Both the position numbers and the translations under genes were made by a program. DNA of 64,000 nucleotides from Chloroflexus sp. Y-396-1 (GTDB lineage Bacteria; Chloroflexota; Chloroflexia; Chloroflexales; Chloroflexaceae). Below, one piece after another: positions 1 to 64,000 of this stretch. The stretch spans positions 4,378,633-4,442,632 of the forward strand of contig NZ_KI911784.1 in the NCBI RefSeq assembly GCF_000516515.1. Reading direction: 5' to 3'. The notes beneath the pieces are model-generated. The model did not search any database. It was given only the letters and a program-made list of their open reading frames with translations, and had not been told where the DNA came from. How positions within the stretch are numbered: position 1 is the stretch's first letter; the number at the start of each line of letters is the position of its first letter.

Positions 1-101
1 CAGGCTGCACCCTATGCAGAACCGCTCTGGGATGGTTGGCAAGTGATGATCGAGCGACCAACACCTGTACTAGTGATCATCACTTTCGGCGAAAAGAATC
101 A

Positions 102-123
<22 letters not shown>
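1..123 (+). CDS. 3' end of an unidentified gene entering from the left edge
   Basis: Frame 1 is open from the first base to a TGA at 121-123 (40 residues). The part before position 101 reads like the tail of a real protein (...WDGWQVMIERPTPVLVI...). The last codons lie inside the left terminal repeat of the 197-bp element at 102-298, so the present C-terminus and stop appear to be supplied by that insertion. The product cannot be named from this fragment. The frame could be open by chance. Confidence 0.35.
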
Positions 124-301
<178 letters not shown>

Positions 302-336
302 ATAGTTAACCCGGTGTGCTGTTGCCATTTTTGAGC

Positions 337-384
337 AGGTATGATGCTATGATAGCAACTAGGTATGACGCTATGATAGCGACA
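337..384 (+). promoter_or_regulatory. Tandem 24-bp repeat, candidate operator of the WYL/cas operon
   Basis: Two adjacent 24-bp units (337-360 and 361-384) differ at only three positions. Each contains the dyad GCTATGATAGC (345-355 and 369-379), which has 5-bp arms around a central G. TATGAT/TATGAC steps inside the units resemble -10 hexamers, and a TTGCCA lies at 322-327. The array sits 35 nt before the WYL regulator start. Two in-phase dyads near a promoter suggest binding by a dimeric regulator, possibly the adjacent WYL protein; that assignment is inference. Confidence 0.5.
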
Positions 385-419
385 GCGATTGAATACCTCA
401 ATGCAAACCAGGAGTTGTT

Positions 420-1451
420 ATGGGTAAGGGTCGCGGATTATCACGAGCCGAGCGCTTGAACGAGATGAAGCGGCTATATGTGCAACGGGCTTTCAGCGAC
501 ATCGAAATGGCCGAGCGACTTGGTATCGATCGCTCTACCGCCTATCGCGACCGCATTGCACTGGAACAGGAATATCCCTTCATTGAAGAAGAACCGGGTC
601 GCTATCGCATTGATCGAAGTCGGTTGATTTCAGAGGTTCGGCTTACCCCTTTCGAAGCACTCTTCCTCTACTTACCGGCCCGCCGTCTGCTGCGCCAAAC
701 CCACACTGCCAATCTCCATGTTGTCCAAGCTGTCGAAAAGCTGGCTACCTGTCTCCAACAGCCGATGACTGAGCGACTCCTGCAACTGACCACTGCCGTG
801 CTCAAGCAGCAAAAACAGCCGCAACGACTGAGCATTCTCGAGCAGATTACAATGGCGTGGCTGAATCAGCGGAAGGTGCGTATTACCTATCGTGCGTTGC
901 GCGCCCGTCGCCCACTTATTCATACCGCCTGCCCGTATCTGATTGAGCCGGCGCTTTGGAGCGATAGCGTGTATGTGATTGCCTATAGTGATGTTGCACG
1001 TGACATTGTACCCTTCAAATTAGAGCGGATTGAAGATGTAGTAACAACGTTAGAGACCTTTGAAATTCCCGAAGATTTCGATGAACAACAACTGCTCCGC
1101 CATACCTGGGGTATCTGGTTGGGCGATGATGAGCCGGTTACAGTACGCCTGCGCTTTGCACCGGGCGACGTGGTGCGACGGGTGCGAGAAACCATCTGGC
1201 ATCCTTCACAACGGATTACCCTGCTCGAAGATGGCGGATGTGAATGGCAGGCTCAGGTTGCCGATTGGCGTGAGATGGTACCCTGGGTGCGCGGCTGGGG
1301 GGCAGCGGTAGAGGTGCTCGAGCCGGTAGAGTTCCGCGAGACGCTGATAGGGGAATCACGCGCACTAGCCGAACGGTACGGCTGGCATGTATCATCTGCA
1401 CCATCCACGACCGGTGAATCAACTACCTTGCAGGACTTTTTCGGAGGTTAG
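420..1451 (+). CDS. WYL-domain transcriptional regulator heading the cas operon
   Basis: 343-residue cytoplasmic DNA-binding protein. The N-terminus carries a helix-turn-helix (about residues 8-50, ...AERLGIDRSTAYRDR...). The C-terminal half is a WYL domain (about 150-215, VRITYR...YLIEPALWSDSVYVIAY...VPFKLERIEDV), followed by a WCX-like segment. WYL proteins bind nucleic-acid or nucleotide ligands and often control CRISPR and other defence loci. The start is supported by AGGAG at 410-414. Its stop falls 4 nt before the cas3 start and its last codons contain the cas3 ribosome-binding site, so the two are co-transcribed. The tandem dyads just upstream suggest autoregulation. Confidence 0.85.
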   Translation: MGKGRGLSRAERLNEMKRLYVQRAFSDIEMAERLGIDRSTAYRDRIALEQEYPFIEEEPGRYRIDRSRLISEVRLTPFEALFLYLPARRLLRQTHTANLHVVQAVEKLATCLQQPMTERLLQLTTAVLKQQKQPQRLSILEQITMAWLNQRKVRITYRALRARRPLIHTACPYLIEPALWSDSVYVIAYSDVARDIVPFKLERIEDVVTTLETFEIPEDFDEQQLLRHTWGIWLGDDEPVTVRLRFAPGDVVRRVRETIWHPSQRITLLEDGGCEWQAQVADWREMVPWVRGWGAAVEVLEPVEFRETLIGESRALAERYGWHVSSAPSTTGESTTLQDFFGG

Positions 1452-1455
1452 ATCA

Positions 1456-3858
1456 ATGCAACTGTACCCTTACCAGCAACGGGTTAAAGACCTCATTCTG
1501 AACGGTAAATCTGTTGTCTTACAAGCACCAACCGGGTCTGGTAAAACACGTGCGGCTTTGGCACCGTTTATTGAAGGATTTTTTGATCGGCCTGCCACTG
1601 CACCGCGCAAATGTGTTTACGTTACTCCGATGCGCGTCCTCGCGAATCAGTTTTATGCCGAATATCATCGGCTCGCTGAGAGCTATTACCGACGTCACGG
1701 TAAATTGCTCGATGTTCGGATTCAAACCGGTGAACAGCCGGACGATAGACGATTTGAAGGGAATCTTATCTTCTGTACCGTTGATCAATTTCTCAGTAGC
1801 TATCTCATGATGCCCTACAGTCTGCCGTATCGGCTGGCGAATGTGAATGCCGGCGCATTTACCGGCGCCTACCTGGTCTTCGACGAGTTTCATCTGTTTG
1901 ATCCAGAAGCAGCGTTACCGACAATTCTCTACGTTCTGCAACAGCTTAAAGGTCTGGCGCCGGTGATGTTAATGACGGCGACATTCAGTGGGGATATGCT
2001 ACAGGCATTAGCAGATCTACTCCATCCGGCTGAAATCGTCACCCTTTCAGCAGATGAGATAATCGCAATAAACACTCGTGGTAATAAACCGGCCCGCCAG
2101 CGCGTCTGGCAGGTTGCCGATACGAACTTACAGGCTGCGACAGTGCTGGCTTCTCACCGCCATAGTTCGATGGTCATCTGTAACACGGTGCGGCGAGCGC
2201 GTGAGCTATATCTCGATCTGAAACAGCAAGCACCGGCAGGCACCGAGATTATTTTGCTGCACAGTCAATTTTTACCGTCGGATCGGCGTCGGATTGAAGA
2301 GAGGCTGCGGAAGCTCCTTGGCATTGGCGCACCTCGTGAACAAGTCAATCTGATCATTGTTGCAACCCAGGTGGTTGAAGTTGGGGTCGATATTTCAGTT
2401 GAGATCCTCCACACCGAACTGGCGCCACCGGCTAGTCTGATCCAGCGGGCCGGTCGCTGTGCCCGCTATCCAGGTGAGACCGGCACGGTTATCGTGTATC
2501 CGGTTGACAAGTATATCCCTTATGCTTTCAAAAATGACGATCTGCTGAAACAAGAGATGGATTCGGCTCTTGCCTGGCTAAAGGAACGCCCAGGACGGGT
2601 GCTCGATTTTACCGATGAACAGGCGTTGGTGAATGCGGTCAGTACACCACGTGATCGGCAGGTAATCGGGAATATCCAGGCCGACCGGAAGAATCGACAG
2701 AGCAACATTCACCGTTGTCTGGACGGTTTTCGTGAAGGAGCTTCGCGATTGCTAGTACGCGATGTTGATAGTCGAACGCTGTTGATCCACCACGAACCAG
2801 ACCAGTTGCTGGCCTCACCTTATGACGCCGTTGGGCTAAACATTCCGCTCTATTCGTTGCGGAGTATGGTCAAAGAATGGTTACAACGACCGGTTACTGT
2901 ACCATGGCGCGTGCGTCGGCTTGATGAAAGTGAGGCAGGTGATCGGTTAGAGAATAATCGGCCTCTCTACCGCTGGGTTGATGTCCGGGATGGTCGTGAT
3001 CTAGAAGCAGCCGCACTGATCGTCGTTCATCCGGCGCTGGCCGGTTACTCAGAACAGGAAGGCTTCTTACCCAACGTCGGTCATTTGCCGTTTCTATCAA
3101 CACTGCCACCTGCGACCACCTTAATTGATCGCACCACTTTTGGGTTGCGAGTCGAACCATACCGCGATCACATCCAACGAGTGCTGGAAGCCTTTACAGA
3201 CCTGGCGCTCCCCGAACTTTATTTTGCCGCCAATGCCCTCGAACGAGTCGCTGGTTGGCAGCGAGGAAGTGTGCTGTGTGCGGCCTGGCTAGCCTGCTTA
3301 TTTCACGATGTCGGGAAGCTCTCGGTTGGCTGGCAGCAGTGGGCGCATGCCTATCAGCAGGCAATCGGGCAACCGATTGCCCAAACCGTTGCCCTAGCCC
3401 ATACTACCTTCGACCGTCAGAATCCAACTCATGCGCAGGCGGAACGACAAGTGTCCCAACACTATCAACGCCCACGTCATGCCGCCGAAGGTGCATTGGC
3501 AGTCGCACACATACTGGCCAAGGCGCTTCCTCATCAGGAACTTGTGAAAGCGACATTAACAGCGATTGCCCGGCATCATGCGCCTTTTGTACAGGATTGT
3601 CAATCATTTAAACTGGTAGATAATGCGAAAGATATTATTAAAGATACGCTACAATTCCTTCCCAAAGATGTCGTCTGTCATGCGAATCCAGATATGCTCT
3701 GGCAACAGGTAGATACCGGTCAAGTGAGCCAGTTTGCCGATCTGCTTACCAGACCGACCGCCCGTTATGGTTGGATTGCCTACTCGTTACTAGCCCGTGC
3801 GCTCCGGCGAGCCGATCAGCGCGGGACTGAAATGGGCCATACACAGGCAACGCCCTAA
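1456..3858 (+). CDS. cas3: CRISPR-associated helicase/nuclease Cas3 with C-terminal HD domain
   Basis: 800 residues from the ATG at 1456, chosen because GGAGG lies at 1443-1447; an upstream in-frame ATG at 1387 has no such site. An SF2 helicase core comes first: Walker A APTGSGKT (24-31), DEFH box (143-146), a TAT-type motif III, and the QRAGRCAR motif VI. The HD nuclease follows at the C-terminus: FHDVGK with His617-Asp618, then RHAAEGA and IARHH. Cas3 unwinds and degrades target DNA recruited by Cascade. HD after helicase is opposite to the usual order in I-C, I-E and I-F. The gene runs directly into the cas8-like gene. Confidence 0.9.
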   Translation: MQLYPYQQRVKDLILNGKSVVLQAPTGSGKTRAALAPFIEGFFDRPATAPRKCVYVTPMRVLANQFYAEYHRLAESYYRRHGKLLDVRIQTGEQPDDRRFEGNLIFCTVDQFLSSYLMMPYSLPYRLANVNAGAFTGAYLVFDEFHLFDPEAALPTILYVLQQLKGLAPVMLMTATFSGDMLQALADLLHPAEIVTLSADEIIAINTRGNKPARQRVWQVADTNLQAATVLASHRHSSMVICNTVRRARELYLDLKQQAPAGTEIILLHSQFLPSDRRRIEERLRKLLGIGAPREQVNLIIVATQVVEVGVDISVEILHTELAPPASLIQRAGRCARYPGETGTVIVYPVDKYIPYAFKNDDLLKQEMDSALAWLKERPGRVLDFTDEQALVNAVSTPRDRQVIGNIQADRKNRQSNIHRCLDGFREGASRLLVRDVDSRTLLIHHEPDQLLASPYDAVGLNIPLYSLRSMVKEWLQRPVTVPWRVRRLDESEAGDRLENNRPLYRWVDVRDGRDLEAAALIVVHPALAGYSEQEGFLPNVGHLPFLSTLPPATTLIDRTTFGLRVEPYRDHIQRVLEAFTDLALPELYFAANALERVAGWQRGSVLCAAWLACLFHDVGKLSVGWQQWAHAYQQAIGQPIAQTVALAHTTFDRQNPTHAQAERQVSQHYQRPRHAAEGALAVAHILAKALPHQELVKATLTAIARHHAPFVQDCQSFKLVDNAKDIIKDTLQFLPKDVVCHANPDMLWQQVDTGQVSQFADLLTRPTARYGWIAYSLLARALRRADQRGTEMGHTQATP

Positions 3859-3877
3859 ATGGAATGGTGGAGTGGTT

Positions 3878-5728
3878 ATGAATTCGTCGATCTATCGCAG
3901 TGAGTATTATGTGGAAAAGCGTACCGCTACATTTGCCGATAATCTGGTTGCGTTTGGTGTAGCTTACGTGCTCAACGGGATTGCCGATGGTCGAGCACGG
4001 ATTACGATTGAGGATTGTGGTCCGTATTTTGCTGTAATCTGCGATCCACCGTTACGTGAAGAGTGGGTTACTCATTGTCAGTTTTTTACCGGTACTTTTT
4101 TACTCATCACCGTTGATCGCAAGAGTCAGCAAAAGTTGATCAAAGGTACTCAGATTGCGGTTGAAACGGTAGCGGCAATGCCAGGAGTTGCTCCTGATTA
4201 CGAACAGGCCAAAAGCGATAACGAAACCTATTGGGCCTGGCGACGTAGTGTGGGCGATCAGTGGCAACAGCTTCAACCACCGGTCGAACCCCACCCCGAT
4301 TGGGAACTCTTTCGGGCAATCAATCCAGCCGCATTGCAAGCCGCTAACAGTGCGGCGGCTGAATGGTTTCAGGGGCAGGTCGCATTTCCAGAGCTACTGA
4401 AAACGGTACTGATCTACGCCAGCGCGTTTCCGAATAAAGAAGAGGATGCGGCAAAACATTGGGCAGCGGTATGTAAACGCCATGGGCTGAAACACTCGAA
4501 ACAGCTCAGCGCCTCTCAATTAATCAATCCAACCCAGGGCAAGGGAACGACCAATAGTAAAGCGATCTTTGCGAAGCCCGGCAATCTTAGTAACTTCTGG
4601 CTTACCGAATACCTGAAGTGGGTTGGATTGCGCTGGGCTGGCTTCACCCGTCTGATCAAGGATAGCAAGGATCGGAAAATCTATGTCCTGGCACCCAACC
4701 GGCTCGACTGGGAACATCACCTGGGTATCCGCGAGCAATTTCGACGCTTGATGATCGGAACCGGCGGCGCAATTCAGCTCGACATCCTGGCGGCGTTGCG
4801 TTACGCGAAAGCAGTCCTGAGCTACGCCGAAGTCAGTCGTGATCAGAGCCTACTGGCTCAGGTGTTCGGCACACACCAAGGTGTTAATAGGCTGGTGTAT
4901 GGACTTGATAGCGCCTACTACAAGAATCTCGGTCAGTCGGCGGCAGTCATGAACATTGCCCGCATTGGCATACCGTCCTGGATCCAACCACAAACGCAGA
5001 ATGATATTCCGCGCTATCAGGCAGTGATTGACGAACACCTGCGGATTGTGCGCAATCTCGATGAAAAACGTGGTGAGGAATATGAATTGCTCCGCAGCTA
5101 CCGTGATTTTCTTTCCACCAATGAACTTGCTACCTTACTGGCATTTACCGATGCGTATTCTGGCTTTGTTATTCAACGCGATAAGCTCGCCCCTCAGTTT
5201 ACAGTTCATTCTCTGGAGGTTATTATGAGTTCGATTGCCCCACCCTTGAGCGAGATCACCAAATCACGAGGCTTTCGTAATCTGGCCTACGCCATTCGCA
5301 TGGCAACCGTTGAAGCCCATCGTCGCAACCTGAAGCGTAATCAGGATAAATACGATGTGTCGTATGAAGTACGGTATGGGCTTGGGCAGGAACTGTTGCG
5401 TAAATCAGCGTATCCCAACGAGTTTATTGTCGCTCTGAGCGAGTTTATTCACGATTACAATGCGGAAAATGCCCGCATGCGAGAACGCTTGGAGCGTCAG
5501 GGTAACTCGCAACCGCGCGGAGCACGCAGCGATGTTTCGATCCAGGATATTGATGAGTTGCTGGCCTTGATGGATAAGTATCGCGATCCGCAGATGATTG
5601 CCAGTTTGCTCGTGGCGTATGGCTATGCCAGCACGTACCAGCGTGATGAAACTTATACGCCTGAGCGTGATACTGACGAGGCAAACGATCAGGACGCTGG
5701 TAGCACTGAGGAATCGGAAGAGGAATAG
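3878..5728 (+). CDS. Large Cascade subunit, Cas8-like
   Basis: 616 residues from the ATG at 3878, preceded by GGTGGAG. No catalytic motif is visible. The assignment rests on size and on position between cas3 and cas7-cas5, where the type I large subunit (PAM recognition, Cas3 recruitment) is encoded. The N-terminus (...YVEKRTATFADNLVAFGVAYVLNGI...) and a C-terminal helical segment (DIDELLALMDKYRDPQMIASLLV) before an acidic tail are consistent with Cas8a/Cas8b-like proteins, but the subtype cannot be fixed by eye. The gene starts 19 nt after cas3 and ends 30 nt before cas7. Confidence 0.7.
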   Translation: MNSSIYRSEYYVEKRTATFADNLVAFGVAYVLNGIADGRARITIEDCGPYFAVICDPPLREEWVTHCQFFTGTFLLITVDRKSQQKLIKGTQIAVETVAAMPGVAPDYEQAKSDNETYWAWRRSVGDQWQQLQPPVEPHPDWELFRAINPAALQAANSAAAEWFQGQVAFPELLKTVLIYASAFPNKEEDAAKHWAAVCKRHGLKHSKQLSASQLINPTQGKGTTNSKAIFAKPGNLSNFWLTEYLKWVGLRWAGFTRLIKDSKDRKIYVLAPNRLDWEHHLGIREQFRRLMIGTGGAIQLDILAALRYAKAVLSYAEVSRDQSLLAQVFGTHQGVNRLVYGLDSAYYKNLGQSAAVMNIARIGIPSWIQPQTQNDIPRYQAVIDEHLRIVRNLDEKRGEEYELLRSYRDFLSTNELATLLAFTDAYSGFVIQRDKLAPQFTVHSLEVIMSSIAPPLSEITKSRGFRNLAYAIRMATVEAHRRNLKRNQDKYDVSYEVRYGLGQELLRKSAYPNEFIVALSEFIHDYNAENARMRERLERQGNSQPRGARSDVSIQDIDELLALMDKYRDPQMIASLLVAYGYASTYQRDETYTPERDTDEANDQDAGSTEESEEE

Positions 5729-5758
5729 TCACATGTGTATAGCCGAGGAGACATCAGT

Positions 5759-6748
5759 ATGAAGCCTATGTTCAGTCTGTCAATTGCTGCTCGTGCCGTC
5801 TTGAACCTCCACTCGTTGAATAACGAGGGTGGTGAGGGGAATCAGATTCAAACGCGGATGGTTAACGTCTTTGCTGATGGTCGTCTGCACAGCGTGAATG
5901 CAATCAGCGGCGACATGTTCAAACATATTCAGTCGGAACACCTGCATCGATTGGCGGTGCAGGCTGGCCTACCCCTTTCAATCGGTGCACGGCTGTTTAA
6001 TGCCAATCGCATAAACTACGATCTCGACATCGACAAAGAGTTTCTCAACCAACTGAAGGGGGCCAAGAGTAATGCGGCTGAGCTTGACCTCATTCTGCAG
6101 CGCTGTGCGGTCACCGATGTGGCAGGAGCGTTGATTACCGCCGAAAACCGCTCGTTGCCGCGCAAGAGTGTCGTCGAGTTTGGTTGGGTTGTCGGTGTTC
6201 CAGGGAGTGTTAAGACCGACTCATACTTCCATGTCAAATTTGAGAGTGAGCGTGGAGGTGGCAGTGCCGGTGTTGATGAGTCGGGATCGATCACCGGAAA
6301 ACAAACTCCCTTCCATCGTCCGGCATCATCGGGTGTCTATGCAATTGTGGTACAGGTTGAGGCAGCACGGGTTGGCTTCAACGATATTTCGCAACGCTAC
6401 GCCATTGATGCCGAACAACGGCAGAAGCGTTTACGCGCCTTGCTCGAGAGTGTGCTCTACACCTTCATCGAGCCTGCCGGTGCTATGCGAACGGCACAGA
6501 ATCCTCATATTCTTGATGTCAGTGGCGTGATCTCGGTCAGCTCGAATGTTCTTCCGGCGCCCTGCATCTCGCCACTGAAAGATGATTTTGTTGCCGATGT
6601 TCAGCGTGTTGCTAACAGTCTGAACGAGCTCCATCCAGGGGCAATTGAGCTGTTTTCATTCGCTTCGCTCGGCGAATTTGCCGAACAGATGAGTCGTCTG
6701 ATTCGGGAAGCTGAACCGTTTACTCTGCCGGTGGTGCAGGGAGAGTAG
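5759..6748 (+). CDS. cas7: Cas7 backbone subunit, DevR/Cst2-like
   Basis: 329 residues from the ATG at 5759, which has GAGGAG 8 nt upstream; an ATG at 5735 lacks such a site. The N-terminus has features of the DevR/Cst2 branch of Cas7 RAMP proteins: SIAARAVLNLHSLNNEGGEG, a conserved Arg, then VNAISGDMFKHIQSEHLHRL. Several copies of Cas7 coat the crRNA guide in Cascade. Glycine-rich loops (...ERGGGSAGVDESGSITGK...) fall where Cas7 carries its guide-binding insertion. The cas5 gene follows after 3 nt. No cas6 is found downstream, so guide processing is not encoded here. Confidence 0.8.
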   Translation: MKPMFSLSIAARAVLNLHSLNNEGGEGNQIQTRMVNVFADGRLHSVNAISGDMFKHIQSEHLHRLAVQAGLPLSIGARLFNANRINYDLDIDKEFLNQLKGAKSNAAELDLILQRCAVTDVAGALITAENRSLPRKSVVEFGWVVGVPGSVKTDSYFHVKFESERGGGSAGVDESGSITGKQTPFHRPASSGVYAIVVQVEAARVGFNDISQRYAIDAEQRQKRLRALLESVLYTFIEPAGAMRTAQNPHILDVSGVISVSSNVLPAPCISPLKDDFVADVQRVANSLNELHPGAIELFSFASLGEFAEQMSRLIREAEPFTLPVVQGE

Positions 6749-6751
6749 CTT

Positions 6752-7456
6752 ATGTGGTTAATTGCCGAATACGAAGCTGTCTCACTCTTCTCGTTGCGTC
6801 CGAGTGCCACGACTGCTTCTGGCGGGAAAACGCTGCTGGCGCCCTCGCCTTTTGCGATCAAGGTAGCGATCTTCGATGCCTTGTGTCGGCTCCAACCGTT
6901 AAGTACGGTGCAGCGCTACTGGCCTGATATTGCCCGCTTGGAAGTAGCATTACGACCGGCAGCGCATGCGGTTGTCTCGAACGTCTTTCAGCGCGTTCTC
7001 CGTCCTAGCCGCAGCAACGCTCAGCCCAATGATCCTGATTTTGAAGGCTTTTTCCAACGGACAATCGGGTATCGTGAGTACGTTCATCTGGTTGGTGCCT
7101 TTGCGATTGGGTTGGGCTGGGAAGGTACAGCGCAACGTGATTGGTTATCTACCGCGTTGATCAATATCACCTATCTCGGCAAACGGGGCGGTTTTGTTCA
7201 ACTGCTACAGGCACCCGAATACAAGGAAGTCTTACCGCCAGACTTTATTTCGCTCACTCAACCTGGTATGAATTTCCCGCTTGACGGAACTCTCCAGGTC
7301 TTAGATGATTGTGATGATAAAGTGAGCTTTGAGAAGGTGAATATTTATGATCAGACAAAAAAGCTGTCGAAAGATGACCGTCAGCCGCGACATGTAGTAT
7401 TACCCTACCGATTAAGACGTTCGTCTAAATCGTTCTCGTGGTACGAACGGATCTAA
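6752..7456 (+). CDS. cas5: CRISPR-associated protein Cas5
   Basis: 234 residues beginning 3 nt after the cas7 stop, with GGGAGAG as ribosome-binding site. The N-terminal strand (MWLIAEYEAVSLFSLRPS) and the following glycine-containing segment before LAPSPFAIKVAIFDAL match the Cas5 RAMP fold, which caps the 5' handle of crRNA in Cascade. Length is typical of Cas5. This is the last gene of the operon, followed by a hairpin at 7481-7504. Cas5 acts as guide processor in I-C systems; nothing here shows whether it does so in this locus. Confidence 0.75.
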   Translation: MWLIAEYEAVSLFSLRPSATTASGGKTLLAPSPFAIKVAIFDALCRLQPLSTVQRYWPDIARLEVALRPAAHAVVSNVFQRVLRPSRSNAQPNDPDFEGFFQRTIGYREYVHLVGAFAIGLGWEGTAQRDWLSTALINITYLGKRGGFVQLLQAPEYKEVLPPDFISLTQPGMNFPLDGTLQVLDDCDDKVSFEKVNIYDQTKKLSKDDRQPRHVVLPYRLRRSSKSFSWYERI

Positions 7457-7480
7457 CAGCACCTCGTGACTAATAAAGGT

Positions 7481-7504
7481 AGGGGCACGTTACATCGTGC
7501 CCCT
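7481..7504. terminator. Hairpin between convergent cas5 and redoxin genes
   Basis: AGGGGCACG (7481-7489) pairs perfectly with CGTGCCCCT (7496-7504) around a 6-nt loop. Read on the minus strand it is followed by ACCTTTATTA, so it suits the redoxin transcript best; it can act for both. Confidence 0.55.
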
Positions 7505-7525
7505 CCTCCCCGTCATCCTCCGCTG

Positions 7526-8104
7526 TCATCCCCCCAACGCATCCAACACTGCTGCTAGCTCGGCAGGGCGTGGTGGTGTAAAGACGACAGACAAAGGTGC
7601 TGCCCAATTCCAGCGAATGATCCCGTTGGCATCAATGACGAAAACACCGGGTAAGGGAACTCCCATCGCCGATCCCATCCCGTAGCGGTAAAATACTTCC
7701 CATTCGGGGTCGCTCAGAATTGGATATGGCGCACGCAAAACCTCGGCCACGTAGCTGGTCATTTCGAGATCAGTACTGCTAACGACCAACAGATGGGCAT
7801 TGCGCTGGACGAACAGCTCATAATGCTCCCGCAACGCATCCAGTTGCGGCGCGCAGTGCGGTCAGAAGAAGCGGTCACTGACAATCCGGGTAAGATTGAG
7901 TACAACCGGTCGACCACGCAGCGCGCTGAGGGTGATCGTGCGGCCATATTCCACCCGATCCTCCGGTGGCCCGCTTATGAACTGAGCATACGGTAGAGTA
8001 AAATCGGGTGCCTCACTACCAACTGGCGGTACGTTGGCCGGGCCGCGCGGTCTAATGAATTCTTGCCGCCATTTGGCCGTCATAGGAATGAAGGGTCTTG
8101 CCAT
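7526..8104 (-). CDS. AhpC/TSA-type redoxin with in-frame TGA, candidate selenoprotein (UxxC)
   Basis: 192 codons from the ATG at 8104, behind CGGAGG. Codon 81 (7862-7864) is TGA, and the same frame continues for 111 sense codons to a TGA at 7526. The sequence on both sides is one redoxin: VGSEAPDFTLPY...LRGRPVVLNLTRIVSDRFF-[TGA]-PHCAPQLDALREHYELF...ILSDPEWEVFYRYGMG...PGVFVIDANGIIRWNW. From family knowledge, relatives have CPxC after the TRIF-type strand, so the TGA replaces the first Cys and leaves Cys84, giving UPHC. A SECIS-like hairpin follows. Alternatives are a recent nonsense mutation or a base error. No selenocysteine machinery is encoded in the window. As family members do, it would reduce peroxides or disulfides in the cytoplasm. 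Confidence 0.75.
7829..7864 (-). promoter_or_regulatory. SECIS-like hairpin after the in-frame TGA
   Basis: On the minus strand CCGCAAC (7849-7843) pairs perfectly with GTTGCGG (7835-7829) around the 7-nt loop TGGATGC. The loop's second base is G and lies 21 nt after the TGA at 7864-7862. This agrees with the bacterial SECIS rules I recall: stem of 4-16 bp, small apical loop with G among its first two bases, 16-37 nt from UGA. Such short stems are common in GC-rich coding sequence, so support comes from position and motif context. Confidence 0.55.
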
Positions 8105-8280
8105 AATACCTCCGCAGGAAAAGAAACACTTCTTTATGTAGTATACCCCGATTTGCAGGAGATTGAAGATAGGAGATAGCAAATAGCCAGGGTGAAAATC
8201 CCTCTTTCGCTCTCTGGCAGGAGTGGAATGAGGCCAGATGGTTGGTGGGGATGCTAACTCCCCTTCCTCAAAACCATAAT

Positions 8281-8477
8281 TGAGTCTACTGCAAAAACAA
8301 GCACATAGGGCGCGCAGAGTGTGCAAGATTTATGAGTAAAAGGGTAAATTTTTCAACCTTTTAAGGTATATATGAAAAATTTTACGCTCTATTTCGGACA
8401 GAAGATAAATCTATCTTTAGTCTCTGTGATCTCTGTGGTCTCTGTGGTGAGACGATTGCCTTTTTGCAGTGAAGTCA
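8281..8477 (-). mobile_element. 197-bp MITE-like element, copy 2 (inverted)
   Basis: It begins TGAGTCTACTGCAAAAA (8281-8297) and ends CCTTTTTGCAGTGAAGTCA (8459-8477). The latter is the exact reverse complement of the left end of copy 1. Length equals copy 1. TAAT flanks both sides (8277-8280 and 8478-8481) as a 4-bp target duplication. The element is inserted between the redoxin gene and the RRM-gene promoter, whose -35 lies 23 nt beyond its right end. No coding capacity. Confidence 0.8.
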
Positions 8478-8499
8478 TAATTCCTTCCAAAAATCCCAC

Positions 8500-8527
8500 T
8501 TGCAATTTCAGAAAAGTGTGTTATAGT
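8500..8527 (+). promoter_or_regulatory. Sigma70-like promoter of the RRM gene
   Basis: TTGCAA (8500-8505), 16-bp spacer, TATAGT (8522-8527). It lies just outside MITE copy 2. Initiation near 8534 would give a leader of about 215 nt before the ATG at 8751. Confidence 0.55.
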
Positions 8528-8533
8528 AAGCAG

Positions 8534-8750
8534 GTAAGTCAACGTCGTGTGCTGCAAGACCGGTATCAGAGAACTCTCGTGAATTTGGTCGATCGGCAAT
8601 GCTTCATCGCTCGAAGCAAGTACGTTGTCGATCGCCGGAGCGACCAACTGATCCAACAAGATCGATGGCGGCAGTACGAGAGGTCTGTGATAGCCGGTTT
8701 TTGATATGCCATGACGGTATGTCAAACCAAGTTTCTGTGGAGTATGTGCA
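8534..8750 (+). promoter_or_regulatory. Long structured 5' leader of the RRM gene
   Basis: Nested pairing is visible: TTGGTC (8585-8590) with GACCAA (8642-8647), GATCGGCAA (8591-8599) with TTGTCGATC (8625-8633, one mismatch), and TGCTTC (8600-8605) with GAAGCA (8613-8618). A second hairpin TTGATATGCC/GGTATGTCAA (8701-8710/8716-8725, two G-U pairs) stands just before GTGGAG (8738-8743) and the start codon. No open frame of interest lies inside. Cold-induced RNA-binding protein genes of cyanobacteria are known to have long leaders; a thermosensor role here is inference. Confidence 0.5.
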
Positions 8751-9035
8751 ATGTTGGTAAAACTGTTCGTCGGGAATTTGCCGTGGAATGTGGGCGATGC
8801 TGAGCTGGGTTCGATCTTCGAGCCGCATGGTGAAGTACAGAGTGCACGGGTCATCAATGACCGTGATACCGGTCGCTCGCGTGGTTTTGGCTTCGTTGAG
8901 ATTGAAACCAATAACGTCGCCGCTGTCATCCGGGCAACCGATGGTCTTGAGGTAGGTGGACGAAATCTGAGGGTAAACGAGGCGGAAGATAAGCCACGTA
9001 ACGCGCCTCGTGGTGGTTTTGGGCGCCGCTATTAG
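8751..9035 (+). CDS. RRM-type RNA-binding protein
   Basis: 94 residues forming one RNA recognition motif plus a short basic Gly/Arg tail (PRNAPRGGFGRRY). RNP2 is LFVGNL (residues 5-10) and RNP1 is RGFGFVEI (about 44-51), with the aromatic residues that stack on RNA. Small glycine-tailed RRM proteins of this type are cold-induced RNA chaperones in cyanobacteria and other bacteria. Monocistronic: it has its own promoter, a long leader and a strong terminator at 9061. Confidence 0.92.
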   Translation: MLVKLFVGNLPWNVGDAELGSIFEPHGEVQSARVINDRDTGRSRGFGFVEIETNNVAAVIRATDGLEVGGRNLRVNEAEDKPRNAPRGGFGRRY

Positions 9036-9060
9036 TTTGTAGCGAGATACAAACTGAGCG

Positions 9061-9094
9061 CTGGGGGCAGGTTTCACACCTGCCCCCAGTTTTT
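9061..9094 (+). terminator. Rho-independent terminator of the RRM gene
   Basis: CTGGGGGCAGGT (9061-9072) pairs with ACCTGCCCCCAG (9078-9089) around a 5-nt loop and is followed by TTTTT. Confidence 0.92.
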
Positions 9095-9154
9095 ACTGCT
9101 CATACCAATCCGGTCTGCGATATCCGAGTATGATTCTTCCGAGTGAATGCGTCG

Positions 9155-9250
9155 GCGAGCGGAACACGGTGAACGGATCGGGGAGGTACTACGCGAGGTA
9201 CGCACGATGATACTCGGTGCTGCTTGACAGCACTGGGATGAGCGCTATCC
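9155..9250 (+). repeat. Dispersed intergenic repeat, copy A
   Basis: Lies in the 316-nt gene-free stretch 9095-9410, in which no other feature is seen. Blocks such as GCGAGCGGAAC, GAGGTACGCACGATGA and GTGCTGCTT recur in the same order on the opposite strand at 26605-26701. Identity is clearly incomplete but extends over nearly 100 bp. Short frames here are not coding-like. Confidence 0.6.
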
Positions 9251-9410
9251 AAAGCCCTTGTTGTTACGTTACGGTGGATTCCTTTCTTCCTGTAAGGGCA
9301 CGGCGTAACCGGACCCCACCGAGACGATCAACCTCTCGTATTGCTTATCGGTCGCATTCCATACCAATCGTCCCGGAAAGGCGGTACGGACATCATCATT
9401 CAGACAGGCT

Positions 9411-9674
9411 CTAAATCGACTGCTTCAGCCGCTCAACCAGCTCGATGTAGCGGTTCATTGCCTCGGTTGCCGTTACACCTTTCAGTTTAGCCCAGGCATC
9501 GTACTTTAATCGTCCGGTCATATCGAGCACACCTGGCCGACTCCCCTGTACGTCACCAACCGTCGCCTGTTTGTAGAGTGCGTACAGTTGTAAAAGGGTT
9601 TCATTGTCGGGACGACGCGGTAATTGCTGCACCTCTTGCGCCGCACGCTCAAAAGCCGCCTGCAAATCACTCAT
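9411..9674 (-). CDS. Acyl-CoA-binding protein
   Basis: 87 residues, the usual ACBP size. The family core is plain: LQLYALYKQATVGDV, RPGVLDMTGRLKYDAWAKLKGV and EAMNRYIELV, including the Tyr and Lys residues that hold the CoA moiety. ACBPs bind medium- and long-chain acyl-CoA in the cytoplasm and buffer the pool. The start has AAGGAG 8 nt upstream. It lies 88 nt downstream of the FtsX-type permease on the same strand, with no functional link evident. Bacterial ACBPs are less widespread than eukaryotic ones. Confidence 0.92.
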   Translation of the reverse strand: MSDLQAAFERAAQEVQQLPRRPDNETLLQLYALYKQATVGDVQGSRPGVLDMTGRLKYDAWAKLKGVTATEAMNRYIELVERLKQSI

Positions 9675-9762
9675 TGCCGGTTCTCCTTACTTTACTTTCA
9701 CACGGATCGTGCGTATATCGTACCACAATTCACGAGAGGTTTAACGCAATGTGTCAGCAATG

Positions 9763-12300
9763 TCATTCATCCCGCAGCGCAACTGCCGGGCTCGTCTGGC
9801 TCATGCGCAAAGCTGGCCATACTCCGGCCAGAACGGCGGCAACCAAAGCCACCATGAAGGCTTGTCCAAAAAGCGCTGGATCAACTGCTAACTCCAGCGT
9901 CCAACCAAATGAGCGCTTGTTGATCACATACGTCAGGATCAGAGCTAGTACCAATCCTAACGGTGCTGCCAGCAGACCGGCGGCTAACCCCATCAGTCCG
10001 GTCTGACCAAGCACGACTCCCCAAAGTTGGGCTGGAGTCAAGCCAACAGCGCGTAACACCCCTAATTCACGGGTACGTTCGAGCTGTAATGCCATCAGCG
10101 CACTCAAGATACCAATAAATGCGACAATGGTGGCCAGCAGTTGCAGCACAGAGGTGATAGCAAAGGTGCGATCAAAAACGATCAGTGTCCCTTCACGCAG
10201 AGCACGACTGGCATTGACCAGCACCGTCCCATACGCAGCACTTATCGTCCGTACCCGATCAATCACCGCTTCGACATCGTACCCGTCACGCACGTAAATA
10301 GCCAGTGAAGAGATCGCCTGATCATCCCATAATGAGCGGTAGGCAGTATCGTTCATCCGTATCACTCCCCGATCAGAGGTGTAGTCGTAATAGACACCGG
10401 CAATGGGGAGATCACGCAGTCCCCGATCGGTACGTACCGTAAGCGTATCACCGACACCTAGACCGCTGCGGAATGCTAACGGTTCTGAAATGAGCACAGC
10501 GCCACGCTCCCAGGCCTCCCATGTGGCAGCATCACCGCCCTGCTGGAAACGTAACGCTCGTCGACCACGTTCGGTCGCGCCACCAATGGCAACCAGTGTT
10601 GTCGGACCGGTTGGTAGGTCGATCTGCACACTGCGAAAGGTGGTAATCGACTCAATTTCGGGAATGGTCGCCAGCGCAGCCGCTAATGCCGGGTCAAGCA
10701 CGGTATCGATTCGATTAGCGACGTTGCTCGGTGGTGAAACGTAGATGTCGGCAATTAAACTCTGCTCCAGCCAGTTGATGACAGTTTGGCGGAAGCTCCC
10801 GATCATAATCCCCACCCCAATAGTGACCGAAACTGCGACCATCAAGGCAGCGACTGCCACCGCTGTACGTGACAGGCTACTCACGACATCACGGATTGCC
10901 ATTCGCCCTAACATACCTGCTATTCGCCCAAGCGTTGGTTGCAGGATGGTCATGAGCGCAACCAGGGCTGGTGGCGTAATAAGCGCAGCACCGACCACAA
11001 TTGCAAACAGACCTCCAAATGCAATGTAGAGACCCATCGTGTTGGCCGGCATAGGAAGTGCCAGTGCTCCGCCGCCGAGGGCTAGTAGCGTCATACCTGA
11101 TCCAGTCAGCCGTGGAATAGCCCGTCGAATCCGATCTTCGATGCTCGAACGACGGAGCACGGTGCGCGGTGGAGTGTACATGGCCTCAAGTGCTGGCATA
11201 AGCGCCGCCAGAATCGTGGCGATAACACCAAGTCCGGCCCCTTTTAAGAGCACAAATGGATCGATCTGAACATCACGCACAGTAACGACAAAATACAGAT
11301 CGTTTATTGTCTGAGTAACTAATCCGACCAGTCCTCTTCCCAATACAACTCCCAGCCCCAACCCACCGGCCACGCCTAGCAAACTGATGATAAACGCCTC
11401 GGTCAATACCAGACCGGCCAATTGGGCGCGACTCACCCCTATACAGCGGAGCGTTCCCCATAAGGTACGGCGTTGGACAACACTAAAGGTCATGGTGTTG
11501 TAGATTAGAAACATGCCAACAATTAACGCCAGCAGACTCAAGGCGGTCAAATTTAGCTCAAAGGCATCAGTCATTTGCTGTAATGCCCCGGCGCGAGCAG
11601 TAACAGGCTGAACAGTGACACTCGGTGGCAGACTGGCTGCCAGAACATCGAGATCAAACGTCTCTGGTACAATCAGATCAATTCGACTCAGCCGACCAGT
11701 GTGGGAAAGCAATTCCTGAGCGCTTGAAATATCCACCACAATTAGACTCGCCAGGGCCTGACGACTCACCTCATCGGCAGGATCGAGAATACCAACAATC
11801 TCTAACATCGCTTGCCGAGCGCCGATCTGGATCGGCACGCTGTCGCCGAGATGTAGCTTGGCCGGTTCGGTGACAGTGCGAGCGAGCAGCGCAGCTCCTG
11901 GTTTGATCAGCAGCGTTGCCAGATCGACCGATCCGTTGCCGGCCAGGTATGGCCGGAACGGGGCCTCGGCAAAGGGATCGATCCCGAAAAGCTGGTACAC
12001 ACCAGGCCCAAGAGTTGGTGCATTGACGTAGCCCTCGACGATTGGTGCAGCATCTAGCGCAGGGAATTGACGCCGGATCATTGGGTAAATTGTTTCGGGT
12101 AGACCGGTCGGACCACCGACGATCTGATGCGTTGCCTGACCGGCGACGGTATCACCGGCCAGTTGAAATGCACGACGGGCACTGGCATTGGCCAGATCAA
12201 TTGCCACAACAACGGCCACACCTAATGCCACACCGAGCACGCAGAGCAACATCTGCCACGGATGGCGAATAATCCAGCGAAACGAACTACGCACGAGCAT
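9763..12300 (-). CDS. FtsX/MacB-type ABC transporter permease (duplicated, large)
   Basis: 845 residues. The N-terminal membrane helix (about 16-38) is followed by an extracytoplasmic MacB-like domain and a first FtsX module with three helices (about 250-370). Further helices and a second periplasmic domain follow, then a C-terminal FtsX module (about 720-840) ending in ALRDE. This architecture belongs to macrolide/lipoprotein-export type permeases that work with an ATPase by mechanotransmission rather than as a classic channel. No matching ATPase is adjacent. The start lies 12 nt after the MoxR gene, so the two are probably co-transcribed. Substrate unknown. Confidence 0.85.
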   Translation of the reverse strand: MLVRSSFRWIIRHPWQMLLCVLGVALGVAVVVAIDLANASARRAFQLAGDTVAGQATHQIVGGPTGLPETIYPMIRRQFPALDAAPIVEGYVNAPTLGPGVYQLFGIDPFAEAPFRPYLAGNGSVDLATLLIKPGAALLARTVTEPAKLHLGDSVPIQIGARQAMLEIVGILDPADEVSRQALASLIVVDISSAQELLSHTGRLSRIDLIVPETFDLDVLAASLPPSVTVQPVTARAGALQQMTDAFELNLTALSLLALIVGMFLIYNTMTFSVVQRRTLWGTLRCIGVSRAQLAGLVLTEAFIISLLGVAGGLGLGVVLGRGLVGLVTQTINDLYFVVTVRDVQIDPFVLLKGAGLGVIATILAALMPALEAMYTPPRTVLRRSSIEDRIRRAIPRLTGSGMTLLALGGGALALPMPANTMGLYIAFGGLFAIVVGAALITPPALVALMTILQPTLGRIAGMLGRMAIRDVVSSLSRTAVAVAALMVAVSVTIGVGIMIGSFRQTVINWLEQSLIADIYVSPPSNVANRIDTVLDPALAAALATIPEIESITTFRSVQIDLPTGPTTLVAIGGATERGRRALRFQQGGDAATWEAWERGAVLISEPLAFRSGLGVGDTLTVRTDRGLRDLPIAGVYYDYTSDRGVIRMNDTAYRSLWDDQAISSLAIYVRDGYDVEAVIDRVRTISAAYGTVLVNASRALREGTLIVFDRTFAITSVLQLLATIVAFIGILSALMALQLERTRELGVLRAVGLTPAQLWGVVLGQTGLMGLAAGLLAAPLGLVLALILTYVINKRSFGWTLELAVDPALFGQAFMVALVAAVLAGVWPALRMSQTSPAVALRDE

Positions 12301-12312
12301 ACAGTTTGCGTT

Positions 12313-13260
12313 CTAGCGCGGTACTTCAACGCGATTGAGGATACGACCAATTGCTATGTCGGCGTTTAGACCTTCGATTTCGGCTTCCGGGCGTAAAATG
12401 ATACGATGCCGCAAAACCGGACGAGCCAATAGCTTGACGTCGTCGGGGGTAACATAATTGCGATTATAGATAGCGGCCAATGTCTTAGCGGCGAGCAAAA
12501 GTGCGATTCCGGCTCGCAGCGATGCCCCAACCAGCAATTCAGGGCTATTGCGGGTCGCCTGGACAATCGAGACAATGTAATTCAGGATGCCCTGCTCAAC
12601 CTGTACCTGGGCAATTTCCGCCCGACATGCCGTGAGTGCTTCGGGTGTCACAATGGCACGAAGACCGCTAGCCGTTAATTGATGCGCATCGAAACCAAGA
12701 TGGTAACGGCGCAGAACTTCCGTTTCTACTTCACGTGATGCGTAATCGATCACCACTTTGAAGAGAAAACGGTCGAGTTGGGCCTCGGGCAATGGGTAGG
12801 TACCCTCATATTCAATCGGATTTTGGGTAGCAATGACGAAAAATGGTTCTGGCAGCGACAAGCGCTGGCCTTCGATAGTAACCTGACGCTCCTCCATCGC
12901 CTCAAGCAAGGCGCTCTGCGTTTTCGCCGGAGCGCGGTTGATCTCGTCACCTAACAATATCTGCGTGAAGATCGGCCCTTTGCGCAAACGAAACTGACCA
13001 TTACTCAGATCGTACACTTGCGTGCCGACCACGTCGGATGGCATAAGATCGGGTGTAAATTGAATCCGACGAAAGTCGGCCTGGATCATCTGCGCCAGTG
13101 TTTTGGCCATCAATGTTTTGGCAGTGCCCGGCGGGCCTTCGATCAACACATGCCCTCCGCAAAGGAGAGCGGTGATCAACAGAGTTAACGGCTCTTCCTG
13201 ACCGACAAGTGTTTTACGGGCTTCGCTTAACAGGTTCGATACCAGTTGTGCAGTTTGCAT
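12313..13260 (-). CDS. MoxR-family AAA+ ATPase
   Basis: 315 residues. Walker A GPPGTAKT (42-49), Walker [21 protein letters not shown], sensor-1 [25 protein letters not shown], and the C-terminal lid domain ([27 protein letters not shown]). MoxR ATPases act as chaperones in the maturation of metal-dependent or surface protein complexes and usually neighbour DUF58 and von Willebrand A genes; here the downstream neighbour is instead an FtsX-type permease. Start supported by GGAGAAACTTGT before the ATG at 13260. Confidence 0.92.
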
Positions 13261-13390
13261 ACAAGTTTCTCCACAATGACGCTATAGGTATGGTACCACG
13301 ACTTGAAATGTTCCGGCAGGTGAGGGGTAACAATAGCAGATTTTTTCAGTAGAAGAGAGGAAGGAGAATAGTGAGTGGTATGGGAAGGTT

Positions 13391-13468
13391 CTAAACCAAC
13401 CCCAGACGGAATGCTTCTGAGACAGGCGCGGGCTGCTAGCCTGCGATTCCAGCCGTGGTTGGCTTTAG
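13391..13468. repeat. Large imperfect hairpin in the kinase-moxR gap
   Basis: CTAAACCAACC (13391-13401) pairs with GGTTGGCTTTAG (13457-13468) with one bulge. Inside, GGAAT pairs with ATTCC and CAGGC with GCCTG. It begins 15 nt past the kinase stop on the minus strand and fills much of the 222-nt gap to moxR. No T-run follows, so it may be a REP-like element rather than a terminator. Confidence 0.45.
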
Positions 13469-13482
13469 GCTTGAAATGCACA

Positions 13483-15450
13483 CTATCCGATGAGAAAAGT
13501 CAGGCAGATCAGCAACAATGCGGTGAGTACTACGGTCAAACTCATAAATGCAATACGCTCCCAGTGTAAAAAACGCCAATCGGGAGGAATCAAATTCTCG
13601 AAACCGTAAATTGCCAACCGATACTCTACTTCTGGATTTCCAAGATCGAGTTTTACTTCCGTTAGCGGAATAAAATTGATCTGCAACTCAGCCATTACAA
13701 TCTGACTATCCTTATCCAGTTGCTTCTGCTGAAGTTCGATCATCTCTTTTACTTCGCTAATTTGAAGCCATTCGGGAGGAATGCGCTGAACTCGGTTCCG
13801 GTACACCAGTTCAGCTTTGCAGGTACGATGCAACCATGCCTCATCGACATCTGGCAGATCGTTGTGGACACTATCCTTTACCACCCGCCGCGACCACTCC
13901 ATAATCTTGCGCTGCACCAGGCGCCCGAAGCTCTCGCAGCGTTTACAGGGCAACGAACCACGACCGTTGCACGCCGGACAGGGAACGACCCGTTGTCGAA
14001 TAACCGATGGTGAACCTGCTGAAGCATTACCCGTCTCACTATCTGTCTGCTGAGCAGCAGGTTGTTCAGCAACGGTAATACGACGGGCACCTTTGCACGT
14101 TGTACAAATAATTACCCCTTGCCCCTTGCAAGATGGACAGGTAACGATCTGTTCGGAACCGGGCACGATCACACGACCACCGGGATGTTCTTGAAACTCT
14201 TTCGGTGGTGGTAATTCAATCTGCCAAAGTGCGAGTTCGCGCTGAGGAGGGATTTGTTTCTGCTGGGAATCGGGTTCCTCTTCGAGACCAGCTTCACGGC
14301 GTTGTTCGATAAGCAAGCGCAGCGAGAAGAAGAAGACGTTCTGATGCTTCGTATCGTGAATCTGGGCCAGCCGCCCAAGCAGGGGTTGATAAAAGCGCTT
14401 TGTTTTCGACCATTGGTCAAGCAACTGTCGAATGGACACATCATCGAGCTTGCGTGCACGCTCTAACGCTCGCTCAAGTGGCTCGCGAAATAACGAACCA
14501 CTCAACACCTGCTCTACTTCATTTTGCTCAATCAGGGCGATTTGTCGCTGAGTGTGGGATGTCGTTACCGGCACCACCGGGTCACCGGTTACGACATACG
14601 TCTGGGTGAGATGTCGTCTTAATGCAATTTCGAGATCAGACGCAGCCGCACCGGCACTGGTATAGCGATGTTCGCGATCAAATGCTAGTAACACGCGAAT
14701 AATGCGATCAACCTCGCTTGGAAGTTTTGCACCGGCTTCCGCCAGGGTACGGATACGCACAAAAGATTCGCGTGAAACTGGTGGCGTTGGCGTCTCATAC
14801 CACGGTTCTTCGCCGGTCAGCATGAAAAAGAGCACCACCCCCAGACTGAAAATATCGGATAAGTGAGTCGCATTACTAGCCGAGATCAGAGACTCTGGTG
14901 CAATGAAGCCAGGAGTTCCCATAACCATGTTGGTTGAGGTCAGCGAATGATCCGGATCGCGTGCTATCCCAAAATCGATCAAATACGCCCTATGCTCCTG
15001 CTCATCGATCAGGATATTACCGGGTGACAAATCCCGGTGAATGAAGTCATGACTATGTGCATAATCGAGTGCATCGGCAATCTGGCGAAAATAGATCAGC
15101 ACTTTATCAGGCGGCAGACGTTGATCGCGACCTTTGATACGGTCGCGCAACGAAACGCCAGGGATGTATTCAAACACAACATAGTGAAACGGGTTTTGAA
15201 AACCGTAATCGAGCAAGCGCGAAATATGGGGATGGCGGAGGCGTGCAGCAATCCGCGCTTCTTGTTCAAAGCGCTTGATGCGTGCCGCCTCCTGGCTCAA
15301 GAGCACCTTCAGTGCGACCTTGTGCTCTTTGATTTGCCGGTGATGAGCACGAAAAACCCGGCTCGACTCGCCACGCCCAATCTGCTGCTCAATTTCGTAA
15401 TGTCCAAATACCCTTGGCAGACTGGGGGTAGAAGGAAGATTAGTCGTCAT
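13483..15450 (-). CDS. Ser/Thr protein kinase with DnaJ-like zinc-finger repeats and C-terminal membrane anchor
   Basis: 655 residues from the ATG at 15450, which overlaps the galE stop by 11 nt (the in-frame ATG at 15456 is an alternative). Hanks-type kinase domain: GRGESSRVF loop, VALK Lys48, HRDLSPGN with Asp140, DFG (159-161), GTPGFIAPE. After a linker, four CxxC units of DnaJ type occur ([26 protein letters not shown]), expected to bind two zinc ions. A single membrane helix ends the protein ([19 protein letters not shown]), so the kinase is cytoplasmic and tail-anchored. The pairing of kinase and DnaJ-type zinc centre suggests sensing of unfolded protein or redox state, but this is inference. 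Confidence 0.85.
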
Positions 15451-16423
15451 AGCCATTTGGATGAGTACGATGCCACTCCCACGCCGATGCGATAATTGAC
15501 TCAAGATCGGTAAATCGCGGTTGCCAGCCCAATTCGGCGCGGATAGCCTCGGAAGAGGCCACCAACACTGCCGGATCACCCGGTCGGCGCGGCCCAACTA
15601 CCGCCGGGATCGGATGACCGGTCACCTTACGCGCCGTTTCAATGACTTCGCGCACAGTAAAGCCCTGGCCGTTCCCCAAATTGTAGCGACGCTCACCCAA
15701 CCGGTCGAGCGCTTCCATTGCCAGAATGTGAGCACTCGCCAGATCAAGAACGTGGATGTAATCACGCACACACGTCCCATCACGGGTCGGATAGTCATCA
15801 CCAAAAATTGTGACATATGGTCGCTGACCGAGGGCTACCTGGAGTACAATAGGGATCAGATGCGTTTCAGGATCGTGGTCTTCGCCACGATTTGGGGTAT
15901 CACCGCAGGCATTGAAATAGCGCAAGCATGCATAACGCATCCCGTAAATACGGGCCATCCAGTGCAACATCCGCTCGATAAAGAACTTCGATTCACCGTA
16001 TGGCGAACCAGGCACAATTCGTTCGTTCTCGGCAATTGGAATCCGTTCGGGTTGATCAAACAAGTTTGCCGTGGAAGAGAGAATAAACCGGCGCACGCCG
16101 GCGGCTATTGCCGCCTCGAACAGATTGGCTGCGTTAGCTACGTTATCGCGCAAGTACAGAAAGGGTTTTTCCATACTCTCGCCAACCAGCGTATACGAAG
16201 CGAAGTGCATAATCCCATCGATACCGGGATATGCGGCAAAGATTTCGCTCAGTGCCTGCCGGTCAGCTAGATCGGCCTTAATGAAGATTGCCTCTGGTGG
16301 AACAGCAGCCTGATGACCCTGATACAAGTTATCAATGATGATCACTTCATGACCAGCGCGTACAAGCTCGGCACTCGTGATACTACCAATGTACCCGGCG
16401 CCGCCGGTAACCAAAATCTTCAT
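15440..16423 (-). CDS. galE: UDP-glucose 4-epimerase
   Basis: 327 residues, typical length. N-terminal Rossmann motif GGAGYIG (7-13), the NAD-ribose acidic strand, catalytic YGESKFF (YxxxK) preceded by the Ser-rich SSTANLF segment, and the C-terminal [14 protein letters not shown]. It interconverts UDP-glucose and UDP-galactose for cell-surface glycans. GAGAGGATTTGC precedes the ATG. It is in a minus-strand run behind the conserved unknown gene (12-nt gap) and its stop overlaps the kinase start. Confidence 0.93.
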
Positions 16424-16435
16424 GCAAATCCTCTC

Positions 16436-17008
16436 TTAAGTATTGGCTACAGATTCGGTCGTTGATGATTCCGGTATCGCGGTTGGACGCTGTTCAGCAG
16501 GCTCAGAAGAGCGCACGCTATAAAGAGCTTGAATGGCACGTTGCGCCAGACAGACAAATGTGCGGTGTATCGGAGCACCACCGTTTATCGGAAAAATCGT
16601 CACATATCGAAGCGGGATAAAGTCATCGGTCAGCTCGGTCAACATCTCTTCGAGAGTCACATCCGGCCGTTTATACACGTCGGCGCGCACAGCAAACTCA
16701 GCAGTAAAAAACATGACCGTTTGGGTTGTCCGCGGCGTTGCGATTGAATGATAATCGGGCGGCGGTTCAGGTTCGGCCAACACCGACACTAGCAGCGCAT
16801 CACCCCAGGCAATCAACGCTTGTGGCACACGCTGTACTTGCTGCGGTCGCCAGAGAGGGGCAATACTGACATCGTGCAGGGTAATGAAACGGCTCAAGCG
16901 GTTGTTCAGCGCATCGCTTACTCGCCGGTAGAGCGGGAGGGTATAGCTGCCGGTGCAGAGAAGTGATGAGGTAAACACTTCAACGGTAAAAGTAAATTCC
17001 CGATTCAT
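16436..17008 (-). CDS. Conserved-type protein of unknown function between aroA and galE
   Basis: 190 residues; I do not recognise the family. It reads as a real gene: GGAGACAG precedes the ATG, the start overlaps the aroA stop by 4 nt (ATGA), and codon usage matches neighbours. No signal peptide or membrane helix is visible. The protein looks alpha/beta (MNREFTFTVEVFTSSLLCTGSY..., ...TVMFFTAEFAVRADVYKRPDV...). The last 20 residues are Ser/Thr/Glu-rich and probably disordered. Presence in a kinase/FHA-flanked operon hints at a signalling role, without direct support. Confidence 0.7.
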   Translation of the reverse strand: MNREFTFTVEVFTSSLLCTGSYTLPLYRRVSDALNNRLSRFITLHDVSIAPLWRPQQVQRVPQALIAWGDALLVSVLAEPEPPPDYHSIATPRTTQTVMFFTAEFAVRADVYKRPDVTLEEMLTELTDDFIPLRYVTIFPINGGAPIHRTFVCLAQRAIQALYSVRSSEPAEQRPTAIPESSTTESVANT

Positions 17009-18312
17009 ACTGTCTCCTGAACCATTGCCAGAGTTTGCCAGAATTCCGGATAGCTTACTGATGCGGCCATTGGTTCAAGAACTGTTGTTTCACCACGAGC
17101 TACCATAGCGGCAATTGCCCAAGCCATTGCCAGCCGATGATCGTGGTAACTGTTGAGGGTCGTGCCCTGAAGCTGACCAGGCTGCCCGCTGATAACCATT
17201 CCATCGGTAGTTGGTTCAACCAGCGCCCCCATAGCGCTTAAACCGGCAGCGACCGTCGCGATACGATCGGTCTCTTTGGCCCGTAGTTCTTGCGCGTCTT
17301 TGATTACTGTTTCACCAGTTGCACACGCAGCCGCTACAGCCAGGATCGGAATTTCATCGATCAAGCGGGGAATAAGCTCACCGGCAATCGTCGTCCCGCG
17401 TAGCGATGACGAACGGACAACTACATCACCAACCGGTTCACTCCCTTCAAGCCGTTCATTGATGACCTCAAGATTTGCGCCCATAGTCCGCAACACGTCG
17501 AGTGCGCCAGTACGAGTAGGATTGAGACAGACACCAGGTGTCACTAATTCAGCATCGGGATGGATTGCTGCCGCGACCCACCAGAATGCAGCCGATGAAG
17601 GATCACCGGGAACGCGCAGCGAGAGGGCAGCGGGCATTGTTGCAGCCGATGGCGGCTGAAGCGTGATCTGTGACGACGAAACGGAAATATCAAGCCCCAT
17701 CGCTGCCAGCATACGTTCGGTATGATCGCGCGAATCGATCCGACCGGTTAGGGTCAGGGGAGCCTCAGCATTCAATGCTGCCAGGAGGAGCGCCGACTTC
17801 ACTTGCGCCGAAGCGATTGGCAACTCGTAATGACCACCACGCAACGTCGCGCCACGGATCGTCAGCGGTGCTCGATCACCATCAGCCCGACCATCGAGCT
17901 GTGCTCCCATAGCACGCAAAGGCACGACAATCCGACGTTGCGGACGTGAACGGAGCGAAGCGTCACCAGTCAAGACACTGAAAAACGGATGACCGGCCAG
18001 TAATCCGGCCAGCAATCGGAGGGTCGTACCCGAATTACCACAATCGAGTACATCAGTTGGCTCTTGCAAGCCACCTAACCCCGCCCCATGCACAACCAAC
18101 TCACGTTCAGCCAGTTGCTCTACCGTTACCCCGAGTGCACGAACACACGCCACCGTCGAAAGACAATCAGCACCGGGCAAGAAATTGGTAATTCGTGCAC
18201 GACCTTCTGCAATAGCATTCAACAACACGGCCCGGTGTGAAATAGATTTATCGCCTGGCACCGAAATTACGCCACGGAGACGTTTCGGTGCAGTCAGTGT
18301 TATACCTGTCAT
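17005..18312 (-). CDS. aroA: 3-phosphoshikimate 1-carboxyvinyltransferase (EPSP synthase)
   Basis: 435 residues, full length. Motifs of AroA are present: PGDKSISHRAVLLNAIAEG (N-terminal phosphate-binding Lys-Ser), LDCGNSGTTLRLLAGLL, SAQVKSALLLAAL, RVPGDPSSAAFW, RAKETDRI and the C-terminal DHRLAMAWA. It transfers the enolpyruvyl group of PEP to shikimate-3-phosphate in aromatic amino acid synthesis. It starts 23 nt after the FHA regulator gene and overlaps the next gene by 4 nt. Not beside other aro genes here. Confidence 0.96.
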   Translation of the reverse strand: MTGITLTAPKRLRGVISVPGDKSISHRAVLLNAIAEGRARITNFLPGADCLSTVACVRALGVTVEQLAERELVVHGAGLGGLQEPTDVLDCGNSGTTLRLLAGLLAGHPFFSVLTGDASLRSRPQRRIVVPLRAMGAQLDGRADGDRAPLTIRGATLRGGHYELPIASAQVKSALLLAALNAEAPLTLTGRIDSRDHTERMLAAMGLDISVSSSQITLQPPSAATMPAALSLRVPGDPSSAAFWWVAAAIHPDAELVTPGVCLNPTRTGALDVLRTMGANLEVINERLEGSEPVGDVVVRSSSLRGTTIAGELIPRLIDEIPILAVAAACATGETVIKDAQELRAKETDRIATVAAGLSAMGALVEPTTDGMVISGQPGQLQGTTLNSYHDHRLAMAWAIAAMVARGETTVLEPMAASVSYPEFWQTLAMVQETV

Positions 18313-18335
18313 GTCTCTTTATCCACTTCAGCAGC

Positions 18336-19001
18336 TTACGCTTTCGAGTCCAGATCGGGTGCCACAACCAGTTTGTAGCCAAACCCGCGTTGGGTAATCA
18401 GGTACCGTGGTTTTGATGGGTCTGGTTCAATCCGCTGACGCAGGCGATAGACCAGCGCATCAATTGCATTGTAGTCAAAGATAGCGTAATCCCACACCTG
18501 ATTGGCAATCTCTTCTTTACTCACCACCTCGCCTTGTCGTCGATAGAGCAGGGCCAACAACTGAAACTCCTTCACCGTCAGCGGTGGCGACAGTAATTCA
18601 CCACGGATGTACACCGATTTTGTCGGTTCATCGACCCGGATTTCGGCCCGAACTGCACGCAACAACGCCGGATCAAGCGTTCCCTTCATCGTTGCTGCCG
18701 GGTCGCTAAATGTAATAACGGTATCGGCGATCAAGATTTGATCAGAATGGTGCAGGCTACGGATACCAATCAGGCGTTCCTGATTGAGAAATGTGCCGTT
18801 CGTGCTATCGAGATCACGGACAAAAAACCCTTCTTCAGTTTGCTCAAAGCGGGCATGGCGTCGTGAAGCGAGCGGGTGATCAATGATAATATCATTCGAT
18901 CCATCACGACCAACCGTAATGATCGGTCGATCCCACACGATCTCGCGGTATTCCCCATTACTTCGCTTGATAATCAGTTGAGGGGCGGGAGCGGATTGCA
19001 T
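18336..19001 (-). CDS. FHA domain fused to OmpR/PhoB-type winged-helix DNA-binding domain
   Basis: 221 residues. FHA domain at about 20-95 with the phosphothreonine-binding signature GRDGSNDIIIDHPLASRRHARF and STNGTFLNQERL. The C-terminal half is a Trans_reg_C winged helix (LTVKEFQLLALLYRRQGEVVSKEEI...NAIDALVYRLRQRIEPD...TQRGFGYKL). This order is unlike EmbR, where the winged helix is N-terminal. A Ser/Thr kinase is divergently transcribed 142 nt away, so the regulator probably binds a phosphothreonine made by that kinase and controls transcription. Start supported by GGAGG before the ATG at 19001. Confidence 0.9.
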   Translation of the reverse strand: MQSAPAPQLIIKRSNGEYREIVWDRPIITVGRDGSNDIIIDHPLASRRHARFEQTEEGFFVRDLDSTNGTFLNQERLIGIRSLHHSDQILIADTVITFSDPAATMKGTLDPALLRAVRAEIRVDEPTKSVYIRGELLSPPLTVKEFQLLALLYRRQGEVVSKEEIANQVWDYAIFDYNAIDALVYRLRQRIEPDPSKPRYLITQRGFGYKLVVAPDLDSKA

Positions 19002-19143
19002 CGTTCACCAGCCTCCATCATGCTTTGAATGCGTGCGTGCAATATGGTACAATCGCCTTAACCTTGCTGATTATACCATGGCATTTTCGCTTGTGGCAGA
19101 TATTATGACTCACCACAGCAATGATATGTGATTGGAGAGACGG

Positions 19144-20880
19144 GTGAGTAGTGGAAGCGGACGGCGCATCGGTCGTTATGAGGTGATCGAGGAGCTTGGT
19201 CGCGGTGGTATGGCCCGCGTGTATCGGGCACGTGATACGCAGCTTCAGCGGATCGTCGCGCTGAAAGTATTGGCCGCACAGCTAAGTCTCGACGCTGAAT
19301 TCATCAAGCGATTTGAACGCGAGGCACGCACTGCGGCTAATTTGCGTCATCCCCATATCGTCACTATTTACGACATTGGTGAGGATCAGGGCATCCACTA
19401 TATCGCAATGGAGTACATTGCCGGCCGACCACTGCACTCGATTCTCGAACAGTATGGTGCGCTTGGTCTTGGCTATGCCATCGCTATTCTGGAACCAATC
19501 GCTCAGGCACTCGATTATGCCCATCAGGCTGGCGCCGTTCACCGTGATGTCAAACCGCACAATATTTTAATTGATCGTAATGGCCGTGTCGTTCTGACCG
19601 ATTTTGGAATTGCGCAGACGCAAGAGGCGGATGATCAGCGTCTGACGCGCACCGGCGTGTTTATGGGAACACCAGAGTACATTTCGCCCGAACAAGCCGA
19701 GGCCCGGCGTGTTGATGGGCGGAGCGACCTGTACTCGCTCGCGGTGGTCGCGTATGAAGTGATTGCCGGTCGCGTACCGTTTAGTGGCGCTACACCCCAA
19801 CTGATCGTTGCTCATGCGCAACTACCACCGCCACCTATCACATCGTTTATGCCTGATCTCCCGACCGACCTCGATCTGGTACTTACCCGTGCACTGGCCA
19901 AACGACCAGAGCGTCGCTTTCAGACGGGTGCGGCGTTCATAGCCGCTTTACGTGAGGTGGCCGAACGGAATGGGATTGCGCCGGTCAGTACCTCTGAACT
20001 GGCTGCACTGGTTGAACCATCACTGCAATCAATGCCGACGGCACCAGCCCCTGTGCCACTTGAGCCACCTGTGCTACAATCAGTAGCACACAAAGCGAAG
20101 CCTGCACCTGCACAGCTAGCTTCTTCAGATGGAGAAGCAGTTAGTCGGCGCAAAGAACCAGCGGTATCAAACGCTGGGCACAATCAACCGGGAACTCCGC
20201 CGCCACCTGCATCGCCAGTACGACCCAGACACCACGACCCGGAACCGGTGGTGAGAGCACCAGCTTTACCTCCTGATCGCTCTGAGCAACTGCCATTTTT
20301 TATTATCGGTGGTTTGCTCTTGATTGTGGTTATGGCGATGATATTCCTGCTTATTCGTAACCTCAATGCCAGTGCTGGTTCACCACCAACTGCTACTGCT
20401 CCGGTTGGTCCATCACCGACCCTTGCCGTACCACTGCCAACTGCAACGGCAACGTTCACGGTAGTACCTACTCTGATGCCAACGGAAACATCAACGCCGA
20501 GTGTAACTCCGACACTTCCGCCACCAACGCCTGTGCCACCGACAGCACCACCACTGCCACCTCCGCCACCACCGCCGTCACCGACGGCTACAGTTACGCC
20601 GACGGCTACACCCCCACCGACCGCGACGCTCACACCTACAGCAACGGAAGCGGCGACGCCGACCGTCTCGCCTACGCCGACCGAGACGGTCTCACCTACA
20701 GCAACGGAAACGACCACGCCAACCGTCTCACCCACGCCGACGGAAACGACCACGCCAACCGTCTCACCCACGCCGACGGAAACGGTCACACCTACTGTTG
20801 CATCGACACCGACCAGCTCACCTACGCCAACCGAGACGCCATTACCAACGTCGGTTGTGGTAACGCCAATTTATCCGTAG
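19144..20880 (+). CDS. Transmembrane Ser/Thr protein kinase (PknB-like) with Pro/Thr-rich extracellular tail
   Basis: 578 residues from the GTG at 19144, chosen because GGAGAG (19134-19139) lies just upstream; the in-frame TTG at 19132 sits inside that site. Kinase domain about 11-270: LGRGGMARVYRA loop, VALKVL, HRDVKPHN, DFGIAQ, GTPEYISPEQAEA. A Pro-rich juxtamembrane segment follows, then one membrane helix (LPFFIIGGLLLIVVMAMIFLL) and an outside tail of TPT/SPTPTE repeats with no PASTA or other sensor domain. The tail may sit in the cell envelope. Divergent from the FHA/winged-helix regulator. Confidence 0.9.
   Translation: MSSGSGRRIGRYEVIEELGRGGMARVYRARDTQLQRIVALKVLAAQLSLDAEFIKRFEREARTAANLRHPHIVTIYDIGEDQGIHYIAMEYIAGRPLHSILEQYGALGLGYAIAILEPIAQALDYAHQAGAVHRDVKPHNILIDRNGRVVLTDFGIAQTQEADDQRLTRTGVFMGTPEYISPEQAEARRVDGRSDLYSLAVVAYEVIAGRVPFSGATPQLIVAHAQLPPPPITSFMPDLPTDLDLVLTRALAKRPERRFQTGAAFIAALREVAERNGIAPVSTSELAALVEPSLQSMPTAPAPVPLEPPVLQSVAHKAKPAPAQLASSDGEAVSRRKEPAVSNAGHNQPGTPPPPASPVRPRHHDPEPVVRAPALPPDRSEQLPFFIIGGLLLIVVMAMIFLLIRNLNASAGSPPTATAPVGPSPTLAVPLPTATATFTVVPTLMPTETSTPSVTPTLPPPTPVPPTAPPLPPPPPPPSPTATVTPTATPPPTATLTPTATEAATPTVSPTPTETVSPTATETTTPTVSPTPTETTTPTVSPTPTETVTPTVASTPTSSPTPTETPLPTSVVVTPIYP
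20710..20781 (+). repeat. Two identical 36-bp tandem units inside the kinase tail
   Basis: Units 20710-20745 and 20746-20781 are identical and encode TTTPTVSPTPTE twice. Diverged versions flank them over about 20640-20850. Tail length is therefore likely to vary between strains. Confidence 0.85.
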
Positions 20881-20932
20881 CACCTCTATAATATTCCTGA
20901 CGCATTGTCCTTCAGAAACAAGCGAGGACGCA

Positions 20933-22396
20933 ATGCCAATCGCATTTGTAATCGAAGTGCATGTACCGTACCTACGCCATCCTGGCAGACGCCCTGTTGG
21001 GGAAGAACAATTACATACGGTTACCGCGCAGACACTGATCCCACTGCTCAATCTGATTGGTGAGCTACAACGTCATCACCTGCCGATAATGATAACCCTT
21101 GCTTGCTCACCGGTTGCATTAGAGCAGTGGCGTGATCCGGTCGTGAACAAACATTTTATCCAATGGCTGGAAAGCCGAATTACGCACCATCAGGCCGAAT
21201 TAACGCGGTTTGAAGCCGAAAGGAATCGGCATGGGGCGTATCTGGCCCGTTTTTACCTCGATTGGGATCGGCAAATTCTACGCAGTTTCACTACTCGTTA
21301 TCATCGTAATCTGGTTGGCCGGTTGCAAGAATTGGTGTCCGCCGACATCATCACTCCACTCTGCGTTCCGGCCAGTCATGCGATATTGCCTCTGTTGGGC
21401 CACGAGAGTATGGTGCGCGCACAGCTTGAGCATGGTTTGCTATACATATCGCGCTACCTTAAACGTCCCGAAGGGCTATGGCTACCCGCTTACGCTTGGC
21501 GTGCCGGAATTGAAAACATCGCCCTTGACCTGGATTTGCGGTACGTTATCATTGATCCCGATAGTGTGGAGCATGGCCAGTTACCGGGTTGGCTCATTCC
21601 AAAACGCCTGGCCGCTATCGGAGTAGAAAGCGATCTCGCCAAGCACATCTGGTCGACCGAGCTGGGATACCCCGGTGATCCGCTCTACCGCAATCCTGCA
21701 GATCCAACCGGCTACACGGCTAACGGATCTGGATCGCCGCGACCGTATGATCCATATGATGCCCTACGACGTGCGCAAGAGCATGCTAATCACTTTGCCG
21801 AACAGCTCCTCTACCGTTTCACCCAACTTTCACCTGATACCACTATCGTCGTGCCAATCGATGCCCGTCTATGGAGCAGCAACTGGTTTGAAGGTCCGAC
21901 CTGGTTCCAGGCTGTATTAACGCGCTGTGCAACTGATACCCGTCTCCGGTTAACACACCCTGGGACGATCCTGAACCATCTGTCCGGCACCAGTACGGTT
22001 TCGCTACAGACCGGACTGTGGCACAGTGATTGCGACGCTGACTTGCCATCACCTCTTCATCACCGTTACCGGGAGTTATTGCATCAGGCTGAGCAGTGTT
22101 TTGCCGAATTGGTAGCTCACAACCCGGCTGCCGAAGGGCTGCGTGAACGAGTGCTTAGTCAGGCGGCACGTGAATTGCTGCTGGCCGAAATGAGCGATTG
22201 GGTCGAGGATGCACACAATTTGGGCTGGCAACGCTACCTTGATCGTTTTGATCAGATATTAACGCTCGCTCGCCAGGAGTCGTTGAGTGCCACCGACCTT
22301 TTCACACTTGAACAGATCGAGAGCCAGGACGCTATCTTTCCGGTATTGAATTATCGACTGTTTGGAGAGAAATATCACCAGCCACCGAAATCCTGA
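20933..22396 (+). CDS. GH57-like protein lacking the catalytic nucleophile
   Basis: 487 residues. The fold signature of the GH57 branching-enzyme branch is present: EVHVPYLRHPGRR (motif 1, normally HAHLPYVRHP), GLWLPAYAWRAGIE (motif 3) and VVPIDARLWSSNWFEGPTW (motif 4). From family knowledge, motif 3 is WLPECGY with the nucleophile Glu; here that residue is Ala186. The acid Asp310 in motif 4 is retained. The protein is therefore unlikely to be a normal retaining glucanotransferase and may be a binding or regulatory paralogue. A TATAAT lies at 20887-20892. The methyltransferase gene follows after 27 nt. Confidence 0.75.
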   Translation: MPIAFVIEVHVPYLRHPGRRPVGEEQLHTVTAQTLIPLLNLIGELQRHHLPIMITLACSPVALEQWRDPVVNKHFIQWLESRITHHQAELTRFEAERNRHGAYLARFYLDWDRQILRSFTTRYHRNLVGRLQELVSADIITPLCVPASHAILPLLGHESMVRAQLEHGLLYISRYLKRPEGLWLPAYAWRAGIENIALDLDLRYVIIDPDSVEHGQLPGWLIPKRLAAIGVESDLAKHIWSTELGYPGDPLYRNPADPTGYTANGSGSPRPYDPYDALRRAQEHANHFAEQLLYRFTQLSPDTTIVVPIDARLWSSNWFEGPTWFQAVLTRCATDTRLRLTHPGTILNHLSGTSTVSLQTGLWHSDCDADLPSPLHHRYRELLHQAEQCFAELVAHNPAAEGLRERVLSQAARELLLAEMSDWVEDAHNLGWQRYLDRFDQILTLARQESLSATDLFTLEQIESQDAIFPVLNYRLFGEKYHQPPKS

Positions 22397-22423
22397 ATTC
22401 GGCACGAAAGGGGAATCCCAATC

Positions 22424-23059
22424 ATGGCTGATCTCGAAACGATCCGCTGCTACAACCAACTGGCCCGCCAACATGCTGCGTTTCAGCGCAGTCAACAGCC
22501 AACTGCGATTTACCGTCTGATCGAAACCTTCTTTCACCCTGGTGCTCCAACCATTGACGTCGGAAGTGGCAGTGGTCGTGATGTTGCATGGCTCAACCAG
22601 CATGGTTATCCGGCTATCGGTCTGGAACCGTTACCAATGATGATTGCCGAAGCACGAAAGGCGTACCCGGACATTGAGGTGCGACTGGATTCACTTCCCG
22701 AACTGAGCAGTATAGAGGATGCTAGCTTTGACAATGTGCTTTGTGTGGCGGTGCTGATGCACCTTCCTCCCAGCGATCTGCGGTGTGCAGTTGTTCATCT
22801 GGCCCGCATCCTACGTCCTGGTGGGCGTCTCATTGTCTCGTACCGCACCCCACCGCCAGAAGGCGAACGGGCAATTGATGGGCGTCTCTTCACCGCAATT
22901 TCGCCCGCTGCGTTTACGTCGTTACTCGCAGCAAACGGCTTCCAACTATTGTTTCTGGAAGAGATACCAGACCATTCCCGTCCGCTGATACGTTGGTGGA
23001 ACGTGGTAGCCGAGAAAATCCTGTTATCTGGGAGCGCAGACTGCCGGCCCGTGTACTGA
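22424..23059 (+). CDS. Class I SAM-dependent methyltransferase
   Basis: 211 residues with a complete class I Rossmann methyltransferase core: motif I TIDVGSGSGRDVAWL, motif II IGLEPLPMMIAEARK, motif IV FDNVLCVAVLMHLPP, then LARILRPGGRLIVSY. The substrate cannot be deduced. AAAGGGGAA precedes the ATG, 27 nt after the GH57-like gene, so the pair is probably one transcript. Convergent with the ABC permease gene ending at 23134. Confidence 0.88.
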   Translation: MADLETIRCYNQLARQHAAFQRSQQPTAIYRLIETFFHPGAPTIDVGSGSGRDVAWLNQHGYPAIGLEPLPMMIAEARKAYPDIEVRLDSLPELSSIEDASFDNVLCVAVLMHLPPSDLRCAVVHLARILRPGGRLIVSYRTPPPEGERAIDGRLFTAISPAAFTSLLAANGFQLLFLEEIPDHSRPLIRWWNVVAEKILLSGSADCRPVY

Positions 23060-23133
23060 CCTAAGCGGATGGAACCTTGGCTGAACTGTTATTTGTTCTA
23101 TTGCATGTGGTGGTATCGCACGCCTGGCGATCC

Positions 23134-24210
23134 TTACCTCACCTCTGAACCCCTCCTCTTCCAAAACGGACGAGGAGGGTTTACCGCCAATCCAACTGCC
23201 AGCGCAACGATCATTACGCACACGACCGTAAGCTGCGGGGCAATATCATTCAGCGTTGCTCCCCGCTGCACAATCGCAATAACCGGATCAACAATATAAA
23301 ACGTTGGGAAGAACGCTGCAATCCATTGTGGGAGGATCGGGAATAATGAAATCAGGGCCGGTGCGTACAGAATCAATCCCAACGCTTTCACCATTGCAAA
23401 GAGTGAATTGATGTCGTTGACCAACACGCCAAGCAAAATACCAAACTCGGCTGATAATATTGCCCCCAGTAATAACACCAGGAGTACCAACCAGATCTGA
23501 TCGTTCCAGGCGCCGTTGAGCGCCAACACCAATACTGCCATCACCGTACTCAAAACAACCCCGAGAATTCCTTTAGCAATGTAAAGCTCCCCTCGCGTAA
23601 CCGGAGTAACGAGTAAGGCAGCCAGCGTGCGATGCTGTTTCTCGGCCACCAACGAAGATGCCGGCAACATCAGGGCACCAAAAACGACCGTCATCAATAC
23701 GAGAAGCGGGAGCAATCGTTGTTGCCACGACCATTCACTGTTTGCACCCAGTACTGTTGTCTTTACCACCACTGGCGATTCGTGACCGGCCACCTCACGC
23801 AGCCAATCAATCAAGACCGTACCGATCAACACTCGATCGCGCAATAAACTCTCACCCCACACGTAGACGGTTATGCTGCCACGTTGATTACTCATTATCT
23901 GCTGATCGAAATCAGCAGCCAACACCACACCAACATCTACTACACCACCGGCAACGGCAGTACGGAGATCGGTTTCACCACTGTAACGTCGAACGATTAA
24001 TCCCGGCATTGTTTCAGCCAACTGTGTGATCCGCGATGCACCAAGATCGACTATGCCTAATCGCGGTTTCCCACTAAAAAATGTGCCGAAGATCAAACCC
24101 AGAGCGAGACTTAAGCCGATCGGTACAACGATCGTGAAGATGAACACAACATTCTTTGGCCCCTGTACCGCCTCGCGGTACAACAAGATAAAGATTCGCC
24201 GTAGACTCAT
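23134..24210 (-). CDS. ABC-2 type export permease (second subunit)
   Basis: 358 residues. One N-terminal membrane helix (VVFIFTIVVPIGLSLALGLIF) is followed by an outside domain of about 150 residues (LGIVDLGASRITQLAETMPGL...), then five to six C-terminal helices. This is the ABC-2/YhgE-like layout of export permeases. The C-terminus is basic (NPPRPFWKRRGSEVR). Its ATG overlaps the stop of the preceding permease by 4 nt and has GGAGG upstream. With its partner it would form a heterodimeric membrane unit. Substrate unknown. Confidence 0.88.
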   Translation of the reverse strand: MSLRRIFILLYREAVQGPKNVVFIFTIVVPIGLSLALGLIFGTFFSGKPRLGIVDLGASRITQLAETMPGLIVRRYSGETDLRTAVAGGVVDVGVVLAADFDQQIMSNQRGSITVYVWGESLLRDRVLIGTVLIDWLREVAGHESPVVVKTTVLGANSEWSWQQRLLPLLVLMTVVFGALMLPASSLVAEKQHRTLAALLVTPVTRGELYIAKGILGVVLSTVMAVLVLALNGAWNDQIWLVLLVLLLGAILSAEFGILLGVLVNDINSLFAMVKALGLILYAPALISLFPILPQWIAAFFPTFYIVDPVIAIVQRGATLNDIAPQLTVVCVMIVALAVGLAVNPPRPFWKRRGSEVR

Positions 24211-25265
24211 ACGAACCTCCGTTGTAGCGCTGCCATACCGAGCGCCAGGCTAAGCAACGCAAAAGCGGTCAACAGGAGCAGATTACCGCCAACATCGTTC
24301 CAATCAGCACCGAAGTTGAGCGAACGATGAAGGGTATCAACCAGATAGTAGGTAGGAATGATCCGAACCCAATCCGCCGCTAAGCCGGGTATCAGCACGG
24401 TAAATGTTGGCAAGGCCATTATCAACAATGCCAGCATGCCCCATCCCATAACCGACATCAGATCACGCCCAAGCGTCGCAATGAGAAAGGCAATTCCGGT
24501 CATTAGGACTGATCCGATACTCAGAGCCGTAAGGTTAAGCAGCGGCGCTTTCACCAATCCACCGGTAATTGCCAGCAATAGCATCGCTTGCCCAAAGGCG
24601 AACAGTGAACCGAATAACGTCTTCGCGACAAAGACATCGCGTACAGTTAAGGGTGTCACTAACAGCGCCCGGATCGTTTTCTGCTCGATTTCAGCGACGA
24701 TTAAGCTGGCCAGGCCAAGGCACTCAACCATCAACACCAGTACAGCAAAAAGAGGTAAAATGCGTTGACGAGGAGCAATCGACGCATCGGTCATATCAAC
24801 ACCAAGTATTTCTTCCTTGATCACGACCGGTAACTCTTGCCCGATCAGATTGAAACTCAATTCACGCGCTGCCGCCGCATAGACACTTACAAAATCCGGC
24901 GGTACTTCTGGCGCAAGCAAGAGTTCAACGATTGGTTGCGTACCCTGCCGGAGTTGATCGTAAAGATCAGCCGGAAAAGCAATCCCGACTTCTACTTCAC
25001 CAGATGCTACCGCCTTTCGTAACGCTTCGACATCCGTGAATCGAGTAACCTGGACTGCATCATTGTCTGTCATTTCAGACAATGCTGATGGCGTGTCGGG
25101 AATGACAAGACCCAGGTGCAACGTCTCATCGACCGTCGCCGGTAAGAGAAAATAGATAACGATATACGCAACCAGACCGAGCACCGTTACCAGTGCGAAT
25201 AAGCGGTTGGCAGCGTAAAGACGTGCATCCTTCACCATTAGCGCCCAGATTGCGGTTATGTGCAT
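24207..25265 (-). CDS. ABC-2 type export permease (first subunit)
   Basis: 352 residues from the ATG at 25265, chosen because GAGGGGG stands 4 nt upstream; an in-frame ATG at 25325 reaches into the gap after the ATPase gene. Same layout as its partner: N-terminal helix (LFALVTVLGLVAYIVIYFLL), outside domain, then a cluster of helices (LPLFAVLVLMVECLGLASLIV...), with the conserved EQKTIRALLVTPLTVRDVFVAK loop before helix 3. The two permeases probably arose by duplication. Confidence 0.88.
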   Translation of the reverse strand: MHITAIWALMVKDARLYAANRLFALVTVLGLVAYIVIYFLLPATVDETLHLGLVIPDTPSALSEMTDNDAVQVTRFTDVEALRKAVASGEVEVGIAFPADLYDQLRQGTQPIVELLLAPEVPPDFVSVYAAAARELSFNLIGQELPVVIKEEILGVDMTDASIAPRQRILPLFAVLVLMVECLGLASLIVAEIEQKTIRALLVTPLTVRDVFVAKTLFGSLFAFGQAMLLLAITGGLVKAPLLNLTALSIGSVLMTGIAFLIATLGRDLMSVMGWGMLALLIMALPTFTVLIPGLAADWVRIIPTYYLVDTLHRSLNFGADWNDVGGNLLLLTAFALLSLALGMAALQRRFV

Positions 25266-25338
25266 ACGCCCCCTCTGCCCATCAGCGATAGACAACGGTC
25301 GTTCTAGAGAATGCCGCCACACCACCTTCGGCCATCTG

Positions 25339-26202
25339 TCAGACTAACGCACGACCGGTAAGCTGAATAAAGATGTCTTCAAGGGTTGCTTCTTCACTGT
25401 GTAATGTGACCACCCGTTCGTGCTGAAACAGATCGGCGATCTGGTGCGCAGTTTCAGGTTGGTCGAGGATAATCTCGCGGGTCAGCAGTGAACCATCGGG
25501 ACCTACCACTTCAGCACGTACCATACGTTTCCCATACTGCTGCTTGAGATTGTGAGGCGTATCAAGAGCAACGATTCGACCACTATTGATAAATGCCACA
25601 CGATTGCACAGCCGATCGGCCTCATACATATCATGCGTGGTCAGGAACACGGTTGCCCCACGTTCCTGCTCTTCACAAATCACCCGTCTAATCGCTTCGG
25701 CAGAGGTCGGGTCGAGTCCTTCGGTTGGTTCATCCAGAAAGAGAATATCTGGACGATTCACCAATGCACGGGCAATCATCAAACGCTGTTTCATCCCTTT
25801 TGAATAGTGCCCAACCAGATCATCTCCTCTGCCATCAAGACCAACTCGGCGGAGCAGACCGGCAATATCAATGTCACGGATATTGAACAAACGGGCAAAG
25901 AGGCGTAGATTATCAACCCCACTCAGTTCTTCGTAGAGGTTTGGTTGCTCAAAACAGACACCGATGCGCGCATGTACCTGTTTGGGATAGCGGGCCACAT
26001 CAATGCCTAATAAGATAGCTCGTCCACTCATCGGTCGCAGTTGGCCCGTCAGTATCTTCACGGTAGTCGACTTACCGGCACCATTCGGCCCCAGAAAACC
26101 CAGAATTTCCCCGCGTTCTACTGTAAAGCTGATGTGATCAACTGCGAGCAGATTGCCATAGCGATAGGTCAACGACTCGGCGACAATAGCAGGTTCAGCC
26201 AT
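25339..26202 (-). CDS. ABC-2 type transporter ATP-binding protein
   Basis: 287 residues. Walker A GPNGAGKST (about 36-44), Q-loop VCFEQPNLYEEL, signature YSKGMKQRLMIARAL, Walker B DILFLDEPTEGLDPTSAE, and H-loop TTHDMYE. The C-terminal extension (DIFIQLTGRALV) is typical of the drug/lipid exporter DrrA/NatA branch. First gene of the minus-strand operon ATPase-permease-permease, with 73 nt to the first permease. GAGAAGA precedes the ATG. A hairpin at 26224-26248 stands in its leader. Confidence 0.93.
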   Translation of the reverse strand: MAEPAIVAESLTYRYGNLLAVDHISFTVERGEILGFLGPNGAGKSTTVKILTGQLRPMSGRAILLGIDVARYPKQVHARIGVCFEQPNLYEELSGVDNLRLFARLFNIRDIDIAGLLRRVGLDGRGDDLVGHYSKGMKQRLMIARALVNRPDILFLDEPTEGLDPTSAEAIRRVICEEQERGATVFLTTHDMYEADRLCNRVAFINSGRIVALDTPHNLKQQYGKRMVRAEVVGPDGSLLTREIILDQPETAHQIADLFQHERVVTLHSEEATLEDIFIQLTGRALV

Positions 26203-26223
26203 AATCTTCTCACATAAGACAAG

Positions 26224-26248
26224 AACCGCCGAGACAGCGTCGGCGGTT
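26224..26248 (-). promoter_or_regulatory. Hairpin in the leader of the ABC operon
   Basis: AACCGCCGA (26224-26232) pairs perfectly with TCGGCGGTT (26240-26248) around 7 nt. It ends 22 nt before the ATPase ATG. On the minus strand it is followed by CTTGTCTT, so it could act as an attenuator or as the terminator of an unseen upstream transcript. Confidence 0.45.
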
Positions 26249-26797
26249 TATGTTTAGCGTAGCTACTATTATAATCGAAGTTAAATTTTTTGCAGACACG
26301 ATAGTCGGTTAGAGCCTGATCCATGACCCTAACAATGCCGGGGCGAAGACGATGCGGGTAGGACGATGGACTGCATGCGGTGTTGGATCAATCACCCGAC
26401 TCTCTCAACAAGACATCTGTATTCTCTGCTAGCGGCAGGCCGGTTCGCACATCGCCCCGTTGGGAAGTGGGAATAGGTGTAGGGACGAGGCGGCACCATG
26501 CCCCACCAGATGATCCCGTTGAACTATAGTGGGTCGTCCGTCGCGTTCTATTCGGTTCTATCCATCGCTGGGGTGTATCCGTCGTGATATGAAGCTGAGT
26601 GTTCGGACAGGCGCTCCTGCCAGCACTGGTAAGCAGCACTAGGTCTCATCGTGCGTACCTCTTGCAACACTGCTCAGGTCCGTTCATCGCGTTCCGCTCG
26701 CTGATGCTTGCATTTGATAAGGAATAATATCCAGTTGTCACAGACAGGATGAGTATGAGACACTCTATGCCCAGACCGCTATCCATTGCTTCCCGCA
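26249..26797. other. Gene-free stretch with dispersed repeat copy B
   Basis: No coding frame in these roughly 550 nt looks real. The only feature seen is the minus-strand copy of the dispersed repeat at 26605-26701, matching 9155-9250. Confidence 0.5.
26605..26701 (-). repeat. Dispersed intergenic repeat, copy B
   Basis: Read on the minus strand it shows GCGAGCGGAAC, TGAACGGA, GAGGTACGCACGATGA and GTGCTGCTT in the same order and spacing as copy A at 9155-9250. It has no coding capacity and no clear terminal repeats. Confidence 0.6.
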
Positions 26798-27253
26798 CTA
26801 CGGTGAGACCTGATGAACAACCTGTTCACGATCACGATCCTGCTCTCCCTTATCGAGCATCAACAACACTGCGGTGATCAAATACGGCGGCATACTGGCA
26901 TTAAAGTATGAGCCAGCACTAATATTTACTAACAAAAAGAGCGCCAGCGCTGCGCTTTGTCGCACGCCAATACCGGTCAGCATACTGAACGCTACAATAA
27001 CCTGCCCAATCGTCAGCACCCAGGCAATTGGACGGTAGAACGGGATAGCGAAGAAACGCAGGTAGGCAGCGCTAAAGCTATTTGGATCGATTTCAGACAA
27101 ACGCTGTTCGAAATGCTCACGCAGTACCGACGAGGTCATCCAGCGTCGGGTGATTTTGTGGTAGGCGCCGTAGGCAAATGTTGCTCCAAAGATGTACCGT
27201 AACACTAGGAGTGTGATGCGACCCGCTCTTTGCCATGGAATTGTGCGTTTCAT
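26798..27253 (-). CDS. DoxX-like small membrane protein
   Basis: 151 residues from the ATG at 27253, which has GGAGG upstream (the in-frame ATG at 27286 does not). Four membrane segments are visible: LLVLRYIFGATFAYGAYHKI, PIAWVLTIGQVIVAFSMLTGIG, QSAALALFLLVNISAGSYF and PYLITAVLLML. The helix pattern and the GxxxKI after helix 1 resemble DoxX/thiosulfate-quinone reductase small-subunit type proteins, but the match is weak. Divergent from the YceI-like gene. No partner subunit beside it. Confidence 0.65.
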   Translation of the reverse strand: MKRTIPWQRAGRITLLVLRYIFGATFAYGAYHKITRRWMTSSVLREHFEQRLSEIDPNSFSAAYLRFFAIPFYRPIAWVLTIGQVIVAFSMLTGIGVRQSAALALFLLVNISAGSYFNASMPPYLITAVLLMLDKGEQDRDREQVVHQVSP

Positions 27254-27424
27254 GACTAACCTCCGTGCAGGCTCGATTGCAGACACAGTATAACACTTTT
27301 TAGCAAAAAAAGTGTTTATATGTCAAGAAAACTAAAAATTTGATGAGAAAGCCGCCAATTCCGCAGGTCATCCGGTATGATAGTAGATGGAAGGGTCTCG
27401 TATGCCTTAAGTGCAAAGAGGACA

Positions 27425-28225
27425 ATGATGACGATGCGACAGATTGTACTCACTCTCGGTATCCTGATAGTACTGGTCATCGGCGGACTACTATTCTATG
27501 TCTTCCGGCCACCGGAGGCGGCAAGTGGGCCATTAGAGGCAGTACCACTCGTGCTGCCAACGGTGAATCCAACTGCGATACCTGCCGGTGAGCCAAACCC
27601 GACAACCACAACCTCTGTGCCAACCGCAACTGCTCCTCCAACAGAGACCGCCGGAGCAATTGGACAACCTACGTCAACCGGGACAGTGTTACAACTCTTT
27701 GCCATTGATCAGAGCCGCTCTGAAGCACGTTTCCTGATCGATGAGGTTTTGCGAGGGAGACCGGTGACCGTCGTTGGGGTTACAAATCAGGTTGCCGGTC
27801 AGATTGCGCTTGACCCTAATAACCCACAAGCTGCTCAGGTTGGGGTTATACAGATCAACGCCCGTACTCTGACTACCGATAATGAGTTTCGTAATCGCGC
27901 CATTAAGAATGCTATCTTGCGCACCAATCAGTTTGAACTGATTACCTTTACGCCACGGCTGATCAGCGGCTTACCTGAATCGGTGACTATCGGCGTACCG
28001 TTTGAATTTACGATTGAAGGTGACTTGACGATCACCGACGTAACCCGACCGGTAACCTTTACCGTAACCGTGACCCCGATCAGTCAGACAGAGATCAGCG
28101 GGCTGGCGAAAACTACGGTGCTCTACCGCGATTTCAACCTGACAATTCCCGATTCGCCCTCAGTAGACACGGTTGCCGACGAGGTACGGTTGGAACTGGA
28201 ATTCGTGGCAACCCTTGTCGGGTAG
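27425..28225 (+). CDS. YceI-like lipocalin-fold protein, membrane-anchored
   Basis: 266 residues from the ATG at 27425 (AAGAGGA upstream; ATGs at 27428 and 27434 are also possible). A single N-terminal membrane helix (QIVLTLGILIVLVIGGLLFYVF) is followed by a Pro/Thr-rich linker and a YceI-type beta-barrel (about 100-266): AIDQSRSEARFLIDE, DNEFRNRAIKNAIL..., FEFTIEGDLTITDVTRPVTFTVTV. YceI proteins bind isoprenoid or other lipophilic ligands outside the cell membrane. In this branch the barrel often serves redox or stress functions. A DsbA-like gene with its own promoter follows. Confidence 0.85.
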   Translation: MMTMRQIVLTLGILIVLVIGGLLFYVFRPPEAASGPLEAVPLVLPTVNPTAIPAGEPNPTTTTSVPTATAPPTETAGAIGQPTSTGTVLQLFAIDQSRSEARFLIDEVLRGRPVTVVGVTNQVAGQIALDPNNPQAAQVGVIQINARTLTTDNEFRNRAIKNAILRTNQFELITFTPRLISGLPESVTIGVPFEFTIEGDLTITDVTRPVTFTVTVTPISQTEISGLAKTTVLYRDFNLTIPDSPSVDTVADEVRLELEFVATLVG

Positions 28226-28226
28226 A

Positions 28227-28255
28227 TTGACGGACAATGCGGCAATCGCTATAAT
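28227..28255 (+). promoter_or_regulatory. Consensus sigma70-type promoter of the DsbA-like gene
   Basis: TTGACG (28227-28232), 17-bp spacer, TATAAT (28250-28255). It begins 2 nt after the YceI stop and lies 38 nt before the next start. Confidence 0.8.
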
Positions 28256-28293
28256 GACGCGAGTCTTATCCGACATTACCTCAGGAGTCAACT

Positions 28294-28992
28294 ATGAGTG
28301 TGCAGAGTACCCGCGGTCGCCGCGTAAAGGCTGCCAAACAGAACAATTTGCTTTATTTATATATTGCCGTCGGTGTTGTTGCGGTGGTTGCTGTCGTCAG
28401 CCTTGTCATCTTTCTCAATCGCAACTCTAATGAGGTCAAATCGCCAACGGCGCCGGTCGGACGCACAGCGGAGGGCTTCTATTACAAAGGCAATCCTGAC
28501 GCTGCGGTAAAAGTGATTGCCTTTGAGGATTTTCAGTGTCCAGGATGTGCGTATTTCTCGCGCAATCTGGCCCCGATCCTTGAACGTGACTACATAAACA
28601 CTGGTCGAGTACAATTTATCTATCACGAATTACCGCTTACCAACATCCATTCTAACGCCGTTGCAGCGGCGGAAGCGGCACGATGTGCCGGTGATCAAGG
28701 CAAGTTCTGGGAGATGCATGATCAGCTCTTCAACAATCAGAGTCTCTGGGCTCGACTGAGTTCACCCCTCAACACATTCAGCGGCTATGCTGGCATCATC
28801 GGTATTGACCGGGCAACGTTTGAGGCATGTATGCAGGCCGGAACGCACCGCGAGGCAATCCTGAACGCAGCCAAAGATGCGGCTGCCCTTGGCGTGCAGG
28901 CAACACCATCGTTTAGCGTGAACGGTCAGATTGTTGATTCGAGTCGGTTGTTCACTGCCATTGATGCAGCTTTGCGGGCAGCGGGGCGCTAA
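28294..28992 (+). CDS. Membrane-anchored DsbA-like thiol oxidoreductase (thioredoxin_4)
   Basis: 232 residues. A basic N-terminus leads into one membrane helix (LLYLYIAVGVVAVVAVVSLVIFL), then the catalytic domain outside. The active site is FEDFQCPGCAYFSRN (CPGC, about residues 83-86), followed by a helical insertion and the cis-Pro loop VQATPSFSVNG. Related proteins (BdbD/Com1 type) make or isomerise disulfides in exported proteins. Two further Cys (RCAGDQG and FEACMQ) could form a structural disulfide. AGGAGT precedes the ATG. Confidence 0.9.
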   Translation: MSVQSTRGRRVKAAKQNNLLYLYIAVGVVAVVAVVSLVIFLNRNSNEVKSPTAPVGRTAEGFYYKGNPDAAVKVIAFEDFQCPGCAYFSRNLAPILERDYINTGRVQFIYHELPLTNIHSNAVAAAEAARCAGDQGKFWEMHDQLFNNQSLWARLSSPLNTFSGYAGIIGIDRATFEACMQAGTHREAILNAAKDAAALGVQATPSFSVNGQIVDSSRLFTAIDAALRAAGR

Positions 28993-29414
28993 ACATTCCT
29001 GTCACCAACGCAAACTAGGTTAGACGCCGATGGGCATCATAGGGTGCATTCAGCAATCGTCAGGGCGCATGCAACAAGCTACGACCTATGGGCAGAGCGG
29101 TGCGCTACGAGTTAGAAGCGGTGAGTCCCCAACCTCTCCGTAAGGTGTAGAGAAGCTCAACTTCCCGTTCCGACGACGCGCTGCCAATCCTGTTGGCGCG
29201 CCAATTCTGCTCGTTAGCACAAGGCGGGATAGGGTTTACCCCTCCGCAAACGGGGGATAGAGGTACAATGGTGCGCTTATACGTCAGCCGATGCTTTCCC
29301 GTCACACACTACACAACGCGGGCCATAGACCCGCGCATCCAGTGACTAAGTCGGGTGTTATCGTGCGAGAGGGCATAATCTTCGTCGGTGGTATGCAGCT
29401 CATGGTGTCAAGTC
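28993..29414. other. Gene-free stretch before secD
   Basis: About 420 nt with no convincing frame. Two short hairpins are visible (CCCCTCCGcaaaCGGGGG near 29250 and CGCGGG/CCCGCG near 29320). No known RNA family was recognised. Confidence 0.4.
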
Positions 29415-29443
29415 TTGACGCGCTGCTGCGACCAACCTATAAT
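29415..29443 (+). promoter_or_regulatory. Consensus promoter of secDF
   Basis: TTGACG (29415-29420), 17-bp spacer, TATAAT (29438-29443), 40 nt before the secD GTG. Confidence 0.8.
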
Positions 29444-29483
29444 AGGTCGGCTTTTTCGATATTACGTTGAGGAGCACTCGACC

Positions 29484-30872
29484 GTGCAAAATCGTAATCT
29501 TTTATCGCTTCTGCTCATTATTAGTGCTACCGGACTGGCATTGGCCGTGAACTTTGCCCCGAACAATATCTTCTTGGGCCGCGATGTCAGCATCCGTCTT
29601 GGCCTCGATCTCCAAGGTGGCATACAGGTGTTGCTACGCTCAGCCGATCCCGATGCAACAGCCGACGAGATTGCCACTGCTGCTCGTGTGATTGAGCAGC
29701 GGGTTAATGCACTCGGTGTCGGCGAAACTGTTGTGCAGCAGGCTGGAAACAACCGGATCATTGTCGAGTTGCCGGGGGTTGCCAATCCCGAACAGGCAAT
29801 TGAAACATTACGTGGTACTGGTCGGTTGGAATTTATCGACTCACAAGGTCAATATTTGGCTGAGGGTACCATCGTGCGTACCTCGAGTAGTCCGAATCCT
29901 CCCCAGTTGGCTGAGAGCGATACCGTTACCGATGTAACGAGCCTCGGCCCAATTTATCAGAGCATTACCGATGGCGCCGATCTCGATACCAGCGCCGTAC
30001 AACCCACCTTTTCGCAGGGTGGTGCACTTGGTAGCCGACCGGCCGTCTCGTTTGCCTTTCGTGGCGAATCAGCACAACGGTTAGCCTCGTTTACGGCTGC
30101 AAATGTTGGGCGGCCAATGTGTATCGTGCTTGACAATGTCGTCGTCAGTTGTCCGGTGATTAATGCCGCTTTAACCGATGGTTCCGGGATCATTGAAGTG
30201 AGCACGGAAGCTGACCGTAATCGGATCTTCAATCAGTTGAAGTACGGCGCCCTGCCGGTTCCGCTCGTGATCGAGACAAGCCGAACGGTGACGGCGACAC
30301 TGGGGCAAGAGAGTGTGGCAGCCAGCATTATAGCCGGAATTATCGGTCTGGCAGTAGTAGCAGCCTTTATGATCCTCTTCTACCGGGGACCCGGTGTTGT
30401 TGCAACGGTTGCACTGCTCATCTACACGATCATCAGTTTCGCGATTTACCGTCTGATTCCGATCACACTGACCCTGCCCGGTATTGCCGGATTTATTCTC
30501 TCGATTGGACTCGCCGTTGATGCCAACGTATTGATCTTTGCCCGCCTCCGCGAAGAGTACCGCCGCGGACGTGATATTCGCAGTGCGCTCGAGTTGGGTT
30601 TTGTTGAGTCCTGGCCGGCCATTCGTGACTCAAGCGTTTCAACCTTGATCACGAGCATTGTGCTGTTTATGTTTGGCAACAGCTTCGGTGTTAGTCTGAT
30701 CAAGGGTTTTGCCCTCACGCTTGGTCTCGGCATTGTGATCAGCCTGTTTACTGCTGTTGTTGTCTCACGGACATTTCTACGTCTGCTGCTGCCGTTGTTT
30801 AGCGATGAACGCGCCTGGTGGTTTGGCGTTGATCGTCGTTCAGCAACACCAACTGCGCAGGCTGCCTCGTAG
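29484..30872 (+). CDS. secD: Protein translocase subunit SecD
   Basis: 462 residues from the GTG at 29484, chosen for GAGGAG at 29469-29474. N-terminal helix, then the first periplasmic region beginning RLGLDLQGGIQVLL, the P1 domain, and FRGESAQRLASFTAANVGRPM near its end. Six-helix RND-like core ending with IGLAVDANVLIFARLREE and VSTLITSIVLFMFG. SecD works with SecF and the Sec channel, using the proton gradient to pull exported proteins out. It is transcribed from the consensus promoter 40 nt upstream, and secF follows after 56 nt. Confidence 0.96.
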   Translation: MQNRNLLSLLLIISATGLALAVNFAPNNIFLGRDVSIRLGLDLQGGIQVLLRSADPDATADEIATAARVIEQRVNALGVGETVVQQAGNNRIIVELPGVANPEQAIETLRGTGRLEFIDSQGQYLAEGTIVRTSSSPNPPQLAESDTVTDVTSLGPIYQSITDGADLDTSAVQPTFSQGGALGSRPAVSFAFRGESAQRLASFTAANVGRPMCIVLDNVVVSCPVINAALTDGSGIIEVSTEADRNRIFNQLKYGALPVPLVIETSRTVTATLGQESVAASIIAGIIGLAVVAAFMILFYRGPGVVATVALLIYTIISFAIYRLIPITLTLPGIAGFILSIGLAVDANVLIFARLREEYRRGRDIRSALELGFVESWPAIRDSSVSTLITSIVLFMFGNSFGVSLIKGFALTLGLGIVISLFTAVVVSRTFLRLLLPLFSDERAWWFGVDRRSATPTAQAAS

Positions 30873-30928
30873 GTATGATGACCAATGACATTGTTCACCG
30901 GTGATCGTGATATTGGAGTAACACCTGT

Positions 30929-31930
30929 ATGGAACATCTTGTCCGCCGTCGCTACTGGTGGTTTACATTTTCAATCCTGGTGATCTTGCCTGGCCTGTAT
31001 ATGCTCTTCCTGCATCCCCTACTCACCACCGGGCGATTCGCCATCGGCCTGCGCCCAAGTATTGACTTTGCCGGTGGTGCATTATGGGAATTGCGCTTTC
31101 CTGAGATCGCACCTGAGAATCTGAGCACCGATCGGATCGCAGCAGCGTTTGCCGCAGGGGGCTTCGAGAATGCCCAGGTTCAGCTCAGCCCAACGCAAAT
31201 TGATGGGAAAGCAGTAGCAGCCGCATTGGTACGCACCCGTCCGCTTAGTGAGTCGGATCCCAACACCGAAATCGATGCCGTGATGAAGGTGCTCACTACC
31301 GAATTTGGTAACGTTAGTCGAGAACGTTTGGAAAGCGTTGGACCGACCGTCAGCGCCGAATCAACCCGCAGTGCGATTATTGCCGTGCTTGGTGCGTCAC
31401 TCATTATCTTGCTCTACCTGACCTGGGCCTTCCGCAAGGCGCCTCACCCTGTACGCTACGGCGTGTGTGCCATTATCGCGATGCTGCACGACGTATTGGT
31501 AGTACTTGGGATTGCTGCAATTTTAGGCGCAACCATCGGCTTAGAGGTCGATGCGCTCTTCCTGACTGCTTTGCTGACAACCCTTAGCTTTTCGGTACAC
31601 GATACCATTGTTGTGTTCGACCGCATTCGCGAGAATCTTCTGAACCGGCATCCGGCTGAAACCTTCGACGATATAGTCAACCATAGTCTGGTACAGACCT
31701 TACCACGGTCGATCAATGCCCAGCTTACCACATTCTTTACACTCACTGCGCTTTTATTGTTCGGTGGCGATACTATTCGGAACTTTGTCTTAATGCTGCT
31801 CATCGGACTCATCAGTGGGACCTACTCATCAATCTTCAACGCTGCTCAGTTGCTGGTCGTGTGGGAACATCGGGAATGGCGCAATTGGTTTAAGCGCGGT
31901 CGGCGCGATGAGGCAGCACCAGCAGTATAA
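30929..31930 (+). CDS. secF: Protein translocase subunit SecF
   Basis: 333 residues. N-terminal helix, then PSIDFAGGALWELRF, the short periplasmic domain, ESVGPTVSAESTRSAI before helix 2, and FSVHDTIVVFDRIRENL, the SecF signature, in the core. It partners SecD in the SecDF complex. TTGGAGTA precedes the ATG. A short hairpin AGGCGT/ACGCCT (31950-31966) follows the stop. Confidence 0.96.
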   Translation: MEHLVRRRYWWFTFSILVILPGLYMLFLHPLLTTGRFAIGLRPSIDFAGGALWELRFPEIAPENLSTDRIAAAFAAGGFENAQVQLSPTQIDGKAVAAALVRTRPLSESDPNTEIDAVMKVLTTEFGNVSRERLESVGPTVSAESTRSAIIAVLGASLIILLYLTWAFRKAPHPVRYGVCAIIAMLHDVLVVLGIAAILGATIGLEVDALFLTALLTTLSFSVHDTIVVFDRIRENLLNRHPAETFDDIVNHSLVQTLPRSINAQLTTFFTLTALLLFGGDTIRNFVLMLLIGLISGTYSSIFNAAQLLVVWEHREWRNWFKRGRRDEAAPAV

Positions 31931-31982
31931 AAGCTGGCCGGAGCCACTAAGGCGTTGAAAACGCCTGCGTCTCAATTACAAT

Positions 31983-32011
31983 TTGCTGTAAACCGGTACT
32001 CGTGCTATAAT
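31983..32011 (+). promoter_or_regulatory. Promoter of the riboswitch-controlled SAM-cycle operon
   Basis: TTGCTG (31983-31988), 17-bp spacer, TATAAT (32006-32011). Initiation near 32018 leaves about 45 nt before the aptamer. Confidence 0.7.
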
Positions 32012-32062
32012 CGCTCACAACGTTCGTATGCGGCGCCATAAGGCGTCGGCGAACTTCAGATG

Positions 32063-32155
32063 CTCATCGAGATGGGCTGAGGGACTGGCCCGATGACGCC
32101 CGGCAACCCCCTGCGGGGAAGGTGCCAAATCCAGCGGCAATTGCCGAAAGATGAG
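32063..32155 (+). promoter_or_regulatory. SAM-I (S-box) riboswitch aptamer
   Basis: The S-box core is plain: P1 CTCATC (32063-32068) with GATGAG (32150-32155), GAGGGACTGGCCCGATGA, CCCGGCAACC, the GGGG-closed P3 region, GGTGCCAAATCC, and GAAAGATGAG at the end. SAM binding stabilises P1 and favours the downstream terminator hairpin at 32172-32198, lowering expression of the methionine/SAM genes when SAM is high. It lies 61 nt before mtnA. Confidence 0.95.
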
Positions 32156-32171
32156 AGGAACGAAGTTTATC

Positions 32172-32198
32172 GGAGCCTCTCGCTGTGCGAGGGGCTCC
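32172..32198 (+). terminator. Expression-platform terminator of the SAM riboswitch
   Basis: GGAGCCTCTCGC (32172-32183) pairs with GCGAGGGGCTCC (32187-32198) with one mismatch, followed by ATCTTAATT. The T-run is weak, so control of translation is also possible. Confidence 0.6.
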
Positions 32199-32216
32199 AT
32201 CTTAATTGAGACGCCT

Positions 32217-33260
32217 ATGGAACTCCGCACTGTCTGGTGGGAAGACAACGCCGTTTGTCTGATCGATCAGCGTAAATTACCGCACATTGTTGAAGTCGTG
32301 CGCTGCACCGACCTGGATGCCGTGGCCTTCGCCATTCGGAGTATGCAGGTACGCGGTGCACCGGCTATTGGCTGCACTGCTGCTTACGGGATGGCTTTGG
32401 TTGCCCAGCGCAGCAACGCGAACTCCCCTACTGCATTGCTGACCGAATTAGAACAGGCTAAACTCACCCTTGATGCCCAAAGACCAACCGCAGTCAATCT
32501 GACCTGGGCAACCAATCGTATGGTGCGCCGGGCCAAAGCGCTGTTGAATGAAGATGTTATGATGATGAAGACAGTGCTTCTGGCTGAAGCCGAAGCGATC
32601 TTTGCCGAAGATCTGGCAATGTGTCATGCCATCGGCGATCATGGTGCACCTCTGATCCCACCACGCGGACATGTCCTGACCCATTGTAACGCCGGTGGGT
32701 TGGCCACCGCTGGTTATGGCACAGCCCTCGCCCCAATCCATACTGCGTTTGCGCAGGGTCGCCCTATTCACGTTTTCGTAGACGAGACGCGGCCTTTCTT
32801 ACAAGGAGCACGCCTGACAGCCTGGGAATTGCTCCAAGCCGGGATCCCCCAAACGTTGATTACCGACAATATGGCTGCCTTTATGATGCAGCGTGGTCAG
32901 GTAGACTGTGTGATTGTCGGCGCCGACCGAATTGCTGCCAACGGTGATGTCGCAAATAAAATCGGCACGTATGGATTAGCAGTTCTTGCCCACTATCATA
33001 ATATTCCGTTTTACGTCGCTGCACCTTCCTCCACCATCGATCTCGCTACTGTCAGCGGCGCCGATATTCCCATCGAAGAGCGTGATCCCGATGAAGTAAC
33101 CCATATTGCTGGCGTTGCGATCGCTCCTCGTGGCGTTCCAGCCGCGCACCCAGCGTTCGATGTCACGCCCCACGAATTGATTACGGCTATTATTACTGAA
33201 CGAGGCATTGTGCGGCCGCCATTCATGGCCGCACTGCGTCAGCTTGAGAGTAAGCAATGA
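32217..33260 (+). CDS. mtnA: S-methyl-5-thioribose-1-phosphate isomerase
   Basis: 347 residues from the ATG at 32217 (MELRTVWWEDNAVCLIDQR); an upstream frame extension runs through the riboswitch and is not used. Family motifs: MQVRGAPAIGCTAAYGMAL, LTHCNAGGLATAGYGTAL, VFVDETRPFLQGARLTAWEL, VIVGADRIAANGDVANKIGTY with catalytic Asp, and PFYVAAPSSTID. It isomerises methylthioribose-1-phosphate to methylthioribulose-1-phosphate in methionine salvage. First gene behind the SAM-I riboswitch. Its stop overlaps the next start (ATGA). Confidence 0.95.
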   Translation: MELRTVWWEDNAVCLIDQRKLPHIVEVVRCTDLDAVAFAIRSMQVRGAPAIGCTAAYGMALVAQRSNANSPTALLTELEQAKLTLDAQRPTAVNLTWATNRMVRRAKALLNEDVMMMKTVLLAEAEAIFAEDLAMCHAIGDHGAPLIPPRGHVLTHCNAGGLATAGYGTALAPIHTAFAQGRPIHVFVDETRPFLQGARLTAWELLQAGIPQTLITDNMAAFMMQRGQVDCVIVGADRIAANGDVANKIGTYGLAVLAHYHNIPFYVAAPSSTIDLATVSGADIPIEERDPDEVTHIAGVAIAPRGVPAAHPAFDVTPHELITAIITERGIVRPPFMAALRQLESKQ

Positions 33261-34318
33261 GTGGGTTGGGTTCGCTGGTGCCAACGTGTCAGCCACTCTT
33301 ACGCGGTGGTCTCCCCCACACGAATCCGGGTATGGTGGCACAGCTCATTTGCCAGCACCTGCCGCAGATACCGGTCTGGCCGTTACCACCGCCGCGAACG
33401 CTGGCCGATACGCCATTTGCGCTGGCAGCACAAGGGTTACCAGGGCTCCAGATCGATGTTGAACGTGACCGGCTAACGGTCGAACAGGAAACCCTGGAGC
33501 GTGAGGCCAACCGGGTTAGTCTGGCCTACCTACGTAGTGAAGCCCAATTTGCAGCGCTGAGCGGTCTGGCAGTAACCATGCTGGAAGAGCTGTTACGCCG
33601 CCTGAATGCCGAAGAACGGCAACCGCTCGTGTTGAAATACGAAACGATTGGCCCGGTAAGCCTGAGTCTGGCGCTGACCGACGATCATGAACGCCCGCTG
33701 GCCTATGACCCAGCCTGGCGAGAGGTGCTGCTCCAGTTTTGTAGTTTACGAGTATGGTGGCATCACCAACAGGTGCAGGGTTATGCCTCCCATCGGCTGG
33801 CAATGATTGAGGAACCCTTCCTTGATGCCCTCTCGACCCCGCTATGTCCGCTTACCTGGGAAGAGGGACTGGATCTGCTTAGCCGATTTCTCGCCGATCT
33901 CCCTGCTCGCTGTGGTTTGTTTCTCGGTGGTCATGTACGCTGGTCAGAACTCTTGCGTCTACCGGTGGACGTGATAGGCTTTCATGGGGTTGAACAAATC
34001 GATCCATTACTGCACAATGCAGCAGAGTTGGCCGAATTTTTGACCGATGGCGGCTGTCTAGCGTGGGGGATCATCCCAACTGAACCCAGATTGCTGAGCA
34101 GCATCCAGGCGGCTGAGCTGTGTGATCAGGTTCGGCAGGCAATGCAACGGGTTGCAGCAGCTACCGGGCTGCCGGTAACGCTAGTGCAACAGCAATCATT
34201 CCTCTCATTCACCGGCAGTTTAAGCTACATGAATCCTGATCACGCCGAGCAGGCATTACACCTTTGTACCAAAACGGCACAGTTACTTCAACAGCACCTA
34301 CATTCGAGTAATACCTAG
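33257..34318 (+). CDS. MetE-core/UROD-like protein with altered zinc ligands
   Basis: 353 residues, the size of the C-terminal half of cobalamin-independent methionine synthase. Visible landmarks: YETIGPVSLSLAL, LAMIEEPFLDAL (MetE IQIDEPAL), GGHVRWSELLRLPVDVIGF (MetE HMCYSEF) and MNPDHAEQAL (MetE NPDCGL). By this hand alignment the Zn ligands His, Cys, Glu, Cys become His226, Arg228, His243 and His329. It could bind metal differently or have lost methyl transfer. It overlaps mtnA by 4 nt in the SAM-riboswitch operon, which supports a role in methionine metabolism. Methionine synthase activity should not be assumed. Confidence 0.65.
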   Translation: MSGLGSLVPTCQPLLRGGLPHTNPGMVAQLICQHLPQIPVWPLPPPRTLADTPFALAAQGLPGLQIDVERDRLTVEQETLEREANRVSLAYLRSEAQFAALSGLAVTMLEELLRRLNAEERQPLVLKYETIGPVSLSLALTDDHERPLAYDPAWREVLLQFCSLRVWWHHQQVQGYASHRLAMIEEPFLDALSTPLCPLTWEEGLDLLSRFLADLPARCGLFLGGHVRWSELLRLPVDVIGFHGVEQIDPLLHNAAELAEFLTDGGCLAWGIIPTEPRLLSSIQAAELCDQVRQAMQRVAAATGLPVTLVQQQSFLSFTGSLSYMNPDHAEQALHLCTKTAQLLQQHLHSSNT

Positions 34319-34322
34319 ATAG

Positions 34323-34351
34323 GGCCTGACCTGCTCATTGCAGGCCAGGCC
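34323..34351 (+). terminator. Hairpin between the MetE-like and PfkB genes
   Basis: GGCCTG (34323-34328) pairs with CAGGCC (34346-34351) and, after one mismatch, CCTGC (34330-34334) with GCAGG (34340-34344), loop TCATT. No T-run. It may weaken read-through or stabilise mRNA within the cluster. Confidence 0.4.
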
Positions 34352-34365
34352 GAGGAGCAAACACC

Positions 34366-35340
34366 GTGAAAATCGTGGTTACCGGTTCACTTGCTTTTGA
34401 TTACATTATGGATTTTCCTGGCTATTTTAAAGATTTCATGCTCACCGACAAAGCACATATCATTTCCGTCAGTTTTCTAGTAGACTCGATGCGGAAATTG
34501 CGCGGTGGCGTGGCCGGGAATATCGCCTACAATCTGGCTCTCCTCGGTGAACGACCATTGATTGTTGGTGCAGCCGGTCACGATTTTGACGGATACCGAG
34601 CAATTCTGGAAGAATGTGGAGTTGATACTAGTGGAATTATGATTGTAGAGCACGAGTTTACCTCCTCGTGTTTTATTAACACCGATCAAGCGAATAATCA
34701 GATCGTTGCGTTCTATGCTGGGGCAATGGGACATGATCATCACAATTCTCTCCTGAATCGCGGCTTGACGGCCAACGATCTGGTGTTGATCTCGCCTACC
34801 AGTCCTGAAGCAATGCGCCGCTTTGCGCTTGAATGTCAGCAGATGGGTGTGCCCTATATCTTCGATCCAGGAAAACAGACGCCTCGTCTCGATGCGGATT
34901 TGTTGACCATTGGCATCAAAGGAGCACGTCTTCTCATCAGTAATGATTACGAGTTTGGTATGATGGCAAAGTGCCTAGGGATAAGTGAAGCAGAATTGAT
35001 CGCTCAGGCGCCTATAACTGTTGTGACCCGCGGTATCGAAGGATCTATGATCTATGTTGATGGTCAACTCGCCGCCACGATTCCCATCGCGCCGGTAAAA
35101 GAAGTCCGCGACCCAACCGGTGCTGGAGACGCATATCTGGCCGGCATTGCGTTTGGGTTGGCCCGTCGATTACCATTAGAGATCACCGGGCGAATTGCGG
35201 CCCTCTGTGCGGCGTATGCGATTGAAGAGCGGGGTTGCCAGGAACATCGTTTTACGCTACAGGAATTCGCTCATCGCTATCGGGTTGCATTCGGTCACGA
35301 TCTACCACTCGCCGCACTGTCACTTCAGGAGGCTGCATGA
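34366..35340 (+). CDS. PfkB-family nucleoside/sugar kinase, possibly adenosine kinase
   Basis: 324 residues from a GTG at 34366 behind GAGGAG. Ribokinase-fold signatures: GGVAGNIAYNLALLG (PfkB signature 1 region), and DPTGAGDAYLAGIAFGL near the C-terminus with the catalytic Asp and anion hole. In this operon the best substrate guess is adenosine, the product of AhcY, whose phosphorylation pulls SAH hydrolysis forward. This is inference from context. Its stop overlaps the next start by 4 nt. Confidence 0.85.
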   Translation: MKIVVTGSLAFDYIMDFPGYFKDFMLTDKAHIISVSFLVDSMRKLRGGVAGNIAYNLALLGERPLIVGAAGHDFDGYRAILEECGVDTSGIMIVEHEFTSSCFINTDQANNQIVAFYAGAMGHDHHNSLLNRGLTANDLVLISPTSPEAMRRFALECQQMGVPYIFDPGKQTPRLDADLLTIGIKGARLLISNDYEFGMMAKCLGISEAELIAQAPITVVTRGIEGSMIYVDGQLAATIPIAPVKEVRDPTGAGDAYLAGIAFGLARRLPLEITGRIAALCAAYAIEERGCQEHRFTLQEFAHRYRVAFGHDLPLAALSLQEAA

Positions 35341-36377
35341 GGTGGGGTATCTTGAGCGCTGGTCGAATTGCCCGTCGCTTCGCCAGCGCACTCGCCCATT
35401 CGTCAACAGAGCAGATTGTTGCCATTGCGGCGCGCGATGCTGATCGTGCTGCTGCTTTCGCTAGCGAGTTCGGTATTGCCCGTGCCTACGGTGATTATGT
35501 TACGTTGCTTCATGATCCTGAAGTAGAAGCTGTTTACAATGCACTACCGAATAGCCTGCACGCTCAATGGTCAATTGCCGCTCTACAGGCTGGCAAACAC
35601 GTCTTATGCGAAAAGCCAATGGCAACCTCTCTCGCCGATGGCCTGGCAATGGTAGCCGCTGCCCAGACCAATCGTCGTCTCTTAATGGAAGCATTTATGT
35701 ACCGCTTCCATCCCCAGACGATCACGGTCCAACAATTGTTGGCCGATGGTGTTATCGGTGAAGTGAAACAGGTGCGAGGAAGTTTTGCCTTTCTGCTTGA
35801 TGATAGTACAAATATCCGCCTGAATGCCGAATTGGACGGAGGTGCGCTGTACGACATTGGTTGCTATCCACTGAGTTATGCACGGATGGCGTTTGGGGTT
35901 TGCCCACAACAAGCTACTGCCTTCGTTGCCGGAGAAACGGTTGACCTGAGTGTGAGCGGCCTGCTCCGCTTTGCTGCCGATCATGTTGCGACGGTAACGT
36001 GTAGCTTCCAGAGCGCATGGAATCAGCGTGTTGAGATCATCGGTGATGCAGGCTGGATTCACCTTGACCGTCCGTTTAACCCAACCCCTGATCTGGCAAC
36101 CACAATCATGATCGCACGTGGTCGCAGGCATGTATCAGTAGAAACATTAACGATCCCGCCTGCCGATCATTTTCGCCTCGAAGCTGAAGGGTTTGCCGCC
36201 CTGGCGGCCCATATAGCTCCTGTTCCTTCCGTCGGTGCGATGCCGTTAACCGAATCACTTGATAACCTAGCGACGATGGAAGCGCTGCTGACAAGTGCTG
36301 CTACTGCATCTCATACGGTAATCCACAAGCCGACGATCATGCCGGAATGGCCGGTGGGAATGTCGCTTGTTCATTAG
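35337..36377 (+). CDS. Gfo/Idh/MocA-family NAD(P)-dependent oxidoreductase
   Basis: 346 residues from the ATG at 35337, overlapping the kinase stop (ATGA). N-terminal Rossmann domain (WGILSAGRIARRFASAL), then VYNALPNSLHAQWSIAALQAG, the CEKPMA catalytic-Lys motif and MEAFMYRFHPQ. The C-terminal alpha/beta domain ends near TESLDNLATMEALLTSA. Resembles the dihydrodiol/xylose dehydrogenase branch. Substrate unknown. Its place between the kinase and ahcY suggests either a role in ribose/adenosine handling or passive inclusion in the operon. Confidence 0.85.
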   Translation: MRWGILSAGRIARRFASALAHSSTEQIVAIAARDADRAAAFASEFGIARAYGDYVTLLHDPEVEAVYNALPNSLHAQWSIAALQAGKHVLCEKPMATSLADGLAMVAAAQTNRRLLMEAFMYRFHPQTITVQQLLADGVIGEVKQVRGSFAFLLDDSTNIRLNAELDGGALYDIGCYPLSYARMAFGVCPQQATAFVAGETVDLSVSGLLRFAADHVATVTCSFQSAWNQRVEIIGDAGWIHLDRPFNPTPDLATTIMIARGRRHVSVETLTIPPADHFRLEAEGFAALAAHIAPVPSVGAMPLTESLDNLATMEALLTSAATASHTVIHKPTIMPEWPVGMSLVH

Positions 36378-37661
<1,284 letters not shown>

Positions 37662-37795
37662 TGCTCAATTGGCGGAGGGTGGCGTGAGTCTTTTGACTGC
37701 GCGCCACCCATTCGATCACCGGTGCGTAGCCAACGGCGTATCAACGACGTGTGAACAGGTTTGGGCAAGTTTTACGAGAGCGACAGAGGTTGACT

Positions 37796-39007
37796 ATGTC
37801 AAGCACCTTCATGAACTCGCCGCGCTTCTACTTCACCAGCGAAAGTGTCAGCGAAGGCCATCCCGACAAAATGTGCGATCAGATCAGTGATGCAATTCTT
37901 GATGCCTTTCTGAGCCACGATCCAAAAGCACGGGTCGCGGTAGAAACGGCGACAACGACGGGTTTGATCGTGGTACTAGGTGAAGTAACTTACGAGCGTG
38001 GTTACATCCCAATTGAGGAGATCGTCCGACGCACGGTTAAAGAGATCGGTTACACGAGCGCTGATTACGGCTTTGATGCGGACACATGTGGCGTGATGGT
38101 CGCCATCCACGGTCAATCGCCCGATATTGCAATGGGTGTCGATAAGGCGCTCGAAGCCAAGATCGGGGAAATGAACGATGATGTTGAAGCAGTTGGCGCT
38201 GGCGATCAAGGTATGATGTTCGGATTTGCCTGTGATGAAACACCCGAACTCATGCCGGCCAGTATTGCTCTAGCCCATCGTCTAATTCGGCGTCTCGAAC
38301 GAGTACGTAAAGACGGTACGCTCCCGTATCTGCGGCCCGATGCAAAGTCACAGGTTACTGTCGAGTACAGCTATGGCAAACCGGTGCGCGTTGACACAGT
38401 TCTGATTAGTAGTCAGCACGCACCAGATGTGACACAAGAGCAAATTCGCGCCGATCTGATCGAGCACGTGATCAAGACTGAGATTCCTGAGCATTGGCTT
38501 GACCCACAAACCAAGATATTCATTAATCCGACCGGACGGTTTGTGATCGGTGGGCCAATGGGTGATAGTGGTCTGACCGGACGCAAGATTATCGTTGATA
38601 CTTACGGTGGGGTTGCCCGTCACGGTGGCGGCGCGTTCAGCGGGAAAGACCCATCAAAGGTCGACCGTAGTGCGGCCTACGCCTGCCGCTGGGTGGCAAA
38701 GAACATTGTTGCAGCCGGTCTTGCTCGTCGGGTCGAGCTGCAAGTCAGCTACGCTATTGGTGTTGCCCGTCCATTATCACTTAGCGTCGAGACCTTTGGC
38801 ACCGCTACCGTACCAGATGAGGTCATTCTGAAGGCGGTGAACGAGGTGTTCGATCTCCGTCCGGGCGCCATCATCCGCGATCTCGACTTACGTCGCCCAA
38901 TCTACCGTAAGACAGCATCCGGTGGTCATTTTGGCCGTACTGACATTGATCTGCCCTGGGAACGCACCAATCGGGTAGAGGAACTGCGGCGTGCAGCCGG
39001 TTTATAG
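37796..39007 (+). CDS. metK: S-adenosylmethionine synthetase
   Basis: 403 residues from the ATG at 37796 (CAGAGGT upstream). Signatures: [40 protein letters not shown], and [19 protein letters not shown]. It makes SAM from methionine and ATP. Last gene of the riboswitch cluster; a 134-nt gap after ahcY carries no clear terminator, so the SAM-I switch probably controls it too. A GC-rich hairpin follows at 39041. Confidence 0.97.
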
Positions 39008-39040
39008 ATTAAGATTGGGATGAGACGGATACAGCGCGTG

Positions 39041-39063
39041 GGGGCGGGGCATAAACCCGCCCC
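39041..39063 (+). terminator. GC-rich hairpin after metK
   Basis: GGGGCGGG (39041-39048) pairs with CCCGCCCC (39056-39063) around 7 nt. The following bases are not T-rich, so termination may be weak. Confidence 0.5.
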
Positions 39064-39166
39064 TATCAGTGTGCTATGAACTTCATCTTGAACTCATGCC
39101 CAGATCGATATTATTACGGAGTATTACGTTCACACATCTGAACTTCTAAACGCTGGGGCCAACGAT

Positions 39167-40015
39167 ATGCGACGGATTGTGCGTGCTTTCGCTGACTATA
39201 CTCTACTGACGATTGGTGCCTTGTTAAGCGCAACGGCGGTGCGCTTTTTTCTAGTACCTAATCAAGTCGTGACCGGCGGTGTCACGGGTGTTGCTCAACT
39301 ACTAAACACTTTTTTCGGCACACCGGTTGGCATCGTTGTACTGATTTTGAACATTCCACTCTTGATCGCGGGCTGGCGCTATCTGGGAGGGGCAGTCTTT
39401 GGCATCCGAACCTTTTACACCGTCACAGTGATGTCGCTAGCAATTGATGCTCTGGCGCCATTTGCTCGGCCAATCACTAACGACCCACTTCTCTATAGTC
39501 TGTACGGTGGGGTCATTGACGGAATCGGGATCGGGCTAGTTTTGCGGGCACGCGGTACAACCGGCGGCAGTGATATTCTGGCTCGCTTAATCGAGCGACG
39601 CTTTGGCGTGCAACCCGGTCGTAGTCTGCTCGGTTTCGATACCATGGTTTTTACCGCAGCACTCTTTAGCTATGGCCCAGAGAAGATCATGTATGCGCTT
39701 CTCGTTGCGTTCACCGCAAGTCGGGCTATCGATACAGTATTAGCTGCGGGTAAGGGAGCACGTCAGGCACTCATCATTACCTCTTCCCCTGATCCGATCC
39801 GAGCAGCAGTACTACACCAGCTCGGACGCGGGATTACCCAACTCGAAGCTATCGGTGGTTATACCGGAGCAACACGAGCTGTATTGCTCTGTGTAGTTGC
39901 CCGAACTGAAATCGGTACATTGAAAAACCTGGTCAATACGATTGACCCCGCAGCGTTTGTGATTGTCGGTGAGGTTGAAGAGGTTTTGGGTGAAGGGTTT
40001 AGTCGATCAACGTAA
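39167..40015 (+). CDS. YitT-family membrane protein (DUF161/DUF2179)
   Basis: 282 residues. Five to six membrane helices occupy residues 1-200, with YitT landmarks: ATAVRFFLVPNQVVTGGVTGVAQLL, LYGGVIDGIGIGLVLRARGTTGGSDILARLI, and the second GxxxGS-like repeat. A cytoplasmic C-terminal DUF2179 domain (about 200-275, ALIITSSPDPIRAAVLHQLGRGITQLEAIGGYTG) resembles a GlnB-like ligand-binding fold. Function unknown in the family. A TTGAAC lies 17 bp before TTATTA (39088-39116) as a possible promoter. Confidence 0.9.
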   Translation: MRRIVRAFADYTLLTIGALLSATAVRFFLVPNQVVTGGVTGVAQLLNTFFGTPVGIVVLILNIPLLIAGWRYLGGAVFGIRTFYTVTVMSLAIDALAPFARPITNDPLLYSLYGGVIDGIGIGLVLRARGTTGGSDILARLIERRFGVQPGRSLLGFDTMVFTAALFSYGPEKIMYALLVAFTASRAIDTVLAAGKGARQALIITSSPDPIRAAVLHQLGRGITQLEAIGGYTGATRAVLLCVVARTEIGTLKNLVNTIDPAAFVIVGEVEEVLGEGFSRST

Positions 40016-40287
40016 GCACTGCTCTAACTGAAGGGTTTCAACGTTTTCAGGTTTTGGTCGTGTTCGTACATGAACGTCTTTCACACGCTCACGATGATCT
40101 CCGACCTGTGCCGCTTGCCTGGGAGCACGGGCTGCTGGTCTCGTTCGACAATGCGCAAATTGGACCGCGTCCGGCTCATTTGCACACTATCTGAGGCGGG
40201 TTTGGAGCTTGCCTTCACCGGTGTGTAGTGATGTATCATAGAGGTAGTTTGGCGCTCACCGCTATGACGCAATAAGACACGTCATTG

Positions 40288-41517
40288 CTATGCAACGGAT
40301 GCCCGTTCCATCATCGCCGCTATTGCTGTAGCAAGGAGTGACATCTGACCACCGCCGCCTTGTGCCATACGGGCATGACCACCACCGCGCCCACCCAGCA
40401 CTTTCATTCCTGCAGCCAGAATTTCACGAGCGTCGACAGCAGTATCATCGGCACAAGCCACCACAATCTGAGGACGTTCAGTACCACCGGCAATGATCGC
40501 AATTCCTCCCGGTAATTCAGCGATAAAGCCGGCGATAGTACGTAATCGCTCGAGATCAGCATCTGGCAGCGTCGCTGTTACCACGCGCCGTCCATTGACT
40601 AACGGGGTCTGGGCATACCACTGCGCAGCCCGTAACGCATCAAGTTCACGACGGGTTTGCGTAAGTTCACGTTGCAGCCCTTGCAGTGTCTCTTGCAGAC
40701 GACTGACTGCCGCCGGTAATTCAGCCCACCCCACACTCAGTGCCGACGCGGCAGATCTGATTGCCCGATCGCGCTCATGCATGGCAGCGATCACCCGCCC
40801 ACCACATAGAAATTCAACTCTAGTCACGCCACGTTGCCGTGTCCAACCTGTCACAACAATTGCCCCAACCTCGCCACTACGAGCCGGATGGGTTCCACCA
40901 CAGGCCGAATGATCGATGTCACCAATGCTGACGACACGTACAGCACCACTGACCGTCGGCGGTTTGCGTAGCGGAATCTGTGTCAATTCGGCCGGACTAA
41001 CGAAGCGAGCATAGACGGGCAGATTAGCCCAGACTGCCCGATTGGCCCAGGCTTCAGCAGCCTGTACCTGATCTTCGTTTAGGTTGGTGACATCGAGATC
41101 GATGGTAACGCTCCGCTCGCTCAGATGGAACGAAACCGTTGCTGCTTGACAGGTGGCAATAAATGCCGCCGTCAAAATATGTTGCCCACAGTGTTGCTGC
41201 ATGTGATCGAAGCGGCGTACCCAATTGATCTGACCGGTAACAATCGTGTCGGGATCGGGAAGCGGTTCGCTCGTGTTAAGAATATGCCAGACGACACCGT
41301 TGTCACTCTGCACATCGACAACCGGCCAACGACGATCAGGCGCCGAGGCAGCTTCGATCCAACCCTGATCAGCCGGTTGTCCACCGCCCGCCGGGTAGAA
41401 AGCGCTACGGTCAAGTGCTACTGCCGGACGTCCGTTGTATTCAGAACTGGCAATCACCTGTGCAGTAAATGTTGTCAGGTAAGAGTCATCGTAGTATAGG
41501 CGAGTGGTAGTGTCCAT
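40288..41517 (-). CDS. AlaX-type alanyl-tRNA editing protein with DHHA1 domain
   Basis: 409 residues. The editing core of AlaRS is complete: RSAFYPAGGGQPADQG, the zinc motif HCGQHILTAAF (HxxxH) and SACGGTH (Cys...His). The C-terminal coiled coil and DHHA1 domain end in LGGRGGGHARMAQGGG. The catalytic aminoacylation domain of AlaRS is absent, so it is a free-standing editor (AlaX-L type) that hydrolyses Ser- or Gly-tRNA(Ala). Last gene after truB on the minus strand, 29 nt away. Confidence 0.92.
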   Translation of the reverse strand: MDTTTRLYYDDSYLTTFTAQVIASSEYNGRPAVALDRSAFYPAGGGQPADQGWIEAASAPDRRWPVVDVQSDNGVVWHILNTSEPLPDPDTIVTGQINWVRRFDHMQQHCGQHILTAAFIATCQAATVSFHLSERSVTIDLDVTNLNEDQVQAAEAWANRAVWANLPVYARFVSPAELTQIPLRKPPTVSGAVRVVSIGDIDHSACGGTHPARSGEVGAIVVTGWTRQRGVTRVEFLCGGRVIAAMHERDRAIRSAASALSVGWAELPAAVSRLQETLQGLQRELTQTRRELDALRAAQWYAQTPLVNGRRVVTATLPDADLERLRTIAGFIAELPGGIAIIAGGTERPQIVVACADDTAVDAREILAAGMKVLGGRGGGHARMAQGGGGQMSLLATAIAAMMERASVA

Positions 41518-41546
41518 AGGTGACTATCGGTTGATAAGCGTATATC

Positions 41547-42419
41547 TCAGGTAAATACCTTAACCGGTCGCCAGTACATACCGTCGCGGTGGAGTAATGC
41601 AATTAGTTTGCCGGTGGGATCGTAGGCCCGCGCTCGTGGTGCATCGAGGTCGGTAGCTGGAATAGCCATACCATGACATATCTTGCGCACATCCGCCGCA
41701 CTAAGTTTGAGCACAGGCCAATCTGATAATACAGTGTCAGGCGGAACGAGATGTCTGATCAGCGATGCTCGATCGGTCAACTCTGCAAGCGGAATGGCCT
41801 GTTCAAGACGAAATGGCCCCACGAAAGTACGCTGCAACGCCGCGAGATGCCCACCACATCCTAGCGCGGTTCCAATATCACGAGCCAACGCACGAATGTA
41901 GACCCCTTTACCACATTCGACTGCGATCACGAGATCAGGTGGATCATACGACACGAGCATAAGCTGATCAATGCGTACCGGTCGCGCTTCCAGCGTGATC
42001 TCAGCACCGGCACGAGCCAAAGTGTATGCCCGCTGTCCGTCTACGTGGAGCGCCGAAAAGACCGGTGGTTGCTGAACAATCGTACCTCGGAATTGGGCCA
42101 ACACGGCCTCAAGATCGGCAACGGTGATGGCCGGTACCGGTCGGGTTGCTATTGGCTCTCCTTCACTGTCATCGGTAGTCGTTTGGACACCCAGCCGAAC
42201 CACACCAAGGTACCCTTTCCTGGCCTCGACCAACTGATCGATCAGGCGAGTCGCGCTGCCAAGGGCAATTGGAAGCACACCTGTAGCTGCTGGATCGAGC
42301 GTACCCGCATGACCAATCTTCACCGTTTTGCCGACCAGTCGGCGGACGCGCATCACCACATCGTGCGACGTAAAACCTGCGGGCTTATCGATAACCAGAA
42401 ATCCAACCAACTCCGTCAT
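41547..42419 (-). CDS. truB: tRNA pseudouridine(55) synthase
   Basis: 290 residues. VIDKPAGFTSHDVVMRVRR and the catalytic GHAGTLDPAATGVLP (Asp43 region), then YLGVVRLGVQTTTDDSEG and VECGKGVYIRALARDIG. It makes pseudouridine 55 in the T-loop of tRNAs. Its ATG overlaps the stop of the upstream nrnA gene by 4 nt, in the usual nusA-infB-rbfA-truB gene order. Confidence 0.96.
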   Translation of the reverse strand: MTELVGFLVIDKPAGFTSHDVVMRVRRLVGKTVKIGHAGTLDPAATGVLPIALGSATRLIDQLVEARKGYLGVVRLGVQTTTDDSEGEPIATRPVPAITVADLEAVLAQFRGTIVQQPPVFSALHVDGQRAYTLARAGAEITLEARPVRIDQLMLVSYDPPDLVIAVECGKGVYIRALARDIGTALGCGGHLAALQRTFVGPFRLEQAIPLAELTDRASLIRHLVPPDTVLSDWPVLKLSAADVRKICHGMAIPATDLDAPRARAYDPTGKLIALLHRDGMYWRPVKVFT

Positions 42420-43414
42420 AGATTGCCCTGCACAGCCTGTCGCAACACCGGTAAGACTTCGGCTACTGCTGCTTCAAGACTCATCTGCAACGTTGCCCCT
42501 GCTGCCTGACGATGACCACCACCCCCCCAGCGTTGGGCAACGGCAGCCACATCAACTCCGGGAACCGAACGCAGACTAATCTTTACCGTACCATCGGGGC
42601 GTTCGCGGAAGAGTACGCAGGCCCGCATTCCGGCCACTCGTTGCAAACGGGAAACTGTATCATCAGTTGCCGACTCATCGGCTTGTGCTGCACGTAACAT
42701 CTCTTGCGAAACGACCGTCCAGAAGATACCATCTTCATGCTGCAACTGCGACATCGCCATACCGGTTAAGCGCAATGTCGAAGGCGGGATTGAGAAAAAA
42801 ACGGCATCGACTACTCGCTGCTTCTCGGCGCCCGCTTCAAGGAGCGCAGCTGCTCGGCGAAAGGTCGCCGGCACTACACTTGGGATTTGAAATCCCTGCG
42901 TATCGGTAAGTATGCCCAGATACAAACAGGTTGCCGCTGCGGGCGAAACAGGCCAGGCAAGGGCAGTGAACAGATCAAATAACACTTCTGCACACGAAGC
43001 AGCTTGTGGCTGAATGACACTCACTGCACCGCCGCCATCGTTGGTGGCATGGTGATCAACGATAATTAGCGATTTGGAACGGAGAAACGCCTCATGCTCA
43101 TCATAAATCAAACCGGCACGTGAGAGATGAGCCACATCAACCATCCAAATCAGATCGCACTCAGGGAGTGATGAACCTGACCGGTAGACCTGAAGATCGG
43201 TAAAGCCGGGTAAGACCGCACAATAGTCAATCGGCGGCGAGGACGCCAGTGCAATAACATCTTTGCCAAGTTCACGCAACACGTGTACGGTCGCCAGCAT
43301 TGACCCGATCGCGTCACCATCGGGGTTAACATGACTCAGGACGAGTATCCGTTGTGCTTGGGCCGATATGTTGCGGATCGGTTCGACCGCTTGCAGGGGA
43401 TTAGTAAAAATCAT
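42416..43414 (-). CDS. nrnA: DHH-family phosphoesterase, NrnA-like oligoribonuclease/pAp phosphatase
   Basis: 332 residues. DHH metal motifs: VLSHVNPDGDAIGS, VDVAHLSR, IIVDHHATNDGGG, and LGILTDTQGF. The C-terminal DHHA1 domain contains WGGGGHRQAAGATL. NrnA degrades nanoRNAs of 2-5 nt and dephosphorylates 3'-phosphoadenosine 5'-phosphate. Between rbfA/methyltransferase and truB, its usual place. AGGAGAG precedes the ATG, which overlaps the methyltransferase stop by 4 nt. Confidence 0.93.
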   Translation of the reverse strand: MIFTNPLQAVEPIRNISAQAQRILVLSHVNPDGDAIGSMLATVHVLRELGKDVIALASSPPIDYCAVLPGFTDLQVYRSGSSLPECDLIWMVDVAHLSRAGLIYDEHEAFLRSKSLIIVDHHATNDGGGAVSVIQPQAASCAEVLFDLFTALAWPVSPAAATCLYLGILTDTQGFQIPSVVPATFRRAAALLEAGAEKQRVVDAVFFSIPPSTLRLTGMAMSQLQHEDGIFWTVVSQEMLRAAQADESATDDTVSRLQRVAGMRACVLFRERPDGTVKISLRSVPGVDVAAVAQRWGGGGHRQAAGATLQMSLEAAVAEVLPVLRQAVQGNL

Positions 43415-44037
43415 ATCTCTCCTGTCGCGATAGGAGCGGCTGGTAGTATGATCCGATAGACAGAATGACCAGCACGCTTCTTAATCTCCTTGAGTCGTAA
43501 ATTATGTCGTGGGCCGAGACGAGGGATCAGATGATTGAGACCGCTCACGACGACAAACCAGTATTCTCCACCAGGCCGCAGATGGTGTAGTGGCGCCAGA
43601 ATAAATTCGTGTTCGATGGCGTAGTCTCCGATTTTAGCCGGAATGTTTGAGACGATCAAATCGTAAGGGCCAGGAGGAGCATCGCTTAAGCCAACGCTCC
43701 CAAGCACCGTAACATTCGGCGTCGCGTTCAGTATCGCATTGTGGCGAGCATATCGTACTGCGAGGAGGTCTTTATCAACCAGAGTCACTTCCGCTTGCGG
43801 AAAACGACGAGCCAGGCAGATGCCGATCACACCGCAGCCACAACCGAGATCGAGAATGCGCTGTGGGTCAGGTGATGCTGGTTCAATCAGACGCAAAAGA
43901 AGATCGGTGCCTTCATCGATCTGAAACGATGAAAAGATCGTATGCCCAACATCGAAGAGAAACTGCTGACCACGCAGCGTATAGGTAATCCGCTTCTTAT
44001 AATAAGGATCGAAGGGAGCGTCACTACTGTTCATCAT
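43411..44037 (-). CDS. RsmC/PrmA-like class I methyltransferase in the translation operon
   Basis: 208 residues from the ATG at 44037 (or the adjacent ATG at 44034), overlapping the rbfA stop by about 14 nt. Longer frames would run antisense-like through rbfA in another frame and are not used. Motifs: [39 protein letters not shown], and [17 protein letters not shown], an NPP-like post-II motif changed to NIPA. Relatives modify guanine in rRNA or glutamine in proteins. The N at NxP is kept, consistent with N-methylation. It is not a standard member of this operon. Confidence 0.85.
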
Positions 44038-44407
44038 CAATCTTCGGCGGATTGACCAGCCGTTCCTGCTGAATTGCACGGAACACTTCATCAATATGCA
44101 TGGTGTAATCGAGCGAAGTATCCTGAATAAGATGAAGTTCGGGAATAAACCGCATATATCCCATCTCCTCAGCAATTCGCTTCCGCAAAAAGCCACGTGC
44201 TCGCTGTAAAACCGCCATTGTCGCTTCACGCTCTTCTGGCGAACCCATCACCGAAATACGAACCTTCGCATGCTGAAGATCGGCACTCACTTCGACTCCG
44301 GTCACGGTAGCAAAGCCAACGCGCGGGTCTTTTAATTCTTTCTGTATCACTTCGCCAAGAATACGTTGCATCGTATCGGCAACCTGTTGTAATCGTTGTT
44401 TTGCCAT
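44024..44407 (-). CDS. rbfA: Ribosome-binding factor A
   Basis: 127 residues, KH-like fold of Rbf[52 protein letters not shown] and [27 protein letters not shown]. It binds the 30S subunit during late 16S rRNA maturation. GAGGAAC precedes the ATG. It lies 232 nt downstream of infB; that gap shows no gene. Confidence 0.95.
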
Positions 44408-44639
44408 AGAGTTCCTCGCTTTCGTTACTTTTATGACCTATGAAACAGGCGCCAATGTCTGAGAGGTACGTAAAACATGCTATGCCTGCCGTGAAGAGAA
44501 AGGAGGCAAATGTACGAAACATTATTGCACACCCCGCAGGGCAGGTTTATAGACCAACCCAGACGGGGTATGCAGATCAACGTTCAGAGTACGAGCACGA
44601 TGTTATGTTATGTTAAACACACAGCGGTCGTACCAGAGC

Positions 44640-46880
44640 TTAGAGTGACGCTGCGACTGTCTCCTGACGATAGAACTCCAGTGCATCACCGATTTCAATA
44701 TCGTTAAAGCCCTCAACGATCAGACCGCACTCGTAGCCAGCCGTCACCTCACGCACATCGTCCTTAAAGCGTTTCAGTGACGAAATCTTACCATCGTGGA
44801 TCACCACACCACGGCGCAAGACGCGCACATTCTGACCGGTGCGTGTAACTTTACCATCAGTTACGTAGACACCGGCCACGACCTCGCGGGTCGGTAATCG
44901 GAACGTATTGCGCACTTCGGCATAGCCTTCGACCACCTCTTTAACGGTTGGCGCCAGCATACCGGCCATTGCCTTCTTCAAATCATCCTGCAACTGATAA
45001 ATGATGTTGTAGAAGCGAATATCAACCCCATGCTGCTCGGCATGCCGACGGGCGGCTGGATCGGGGCGGGCGTTGAAACCGATGATGATCGCGTGGCTGG
45101 CCAGAGCAAGATTGACATCCCCCTCGGTAATAGCGCCAACCCCACGGTGGATGATCCGGGTTTGCACTGCCTGCTGAGACTGGTTCAACTGCTCGATCAG
45201 GTGTGCGATAGCGTCAAGTGACCCTTGCACGTCAGCTTTCAAGATCAGGTTCAATTCTTTCACCTGTCCTTGTTTCACCTTGCCAAACAGCTCTTCGAGG
45301 CTGGTACCACGGACAGTAGCCGCCATCGCTTCAGCCCGTTGCTGCCGCTGACGCTGCAAGGCAATTTCACGCGCCATGACCAGATCGTCCATCACCTGCA
45401 AAATGTCACCGGCCTGTGGTACACCTTCCAGGCCAACAATCTCCACAGGAGTTGATGGTTCAGCATGGCGGAGACGTTTCCCACTATCGCTAAACATCGA
45501 CTTAATCTTACCGGCGACGCACCCGACCAGCACATTATCCTCAAGATGAAGGGTTCCGTTCTGGATCAGCACCGTTGCAACCGGCCCACGGCTCTTGTCC
45601 AGCTTTGCTTCGATGATGGTGCCGACCGCCGGAGCATTCGGATTAGCACGCAGATCTTCAAGATCGGCTACCAGCAAGATCATCTCTAACAGGCCATCGA
45701 TATTGATTTTCTGACGTGCAGAGACATGCACGCAAGGCACATTTCCACCGTATTCTTCAACAATCACGCCGATATTTGCCAACTGCTGCTTAATCCGATC
45801 AGGGTTGGCTGTCGGGAGATCGATTTTATTAATCGCCACGATCATCGGCACGCCGGCGGCCTTCACGTGGGCAATCGCCTCTTCGGTCTGTGGCTTCACA
45901 CCATCATCAGCCGCAACCACCAGCACCACAATATCAGTCACCTGGGCGCCACGAGCACGCATAGCGGTAAACGCCTCGTGTCCTGGTGTATCGAGAAAGG
46001 TGATCTTCCGATGATTAACCTCAACCTGGTACGCACCGATATGCTGAGTAATGCCACCAGCCTCACCTTCGGCTACCCGTGTCGAGCGAATCGCATCGAG
46101 CAGCTTCGTCTTCCCGTGGTCAACGTGACCCATAATGGTCACTACCGGTGGTCGCGGACGCATCTCTTCGGGGGGTTGCGCTTTCAACACCTCTTTGATG
46201 TCTTCAACGATACCCGCCATTTGTTCGGGTACAATTTCCGTCGTCTCAACCCCAAAGTCAGCCATAATCAGCGCCGCCGTCTCGTAGTCGATCTGCTGAT
46301 TAATATTGGCTAGCATCCCTCCCTTTAGCATTGCCTTCAAAATATCAGCAGCACCAATCCCGGTTGCCTCGGAGAGTTCACGTACCGTCATCACAGGAGG
46401 TAAAGCCACCGGCCCACGGGGACGAACCACCGGTCGCGGCGCCGCTGGCGATGGTGGACGGCGCAACACATGATCGCGCTCACGTTCTTCAGGCTGTTGA
46501 CGGCCACGGGCTGACTGTACATTCTGATTACGGCCACGGGCATTATTGCCCCCACGTCCAGCCGCTGGTGTTGCAGCACCACGAGCAGGTGGTGTCGCAT
46601 TCTGACGGGCATTAGCTGCCCCACCGGTTTTTCCGGCGCTGGAAGCAGGCGTACTGCGCTGAGCTGCTGGCGGGGTCAGATTACGACCAGATGTTGCCGG
46701 TCGTCCACTCCCACTGGAGTGATTCCCTGCCGAACGACCAGCACCTGAAGACGCATTCGGATTGCGACCGGTACCGGCATTAGGTGAACTGGTAGCGACA
46801 CGATTATTGCCTGCCTGGCCAGTGCTTCGTCCAGCACCCGTTCCCGTACTTCCTGTATCACGTCGTGGTTTATCGCTCAT
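44640..46880 (-). CDS. infB: Translation initiation factor IF-2
   Basis: 746 residues from the ATG at 46880 (ATGs at 46889 and 46886 are alternatives; GGAAAGG overlaps them). Residues 1-about 150 are a low-complexity Gly/Ser/Asn/Ala/Arg/Pro-rich tail, then an IF2-N domain ([36 protein letters not shown]). G domain: [22 protein letters not shown] and NKIDLPTAN. Domains II, III and IV follow, ending [20 protein letters not shown]. It places fMet-tRNA on the 30S subunit using GTP. Confidence 0.97.
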
Positions 46881-47077
46881 CGTCATCATCCTTTCCGAGG
46901 AGAGCAACCTAAAAAGATTGATCTCCCACAATATTCAGGTATAGGTACGTCAACGGCGCCTATAGCAGCAATCTAGCCAGTTGCAGACGACATCGGTCAG
47001 TTACGCGCATACAAACCTGTGCATCGTTGATAGATGTCGCTCATATCGAGCCGTCTCTGACGTGTATGCGCGACAGG

Positions 47078-47404
47078 CTACTCAGCCACCGTTGACTCCA
47101 TTTCCTGAAGAAACTGTTGTCCTCTTGCTTCAATTGCTGCCCGATCTTCGGGATGCAACGCCGCAATCTTCAACGCCCGTTCAATCACATTGCGGCGCAA
47201 AGCCTGGTTCCAGCACGCGGGATTATGGCACAAATACGCACCACGTCCGGGCTGTTTCCCAGTTGGATCGATAGTTACACGCCCATCAGCACGACGCACT
47301 AGCCGAATCAATGCCCGCTTGGCATCACTTTGTCGGCAGACGATACACATCCGTTGTGGTATGTGCCGTGGGCGTGGCCCACCGGTCTTGAGGTTGGCCG
47401 CCAT
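47078..47404 (-). CDS. ylxR: YlxR/RnpM-type RNA-binding protein (DUF448)
   Basis: 108 residues from the ATG at 47404; the in-frame ATG at 47473 lies inside nusA. Core RMCIVCRQSDAKRALIRLVRRADGRVTIDP and GRGAYLCHNPACW. GAGGAG is embedded in the end of nusA, so translation is coupled. YlxR-family proteins bind RNA, and in Bacillus the homologue modulates RNase P. 197 nt separate it from infB, with nothing recognised between. Confidence 0.92.
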   Translation of the reverse strand: MAANLKTGGPRPRHIPQRMCIVCRQSDAKRALIRLVRRADGRVTIDPTGKQPGRGAYLCHNPACWNQALRRNVIERALKIAALHPEDRAAIEARGQQFLQEMESTVAE

Positions 47405-47408
47405 GAAC

Positions 47409-48737
47409 TTACTCCTCATCGGGCAACGTCTGTCCGCCTTCCTGCAAGATATAAGAAGCGAACAGGCGATCATTGTAGTAAATAAAAATCATCTGTGATG
47501 TCGTGCGCACGTGCACAGTCTCACCAACCAGATCATTCCCTAACGGACCGTAGCGGTGACCGCGATAGCGAATAGTGCCATCCGGCTGCACGACCCGTGT
47601 TTCAATCGGGGACATCGCCAGTTCAGCCTCAATCGCCATCTGTTCAGCCTCAGCTTCGGCTCGCGCCTCAGCCGCCGCCCGTTCCTCTTCGAGCAAGGCC
47701 GAAGCACTCTTAATATCGATCCGCCAGCCCGTCAATTTGGCTGCCAGCCGCACATTCTGCCCTTCCTTACCTATTGCGAGCGACAATTGCTTATCGGGCA
47801 CAATAACCAGTGCAGTGTGGTCGTGATCGTTCAGATGCACTTCAACCACCTGCGCCGGTGAGAGTGCGTTAGCAATATATTCACGCGGATCGGAAGACCA
47901 TTGCACGACATCGATCTTCTCGCCATTCAGCTCATTCACGATGTTCTGAATGCGAATACCACGCATGCCCACGCATGAACCAACCGGATCAATCCCCTCT
48001 TGCCGGGCAACAACTGCGACCTTCGTGCGTAAACCCGGCTCACGAGCAATGGATTTAATCTCGACGACGCCATTGTAAATTTCAGGCACCTCCATCTCGA
48101 ATAGACGGAGGATCAGATTCTTGTGTGCTCGCGAGGCAATTAAGCGCGGGCCACGGTCATCTTTTTTGACCTCCATCAGGTAGACTTTCAGGCGCTGCCC
48201 ATGGTAGTACCGATCATTGGCTACCTGCTCTTTTGGCGGAATAATTGCTTCAGCTTTACCCAGTTCAAGGATGACATTGCCACGCGGGCCGTTGTTACGC
48301 TGAACCGTGGCCGTCAACAACTCGCCTTCACGATTCTCGAACTCGCTGTAGATGTAGTTACGCTCGATCTCTTTGATCCCCTGCAGCACAACCTGCTTGG
48401 CCGTCTGAGCTGCAATCCGACCAAAATCGCGCGGCGTTGTCTCGACCAAAACCGCTTCACCGATTTGAGCATCGGGCTTAATGCGCCGAGCCGATTCGAG
48501 ATCAATCTCAAATCGCTCATCATAGACTTCATCGACCACCTGTTTTTCAGCGTACACCCGCGCCACACCACTGATCGGATCTAGCTTCACAACGACCTCA
48601 ACAGCCGGCGGATTTGGGCCTAACAAGCGCCGGTAGGCGCTTACCAGCGCTTTCTCCATCACCTCAATAATGGCTTCTTTTGGAATACCGCGCTCAGATG
48701 CAATTTGAGCAATCGCTGCGTAAAAATCGCTTTTCAT
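47409..48737 (-). CDS. nusA: Transcription termination/antitermination factor NusA
   Basis: 442 residues from the ATG at 48737 ([22 protein letters not shown]). N-terminal RNAP-binding domain to about 125, S1 domain ([25 protein letters not shown]), then KH1/KH2 ([57 protein letters not shown]). The C-terminus is an unusual short tail with [36 protein letters not shown] instead of acidic repeats. No rimP gene precedes it. A terminator-like hairpin stands in its leader. Confidence 0.95.
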
Positions 48738-48762
48738 CGCTATAACTCGCCTGACAATAAGA

Positions 48763-48783
48763 AAAGTGGGTATGACCCACTTT
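48763..48783 (-). terminator. Terminator-type hairpin in the nusA leader
   Basis: AAAGTGGGT (48763-48771) and ACCCACTTT (48775-48783) pair perfectly around 3 nt. On the minus strand TCTTATTG follows, and the nusA ATG lies 26 nt beyond. This is the shape of an intrinsic terminator, suggesting attenuation of the nusA operon. Confidence 0.6.
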
Positions 48784-49083
48784 CCACCCGAACAACGCAG
48801 ACTGCTGCGCCAAACCACTGCCCATCGACAGCGGAAGCGGCTTATTAGCGGTACTCACAGACGGTTCATCGCGCTTCCCTGAACGGCCTGATGAGACTGT
48901 CGCCCATCTCGACAGCAGCGAGTGTCAAGCAGGCGGTTGCACATACCCACGGTTCGTGCAACCTTACTCCACAAGTCAAGTATATCACCTCTGATCGGCT
49001 TTTGCAAACGTTTGTTGAACGAATTTTCGTCGCCTGATCGAACACATGTTTTGATAGATACGCTATCCATCAGCAAGATGTGG
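48784..49083. other. Divergent intergenic region between nusA and the gyrB-linked membrane protein
   Basis: About 300 nt without a convincing gene. It holds a hairpin GGTTGCAC (48935-48942)/GTGCAACC (48956-48963). An element CGAACACATGTTTT (49040-49053) resembles a Gram-positive type SOS box but lacks one conserved arm base. No other feature is seen. Confidence 0.4.
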
Positions 49084-49089
49084 TATAAT
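49081..49089 (+). promoter_or_regulatory. Extended -10 promoter before the membrane protein gene
   Basis: TGGTATAAT (TGn plus TATAAT at 49084-49089) without a matching -35. Initiation 7 nt downstream falls on the A of the ATG at 49096, so the transcript may be leaderless. Confidence 0.5.
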
Positions 49090-49095
49090 AAGCTG

Positions 49096-49977
49096 ATGAG
49101 CGGCGAGCGAATGAGCAAGCGCATGCGCCAACCATTGTATGTAACCGATGCACTGGCTGTCGGCTATACCGCAATTTCCCGTCAGCCTTTCATTTTGCTC
49201 TTCTCGATTGGGTTGAGCGTTTATCTCTGGCTCGGCAGTGCAATCGTGCTAGCGTTGCCGCCTACTGATGTTCAGGACATCGTTACCCAATGGCTTGGTA
49301 CTTTCCATGCCATCGATGCACGTACCCTATTGCTCATTACCAATGTGATACCTGTTCTGGCGCCTGGCCCGGAAGCTACGCTACCGCCACCGCTCTATCT
49401 ACCCGTTGCCCAATTTGTCATCGCGGTCATTAGTCTTAATCTGATCGCTCTCAGTCTTAGTAGTGGTTTCATGGTTCTTTTACGCCAGATGATTCTGAAC
49501 GAACGGTCTGAGTGGAAGATCACGCTGGTGCGTAGCCTGACCGTTGCATACCATCTGGCAGGCTTCTTCGGGATCGCTGGTGGTGTGCTTGGGCCACTGT
49601 TTGGATTAAGTGTGTTGATTGTGTTCTACATTCCTGCGGCAACACCGTTCATATATAATGGATGGATCCTGCTGGGCATCTTTGCCCTAGTAGGATTCGG
49701 TCTGACACCAGAGATTATCATTCTACATAACGAACGACCAGTCGCAGCACTGCGCAAGAGCTGGCAACTTGCGCGCCGGCGCTGGTTCGCAATTGCCACG
49801 TTTCTGGCTGTCTGTACCATTGTCGAAGTTGGGTTCGCCCAGATCTGGCGTGCGCTGGCAACTCAGCCGGGCTGGCTGGCGCCAGCCATTATTGGGAATG
49901 CCTACATCGGTAGCGGCCTCCGTGCCGCTCGCCTGCAATTTTACCGCGCCCACGCTGCGACAGTTGCTTTGTCGTAG
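49096..49977 (+). CDS. Multi-pass membrane protein of unknown function upstream of gyrB
   Basis: 293 residues from the ATG at 49096; the ATG at 49111 is also possible, and longer frames run upstream of the promoter. About six membrane helices are visible: PFILLFSIGLSVYLWLGSAIVLAL, LPVAQFVIAVISLNLIALSLSSGFMVLL, LAGFFGIAGGVLGPLFGLSVLIVFYI, GWILLGIFALVGFGLTPEIIILH, and WFAIATFLAVCTIVEVGFA. A segment NERPVAALRKSWQLARRRWF recalls the DUF975/glycerophosphodiester phosphodiesterase membrane-domain type repeat, which often sits between such helices. No enzymatic motif. gyrB follows after 37 nt. Confidence 0.7.
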   Translation: MSGERMSKRMRQPLYVTDALAVGYTAISRQPFILLFSIGLSVYLWLGSAIVLALPPTDVQDIVTQWLGTFHAIDARTLLLITNVIPVLAPGPEATLPPPLYLPVAQFVIAVISLNLIALSLSSGFMVLLRQMILNERSEWKITLVRSLTVAYHLAGFFGIAGGVLGPLFGLSVLIVFYIPAATPFIYNGWILLGIFALVGFGLTPEIIILHNERPVAALRKSWQLARRRWFAIATFLAVCTIVEVGFAQIWRALATQPGWLAPAIIGNAYIGSGLRAARLQFYRAHAATVALS

Positions 49978-50014
49978 TCGGCGCAAACGTGTTGGACGAC
50001 GAGGTACATAGACT

Positions 50015-51925
50015 ATGACGAGTGAACGACCAACAACCTACGATGAGAGTCAGATTCAGGTGCTTGAGGGCATGGAAGCTGTCCGCAAGCGACCTGGGAT
50101 GTACATTGGCCCAACCGATATTAACGGCCTGCACACGATGGTGCGCGAGGTCGTTGATAATTCGGTTGATGAAGTCATGGCCGGACGAGCAACTAGTGTG
50201 AGCGTGACTATCCACCGTGATGGTTCGGTGACGGTTAGTGATGATGGTTCAGGGATTCCGGTCGGTATCCACCCGAAAGAGGGGATCAGTACGCTTACCC
50301 TCGTTATGACTCGACTACACGCTGGTGGAAAGTTTGGTAGTGGTGGCTATAAGGTCTCGTCTGGTCTGCATGGCGTTGGTGTCTCGGCAGTCAATGCGCT
50401 TTCAGCCTATATGCGAGTTGATGTCTACCGCAATGGTCGTCACTACTACCAGGAGTATCGTGCCGGCGTGCCGGTAACCGATGTTATTGATCTCGAACCA
50501 ACCGACCGCCACGGCACCACCACGCGCTTTCTACCCGATACCACCATCATTCAAACGCTCGACTACAATTTTGATACGCTGGCTCAGCGCTTCCGCGAAA
50601 TGAGCTACCTGAATAAGGGACTACGCTTCAAGTTCGTTGATGAACGAACCAATCGCGAACTCAACTTTTACTTTGAAGGTGGGATCGTTTCATATGTGCG
50701 CCACCTCAATAAAGACAAGACAGTTCTCCACCGTCAGCCGTTTTATGTCGAGCGAATGGTAGACGATGTGATGGTGGAGATCGCATTGCAATATACCGAC
50801 TCGTTTGACACCGACAATGTCTATACCTTTGCCAATAACATTAATAATGTTGACGGCGGTTCGCATCTGTCGGGGTTTCGTACTGCACTGACGCGAGTCA
50901 TCAATAATTACGCACGGGCGAAAGGATTACTGAAAGAAAATGAGAGCAATCTCACCGGTGATGATGTGCGCGAGGGATTAACGGCGGTGATCAGTGTTAA
51001 GCTGAAAGATCCCCAGTTCTCGTCGCAAACGAAAGAGAAGCTGGTCAGTCCGGAGGCTGCGAGTGCTGTTGCTACCGTCTTTAGCGATGCGTTCAGCACC
51101 TGGCTCGACGAAAACCCCACGGAAGCGCGCCGGATTATCGAGAAGGCTATTTCGGCTGCACGAACTCGGCTCGCGGTGCAGAAGGTGCGCGAGACGGCTC
51201 GCAAGAGTGCAATGGAAGGATTTTCATTGCCTGGAAAGCTGGCCGATTGCTCCGATCCGAATCCAGCTCGCTGTGAGTTGTACATCGTCGAGGGGGATAG
51301 CGCAGGTGGCACCGCCAAACAAGGACGTGATCGCCGCTTCCAGGCAGTTCTGCCGTTGCGGGGCAAGATTCTGAATGTCGAGAAGAGTCGGCTTGACCGC
51401 ATGCTTTCGAATGCAGAAGTGCGAGCGTTGATTACGGCTATTGGAACTTCGATTGGCGATCAATTTGACCTGAGTAAGCTGCGCTACCATCGTATCTTTC
51501 TGATGACTGATGCTGATGTTGATGGTAGCCACATTCGGACGCTCTTGCTGACCTTCTTCTTCCGGCATATGCGTCCACTGATAACGAACGGACATCTTTT
51601 TATCGCTCAGCCGCCACTTTACCGGATCAGGCATGGCCGTGAACAGGTGTATACCTATTCTGATGCCGAGCGGGATGCGTATCTGAGCAAGCTGCCACCT
51701 GGAACAAAAGTGGAGATTCAGCGATACAAAGGTTTAGGTGAGATGAACGCCGAGCAGCTTTGGGAAACGACGATGAACCCACAAAATCGGGTGATCCTTC
51801 AGGTCACCCTGGAAGATGCAGCCCGCGCCGATGAGACCTTCACGATGCTGATGGGTGATCTGGTGCCGCCACGACGACGGTTCATTCAAACCCACGCGAA
51901 CGAGGTTGTCGAGCTGGATATTTAA
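50015..51925 (+). CDS. gyrB: DNA gyrase subunit B
   Basis: 636 residues, full length. GHKL ATPase: [47 protein letters not shown], and [14 protein letters not shown]. Transducer [47 protein letters not shown], and [20 protein letters not shown]-terminus [20 protein letters not shown]. With GyrA it introduces negative supercoils. A terminator at 51965 follows. Confidence 0.97.
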
Positions 51926-51964
51926 CAGCGATTGGGTAATATAGTGTAATATAGCGCATCGGCA

Positions 51965-51997
51965 AAGCGAGGGGAGACGACCCTCGCTTAATTTTTA
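51965..51997 (+). terminator. Rho-independent terminator of gyrB
   Basis: AAGCGAGGG (51965-51973) pairs with CCCTCGCTT (51981-51989), followed by AATTTTTAT. Confidence 0.9.
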
Positions 51998-52113
51998 TGT
52001 CAAATAAGAGCACTGCATGAAATTTCGCCATCGTGGATGGCAACCGTGCAACTTGGCAGGCCTCTCCTGCGTACATAGTGTCATAGATCATCATATTCGA
52101 AGAGGAGGCATTC

Positions 52114-53865
52114 ATGACGGTCGATCCATTTTCGCTGCCACCCGTGACCTCTCAACCACCACGACGCAGTAATCTCTTCTTCCTTATCGCAGGTATATCG
52201 GTCGGTGTATTATTGATCGCCATTGGCGCAGGCGCGCTCCTGTTCAATCTGCTCACCCAACGTTCCAGCAAGATTCCGGAACTGCTGCCATCCGAAACCC
52301 AGATCTTTGCAGCGATCACCCCTAACCTGAGCGACCTGCCCAACATCGACCGCCTGCGCCGTGCCTTTCCTGAAACGTTCGATTACCAGAACGACCAGAC
52401 TACATCCGATCTGCTTGCCGAACAATTCGGAGTTTCATTCAACGAAGATATTGCACCATGGATCGGTGCTGAAATGGCATTCGCCGTGTATGGGTTGCCG
52501 ATTGAACGTCTGGTTGAACCCGATTTGGGGAACTTAGACTCGCCGTTTGGTCTCTCAACACCGCCGATACCCGCGAATGATACAGCGATTAGCGAAGGGA
52601 ATATTTTGCTTGTTGTAAGTGTACGCGATCAGCGTGCGGCACAGGATTTTCTTGATAAACAGCGTGCCTATCGTGAAAGCAAGGGTGAGCGGTTTACCAG
52701 CAGTACAACCAGTGGTGTTACCGTTTATTATGCGAGTGACACCCCAGATAATGTGTTTGCTGCATTTGCCCTCGCCCGCGATATGGTGGTCTTTGCCAAC
52801 AAACCTGACGGGATTACGAACCTGATCCAACAACCGTCGGATACCTCACTGGCACGAAATGCGTCGTTTCAGGCCACCGTCCAAAGTTTACCAAATGACC
52901 GCATTGGTACGATCTACATCGCCGGGAACACGATCGCACAGTTGACGCAAACTGCTATCGGTACAGCTAATCTGAGCGATACAGTACCGTTTGCACAAGA
53001 TGCGATGAAAATCGGACAGGCCATGCACGGTATTGGGCTAACCATGGCTGTGATCGAAGATGGACTGCGGTTTGATGCGACAGCAGTTTTGGATCAAGAG
53101 CGCTTGAGTGGCGAGTTGCGCGAGCGCCTCAAAACCTTCCGACCAGCGGTATCACCGGAACGCGCCGCTAATGTTAGTAGCGACGCAGTGGGTGTAATCA
53201 GTTTTGCTATTCCCGCCGATTGGGGTCAGCAACTGCGCGATCAACTGGCTGCTTCACTCGACACTGCCAACACCTTACGCGATCTCGAACGTAGCCTCAA
53301 TATTGACCTGGAACGTGATCTGTTTCGTTGGTTTCACGGTGAAGGAGTGATCGCCATTCTGCCCAACAATAGCATTGATCTGCCGGTCGGTGGCTACTTC
53401 GCTTTACAGGTGACCGATCAGTCGGCAGCTCAAGATGGGATGCAGACCCTGACAACGCTCATCGAAGACTTAATTGGGGTCTCGTTCGAGGACGTTTCAA
53501 TTGGGCGCACACAGGTAAAGGCAATCACCGAGGCAGATTTCTTCATCGGTTACGGTTTTAACGGGCGTGATCTGGTTATTGCCGTGGGTCGTTCGGCGAT
53601 GGAGTCGGCATTTGGAGCTGAAAAGAAACTGGCGAGTGTTGCCGCCTACACCGATGCGATCAAGGCAATGCCATCACCAAACCCTGGTATTTTTTATGTT
53701 AACTTACAGGCAGCCCGCGAGCTAAGCAATCGGCTTGGTAACGATGTCGATCCAGAATTCGATCAGCGGCTGACCCCATTCCGGGCAATGACAACAAGTG
53801 GCACTGTTGGGATCGATGATCGTGGTGTGGCACGTGGCACGCTTCTCTTGAGCATTGCGCCGTGA
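52114..53865 (+). CDS. DUF3352-type membrane-anchored protein
   Basis: 583 residues. A short cytoplasmic Pro-rich N-terminus, one membrane helix (LFFLIAGISVGVLLIAIGAGALLFNLL), then a large outside domain beginning ELLPSETQIFAAITPNLSDLPNIDRLRRAF. The pattern IAPWIGAEMAFAVYGL..., LLVVSVRDQRAAQDFLDKQRA, and GEGVIAILPNNSIDLPVGGYFALQVTDQSAA is that of DUF3352 proteins, common in Chloroflexota and cyanobacteria. Function unknown. AGAGGAGG precedes the ATG. Confidence 0.8.
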   Translation: MTVDPFSLPPVTSQPPRRSNLFFLIAGISVGVLLIAIGAGALLFNLLTQRSSKIPELLPSETQIFAAITPNLSDLPNIDRLRRAFPETFDYQNDQTTSDLLAEQFGVSFNEDIAPWIGAEMAFAVYGLPIERLVEPDLGNLDSPFGLSTPPIPANDTAISEGNILLVVSVRDQRAAQDFLDKQRAYRESKGERFTSSTTSGVTVYYASDTPDNVFAAFALARDMVVFANKPDGITNLIQQPSDTSLARNASFQATVQSLPNDRIGTIYIAGNTIAQLTQTAIGTANLSDTVPFAQDAMKIGQAMHGIGLTMAVIEDGLRFDATAVLDQERLSGELRERLKTFRPAVSPERAANVSSDAVGVISFAIPADWGQQLRDQLAASLDTANTLRDLERSLNIDLERDLFRWFHGEGVIAILPNNSIDLPVGGYFALQVTDQSAAQDGMQTLTTLIEDLIGVSFEDVSIGRTQVKAITEADFFIGYGFNGRDLVIAVGRSAMESAFGAEKKLASVAAYTDAIKAMPSPNPGIFYVNLQAARELSNRLGNDVDPEFDQRLTPFRAMTTSGTVGIDDRGVARGTLLLSIAP

Positions 53866-54231
53866 AGATCGGGCGAGTCCTGCGGGTGGGGTACCATCGG
53901 GTAAAGGCGACGCATGCGTCGCCTTTACCGCGTTGTCAAGTGTGTTCATTGGCGAATGCACCTCCCCTTTCCTTTTGGGTCAGGGGGAAGGTGAGGGAGC
54001 TGCCCTCCTATACGCCGATGGGTATGATCAACGCACCAACGAGAGGGCCGGTTGCAGACCTCTGTTGATGCAGATACTATGAGAACGCCCCTTCTTAACT
54101 CATGCCTCTTCCTCTCTTCATCTCACTGCTCACAGGTAGATGAAAAGCGGAGCCTCCCTGCGCTCGTACCATTCTTTCCGGCCGGCTATGGTACGATAGA
54201 TAGGGAGTCACTTGAAAGAGGAGTAACACTG
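53866..54231. other. Intergenic region with a perfect palindrome
   Basis: 366 nt with no convincing gene. The 30-bp perfect palindrome at 53900-53929 is the only clear structure, apart from GAAAGAGGAG before the next gene. Confidence 0.5.
53900..53929. repeat. 30-bp perfect palindrome
   Basis: The left arm GGTAAAGGCGACGCA (53900-53914) is followed directly by its exact reverse complement with no loop. It lies 34 nt after the DUF3352 stop. No T-run follows. Confidence 0.9.
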
Positions 54232-56526
54232 ATGACTCAACAACCTCCGCATCGGTACCTCGGCAAAGCCCGCAAATCGGTTGATGGCATTGAAAAAGTA
54301 ACCGGACGCGCTCGTTATGCCGGTGATGTTTACCTTCCCGGTATGCTTCACGGCAAGCTTGCCCTGAGTATGTACGCCCATGCGCGGATTGTGAGGATCG
54401 ATACCGCCGCAGCAAAAGCTATTCCCGGTGTGGTTGCGGTGTTGACCGCGCACGACTTGCCGGTTCGACAGCAGCAGCCTTCATCGCGGCAAACGACCAC
54501 ACTAGCCCGAGATGTGGTTCGCTATCGTGGTGAACCGGTTGCACTGGTGTTAGCAACACACCTAGCAGCGGCTGAAGATGCGGTCGCTGCGCTACAGATA
54601 GACTACGAACCACTTCCTGCCGTCGCCACCGTAGAAGCAGCACTCGATCCGGCAGCACTGGTTATCTGGCCGCAAGGTGCGCCACAGGCTGATACCGACC
54701 TTACAGCCGCTCATGCAGCCGTCGCCCGTGGCGAAGAACAGAACGGGCATGGAGCCTCGAACGTACACGAGCGGAAGCGGTTTAGTCGCGGCGATGCACG
54801 TACCGCTCTGGCCGCTGCTGATGTGGTGGTAGCAGGCACATACCGAACCTCAATCGTCCATCAGGGGTATCTGGAACCGCACGCAGTCGTGGCCGACATC
54901 GATCCGATACGCAAGCAGATTACCCTATACACCAGTACTCAGGGACAATTTGGGGTACGTGACGAGGTAGCGCGCCTGTTAGGTCTGCGGCCGAGTCAGG
55001 TGACCGTTGTACCGATGACGGTAGGCGGCGGTTTTGGTGCCAAGTACGGCATTCTCGAACCGTTGGCTGCGGCGGCGGCGATGGCTGTTGGACGCCCGGT
55101 ACGCATCGTTCTCGATCGAAGCGAAGATTTTCTCACGACGACGCCATCACCGGCAAGTACGATCACGCTCAAGCTAGGGGCTACCCGTGAAGGAATTCTT
55201 ACCGCACTGGTTGCCGAAATCGTGATCGACAATGGTGTGTACCCATTTACCCTCGGCGGCATCATGAGCACGCTGCTGGGCGGGTACTATCGTTGTCCCA
55301 ACGTACAGATTGATGTTGTGGAAGTACTGACCCACAAACCACAGGCTGGCGCTTACCGTGCGCCGGGCGCGCCACAAGTCACGTTTGCGCTCGAATCGAG
55401 CATTGACGAGCTGGCTCATCGATTAGGGCTTGATCCGTTAGAGGTGCGCATGCGCAACGCGGCGACCACCGGTGATCCAATGGGGAATAATGATCCATGG
55501 CCATCGATGGGTCTTACGAAGGTCCTAGAAGTCGCCGCTGCACACCCGCTCTGGCGTAACCGCACTACAGGGAGCGGTATCGGGATGGCTATTGGCGGCT
55601 GGCCGTGTGGAATGTCGCCAGCCGCAGCAGTCTGTCGGGTTGATACCGATGGAATAGTACGGGTTCATGTCGGGTCAGTAGACATTTCGGGTGTCAATAG
55701 TAGCTTTGTGTTGGTAGCGGCTGAGATTTTGGGAGTGTCGCCGGAACAGGTTGAAATTGTCGCCGGTGATACCCGCAGCGGACCGTTCGCCGGACCGAGC
55801 GGCGGCAGTCAGATTACGTACAGCGTCGCCGGGGCAGTTGCTGCCGCAGCTTGGGAAGCTCGTCGTCAACTGCTGGAGATCGCCGCTGATATGCTTGAAG
55901 CCCGGATTGATGACTTGGATATCCGAGAGGGAGAGGTTCTGATTCGTGGCGTTCCAGGGCGTTCGCTACCTATCGGTGAGGTAGCCCGCCGAGCACAAGA
56001 ACAGTCGGGTGGGCCAGGACCGATTGTTGGTGAAGGTCGAACAGCACCAGCCGAAAATGCACCGGGTTTTGTTGCGCATATTGTTCAGGTAGCAGTTGAT
56101 CGGGAAACCGGTCGGGTACAGCCGTTACGGTACGTTGCTATTCAGGATGTTGGCTTCCCACTCAACCCACTGATGGTAGAAGGACAAATCCACGGTGGTG
56201 CGGTGCAAGGGATCGGTTGGGGACTACACGAAGCCCTGCGCTACGACGAGCGCGGTGAACTGCTCACAGCCAGTTTGATGGACTATACCCTACCCCGTGC
56301 AGGCGACGTTCCATCAATTGAGGCCATCCTCGTGACCAATCCGGCGCCTAACGGGCCATTTGGCGCACGAGGTGTAGGCGAGCCTCCGATCACTGCTGGC
56401 GCAGCGGCTATCGCGAACGCCATCCGCGATGCGACAGGTGCGCGCATCTATGAACTACCAATGCACGATGAGATTGTTTTTCAAGCGATTCGGCAGGTAC
56501 AAGAGGGGGAGGACATCTCTTCGTGA
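54232..56526 (+). CDS. Xanthine dehydrogenase-family molybdopterin-binding large subunit
   Basis: 764 residues from the ATG at 54232 (AAAGAGGAG upstream); an in-frame ATG at 54052 is not used. Domain 1 at about 10-120 (GIEKVTGRARYAGDVYLPGMLHGKL), then the molybdenum-binding domains: HQGYLEPHAVVADID, STQGQFGVRDEVARLLG, GGGFGAKYGILEPLAAAAA, GAYRAPGAPQVTFALESSIDELA, and RGVGEPPITAGAAAIANAI carrying the catalytic Glu. The AYRCSFR loop of form I CO dehydrogenase is absent. The FAD and 2Fe-2S subunits that such enzymes need are not encoded nearby. Substrate unknown. Confidence 0.92.
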   Translation: MTQQPPHRYLGKARKSVDGIEKVTGRARYAGDVYLPGMLHGKLALSMYAHARIVRIDTAAAKAIPGVVAVLTAHDLPVRQQQPSSRQTTTLARDVVRYRGEPVALVLATHLAAAEDAVAALQIDYEPLPAVATVEAALDPAALVIWPQGAPQADTDLTAAHAAVARGEEQNGHGASNVHERKRFSRGDARTALAAADVVVAGTYRTSIVHQGYLEPHAVVADIDPIRKQITLYTSTQGQFGVRDEVARLLGLRPSQVTVVPMTVGGGFGAKYGILEPLAAAAAMAVGRPVRIVLDRSEDFLTTTPSPASTITLKLGATREGILTALVAEIVIDNGVYPFTLGGIMSTLLGGYYRCPNVQIDVVEVLTHKPQAGAYRAPGAPQVTFALESSIDELAHRLGLDPLEVRMRNAATTGDPMGNNDPWPSMGLTKVLEVAAAHPLWRNRTTGSGIGMAIGGWPCGMSPAAAVCRVDTDGIVRVHVGSVDISGVNSSFVLVAAEILGVSPEQVEIVAGDTRSGPFAGPSGGSQITYSVAGAVAAAAWEARRQLLEIAADMLEARIDDLDIREGEVLIRGVPGRSLPIGEVARRAQEQSGGPGPIVGEGRTAPAENAPGFVAHIVQVAVDRETGRVQPLRYVAIQDVGFPLNPLMVEGQIHGGAVQGIGWGLHEALRYDERGELLTASLMDYTLPRAGDVPSIEAILVTNPAPNGPFGARGVGEPPITAGAAAIANAIRDATGARIYELPMHDEIVFQAIRQVQEGEDISS

Positions 56527-56752
56527 TCTCGGGTAAGGGAGCGGGAACTAGCACGCCTCGCTAGGTGAGATCTAGTTTCTCCTCCCGCAAAAGCGGCGAG
56601 AAGATAGAATTCTCTGGGAGCGAATAGTACATGCATTTTCAGTAACTTGTCAGATGGTGTGTTCTAATCCGCTCGCTGCAATTGCAGCCTATGGAACTAG
56701 ACGATCCTGATTTGACATCATGGAGTGATAAGGCGCCTATATCAGGCAAGCC

Positions 56753-58285
56753 TCATCGCTCTCTCCCCAGCGATGGCAACCGCCGTCGCCATAGCAACCC
56801 GATCAACGTACTACCACACATCAACCAGCCAAACCAGTCGCCAGTATACGTATAGAAGGTGCGCTCTGAGAGAGTAAACGCTTCGCCGACGACAACACTA
56901 CGCTGATTGATGGCACTCTCGGCGGTTATTTGCCCGTAAGGATCGATCACCATTGCTATCCCGCTAGTCGCACCGGTGGCGAAGGTAACGCGATTCTCAA
57001 CCGCTCGTAGGACCGAATCGGCAGCATGTAGTCGGGGAAACCAGGGATTAGCGGCAAAGTCATCGTCTACCGGCATGAGCACAATCTGTGCGCCATGGCG
57101 GGCTAATTCGCGGACAATCCAGGTCGGATGACGATCCCAGCACACTCCCAGACCAACCTTGCCGTATGGCGTCGGAAAGATGGGAAACGTGGCTGAACCT
57201 GCGACAAAACCGAATGCCTGCTCACCACTGGTGAGGTTGATTTTAGCCCGCCGACCAACTTCTCGGCCATCAGGGCCGATCAGCACTGCTGCGTCGTGCA
57301 TACCGGCCTCTGCATGCCATACCATATCGGCCACCAAATACGTATTCAACTCACGCGCCAACCCCCCAAGCTGTGCGACAACTGTCGGATCATCGGCATC
57401 AGCAAATTCGTTCTCCGGCCACACCACAAAAGCCGGTTGAACATCGGCAACGCGGCGGGTTAAGGTTTCATTGATGCGAAAAATGGCCTGCGACATTGCC
57501 GGGGTGTCGGCATAGTACCCCTCTTGATCACGGGGAAGATTGCTCAGCCTCTGAACAGCAGGGTCTTGATTAACAAGATCAACTGTTCCGGCAACACGAA
57601 AGACCGGTGCCATAGCATCGGGTATCGTGAATGCCCCCCATCCAACCACAAGCAGCGCGAACAATAACCCGATCAAGGCAGGAGGATGCCAGCGGCGCTT
57701 TTGCCACCATTCCAGTATGTTCATCGTCAGAGCAACGTTTACCAGCATTATCAGAAAACTGAGACCAGGGAAACCGGTTATGGTGAGAATCTGGAGTGCT
57801 GGAGGAAAACGCCATTGACTTTTTGCCAATACCTCAATCCACCATTCGCTAACGACGGGGGCTACAAAACGGAGAAATTCCAGCGCCGACCAGGCGACCG
57901 GCAATCCCAGCAAACGAAACGGTTCTGGCAAGCGCTGTTGCAGAGTCGTACCAATATGAACGAGACCAGCGTAGAAGGTACCAACAGCCAGGATAAGAAG
58001 AATACCACCGACCATCCCGAACAGGGCCAGATACCAGAGATGGGTGAATGCCGACCAGATGATGCCGCAGGGCAGTGCCAAAAGGACATAGTGACGTGAC
58101 GATTGCGTATGTAACCCGAGCAAAAGGGGGATGAAGCCGACCCAGCCGAGGAAACCCCAATCAAGAACGGTCGGCATCGCCGCACCGAGCAATAGGCCAG
58201 ACATTGTTGATAGAGCGAGTGTTGGAAGCCATGACATTCTTGCGCCCACGGTAGACGGTGTCGGAGCAACCGGTTTGGCATTCAT
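56753..58285 (-). CDS. Apolipoprotein N-acyltransferase homologue (Lnt-like)
   Basis: 510 residues from the ATG at 58285, which has GGAGG 6 nt upstream; the ATG at 58291 is too close to it. About seven N-terminal membrane helices (to about 225) are followed by a nitrilase-fold domain. Catalytic triad by motif: VVWPENEFAD (Glu), RRAKINLTSGEQ (Lys), and LGVCWDRHPTW (Cys). A C-terminal helix ends the protein (WFGWLMCGSTLIGLLW). Lnt N-acylates lipoproteins at the outer face of the membrane. The loop residues after the triad differ from the E. coli type, so another amide-forming function is possible. Confidence 0.82.
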   Translation of the reverse strand: MNAKPVAPTPSTVGARMSWLPTLALSTMSGLLLGAAMPTVLDWGFLGWVGFIPLLLGLHTQSSRHYVLLALPCGIIWSAFTHLWYLALFGMVGGILLILAVGTFYAGLVHIGTTLQQRLPEPFRLLGLPVAWSALEFLRFVAPVVSEWWIEVLAKSQWRFPPALQILTITGFPGLSFLIMLVNVALTMNILEWWQKRRWHPPALIGLLFALLVVGWGAFTIPDAMAPVFRVAGTVDLVNQDPAVQRLSNLPRDQEGYYADTPAMSQAIFRINETLTRRVADVQPAFVVWPENEFADADDPTVVAQLGGLARELNTYLVADMVWHAEAGMHDAAVLIGPDGREVGRRAKINLTSGEQAFGFVAGSATFPIFPTPYGKVGLGVCWDRHPTWIVRELARHGAQIVLMPVDDDFAANPWFPRLHAADSVLRAVENRVTFATGATSGIAMVIDPYGQITAESAINQRSVVVGEAFTLSERTFYTYTGDWFGWLMCGSTLIGLLWRRRLPSLGRER

Positions 58286-58456
58286 CGACATCCTCCCTCC
58301 TTACGCTCGCGACCGGGGGAGCGAAAAGTACGACACCCCTAGGGTCATGCTATGACACAGGCCGGAAGCCCGCGCTCGCGGGAAAAGAGCGTTTCCTAAA
58401 CGAACGTCCATCACGGTAGTCCGCGTATCCGGTTAAACCAGAAAACAGGACATGCT

Positions 58457-59947
58457 TCACCGACGCTCTGATACTGCTCTCAACTGCGCTTCTAACCAAG
58501 TGCGTAAGAAGACGACCAGCTCTCCTGGCAGGAGTGGCAGTACCGTCAGGCCACTGGGGTAGGTTTTGGGCAAGTCATCAGCAGGAAAGAGGAGCGCAAG
58601 CGCGGTCACCACACGCTGACCAGACCAATCACTAATACCGGCCAGATAGCTATACCCTTCATCAAGTGCACTTGCCGGTAGTTCACCGGCTTCGTGACGA
58701 TATTTGGCGTCAAGCAAAATCAGGCAGGGTTCAGCTTGTGTCGGGGTTATCTCCAATGCCATATCAGGAACCCGTACTCGGTCGTCAAGTGAACGGAACG
58801 GCTGGCCGTTGGGGGCATAGCGTGGCTGATAGCGCAGTTTCACCGTCGCCCCACCAGCATTTACCAGCACCAATAGCGGGTGTTGGTGTTCAAGGTGAAG
58901 ATGACAATCTTCACTCATGAGCGATTGCTCGACAATGTGCCAGCCAGGTAATTGAGCGAGGCAGAGTGCAACTTGCACTGTACACCAAACTTCGTACAAC
59001 CGCGTCACCTCGCGAACCGGGATAGAAAGAAGATCAGATGCCCATCCGACACCGAGCCGTCGCCGAAAGAGGCGGCGGTACACCTGGACGATTCGCTCAT
59101 CGCGAGTACGCGGCTGCCAGGAAGTTGGAGACATTGATACAGGCGCAGAGACAACGATGCGGGCTCGTATTGCTCGCAGACGGCCAAGGACGGCGATTAA
59201 CGACATCCGTTTGTCAGCCGGTAGTTCGGAAAGCAATAACGATTGCGCGGCGCCGATCACTTGATCAAGCAGTAACGATACAACCTGAAGGCTCCTATCA
59301 GACGGATCGTACCGCGGTGTTAGCGGCTGAATGCGGTCAGGCCAGCGAGTATCTGGCAACGGCATTGCATCGGTAGTGATACGCCAACGCGATGGATCAG
59401 GACGCTCGCGCCAATCGCCTAGCTCCCGTGGGCGCTCAAGAAGGAGCCGACGACTCACCACACGTCGGGTTAATCGTTCTAACGCTGCAATGAAGCGTGC
59501 GGTGGCCGGTCCGGTTAGCAAGGCCAGCAATGCCGCCACATCTGATCGTCCGGCCTCCATATCACCAGCCGGTTGGCGTCCACCCCTCAAGGCGTGAACC
59601 AGGGTTGGTATCAGTTGAGCTAGATCGGCCAGTAACTGCGTGTAGCGCTGAGCGTCGAGCAGTGAAGGAACAACACGCACAACTTCACGCCATTCAGTAC
59701 GCTCTGTCGATGATTGAATTGTGACATGAGCTTCGTATTCACCAGCTACGGCTGGTGCCTGCCAACGCCAACGCCAAATCGCCTCGCCTGGGCGCAGGAA
59801 TGGTTCGAGGAGAACACCATCAACCACCAGTTGAGCAGTGGCATTAACAGGCACTGCACACGACCACTCGACGACCTTTCGTTCGATGACGACCGTCGAA
59901 GCTGCCGGTTGACCGTCGATGAACAACACCACATCATCTACCACCAT
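58457..59947 (-). CDS. DUF2357-type protein with C-terminal PD-(D/E)xK nuclease domain
   Basis: 496 residues. The N-terminal about 100 residues look like a beta-sandwich (...PFLRPGEAIWRWRWQAPAVAGEYEAHVTIQ...). The middle is helical. The C-terminal domain carries a nuclease signature: VRVPDMALEITP then CLILLDAKYRHEAGELP (Asp...DxK). DUF2357 nucleases usually accompany a McrB-like GTPase or MoxR partner in restriction-type systems; none lies beside this gene. Its start overlaps the corA stop by 10 nt, so it is translated from the corA transcript. Target unknown. Confidence 0.75.
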   Translation of the reverse strand: MVVDDVVLFIDGQPAASTVVIERKVVEWSCAVPVNATAQLVVDGVLLEPFLRPGEAIWRWRWQAPAVAGEYEAHVTIQSSTERTEWREVVRVVPSLLDAQRYTQLLADLAQLIPTLVHALRGGRQPAGDMEAGRSDVAALLALLTGPATARFIAALERLTRRVVSRRLLLERPRELGDWRERPDPSRWRITTDAMPLPDTRWPDRIQPLTPRYDPSDRSLQVVSLLLDQVIGAAQSLLLSELPADKRMSLIAVLGRLRAIRARIVVSAPVSMSPTSWQPRTRDERIVQVYRRLFRRRLGVGWASDLLSIPVREVTRLYEVWCTVQVALCLAQLPGWHIVEQSLMSEDCHLHLEHQHPLLVLVNAGGATVKLRYQPRYAPNGQPFRSLDDRVRVPDMALEITPTQAEPCLILLDAKYRHEAGELPASALDEGYSYLAGISDWSGQRVVTALALLFPADDLPKTYPSGLTVLPLLPGELVVFLRTWLEAQLRAVSERR

Positions 59948-60903
59948 CGTCTCCGTTTAAAGTAGATTGCTAAACTCACTGCAATCGTTATCATCAAACT
60001 GAGCGCAAACGGATATCCCCAAGGTTGTTCAAGTTCGGGCATCAACACAAAGTTCATGCCGTAAATACCGGCAACCAGTGAACAGGCCATCAAAATGATC
60101 GACCATAGCGTCAAAACTTTCACCAACTGATTAAGCTGATTTCCTTGCAGCGAAAGATAGCTATCCAATGCGCTTGAAAGCAGATCACGGTACAGATCTA
60201 TCGATTCGGTAATTCGCACCAGGTGATCGTAGACATCGCGCACATAAGCCAGTTCGCGAGGTTGAAAGATCCGAATTTCCTGGCGCAACAAGACATTGAG
60301 GATATCGCGTTCAGGCGCAACAATTCGTCGCAACAACAAGAGGTCTTTCTTTAAGGTGAATATTTCACCGGCAATCTCCTGGCGACCACGTTGGAAGATC
60401 GCATCTTCCACAGCATCAATCTGTTCGCCGAGCATGTCAAGCACAATGAAATAATCATCAACAATCGCATCAATTAGCGCATAGAGAATACTGCTTATCT
60501 GATAACCTGGCACATAACCGTTCGCTTGCCAGCGTGTCAACGTTTGCTGTACATGGCGAACTGGCCCGGTACGGATGCTGACCAGATAATTTACCCCTAC
60601 AAAGAGCGTGATGGGGAGGAAATTCAACGTCTGTCTGTCGGCATCGTACTCGATGCTGTAAAAAATGATCAGATAGTAGCCGGGATAGGTTTCGATTTTC
60701 GGTCGTTCGTGGGTCTGGATTGCATCTTCGATGGCAAGTGGATGAAATCCAAACTCATCGTGCAACAAAGCCAATTCTTCGGTGGTTGGTTGTTCGAGAT
60801 CGAGCCAGATTAGGGTGCGCGGACGCATCAATAGTTCACTAATCTGATCGAGATCGGTCAATGCCTCGACCTGCTGACGTTGGAATACTCGTAGAGTTAC
60901 CAT
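59938..60903 (-). CDS. corA: CorA-family magnesium/cobalt transporter
   Basis: 321 residues. The large N-terminal cytoplasmic domain includes HPLAIEDAIQTHERPKIE and the long helix ISSILYALIDAIVDDYFIVLDMLGEQID. Two C-terminal membrane helices, the first ending in the pore signature YGMNF (GMN), then a basic tail FKRRRWW. It forms a pentameric channel for Mg2+ entry. Overlaps the DUF2357-type gene by 10 nt. Confidence 0.95.
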   Translation of the reverse strand: MVTLRVFQRQQVEALTDLDQISELLMRPRTLIWLDLEQPTTEELALLHDEFGFHPLAIEDAIQTHERPKIETYPGYYLIIFYSIEYDADRQTLNFLPITLFVGVNYLVSIRTGPVRHVQQTLTRWQANGYVPGYQISSILYALIDAIVDDYFIVLDMLGEQIDAVEDAIFQRGRQEIAGEIFTLKKDLLLLRRIVAPERDILNVLLRQEIRIFQPRELAYVRDVYDHLVRITESIDLYRDLLSSALDSYLSLQGNQLNQLVKVLTLWSIILMACSLVAGIYGMNFVLMPELEQPWGYPFALSLMITIAVSLAIYFKRRRWW

Positions 60904-61223
60904 AAAAGTTGTGAGTTACGCTATAGAGCACGTACTTGCTCGATTATACCAGCCTGGTCACATTCGTGTAGGCCGTATCTCTGTCAAATGATAGGAATGT
61001 TCTGTCGAGGTTGCCAGACGATAGATCGCACTTGCCGGCACTCTTATGCCTTAGCAGAGGTAGGTAAACAAAATTCGCTCCGTATCCCGTATTACGTGTG
61101 TTGGTGCCTATCACGATAACATGGCGCAGCAGTGCTGCGCCATGTCGGCAATTGATCATTTCGCAGATCGATGGCACTACTACAGCGGTGAACGCCTTTC
61201 AATCAATGCAAGCTCTCTACCCA
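60904..61223. other. Intergenic region with a palindrome between corA and the glycosidase gene
   Basis: 320 nt without a convincing gene. At 61121-61143 the arms ATGGCGCAGCA and TGCTGCGCCAT pair perfectly around one base. This is about 80 nt past the glycosidase stop on the minus strand but has no T-run after it. Confidence 0.5.
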
Positions 61224-63902
61224 CTACTGCCCGTATCGCCAGCGCAGGTAATGCTGACCAACATTACCCATCTCGACCCGCCAGTTCGGATCGTTGTCTG
61301 GGGTATACGTCAGCACACGGCGTTCAAATGCCTGCATCAGCACATCTTTCTCAACGCCAGCAACACGCACCCGTGTCCAGTAGGGTTCGCTAATCGGCAG
61401 GCCCATCACGAACACCCAATCAATGATCTGACGATTGACGTAACGGCCATTTTCAAACACCACTCCCTGTTGAGCGAAATAGTCGAGGAAGACTTGCGGG
61501 ATGTTGTGCCCAAGCGTCGCTTCGTAACTGCCAATACGTATATCGTAACGGGCCAGGTCAGGACGTTCACTGACACTCCCGTCGCGATTGAGAAACGCAG
61601 TGACCACCTGGCCGGTACGATCAACAGCTCGATTTTGATTAACCGGGAAGGCAACACTACGCAAGGTAGCGTAAGTGGGAGCATTGGGATTAACTGCTGC
61701 CGGATCCCCGGCTACTGCTTCTGTGGCCGGTGTATGATCCTCAAATTGGGCGTCGCCGAGCTGAATTCGGCCGGTCAGCATCTCAACTACGAGCAAGCCA
61801 TTGGTCACATACCACTGATTACGCGGCGCATTCGGGTTGTTGATTTCCATTCGGCTCTTATCGAAATACTGTACCAATCGACTACCGCCCGGACTTTGGG
61901 CATACGGTTCGCGCATCGCACCGCTGATCGGCTGTGGTCCCCAAATCCACGAACGTGGGCGTAAGCCCGGCGCACCCCTGGCTACCGGCTGATCGGTGCG
62001 CTGCCACACATTCCGCATGGCATCATCAGCGAAGGATCCGTCAGGCGGAACAAAACTGCTCCCGGTCGCGGGTGGAGGTGGCGGTGGCGGCACAGGCTGC
62101 TCGCTGCCCGGCTGATAGAGAAGGTAGATCGGACGTGGCCCGACATCGAGGGTCACCATCCCACCTGCCGCAGCCTGGCGACGCTGACCACCATCGCGGT
62201 CGATAATGGTAACTTCGGCATCGGCGCTGGGAATACGCACTCGACCACTATCCACTGCCCAGATCACCTCAACGACACCACGTTCGGCGGCAAAACGGGC
62301 AGCGTATGCCTCTGGCCCACTGTAGCCGGTTAGATCATCGAGATAGACTACACCCTCACCAGTACGAGTATCTGGATCATCGTCGATCACAATAGCCTGA
62401 AGTGTGATGTCACCATCGAGTTTGCCATCGACAAACCGAATCCGGTTCCCTGGCTCAACCGGGCCATTGATTGCAGCAACAAGTTGTTGCCAGCCCGGAG
62501 GCCCGATCTTGCCTAGGCGGTATTGCAGAATCTCGCCCTGCGTGTCACGAAGCTGAACTTTCAGATCAAAACTGCTCCCATCACCGTACACCCACATCCC
62601 AATCTGGGTCGTTCCGGCGGGAAATGTGATTGCTTCACGAGGAGTAAAACTCACATAATCATTCCCGCCGGTAAGAAAGCGGTAACGCACTTCCACTGCG
62701 CCGCCCCCGCTGCGCACCCGAGCACTACTCTGCGCAATCGAGCCATTTTCAAGCGGAAACGTTTGCCAGCCGATACTCCGCTCGAAGTCAAACGCAATTC
62801 TCGCATCGCTCAAGCGGCGCAACCCAAGCGGCTGCCGTCCACCAACGTACTGGTTCAAGGTACGAAACGCCGCCAGCGCTGGTTTTGGCTGACTGTAATC
62901 CTCCTGACCTTTGCCATAACGATATAGTCCATACGCATTGAACGGCGCACCATTACGCAGTTGCATATCTTTGAAGCGGAACATGATGATCCGTTCGACA
63001 CCAGCCTGCCGCAACAGGGCCATTGCCCGGATCAGATAGTTCGCTTGCGTTTCGACATCAACCGCCCGCTCGCCAGTTCGATCGCTCGGACTATCCGCCC
63101 AACCAAATTCGGTAACCCAGATCGGTTTCGGTCCTAAGCGAGCGGCCAGTGTCTGAATTGCACCGATCCCTACCGTGTCAATCGATCCGGCTTCAGGGCC
63201 GAGCGGATCAGTGTAGGGGTGCAGTGCAATGACATCAAACGAATTCCAGGCCCCATTATCAGCAATTGCCTGCAAAAACGACCCCGCCGGTTCAGGCGAG
63301 ACAATCCCGGCAGCTAAGACGACTGCCCCCGGATCGGCAGCTTTAATTGCAGGATAAACGGTACGGAGGAGGTTTGCATAGGCAGCCGGATCTGGAGTTG
63401 GTCGCCAGTACACCGGATTATCTGGCTCGTTCCATATCTGCCAGTAACGGATGCGATCCTTATAGCGGTTCACGACCGTCGCCACAAAATTCGCAAAAAG
63501 TTGCGGCTCTGGTGGGTAGAAGCTCCCTTGATCAGGTGGGATGGCATCATCAGCCGGATTTGGCGTGCCCCAACCGACAGCCGGATTAAAAAGACCAACA
63601 ATATTGACCCCGCGTCTCACTAGCTCATTGACAGCCCGATCCGTAAATGTCCAGTCGTATTGTCCTGGACGCGGTTCGATCCGTCCCCACTGAAATTCTT
63701 CGCGTGCCCAACCCAGACCGCTCTGCGCAACAACCTCAGCCGGTTGGTGCAATGAGTCGGGAAACGGGTAAGTGGTTGCGATGTGAGTATTGGCTCCAAA
63801 TACCGAGGGGCTAGCTGATTGCGTAATTGTTGATCCTATCGGCCAAAGACTCAAGAGTACACCGATACACACCAGCATGCTGAGATAACGGGCAAAACGC
63901 AT
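61224..63902 (-). CDS. Secreted clan GH-A glycoside hydrolase with Chloroflexota-type C-terminal domain
   Basis: 892 residues from the ATG at 63902 (GGGGAG upstream; the in-frame ATG at 63953 is not used). Signal peptide 1-30. (beta/alpha)8 barrel at about 35-360 with acid/base Glu159 (WQIWNEPDN) and nucleophile Glu265 (IWVTEFGWAD), like GH39/GH5 enzymes. A carbohydrate-binding-like beta domain (about 375-550) follows, with FDLKVQLRDTQGEILQY and VVYLDDLTGYSG. A Pro-rich linker (PVPPPPPPPATG) leads to a domain of about 230 residues with YAQSPGGSRLVQYFDKSRME and VTNGLLVVEMLTGR. It likely cleaves plant or microbial polysaccharide outside the cell. Confidence 0.85.
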   Translation of the reverse strand: MRFARYLSMLVCIGVLLSLWPIGSTITQSASPSVFGANTHIATTYPFPDSLHQPAEVVAQSGLGWAREEFQWGRIEPRPGQYDWTFTDRAVNELVRRGVNIVGLFNPAVGWGTPNPADDAIPPDQGSFYPPEPQLFANFVATVVNRYKDRIRYWQIWNEPDNPVYWRPTPDPAAYANLLRTVYPAIKAADPGAVVLAAGIVSPEPAGSFLQAIADNGAWNSFDVIALHPYTDPLGPEAGSIDTVGIGAIQTLAARLGPKPIWVTEFGWADSPSDRTGERAVDVETQANYLIRAMALLRQAGVERIIMFRFKDMQLRNGAPFNAYGLYRYGKGQEDYSQPKPALAAFRTLNQYVGGRQPLGLRRLSDARIAFDFERSIGWQTFPLENGSIAQSSARVRSGGGAVEVRYRFLTGGNDYVSFTPREAITFPAGTTQIGMWVYGDGSSFDLKVQLRDTQGEILQYRLGKIGPPGWQQLVAAINGPVEPGNRIRFVDGKLDGDITLQAIVIDDDPDTRTGEGVVYLDDLTGYSGPEAYAARFAAERGVVEVIWAVDSGRVRIPSADAEVTIIDRDGGQRRQAAAGGMVTLDVGPRPIYLLYQPGSEQPVPPPPPPPATGSSFVPPDGSFADDAMRNVWQRTDQPVARGAPGLRPRSWIWGPQPISGAMREPYAQSPGGSRLVQYFDKSRMEINNPNAPRNQWYVTNGLLVVEMLTGRIQLGDAQFEDHTPATEAVAGDPAAVNPNAPTYATLRSVAFPVNQNRAVDRTGQVVTAFLNRDGSVSERPDLARYDIRIGSYEATLGHNIPQVFLDYFAQQGVVFENGRYVNRQIIDWVFVMGLPISEPYWTRVRVAGVEKDVLMQAFERRVLTYTPDNDPNWRVEMGNVGQHYLRWRYGQ

Positions 63903-64000
63903 ACAATACGACTCCCCTATCGTGTGCAAAGACGAGACCAAGACGAAAATCATTATAAATGTTGCCTGAAACCAAAACGGTAAAAGTTTGGCGAGATTTT

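Follow-up and report, generated by a model that had tools for sequence, protein, structure and literature searches.

A redoxin gene with a conserved in-frame TGA, probably read as selenocysteine, in Chloroflexus and related phototrophs

A TGA codon in the middle of a reading frame may be a true stop, and the gene around it a decayed one, or it may be the site at which selenocysteine (Sec) enters a longer protein; the locus described here raises this question for a redoxin of Chloroflexus sp. Y-396-1. The window, that is the whole stretch of 64,000 nucleotides that was analysed, comes from a genome of 4,890,986 bases in one contig, and a preliminary description of it had placed at 7526-8104 a redoxin frame of 192 codons, intact but for one TGA at codon 81. 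Translation bears out both the coordinates and the frame and assigns the gene to the minus strand, which had been left unstated: from 8104 down to 7526 the sequence reads ATG, 80 codons, TGA, 111 codons and a terminal TGA, and the plus strand of the same interval gives a translation unrelated to redoxins. The coding sequence, recognised by PF00578 and by its orthologues, would specify 192 residues with Sec at position 81. By direct reading of the sequence, a Shine-Dalgarno-like GGAGGT (8108-8113, minus strand) lies 3 bases before the ATG. The in-frame TGA occupies 7862-7864 and the TGC codon of Cys84, the only cysteine of the predicted protein, occupies 7853-7855, both on the minus strand; on read-through the active-site motif is Sec81-Pro-His-Cys84 (U-P-H-C), and the 111 codons past the TGA contain LSDPEWEVFYRYG and PGVFVIDANGIIRWNW. 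As had been foreseen for standard gene callers, a plain ORF list divides this frame, yielding an ORF of 154 aa up to the TGA and another of 102 aa after it. Among the 12 AhpC-TSA matches in the window's genome, an internal stop occurs in this redoxin alone.

The gene was found in 28 of the 41 genomes of the family, 27 of them with the TGA and one (G001) with a Cys paralogue only. Within the genus Chloroflexus, represented by eight genomes, six carry the TGA gene (the window's, G002, G003, G004, G006 and G007), and no redoxin gene was found in one (G005). The 26 full-length TGA copies all have the TGA in one alignment column, never TAA or TAG, and share the active-site motif U81-P-[HN]-C84; this count includes a copy with Tyr after the Cys (G413/L092) and leaves out G409, whose frame is broken past the TGA in a draft assembly, as well as a partial second copy in G401 (L111). 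Named records, which overlap with these 26 copies, likewise have the TGA at 21 of 21 orthologous loci, from Chloroflexus, Viridilinea, Chloroploca, Oscillochloris and less closely classified Chloroflexota bacteria, and one of these loci (L079) has a Cys copy besides the TGA copy. A Bryobacteraceae record (L097), a 28% match in a contig scan, was dropped from the orthologous loci. Comparison of the same codon among relatives, a check that the preliminary description had named, thus finds the TGA kept, with TGC only in two Cys paralogues. The Sec site of these paralogues is thus occupied by Cys, and Cys84 is invariant in alignments A1 and A2. In a phylum sample of 400 genomes, matches at E<=1e-15 came from three genomes outside family f1, with 60-64 bits; G264 and G284 were rejected as Sec homologues, their matches being CxxC redoxin domains with no stop, and no UxxC frame was found by script in G110. 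As far as found, the redoxin subfamily is restricted to one Chloroflexota family of phototrophs.

A search of the window's genome for selA, selB, selC and selD, likewise named as a check at the outset, recovered all four. The tRNA-Sec gene scores 70.8 bits against the Rfam model (gathering score 47), is called tRNA-SeC with anticodon tca (UCA) by ARAGORN and has, on reading of the sequence, an acceptor stem of 8 bp; the Rfam model is unspecific when taken alone, as a tRNA-Ser in this genome passes it too, with 48.6 bits, and it has matches in 14 of 14 control genomes, above cut-off in five. For selA the match is 563 bits (PF03841), and for selB it is 318 bits in the main match and 341 with a neighbour in frame, against a cut-off of 242, with the SelB winged-helix domains PF09106 and PF09107 present. 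The selD gene (G000:C1:2451845-2452768, minus strand; locus L113:1408-2454) reaches 383 bits and has an in-frame TGA of its own, in LAACAGUAAKLGP. These four genes are scattered far apart on the chromosome. Among the 14 control genomes, matches above cut-off were obtained in one for selA, in two for selB and in two for selD. Across the family, selA is present in 34 of the 41 genomes and selD exceeds its cut-off in 31, with one TGA in a full match in 29 of these, one TGA in a split match in G407 and no TGA in G225; a selD with TGA was also noted in six of the eight selA-bearing genomes of the family without the redoxin. Those eight (G005, G019, G289, G402, G403, G404, G407 and G415) may use Sec in other proteins.

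This machinery and the TGA redoxin co-vary, though G401, G004, G007 and the eight selA-bearing genomes that lack the redoxin depart from a perfect fit. A selA gene accompanies the TGA redoxin in 26 of 27 genomes, the exception being G401, a draft of 1640 contigs with 7% contamination, which holds a TGA redoxin and a selD with TGA and gave no selA match. Similarly, selD exceeds its cut-off in 25 of the 27, the exceptions (G004 and G007) both being drafts. Scored as selA or selD above cut-off, the machinery is present in 27/27 genomes with the TGA redoxin versus 8/14 of the others (Fisher p 0.0007, kinship ignored).

A candidate bSECIS hairpin (7829-7849, minus strand) follows the TGA. In Chloroflexus it reads CCGCAAC-UGGAUGC-GUUGCGG and begins at the 13th base past the TGA, with a 7-bp stem (CCGCAAC/GUUGCGG), a 7-nt loop (UGGAUGC) that has G at position 2, and 19 nt between the UGA and the loop; the window's hairpin taken alone has an energy of -11.1 kcal/mol, and its dimensions fall within the limits for bacterial SECIS elements published in the available part of PMC13188914. 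The region is under synonymous constraint: of 170 twelve-codon windows, synonymous variation is lowest in those at codon 82 (0.059) and codon 81 (0.062), the median being 0.616, and across the 26 copies the minimum is again at codon 81 (0.227; median 0.646). The stem takes one register in Chloroflexus and G414, the latter with AGC/GCU replacing AAC/GUU, and another elsewhere, most other genera having a second register such as CCGCAGC-UGGAU-GCUUUGCGG with two unpaired U. Among the 26 TGA copies, which amount to 25 distinct rows of 48 bases, 92.0% of cells pair in the second register (shuffled mean 86.8, with 0 of 500 shuffles as high), one pair only changing on both sides. This pair, at columns 21/29, is G-C in 11 of the 25 rows, C-G in 8 and unpaired in the 6 Chloroflexus rows, and RNAalifold also predicts it. 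In the first register 84.6% of cells pair over the same 25 rows, a value reached in 391 of 500 shuffles, and no pair was found changed on both sides.

At the protein level the exchange at columns 21/29 corresponds to Gln87 with Ala90 versus His87 with Gly90. Both Cys paralogues (G001 and G007) combine His87 with Ala90, so that the RNA pair is broken, and the coupling is therefore not required by the protein; in neither of these paralogues is the candidate stem formed. With the better of the two registers taken for each, the isolated hairpin attains the energy limit of -7.5 kcal/mol in 25 of the 26 TGA copies, and G348, with a broken pair, has -4.8 kcal/mol. Folding of single sequences was considered as support and set aside: without constraint, the 51 bases from the window fold into a different pairing whose energy is unremarkable (z -0.96, equalled by 37 of 200 shuffles), and the stem core appears in the 48-base minimum-energy fold of only 14 of the 26 copies, a set to which the window's copy does not belong. 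It is the comparison among copies that argues for the candidate hairpin.

The two paralogues that have Cys (TGC) at the Sec site in place of the TGA are those of G001 and its sister G007. In G007 a Sec and a Cys redoxin stand side by side (C29:81947-83164; L014, L018) and are 72% identical. In G001, a genome of one contig and the clearest case of co-variation with the Sec machinery, only the Cys copy is present; no TGA redoxin copy was found there, nor selA at E<=0.001, selB at E<=1e-60 or selD at E<=1e-20, and the genome keeps a tRNA-Sec gene (70.9 bits, C1:4496440-4496532) that we regard as an orphan, or a recently orphaned one. The Cys copies of the two genomes are 85% identical to each other and 71-77% to the Sec copies (four comparisons), and they are joined with support 97/100 in a redoxin tree whose outgroups are too distant to polarise the Sec versus the Cys state. 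Since the tree groups the G001 copy with the Cys copy of G007, we rejected the idea that Sec was simply converted to Cys in G001; loss of the Sec paralogue and of the machinery, with the Cys paralogue retained, is the likelier history of this genome. The pair forms a natural experiment, with a Cys paralogue and tRNA-Sec only in G001 and both Sec and Cys copies in its sister G007. Evolution has here supplied a control of unusual clarity, and what Sec costs or brings, compared with Cys at the same active site, can be tested directly in closely related genomes.

Could the TGA still end the protein, the gene having decayed or yielding a product of 80 residues with the remainder as debris? Under table 11 the codon formally counts as a stop, and the plain ORF list ends there, yet selection downstream of it speaks strongly against this reading. 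Before the TGA (codons 1-80) the six Chloroflexus copies have a mean pN/pS of 0.064, and past it (codons 96 to the end) one of 0.12; in the 26 copies the corresponding means are 0.281 and 0.285, the ratios being rough (pS 0.62-0.67). With the downstream half so constrained, the TGA is unlikely to be the end of the protein. The persistence of TGA, never TAA or TAG, in 26/26 full-length copies and the invariance in A2 of Cys84, which lies past the TGA, point the same way; a decayed gene was rejected on these grounds of selection and conservation, and a true stop of either sort is scarcely credible. An assembly error as the source of the TGA was also considered and rejected. It is very improbable, too, that the codon is read as another residue, either as Cys through a recoding tRNA or as Trp under a changed code. 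In favour of such a reading, the tRNA-Sec gene persists in G001, where selA, selB and selD were not found; against it, selA, selB and selD are present in the window's genome and no TGA copy was found in G001. A changed code in particular was rejected on two counts, that the redoxin gene itself terminates in TGA and that the residue found at this position in the paralogues is Cys rather than Trp.

Selenocysteine is thus the reading that we prefer. What the sequences show directly is the reading frame, the conservation of its TGA, the genes of the Sec machinery, a constrained hairpin and purifying selection downstream, and on such comparative evidence the redoxin gene is almost certainly a real selenoprotein gene. 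The proposed explanation as a whole, in which Sec is inserted at codon 81 by way of SelA, SelB and SelD into a UxxC oxidoreductase, also appears very probable. As we infer the insertion of Sec, the binding of SelB and the chemistry, SelA would make Sec on the UCA-anticodon tRNA-Sec with selenophosphate from SelD, and SelB would bind the candidate hairpin downstream and bring the Sec-tRNA to the UGA at codon 81. The ribosome would then yield one thioredoxin-fold (AhpC-TSA) protein of 192 residues with Sec81-Pro-His-Cys84 in its active site. There, Sec would most likely be the nucleophile of a thiol:disulfide/selenol oxidoreductase cycling through a Sec81-Cys84 selenenylsulfide, which is proposed because the redoxin has no other Cys; reduction of peroxide by the same motif is possible.

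The redoxin matches PF00578 (AhpC-TSA) with 85.4 bits (cut-off 26) and PF08534 (Redoxin) with 58.8 bits, and it reaches no NCBIfam cut-off: the best match, to NF040769 (SelL-related), has 37.5 bits against a cut-off of 120 and covers residues 79-146 only, and NF040737 (PrxU) gives 22.4 bits against 270. The PxxxTxxU motif of PrxU is absent, residue 78 being Arg, not Thr or Ser. An AlphaFold model has a mean pLDDT of 86, which falls to 65 over residues 71-80, immediately preceding the Sec. Relatives retrieved by fold search are peroxiredoxin-like thioredoxin folds (6j13, 5ovq, 5enu and 1xvw), and those retrieved by profile search are 5ovq, 2ywn, 6j13 and 3drn, with ResA lower down. Four distinct PDB alignments were available; in those with 5ovq, 2ywn and 3drn, Cys84 faces the last position of TxxC (Ser in 3drn) and the Sec faces its Thr, and in the gapped alignment with 6j13 it is Sec81 that faces the TxxC Cys.

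With Cys84 facing the TxxC position and Arg rather than Thr at residue 78, UxxC thiol:disulfide/selenol exchange is favoured, and we judge it the probable activity of the redoxin, ahead of classical peroxiredoxin catalysis. The preliminary description had left the choice between a peroxidase and a thiol reductase; of the two, the thiol reductase is the better supported, Sec standing first in UxxC and Cys84 lying opposite TxxC in three of four alignments, and the peroxidase has become the less favoured. An enzyme in which Sec is inserted and acts as in a peroxidase, as a kind of Sec-peroxiredoxin, is a possibility to which we give distinctly less weight. It would fit the best solved relatives by profile and fold, all peroxiredoxins (5ovq, 6j13, 2ywn and 1xvw), the placing of Sec81 opposite the TxxC Cys in the 6j13 alignment, and the span of PF00578, which takes in both kinds; it fits poorly with the other three alignments, in which the TxxC position is set against Cys84 and its Thr against Sec, and with the score for PrxU, far below its cut-off. 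The Sec also lies outside the TxxU arrangement given for Sec-peroxiredoxins in the accessible parts of PMC1794560 and PMC13188914, residue 78 being Arg.

In the window, the redoxin gene converges with three plus-strand ORFs (3797-7456, from the ORF list), the middle one of which (5735-6748) encodes, by domain match, the CRISPR-associated DevR/Csa2; the flanking ORFs of 643 aa and 234 aa had no Pfam match at E<=0.001, and no direct repeats of at least 24 bases were found in positions 1-9000. Divergent from the redoxin lies the gene of a small single-RRM RNA-binding protein (8751-9035, plus strand, domain match). A SAM riboswitch (32061-32157, plus strand, 84.6 bits) is the only Rfam match in the window at gathering thresholds. 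Most other genera have a different arrangement, in which an SRPBCC-type gene (PF10604) precedes the redoxin on the same strand; such SRPBCC/polyketide-cyclase-like genes stand directly upstream of the Sec-redoxin at L089:3526-3996, at L091:3293-3994 and at other loci, and two members that were scanned score 35.6 and 37.6 bits against PF10604 (cut-off 27.4).

A close SRPBCC orthologue, defined by more than 200 bits, a line chosen after the list was inspected, is present in 27 of the 41 family genomes; at E<=1e-10 the number is 28, with G414 included only by a weak 64.8-bit match. Of the 21 genomes outside Chloroflexus that carry the redoxin, 18 (all except G225, G031 and G414) have this orthologue within 400 bases upstream of that gene; in all eight Chloroflexus genomes the orthologue is unlinked to the redoxin. 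Both genes occur together in 26 of the 41 genomes, with the redoxin only in 2, the SRPBCC gene only in 1 and neither in 12 (p 1.4e-7, kinship ignored). This adjacency and co-occurrence suggests that the two share a pathway, and, speculatively, the SRPBCC ligand-binding protein may hand substrate to the redoxin. A bolder proposal, for which the chances seem slim, is that of a selenoenzyme subfamily peculiar to the filamentous anoxygenic phototrophs of the Chloroflexus family and working with an SRPBCC ligand-binding partner that presents a hydrophobic oxidised molecule; examples of such a cargo might be the peroxide of a lipid, quinone or pigment, or else a disulfide linked to a lipid.

The remark in the preliminary description that selenium is not usually associated with this lineage holds only in part. 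In the portions available, a 2006 survey gives three selenoproteins of three families for Chloroflexi (PMC1794560), and Sec use has been inferred in genomes of Dehalogenimonas and Anaerolineales (PMC4918011, PMC4959059). The accessible main text of the survey names neither Chloroflexus nor Dehalococcoides (PMC1794560); since Chloroflexi selenoproteins are counted there without their hosts being named, the redoxin gene may have been seen before. In the passages available of PMC4918011, PMC7331816 and PMC4959059, Chloroflexus is mentioned for other reasons only. A term search of the C. aurantiacus genome paper (PMC3150298) found no word beginning with 'selen', and term searches of PMC5029168 and PMC1273633 gave no match. 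Among titles and the opening lines of abstracts in the open literature, none was found on such a selenoprotein in Chloroflexus, its relatives or anoxygenic phototrophs. The kind of protein is thus known, that of the PF00578 selenoproteins with UxxC, and what is new is a family-wide member in phototrophs, of which the parts of the literature searched gave no report. The significance of the case lies in a family-wide selenoprotein that falls below every NCBIfam cut-off, in phototrophs for which no reported selenoprotein was found in the literature, and in its illustration of how a plain ORF list splits a selenoprotein gene.

Set beside known selenoprotein families, the redoxin stands nearest in the NCBIfam profiles to the SelL-related proteins (NF040769), which are the best match and are hit by 13 of 13 A2 members at E<=0.001, the redoxin itself remaining below the cut-off; SelL has UxxU. 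With PrxU (NF040737), which has Sec in its active site, it has an AhpC-TSA type domain in common, the score again falling far short of the cut-off, and the Sec stands at opposite ends of the motif, UxxC in the redoxin and TxxU in PrxU. Selenoproteins of PF00578 or PF08534 with UxxC are a listed kind in the available parts of PMC13188914 and PMC9312934. One entry listed in the accessible part of PMC13188914, a 'Redoxin family protein' (HEU0032618.1), is likened to the redoxin by UxxC and PF08534, which both have, but the redoxin matches PF00578 better (85.4 versus 58.8 bits). Another, the Prx-like thiol:disulfide oxidoreductases (WP_010940744.1), combines PF00578 with Sec as the first residue of UxxC, as does the redoxin, and is likened to it by the same listings (PMC13188914 and PMC9312934, as far as available). 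The hosts named for these oxidoreductases in the portion of PMC1794560 available are Deltaproteobacteria and a clostridium, whereas the redoxin subfamily was found in one Chloroflexota family only, and the subfamily differs further from the Prx-like oxidoreductases (PF00578, UxxC/UxxU) in having a frequent neighbour gene of its own.
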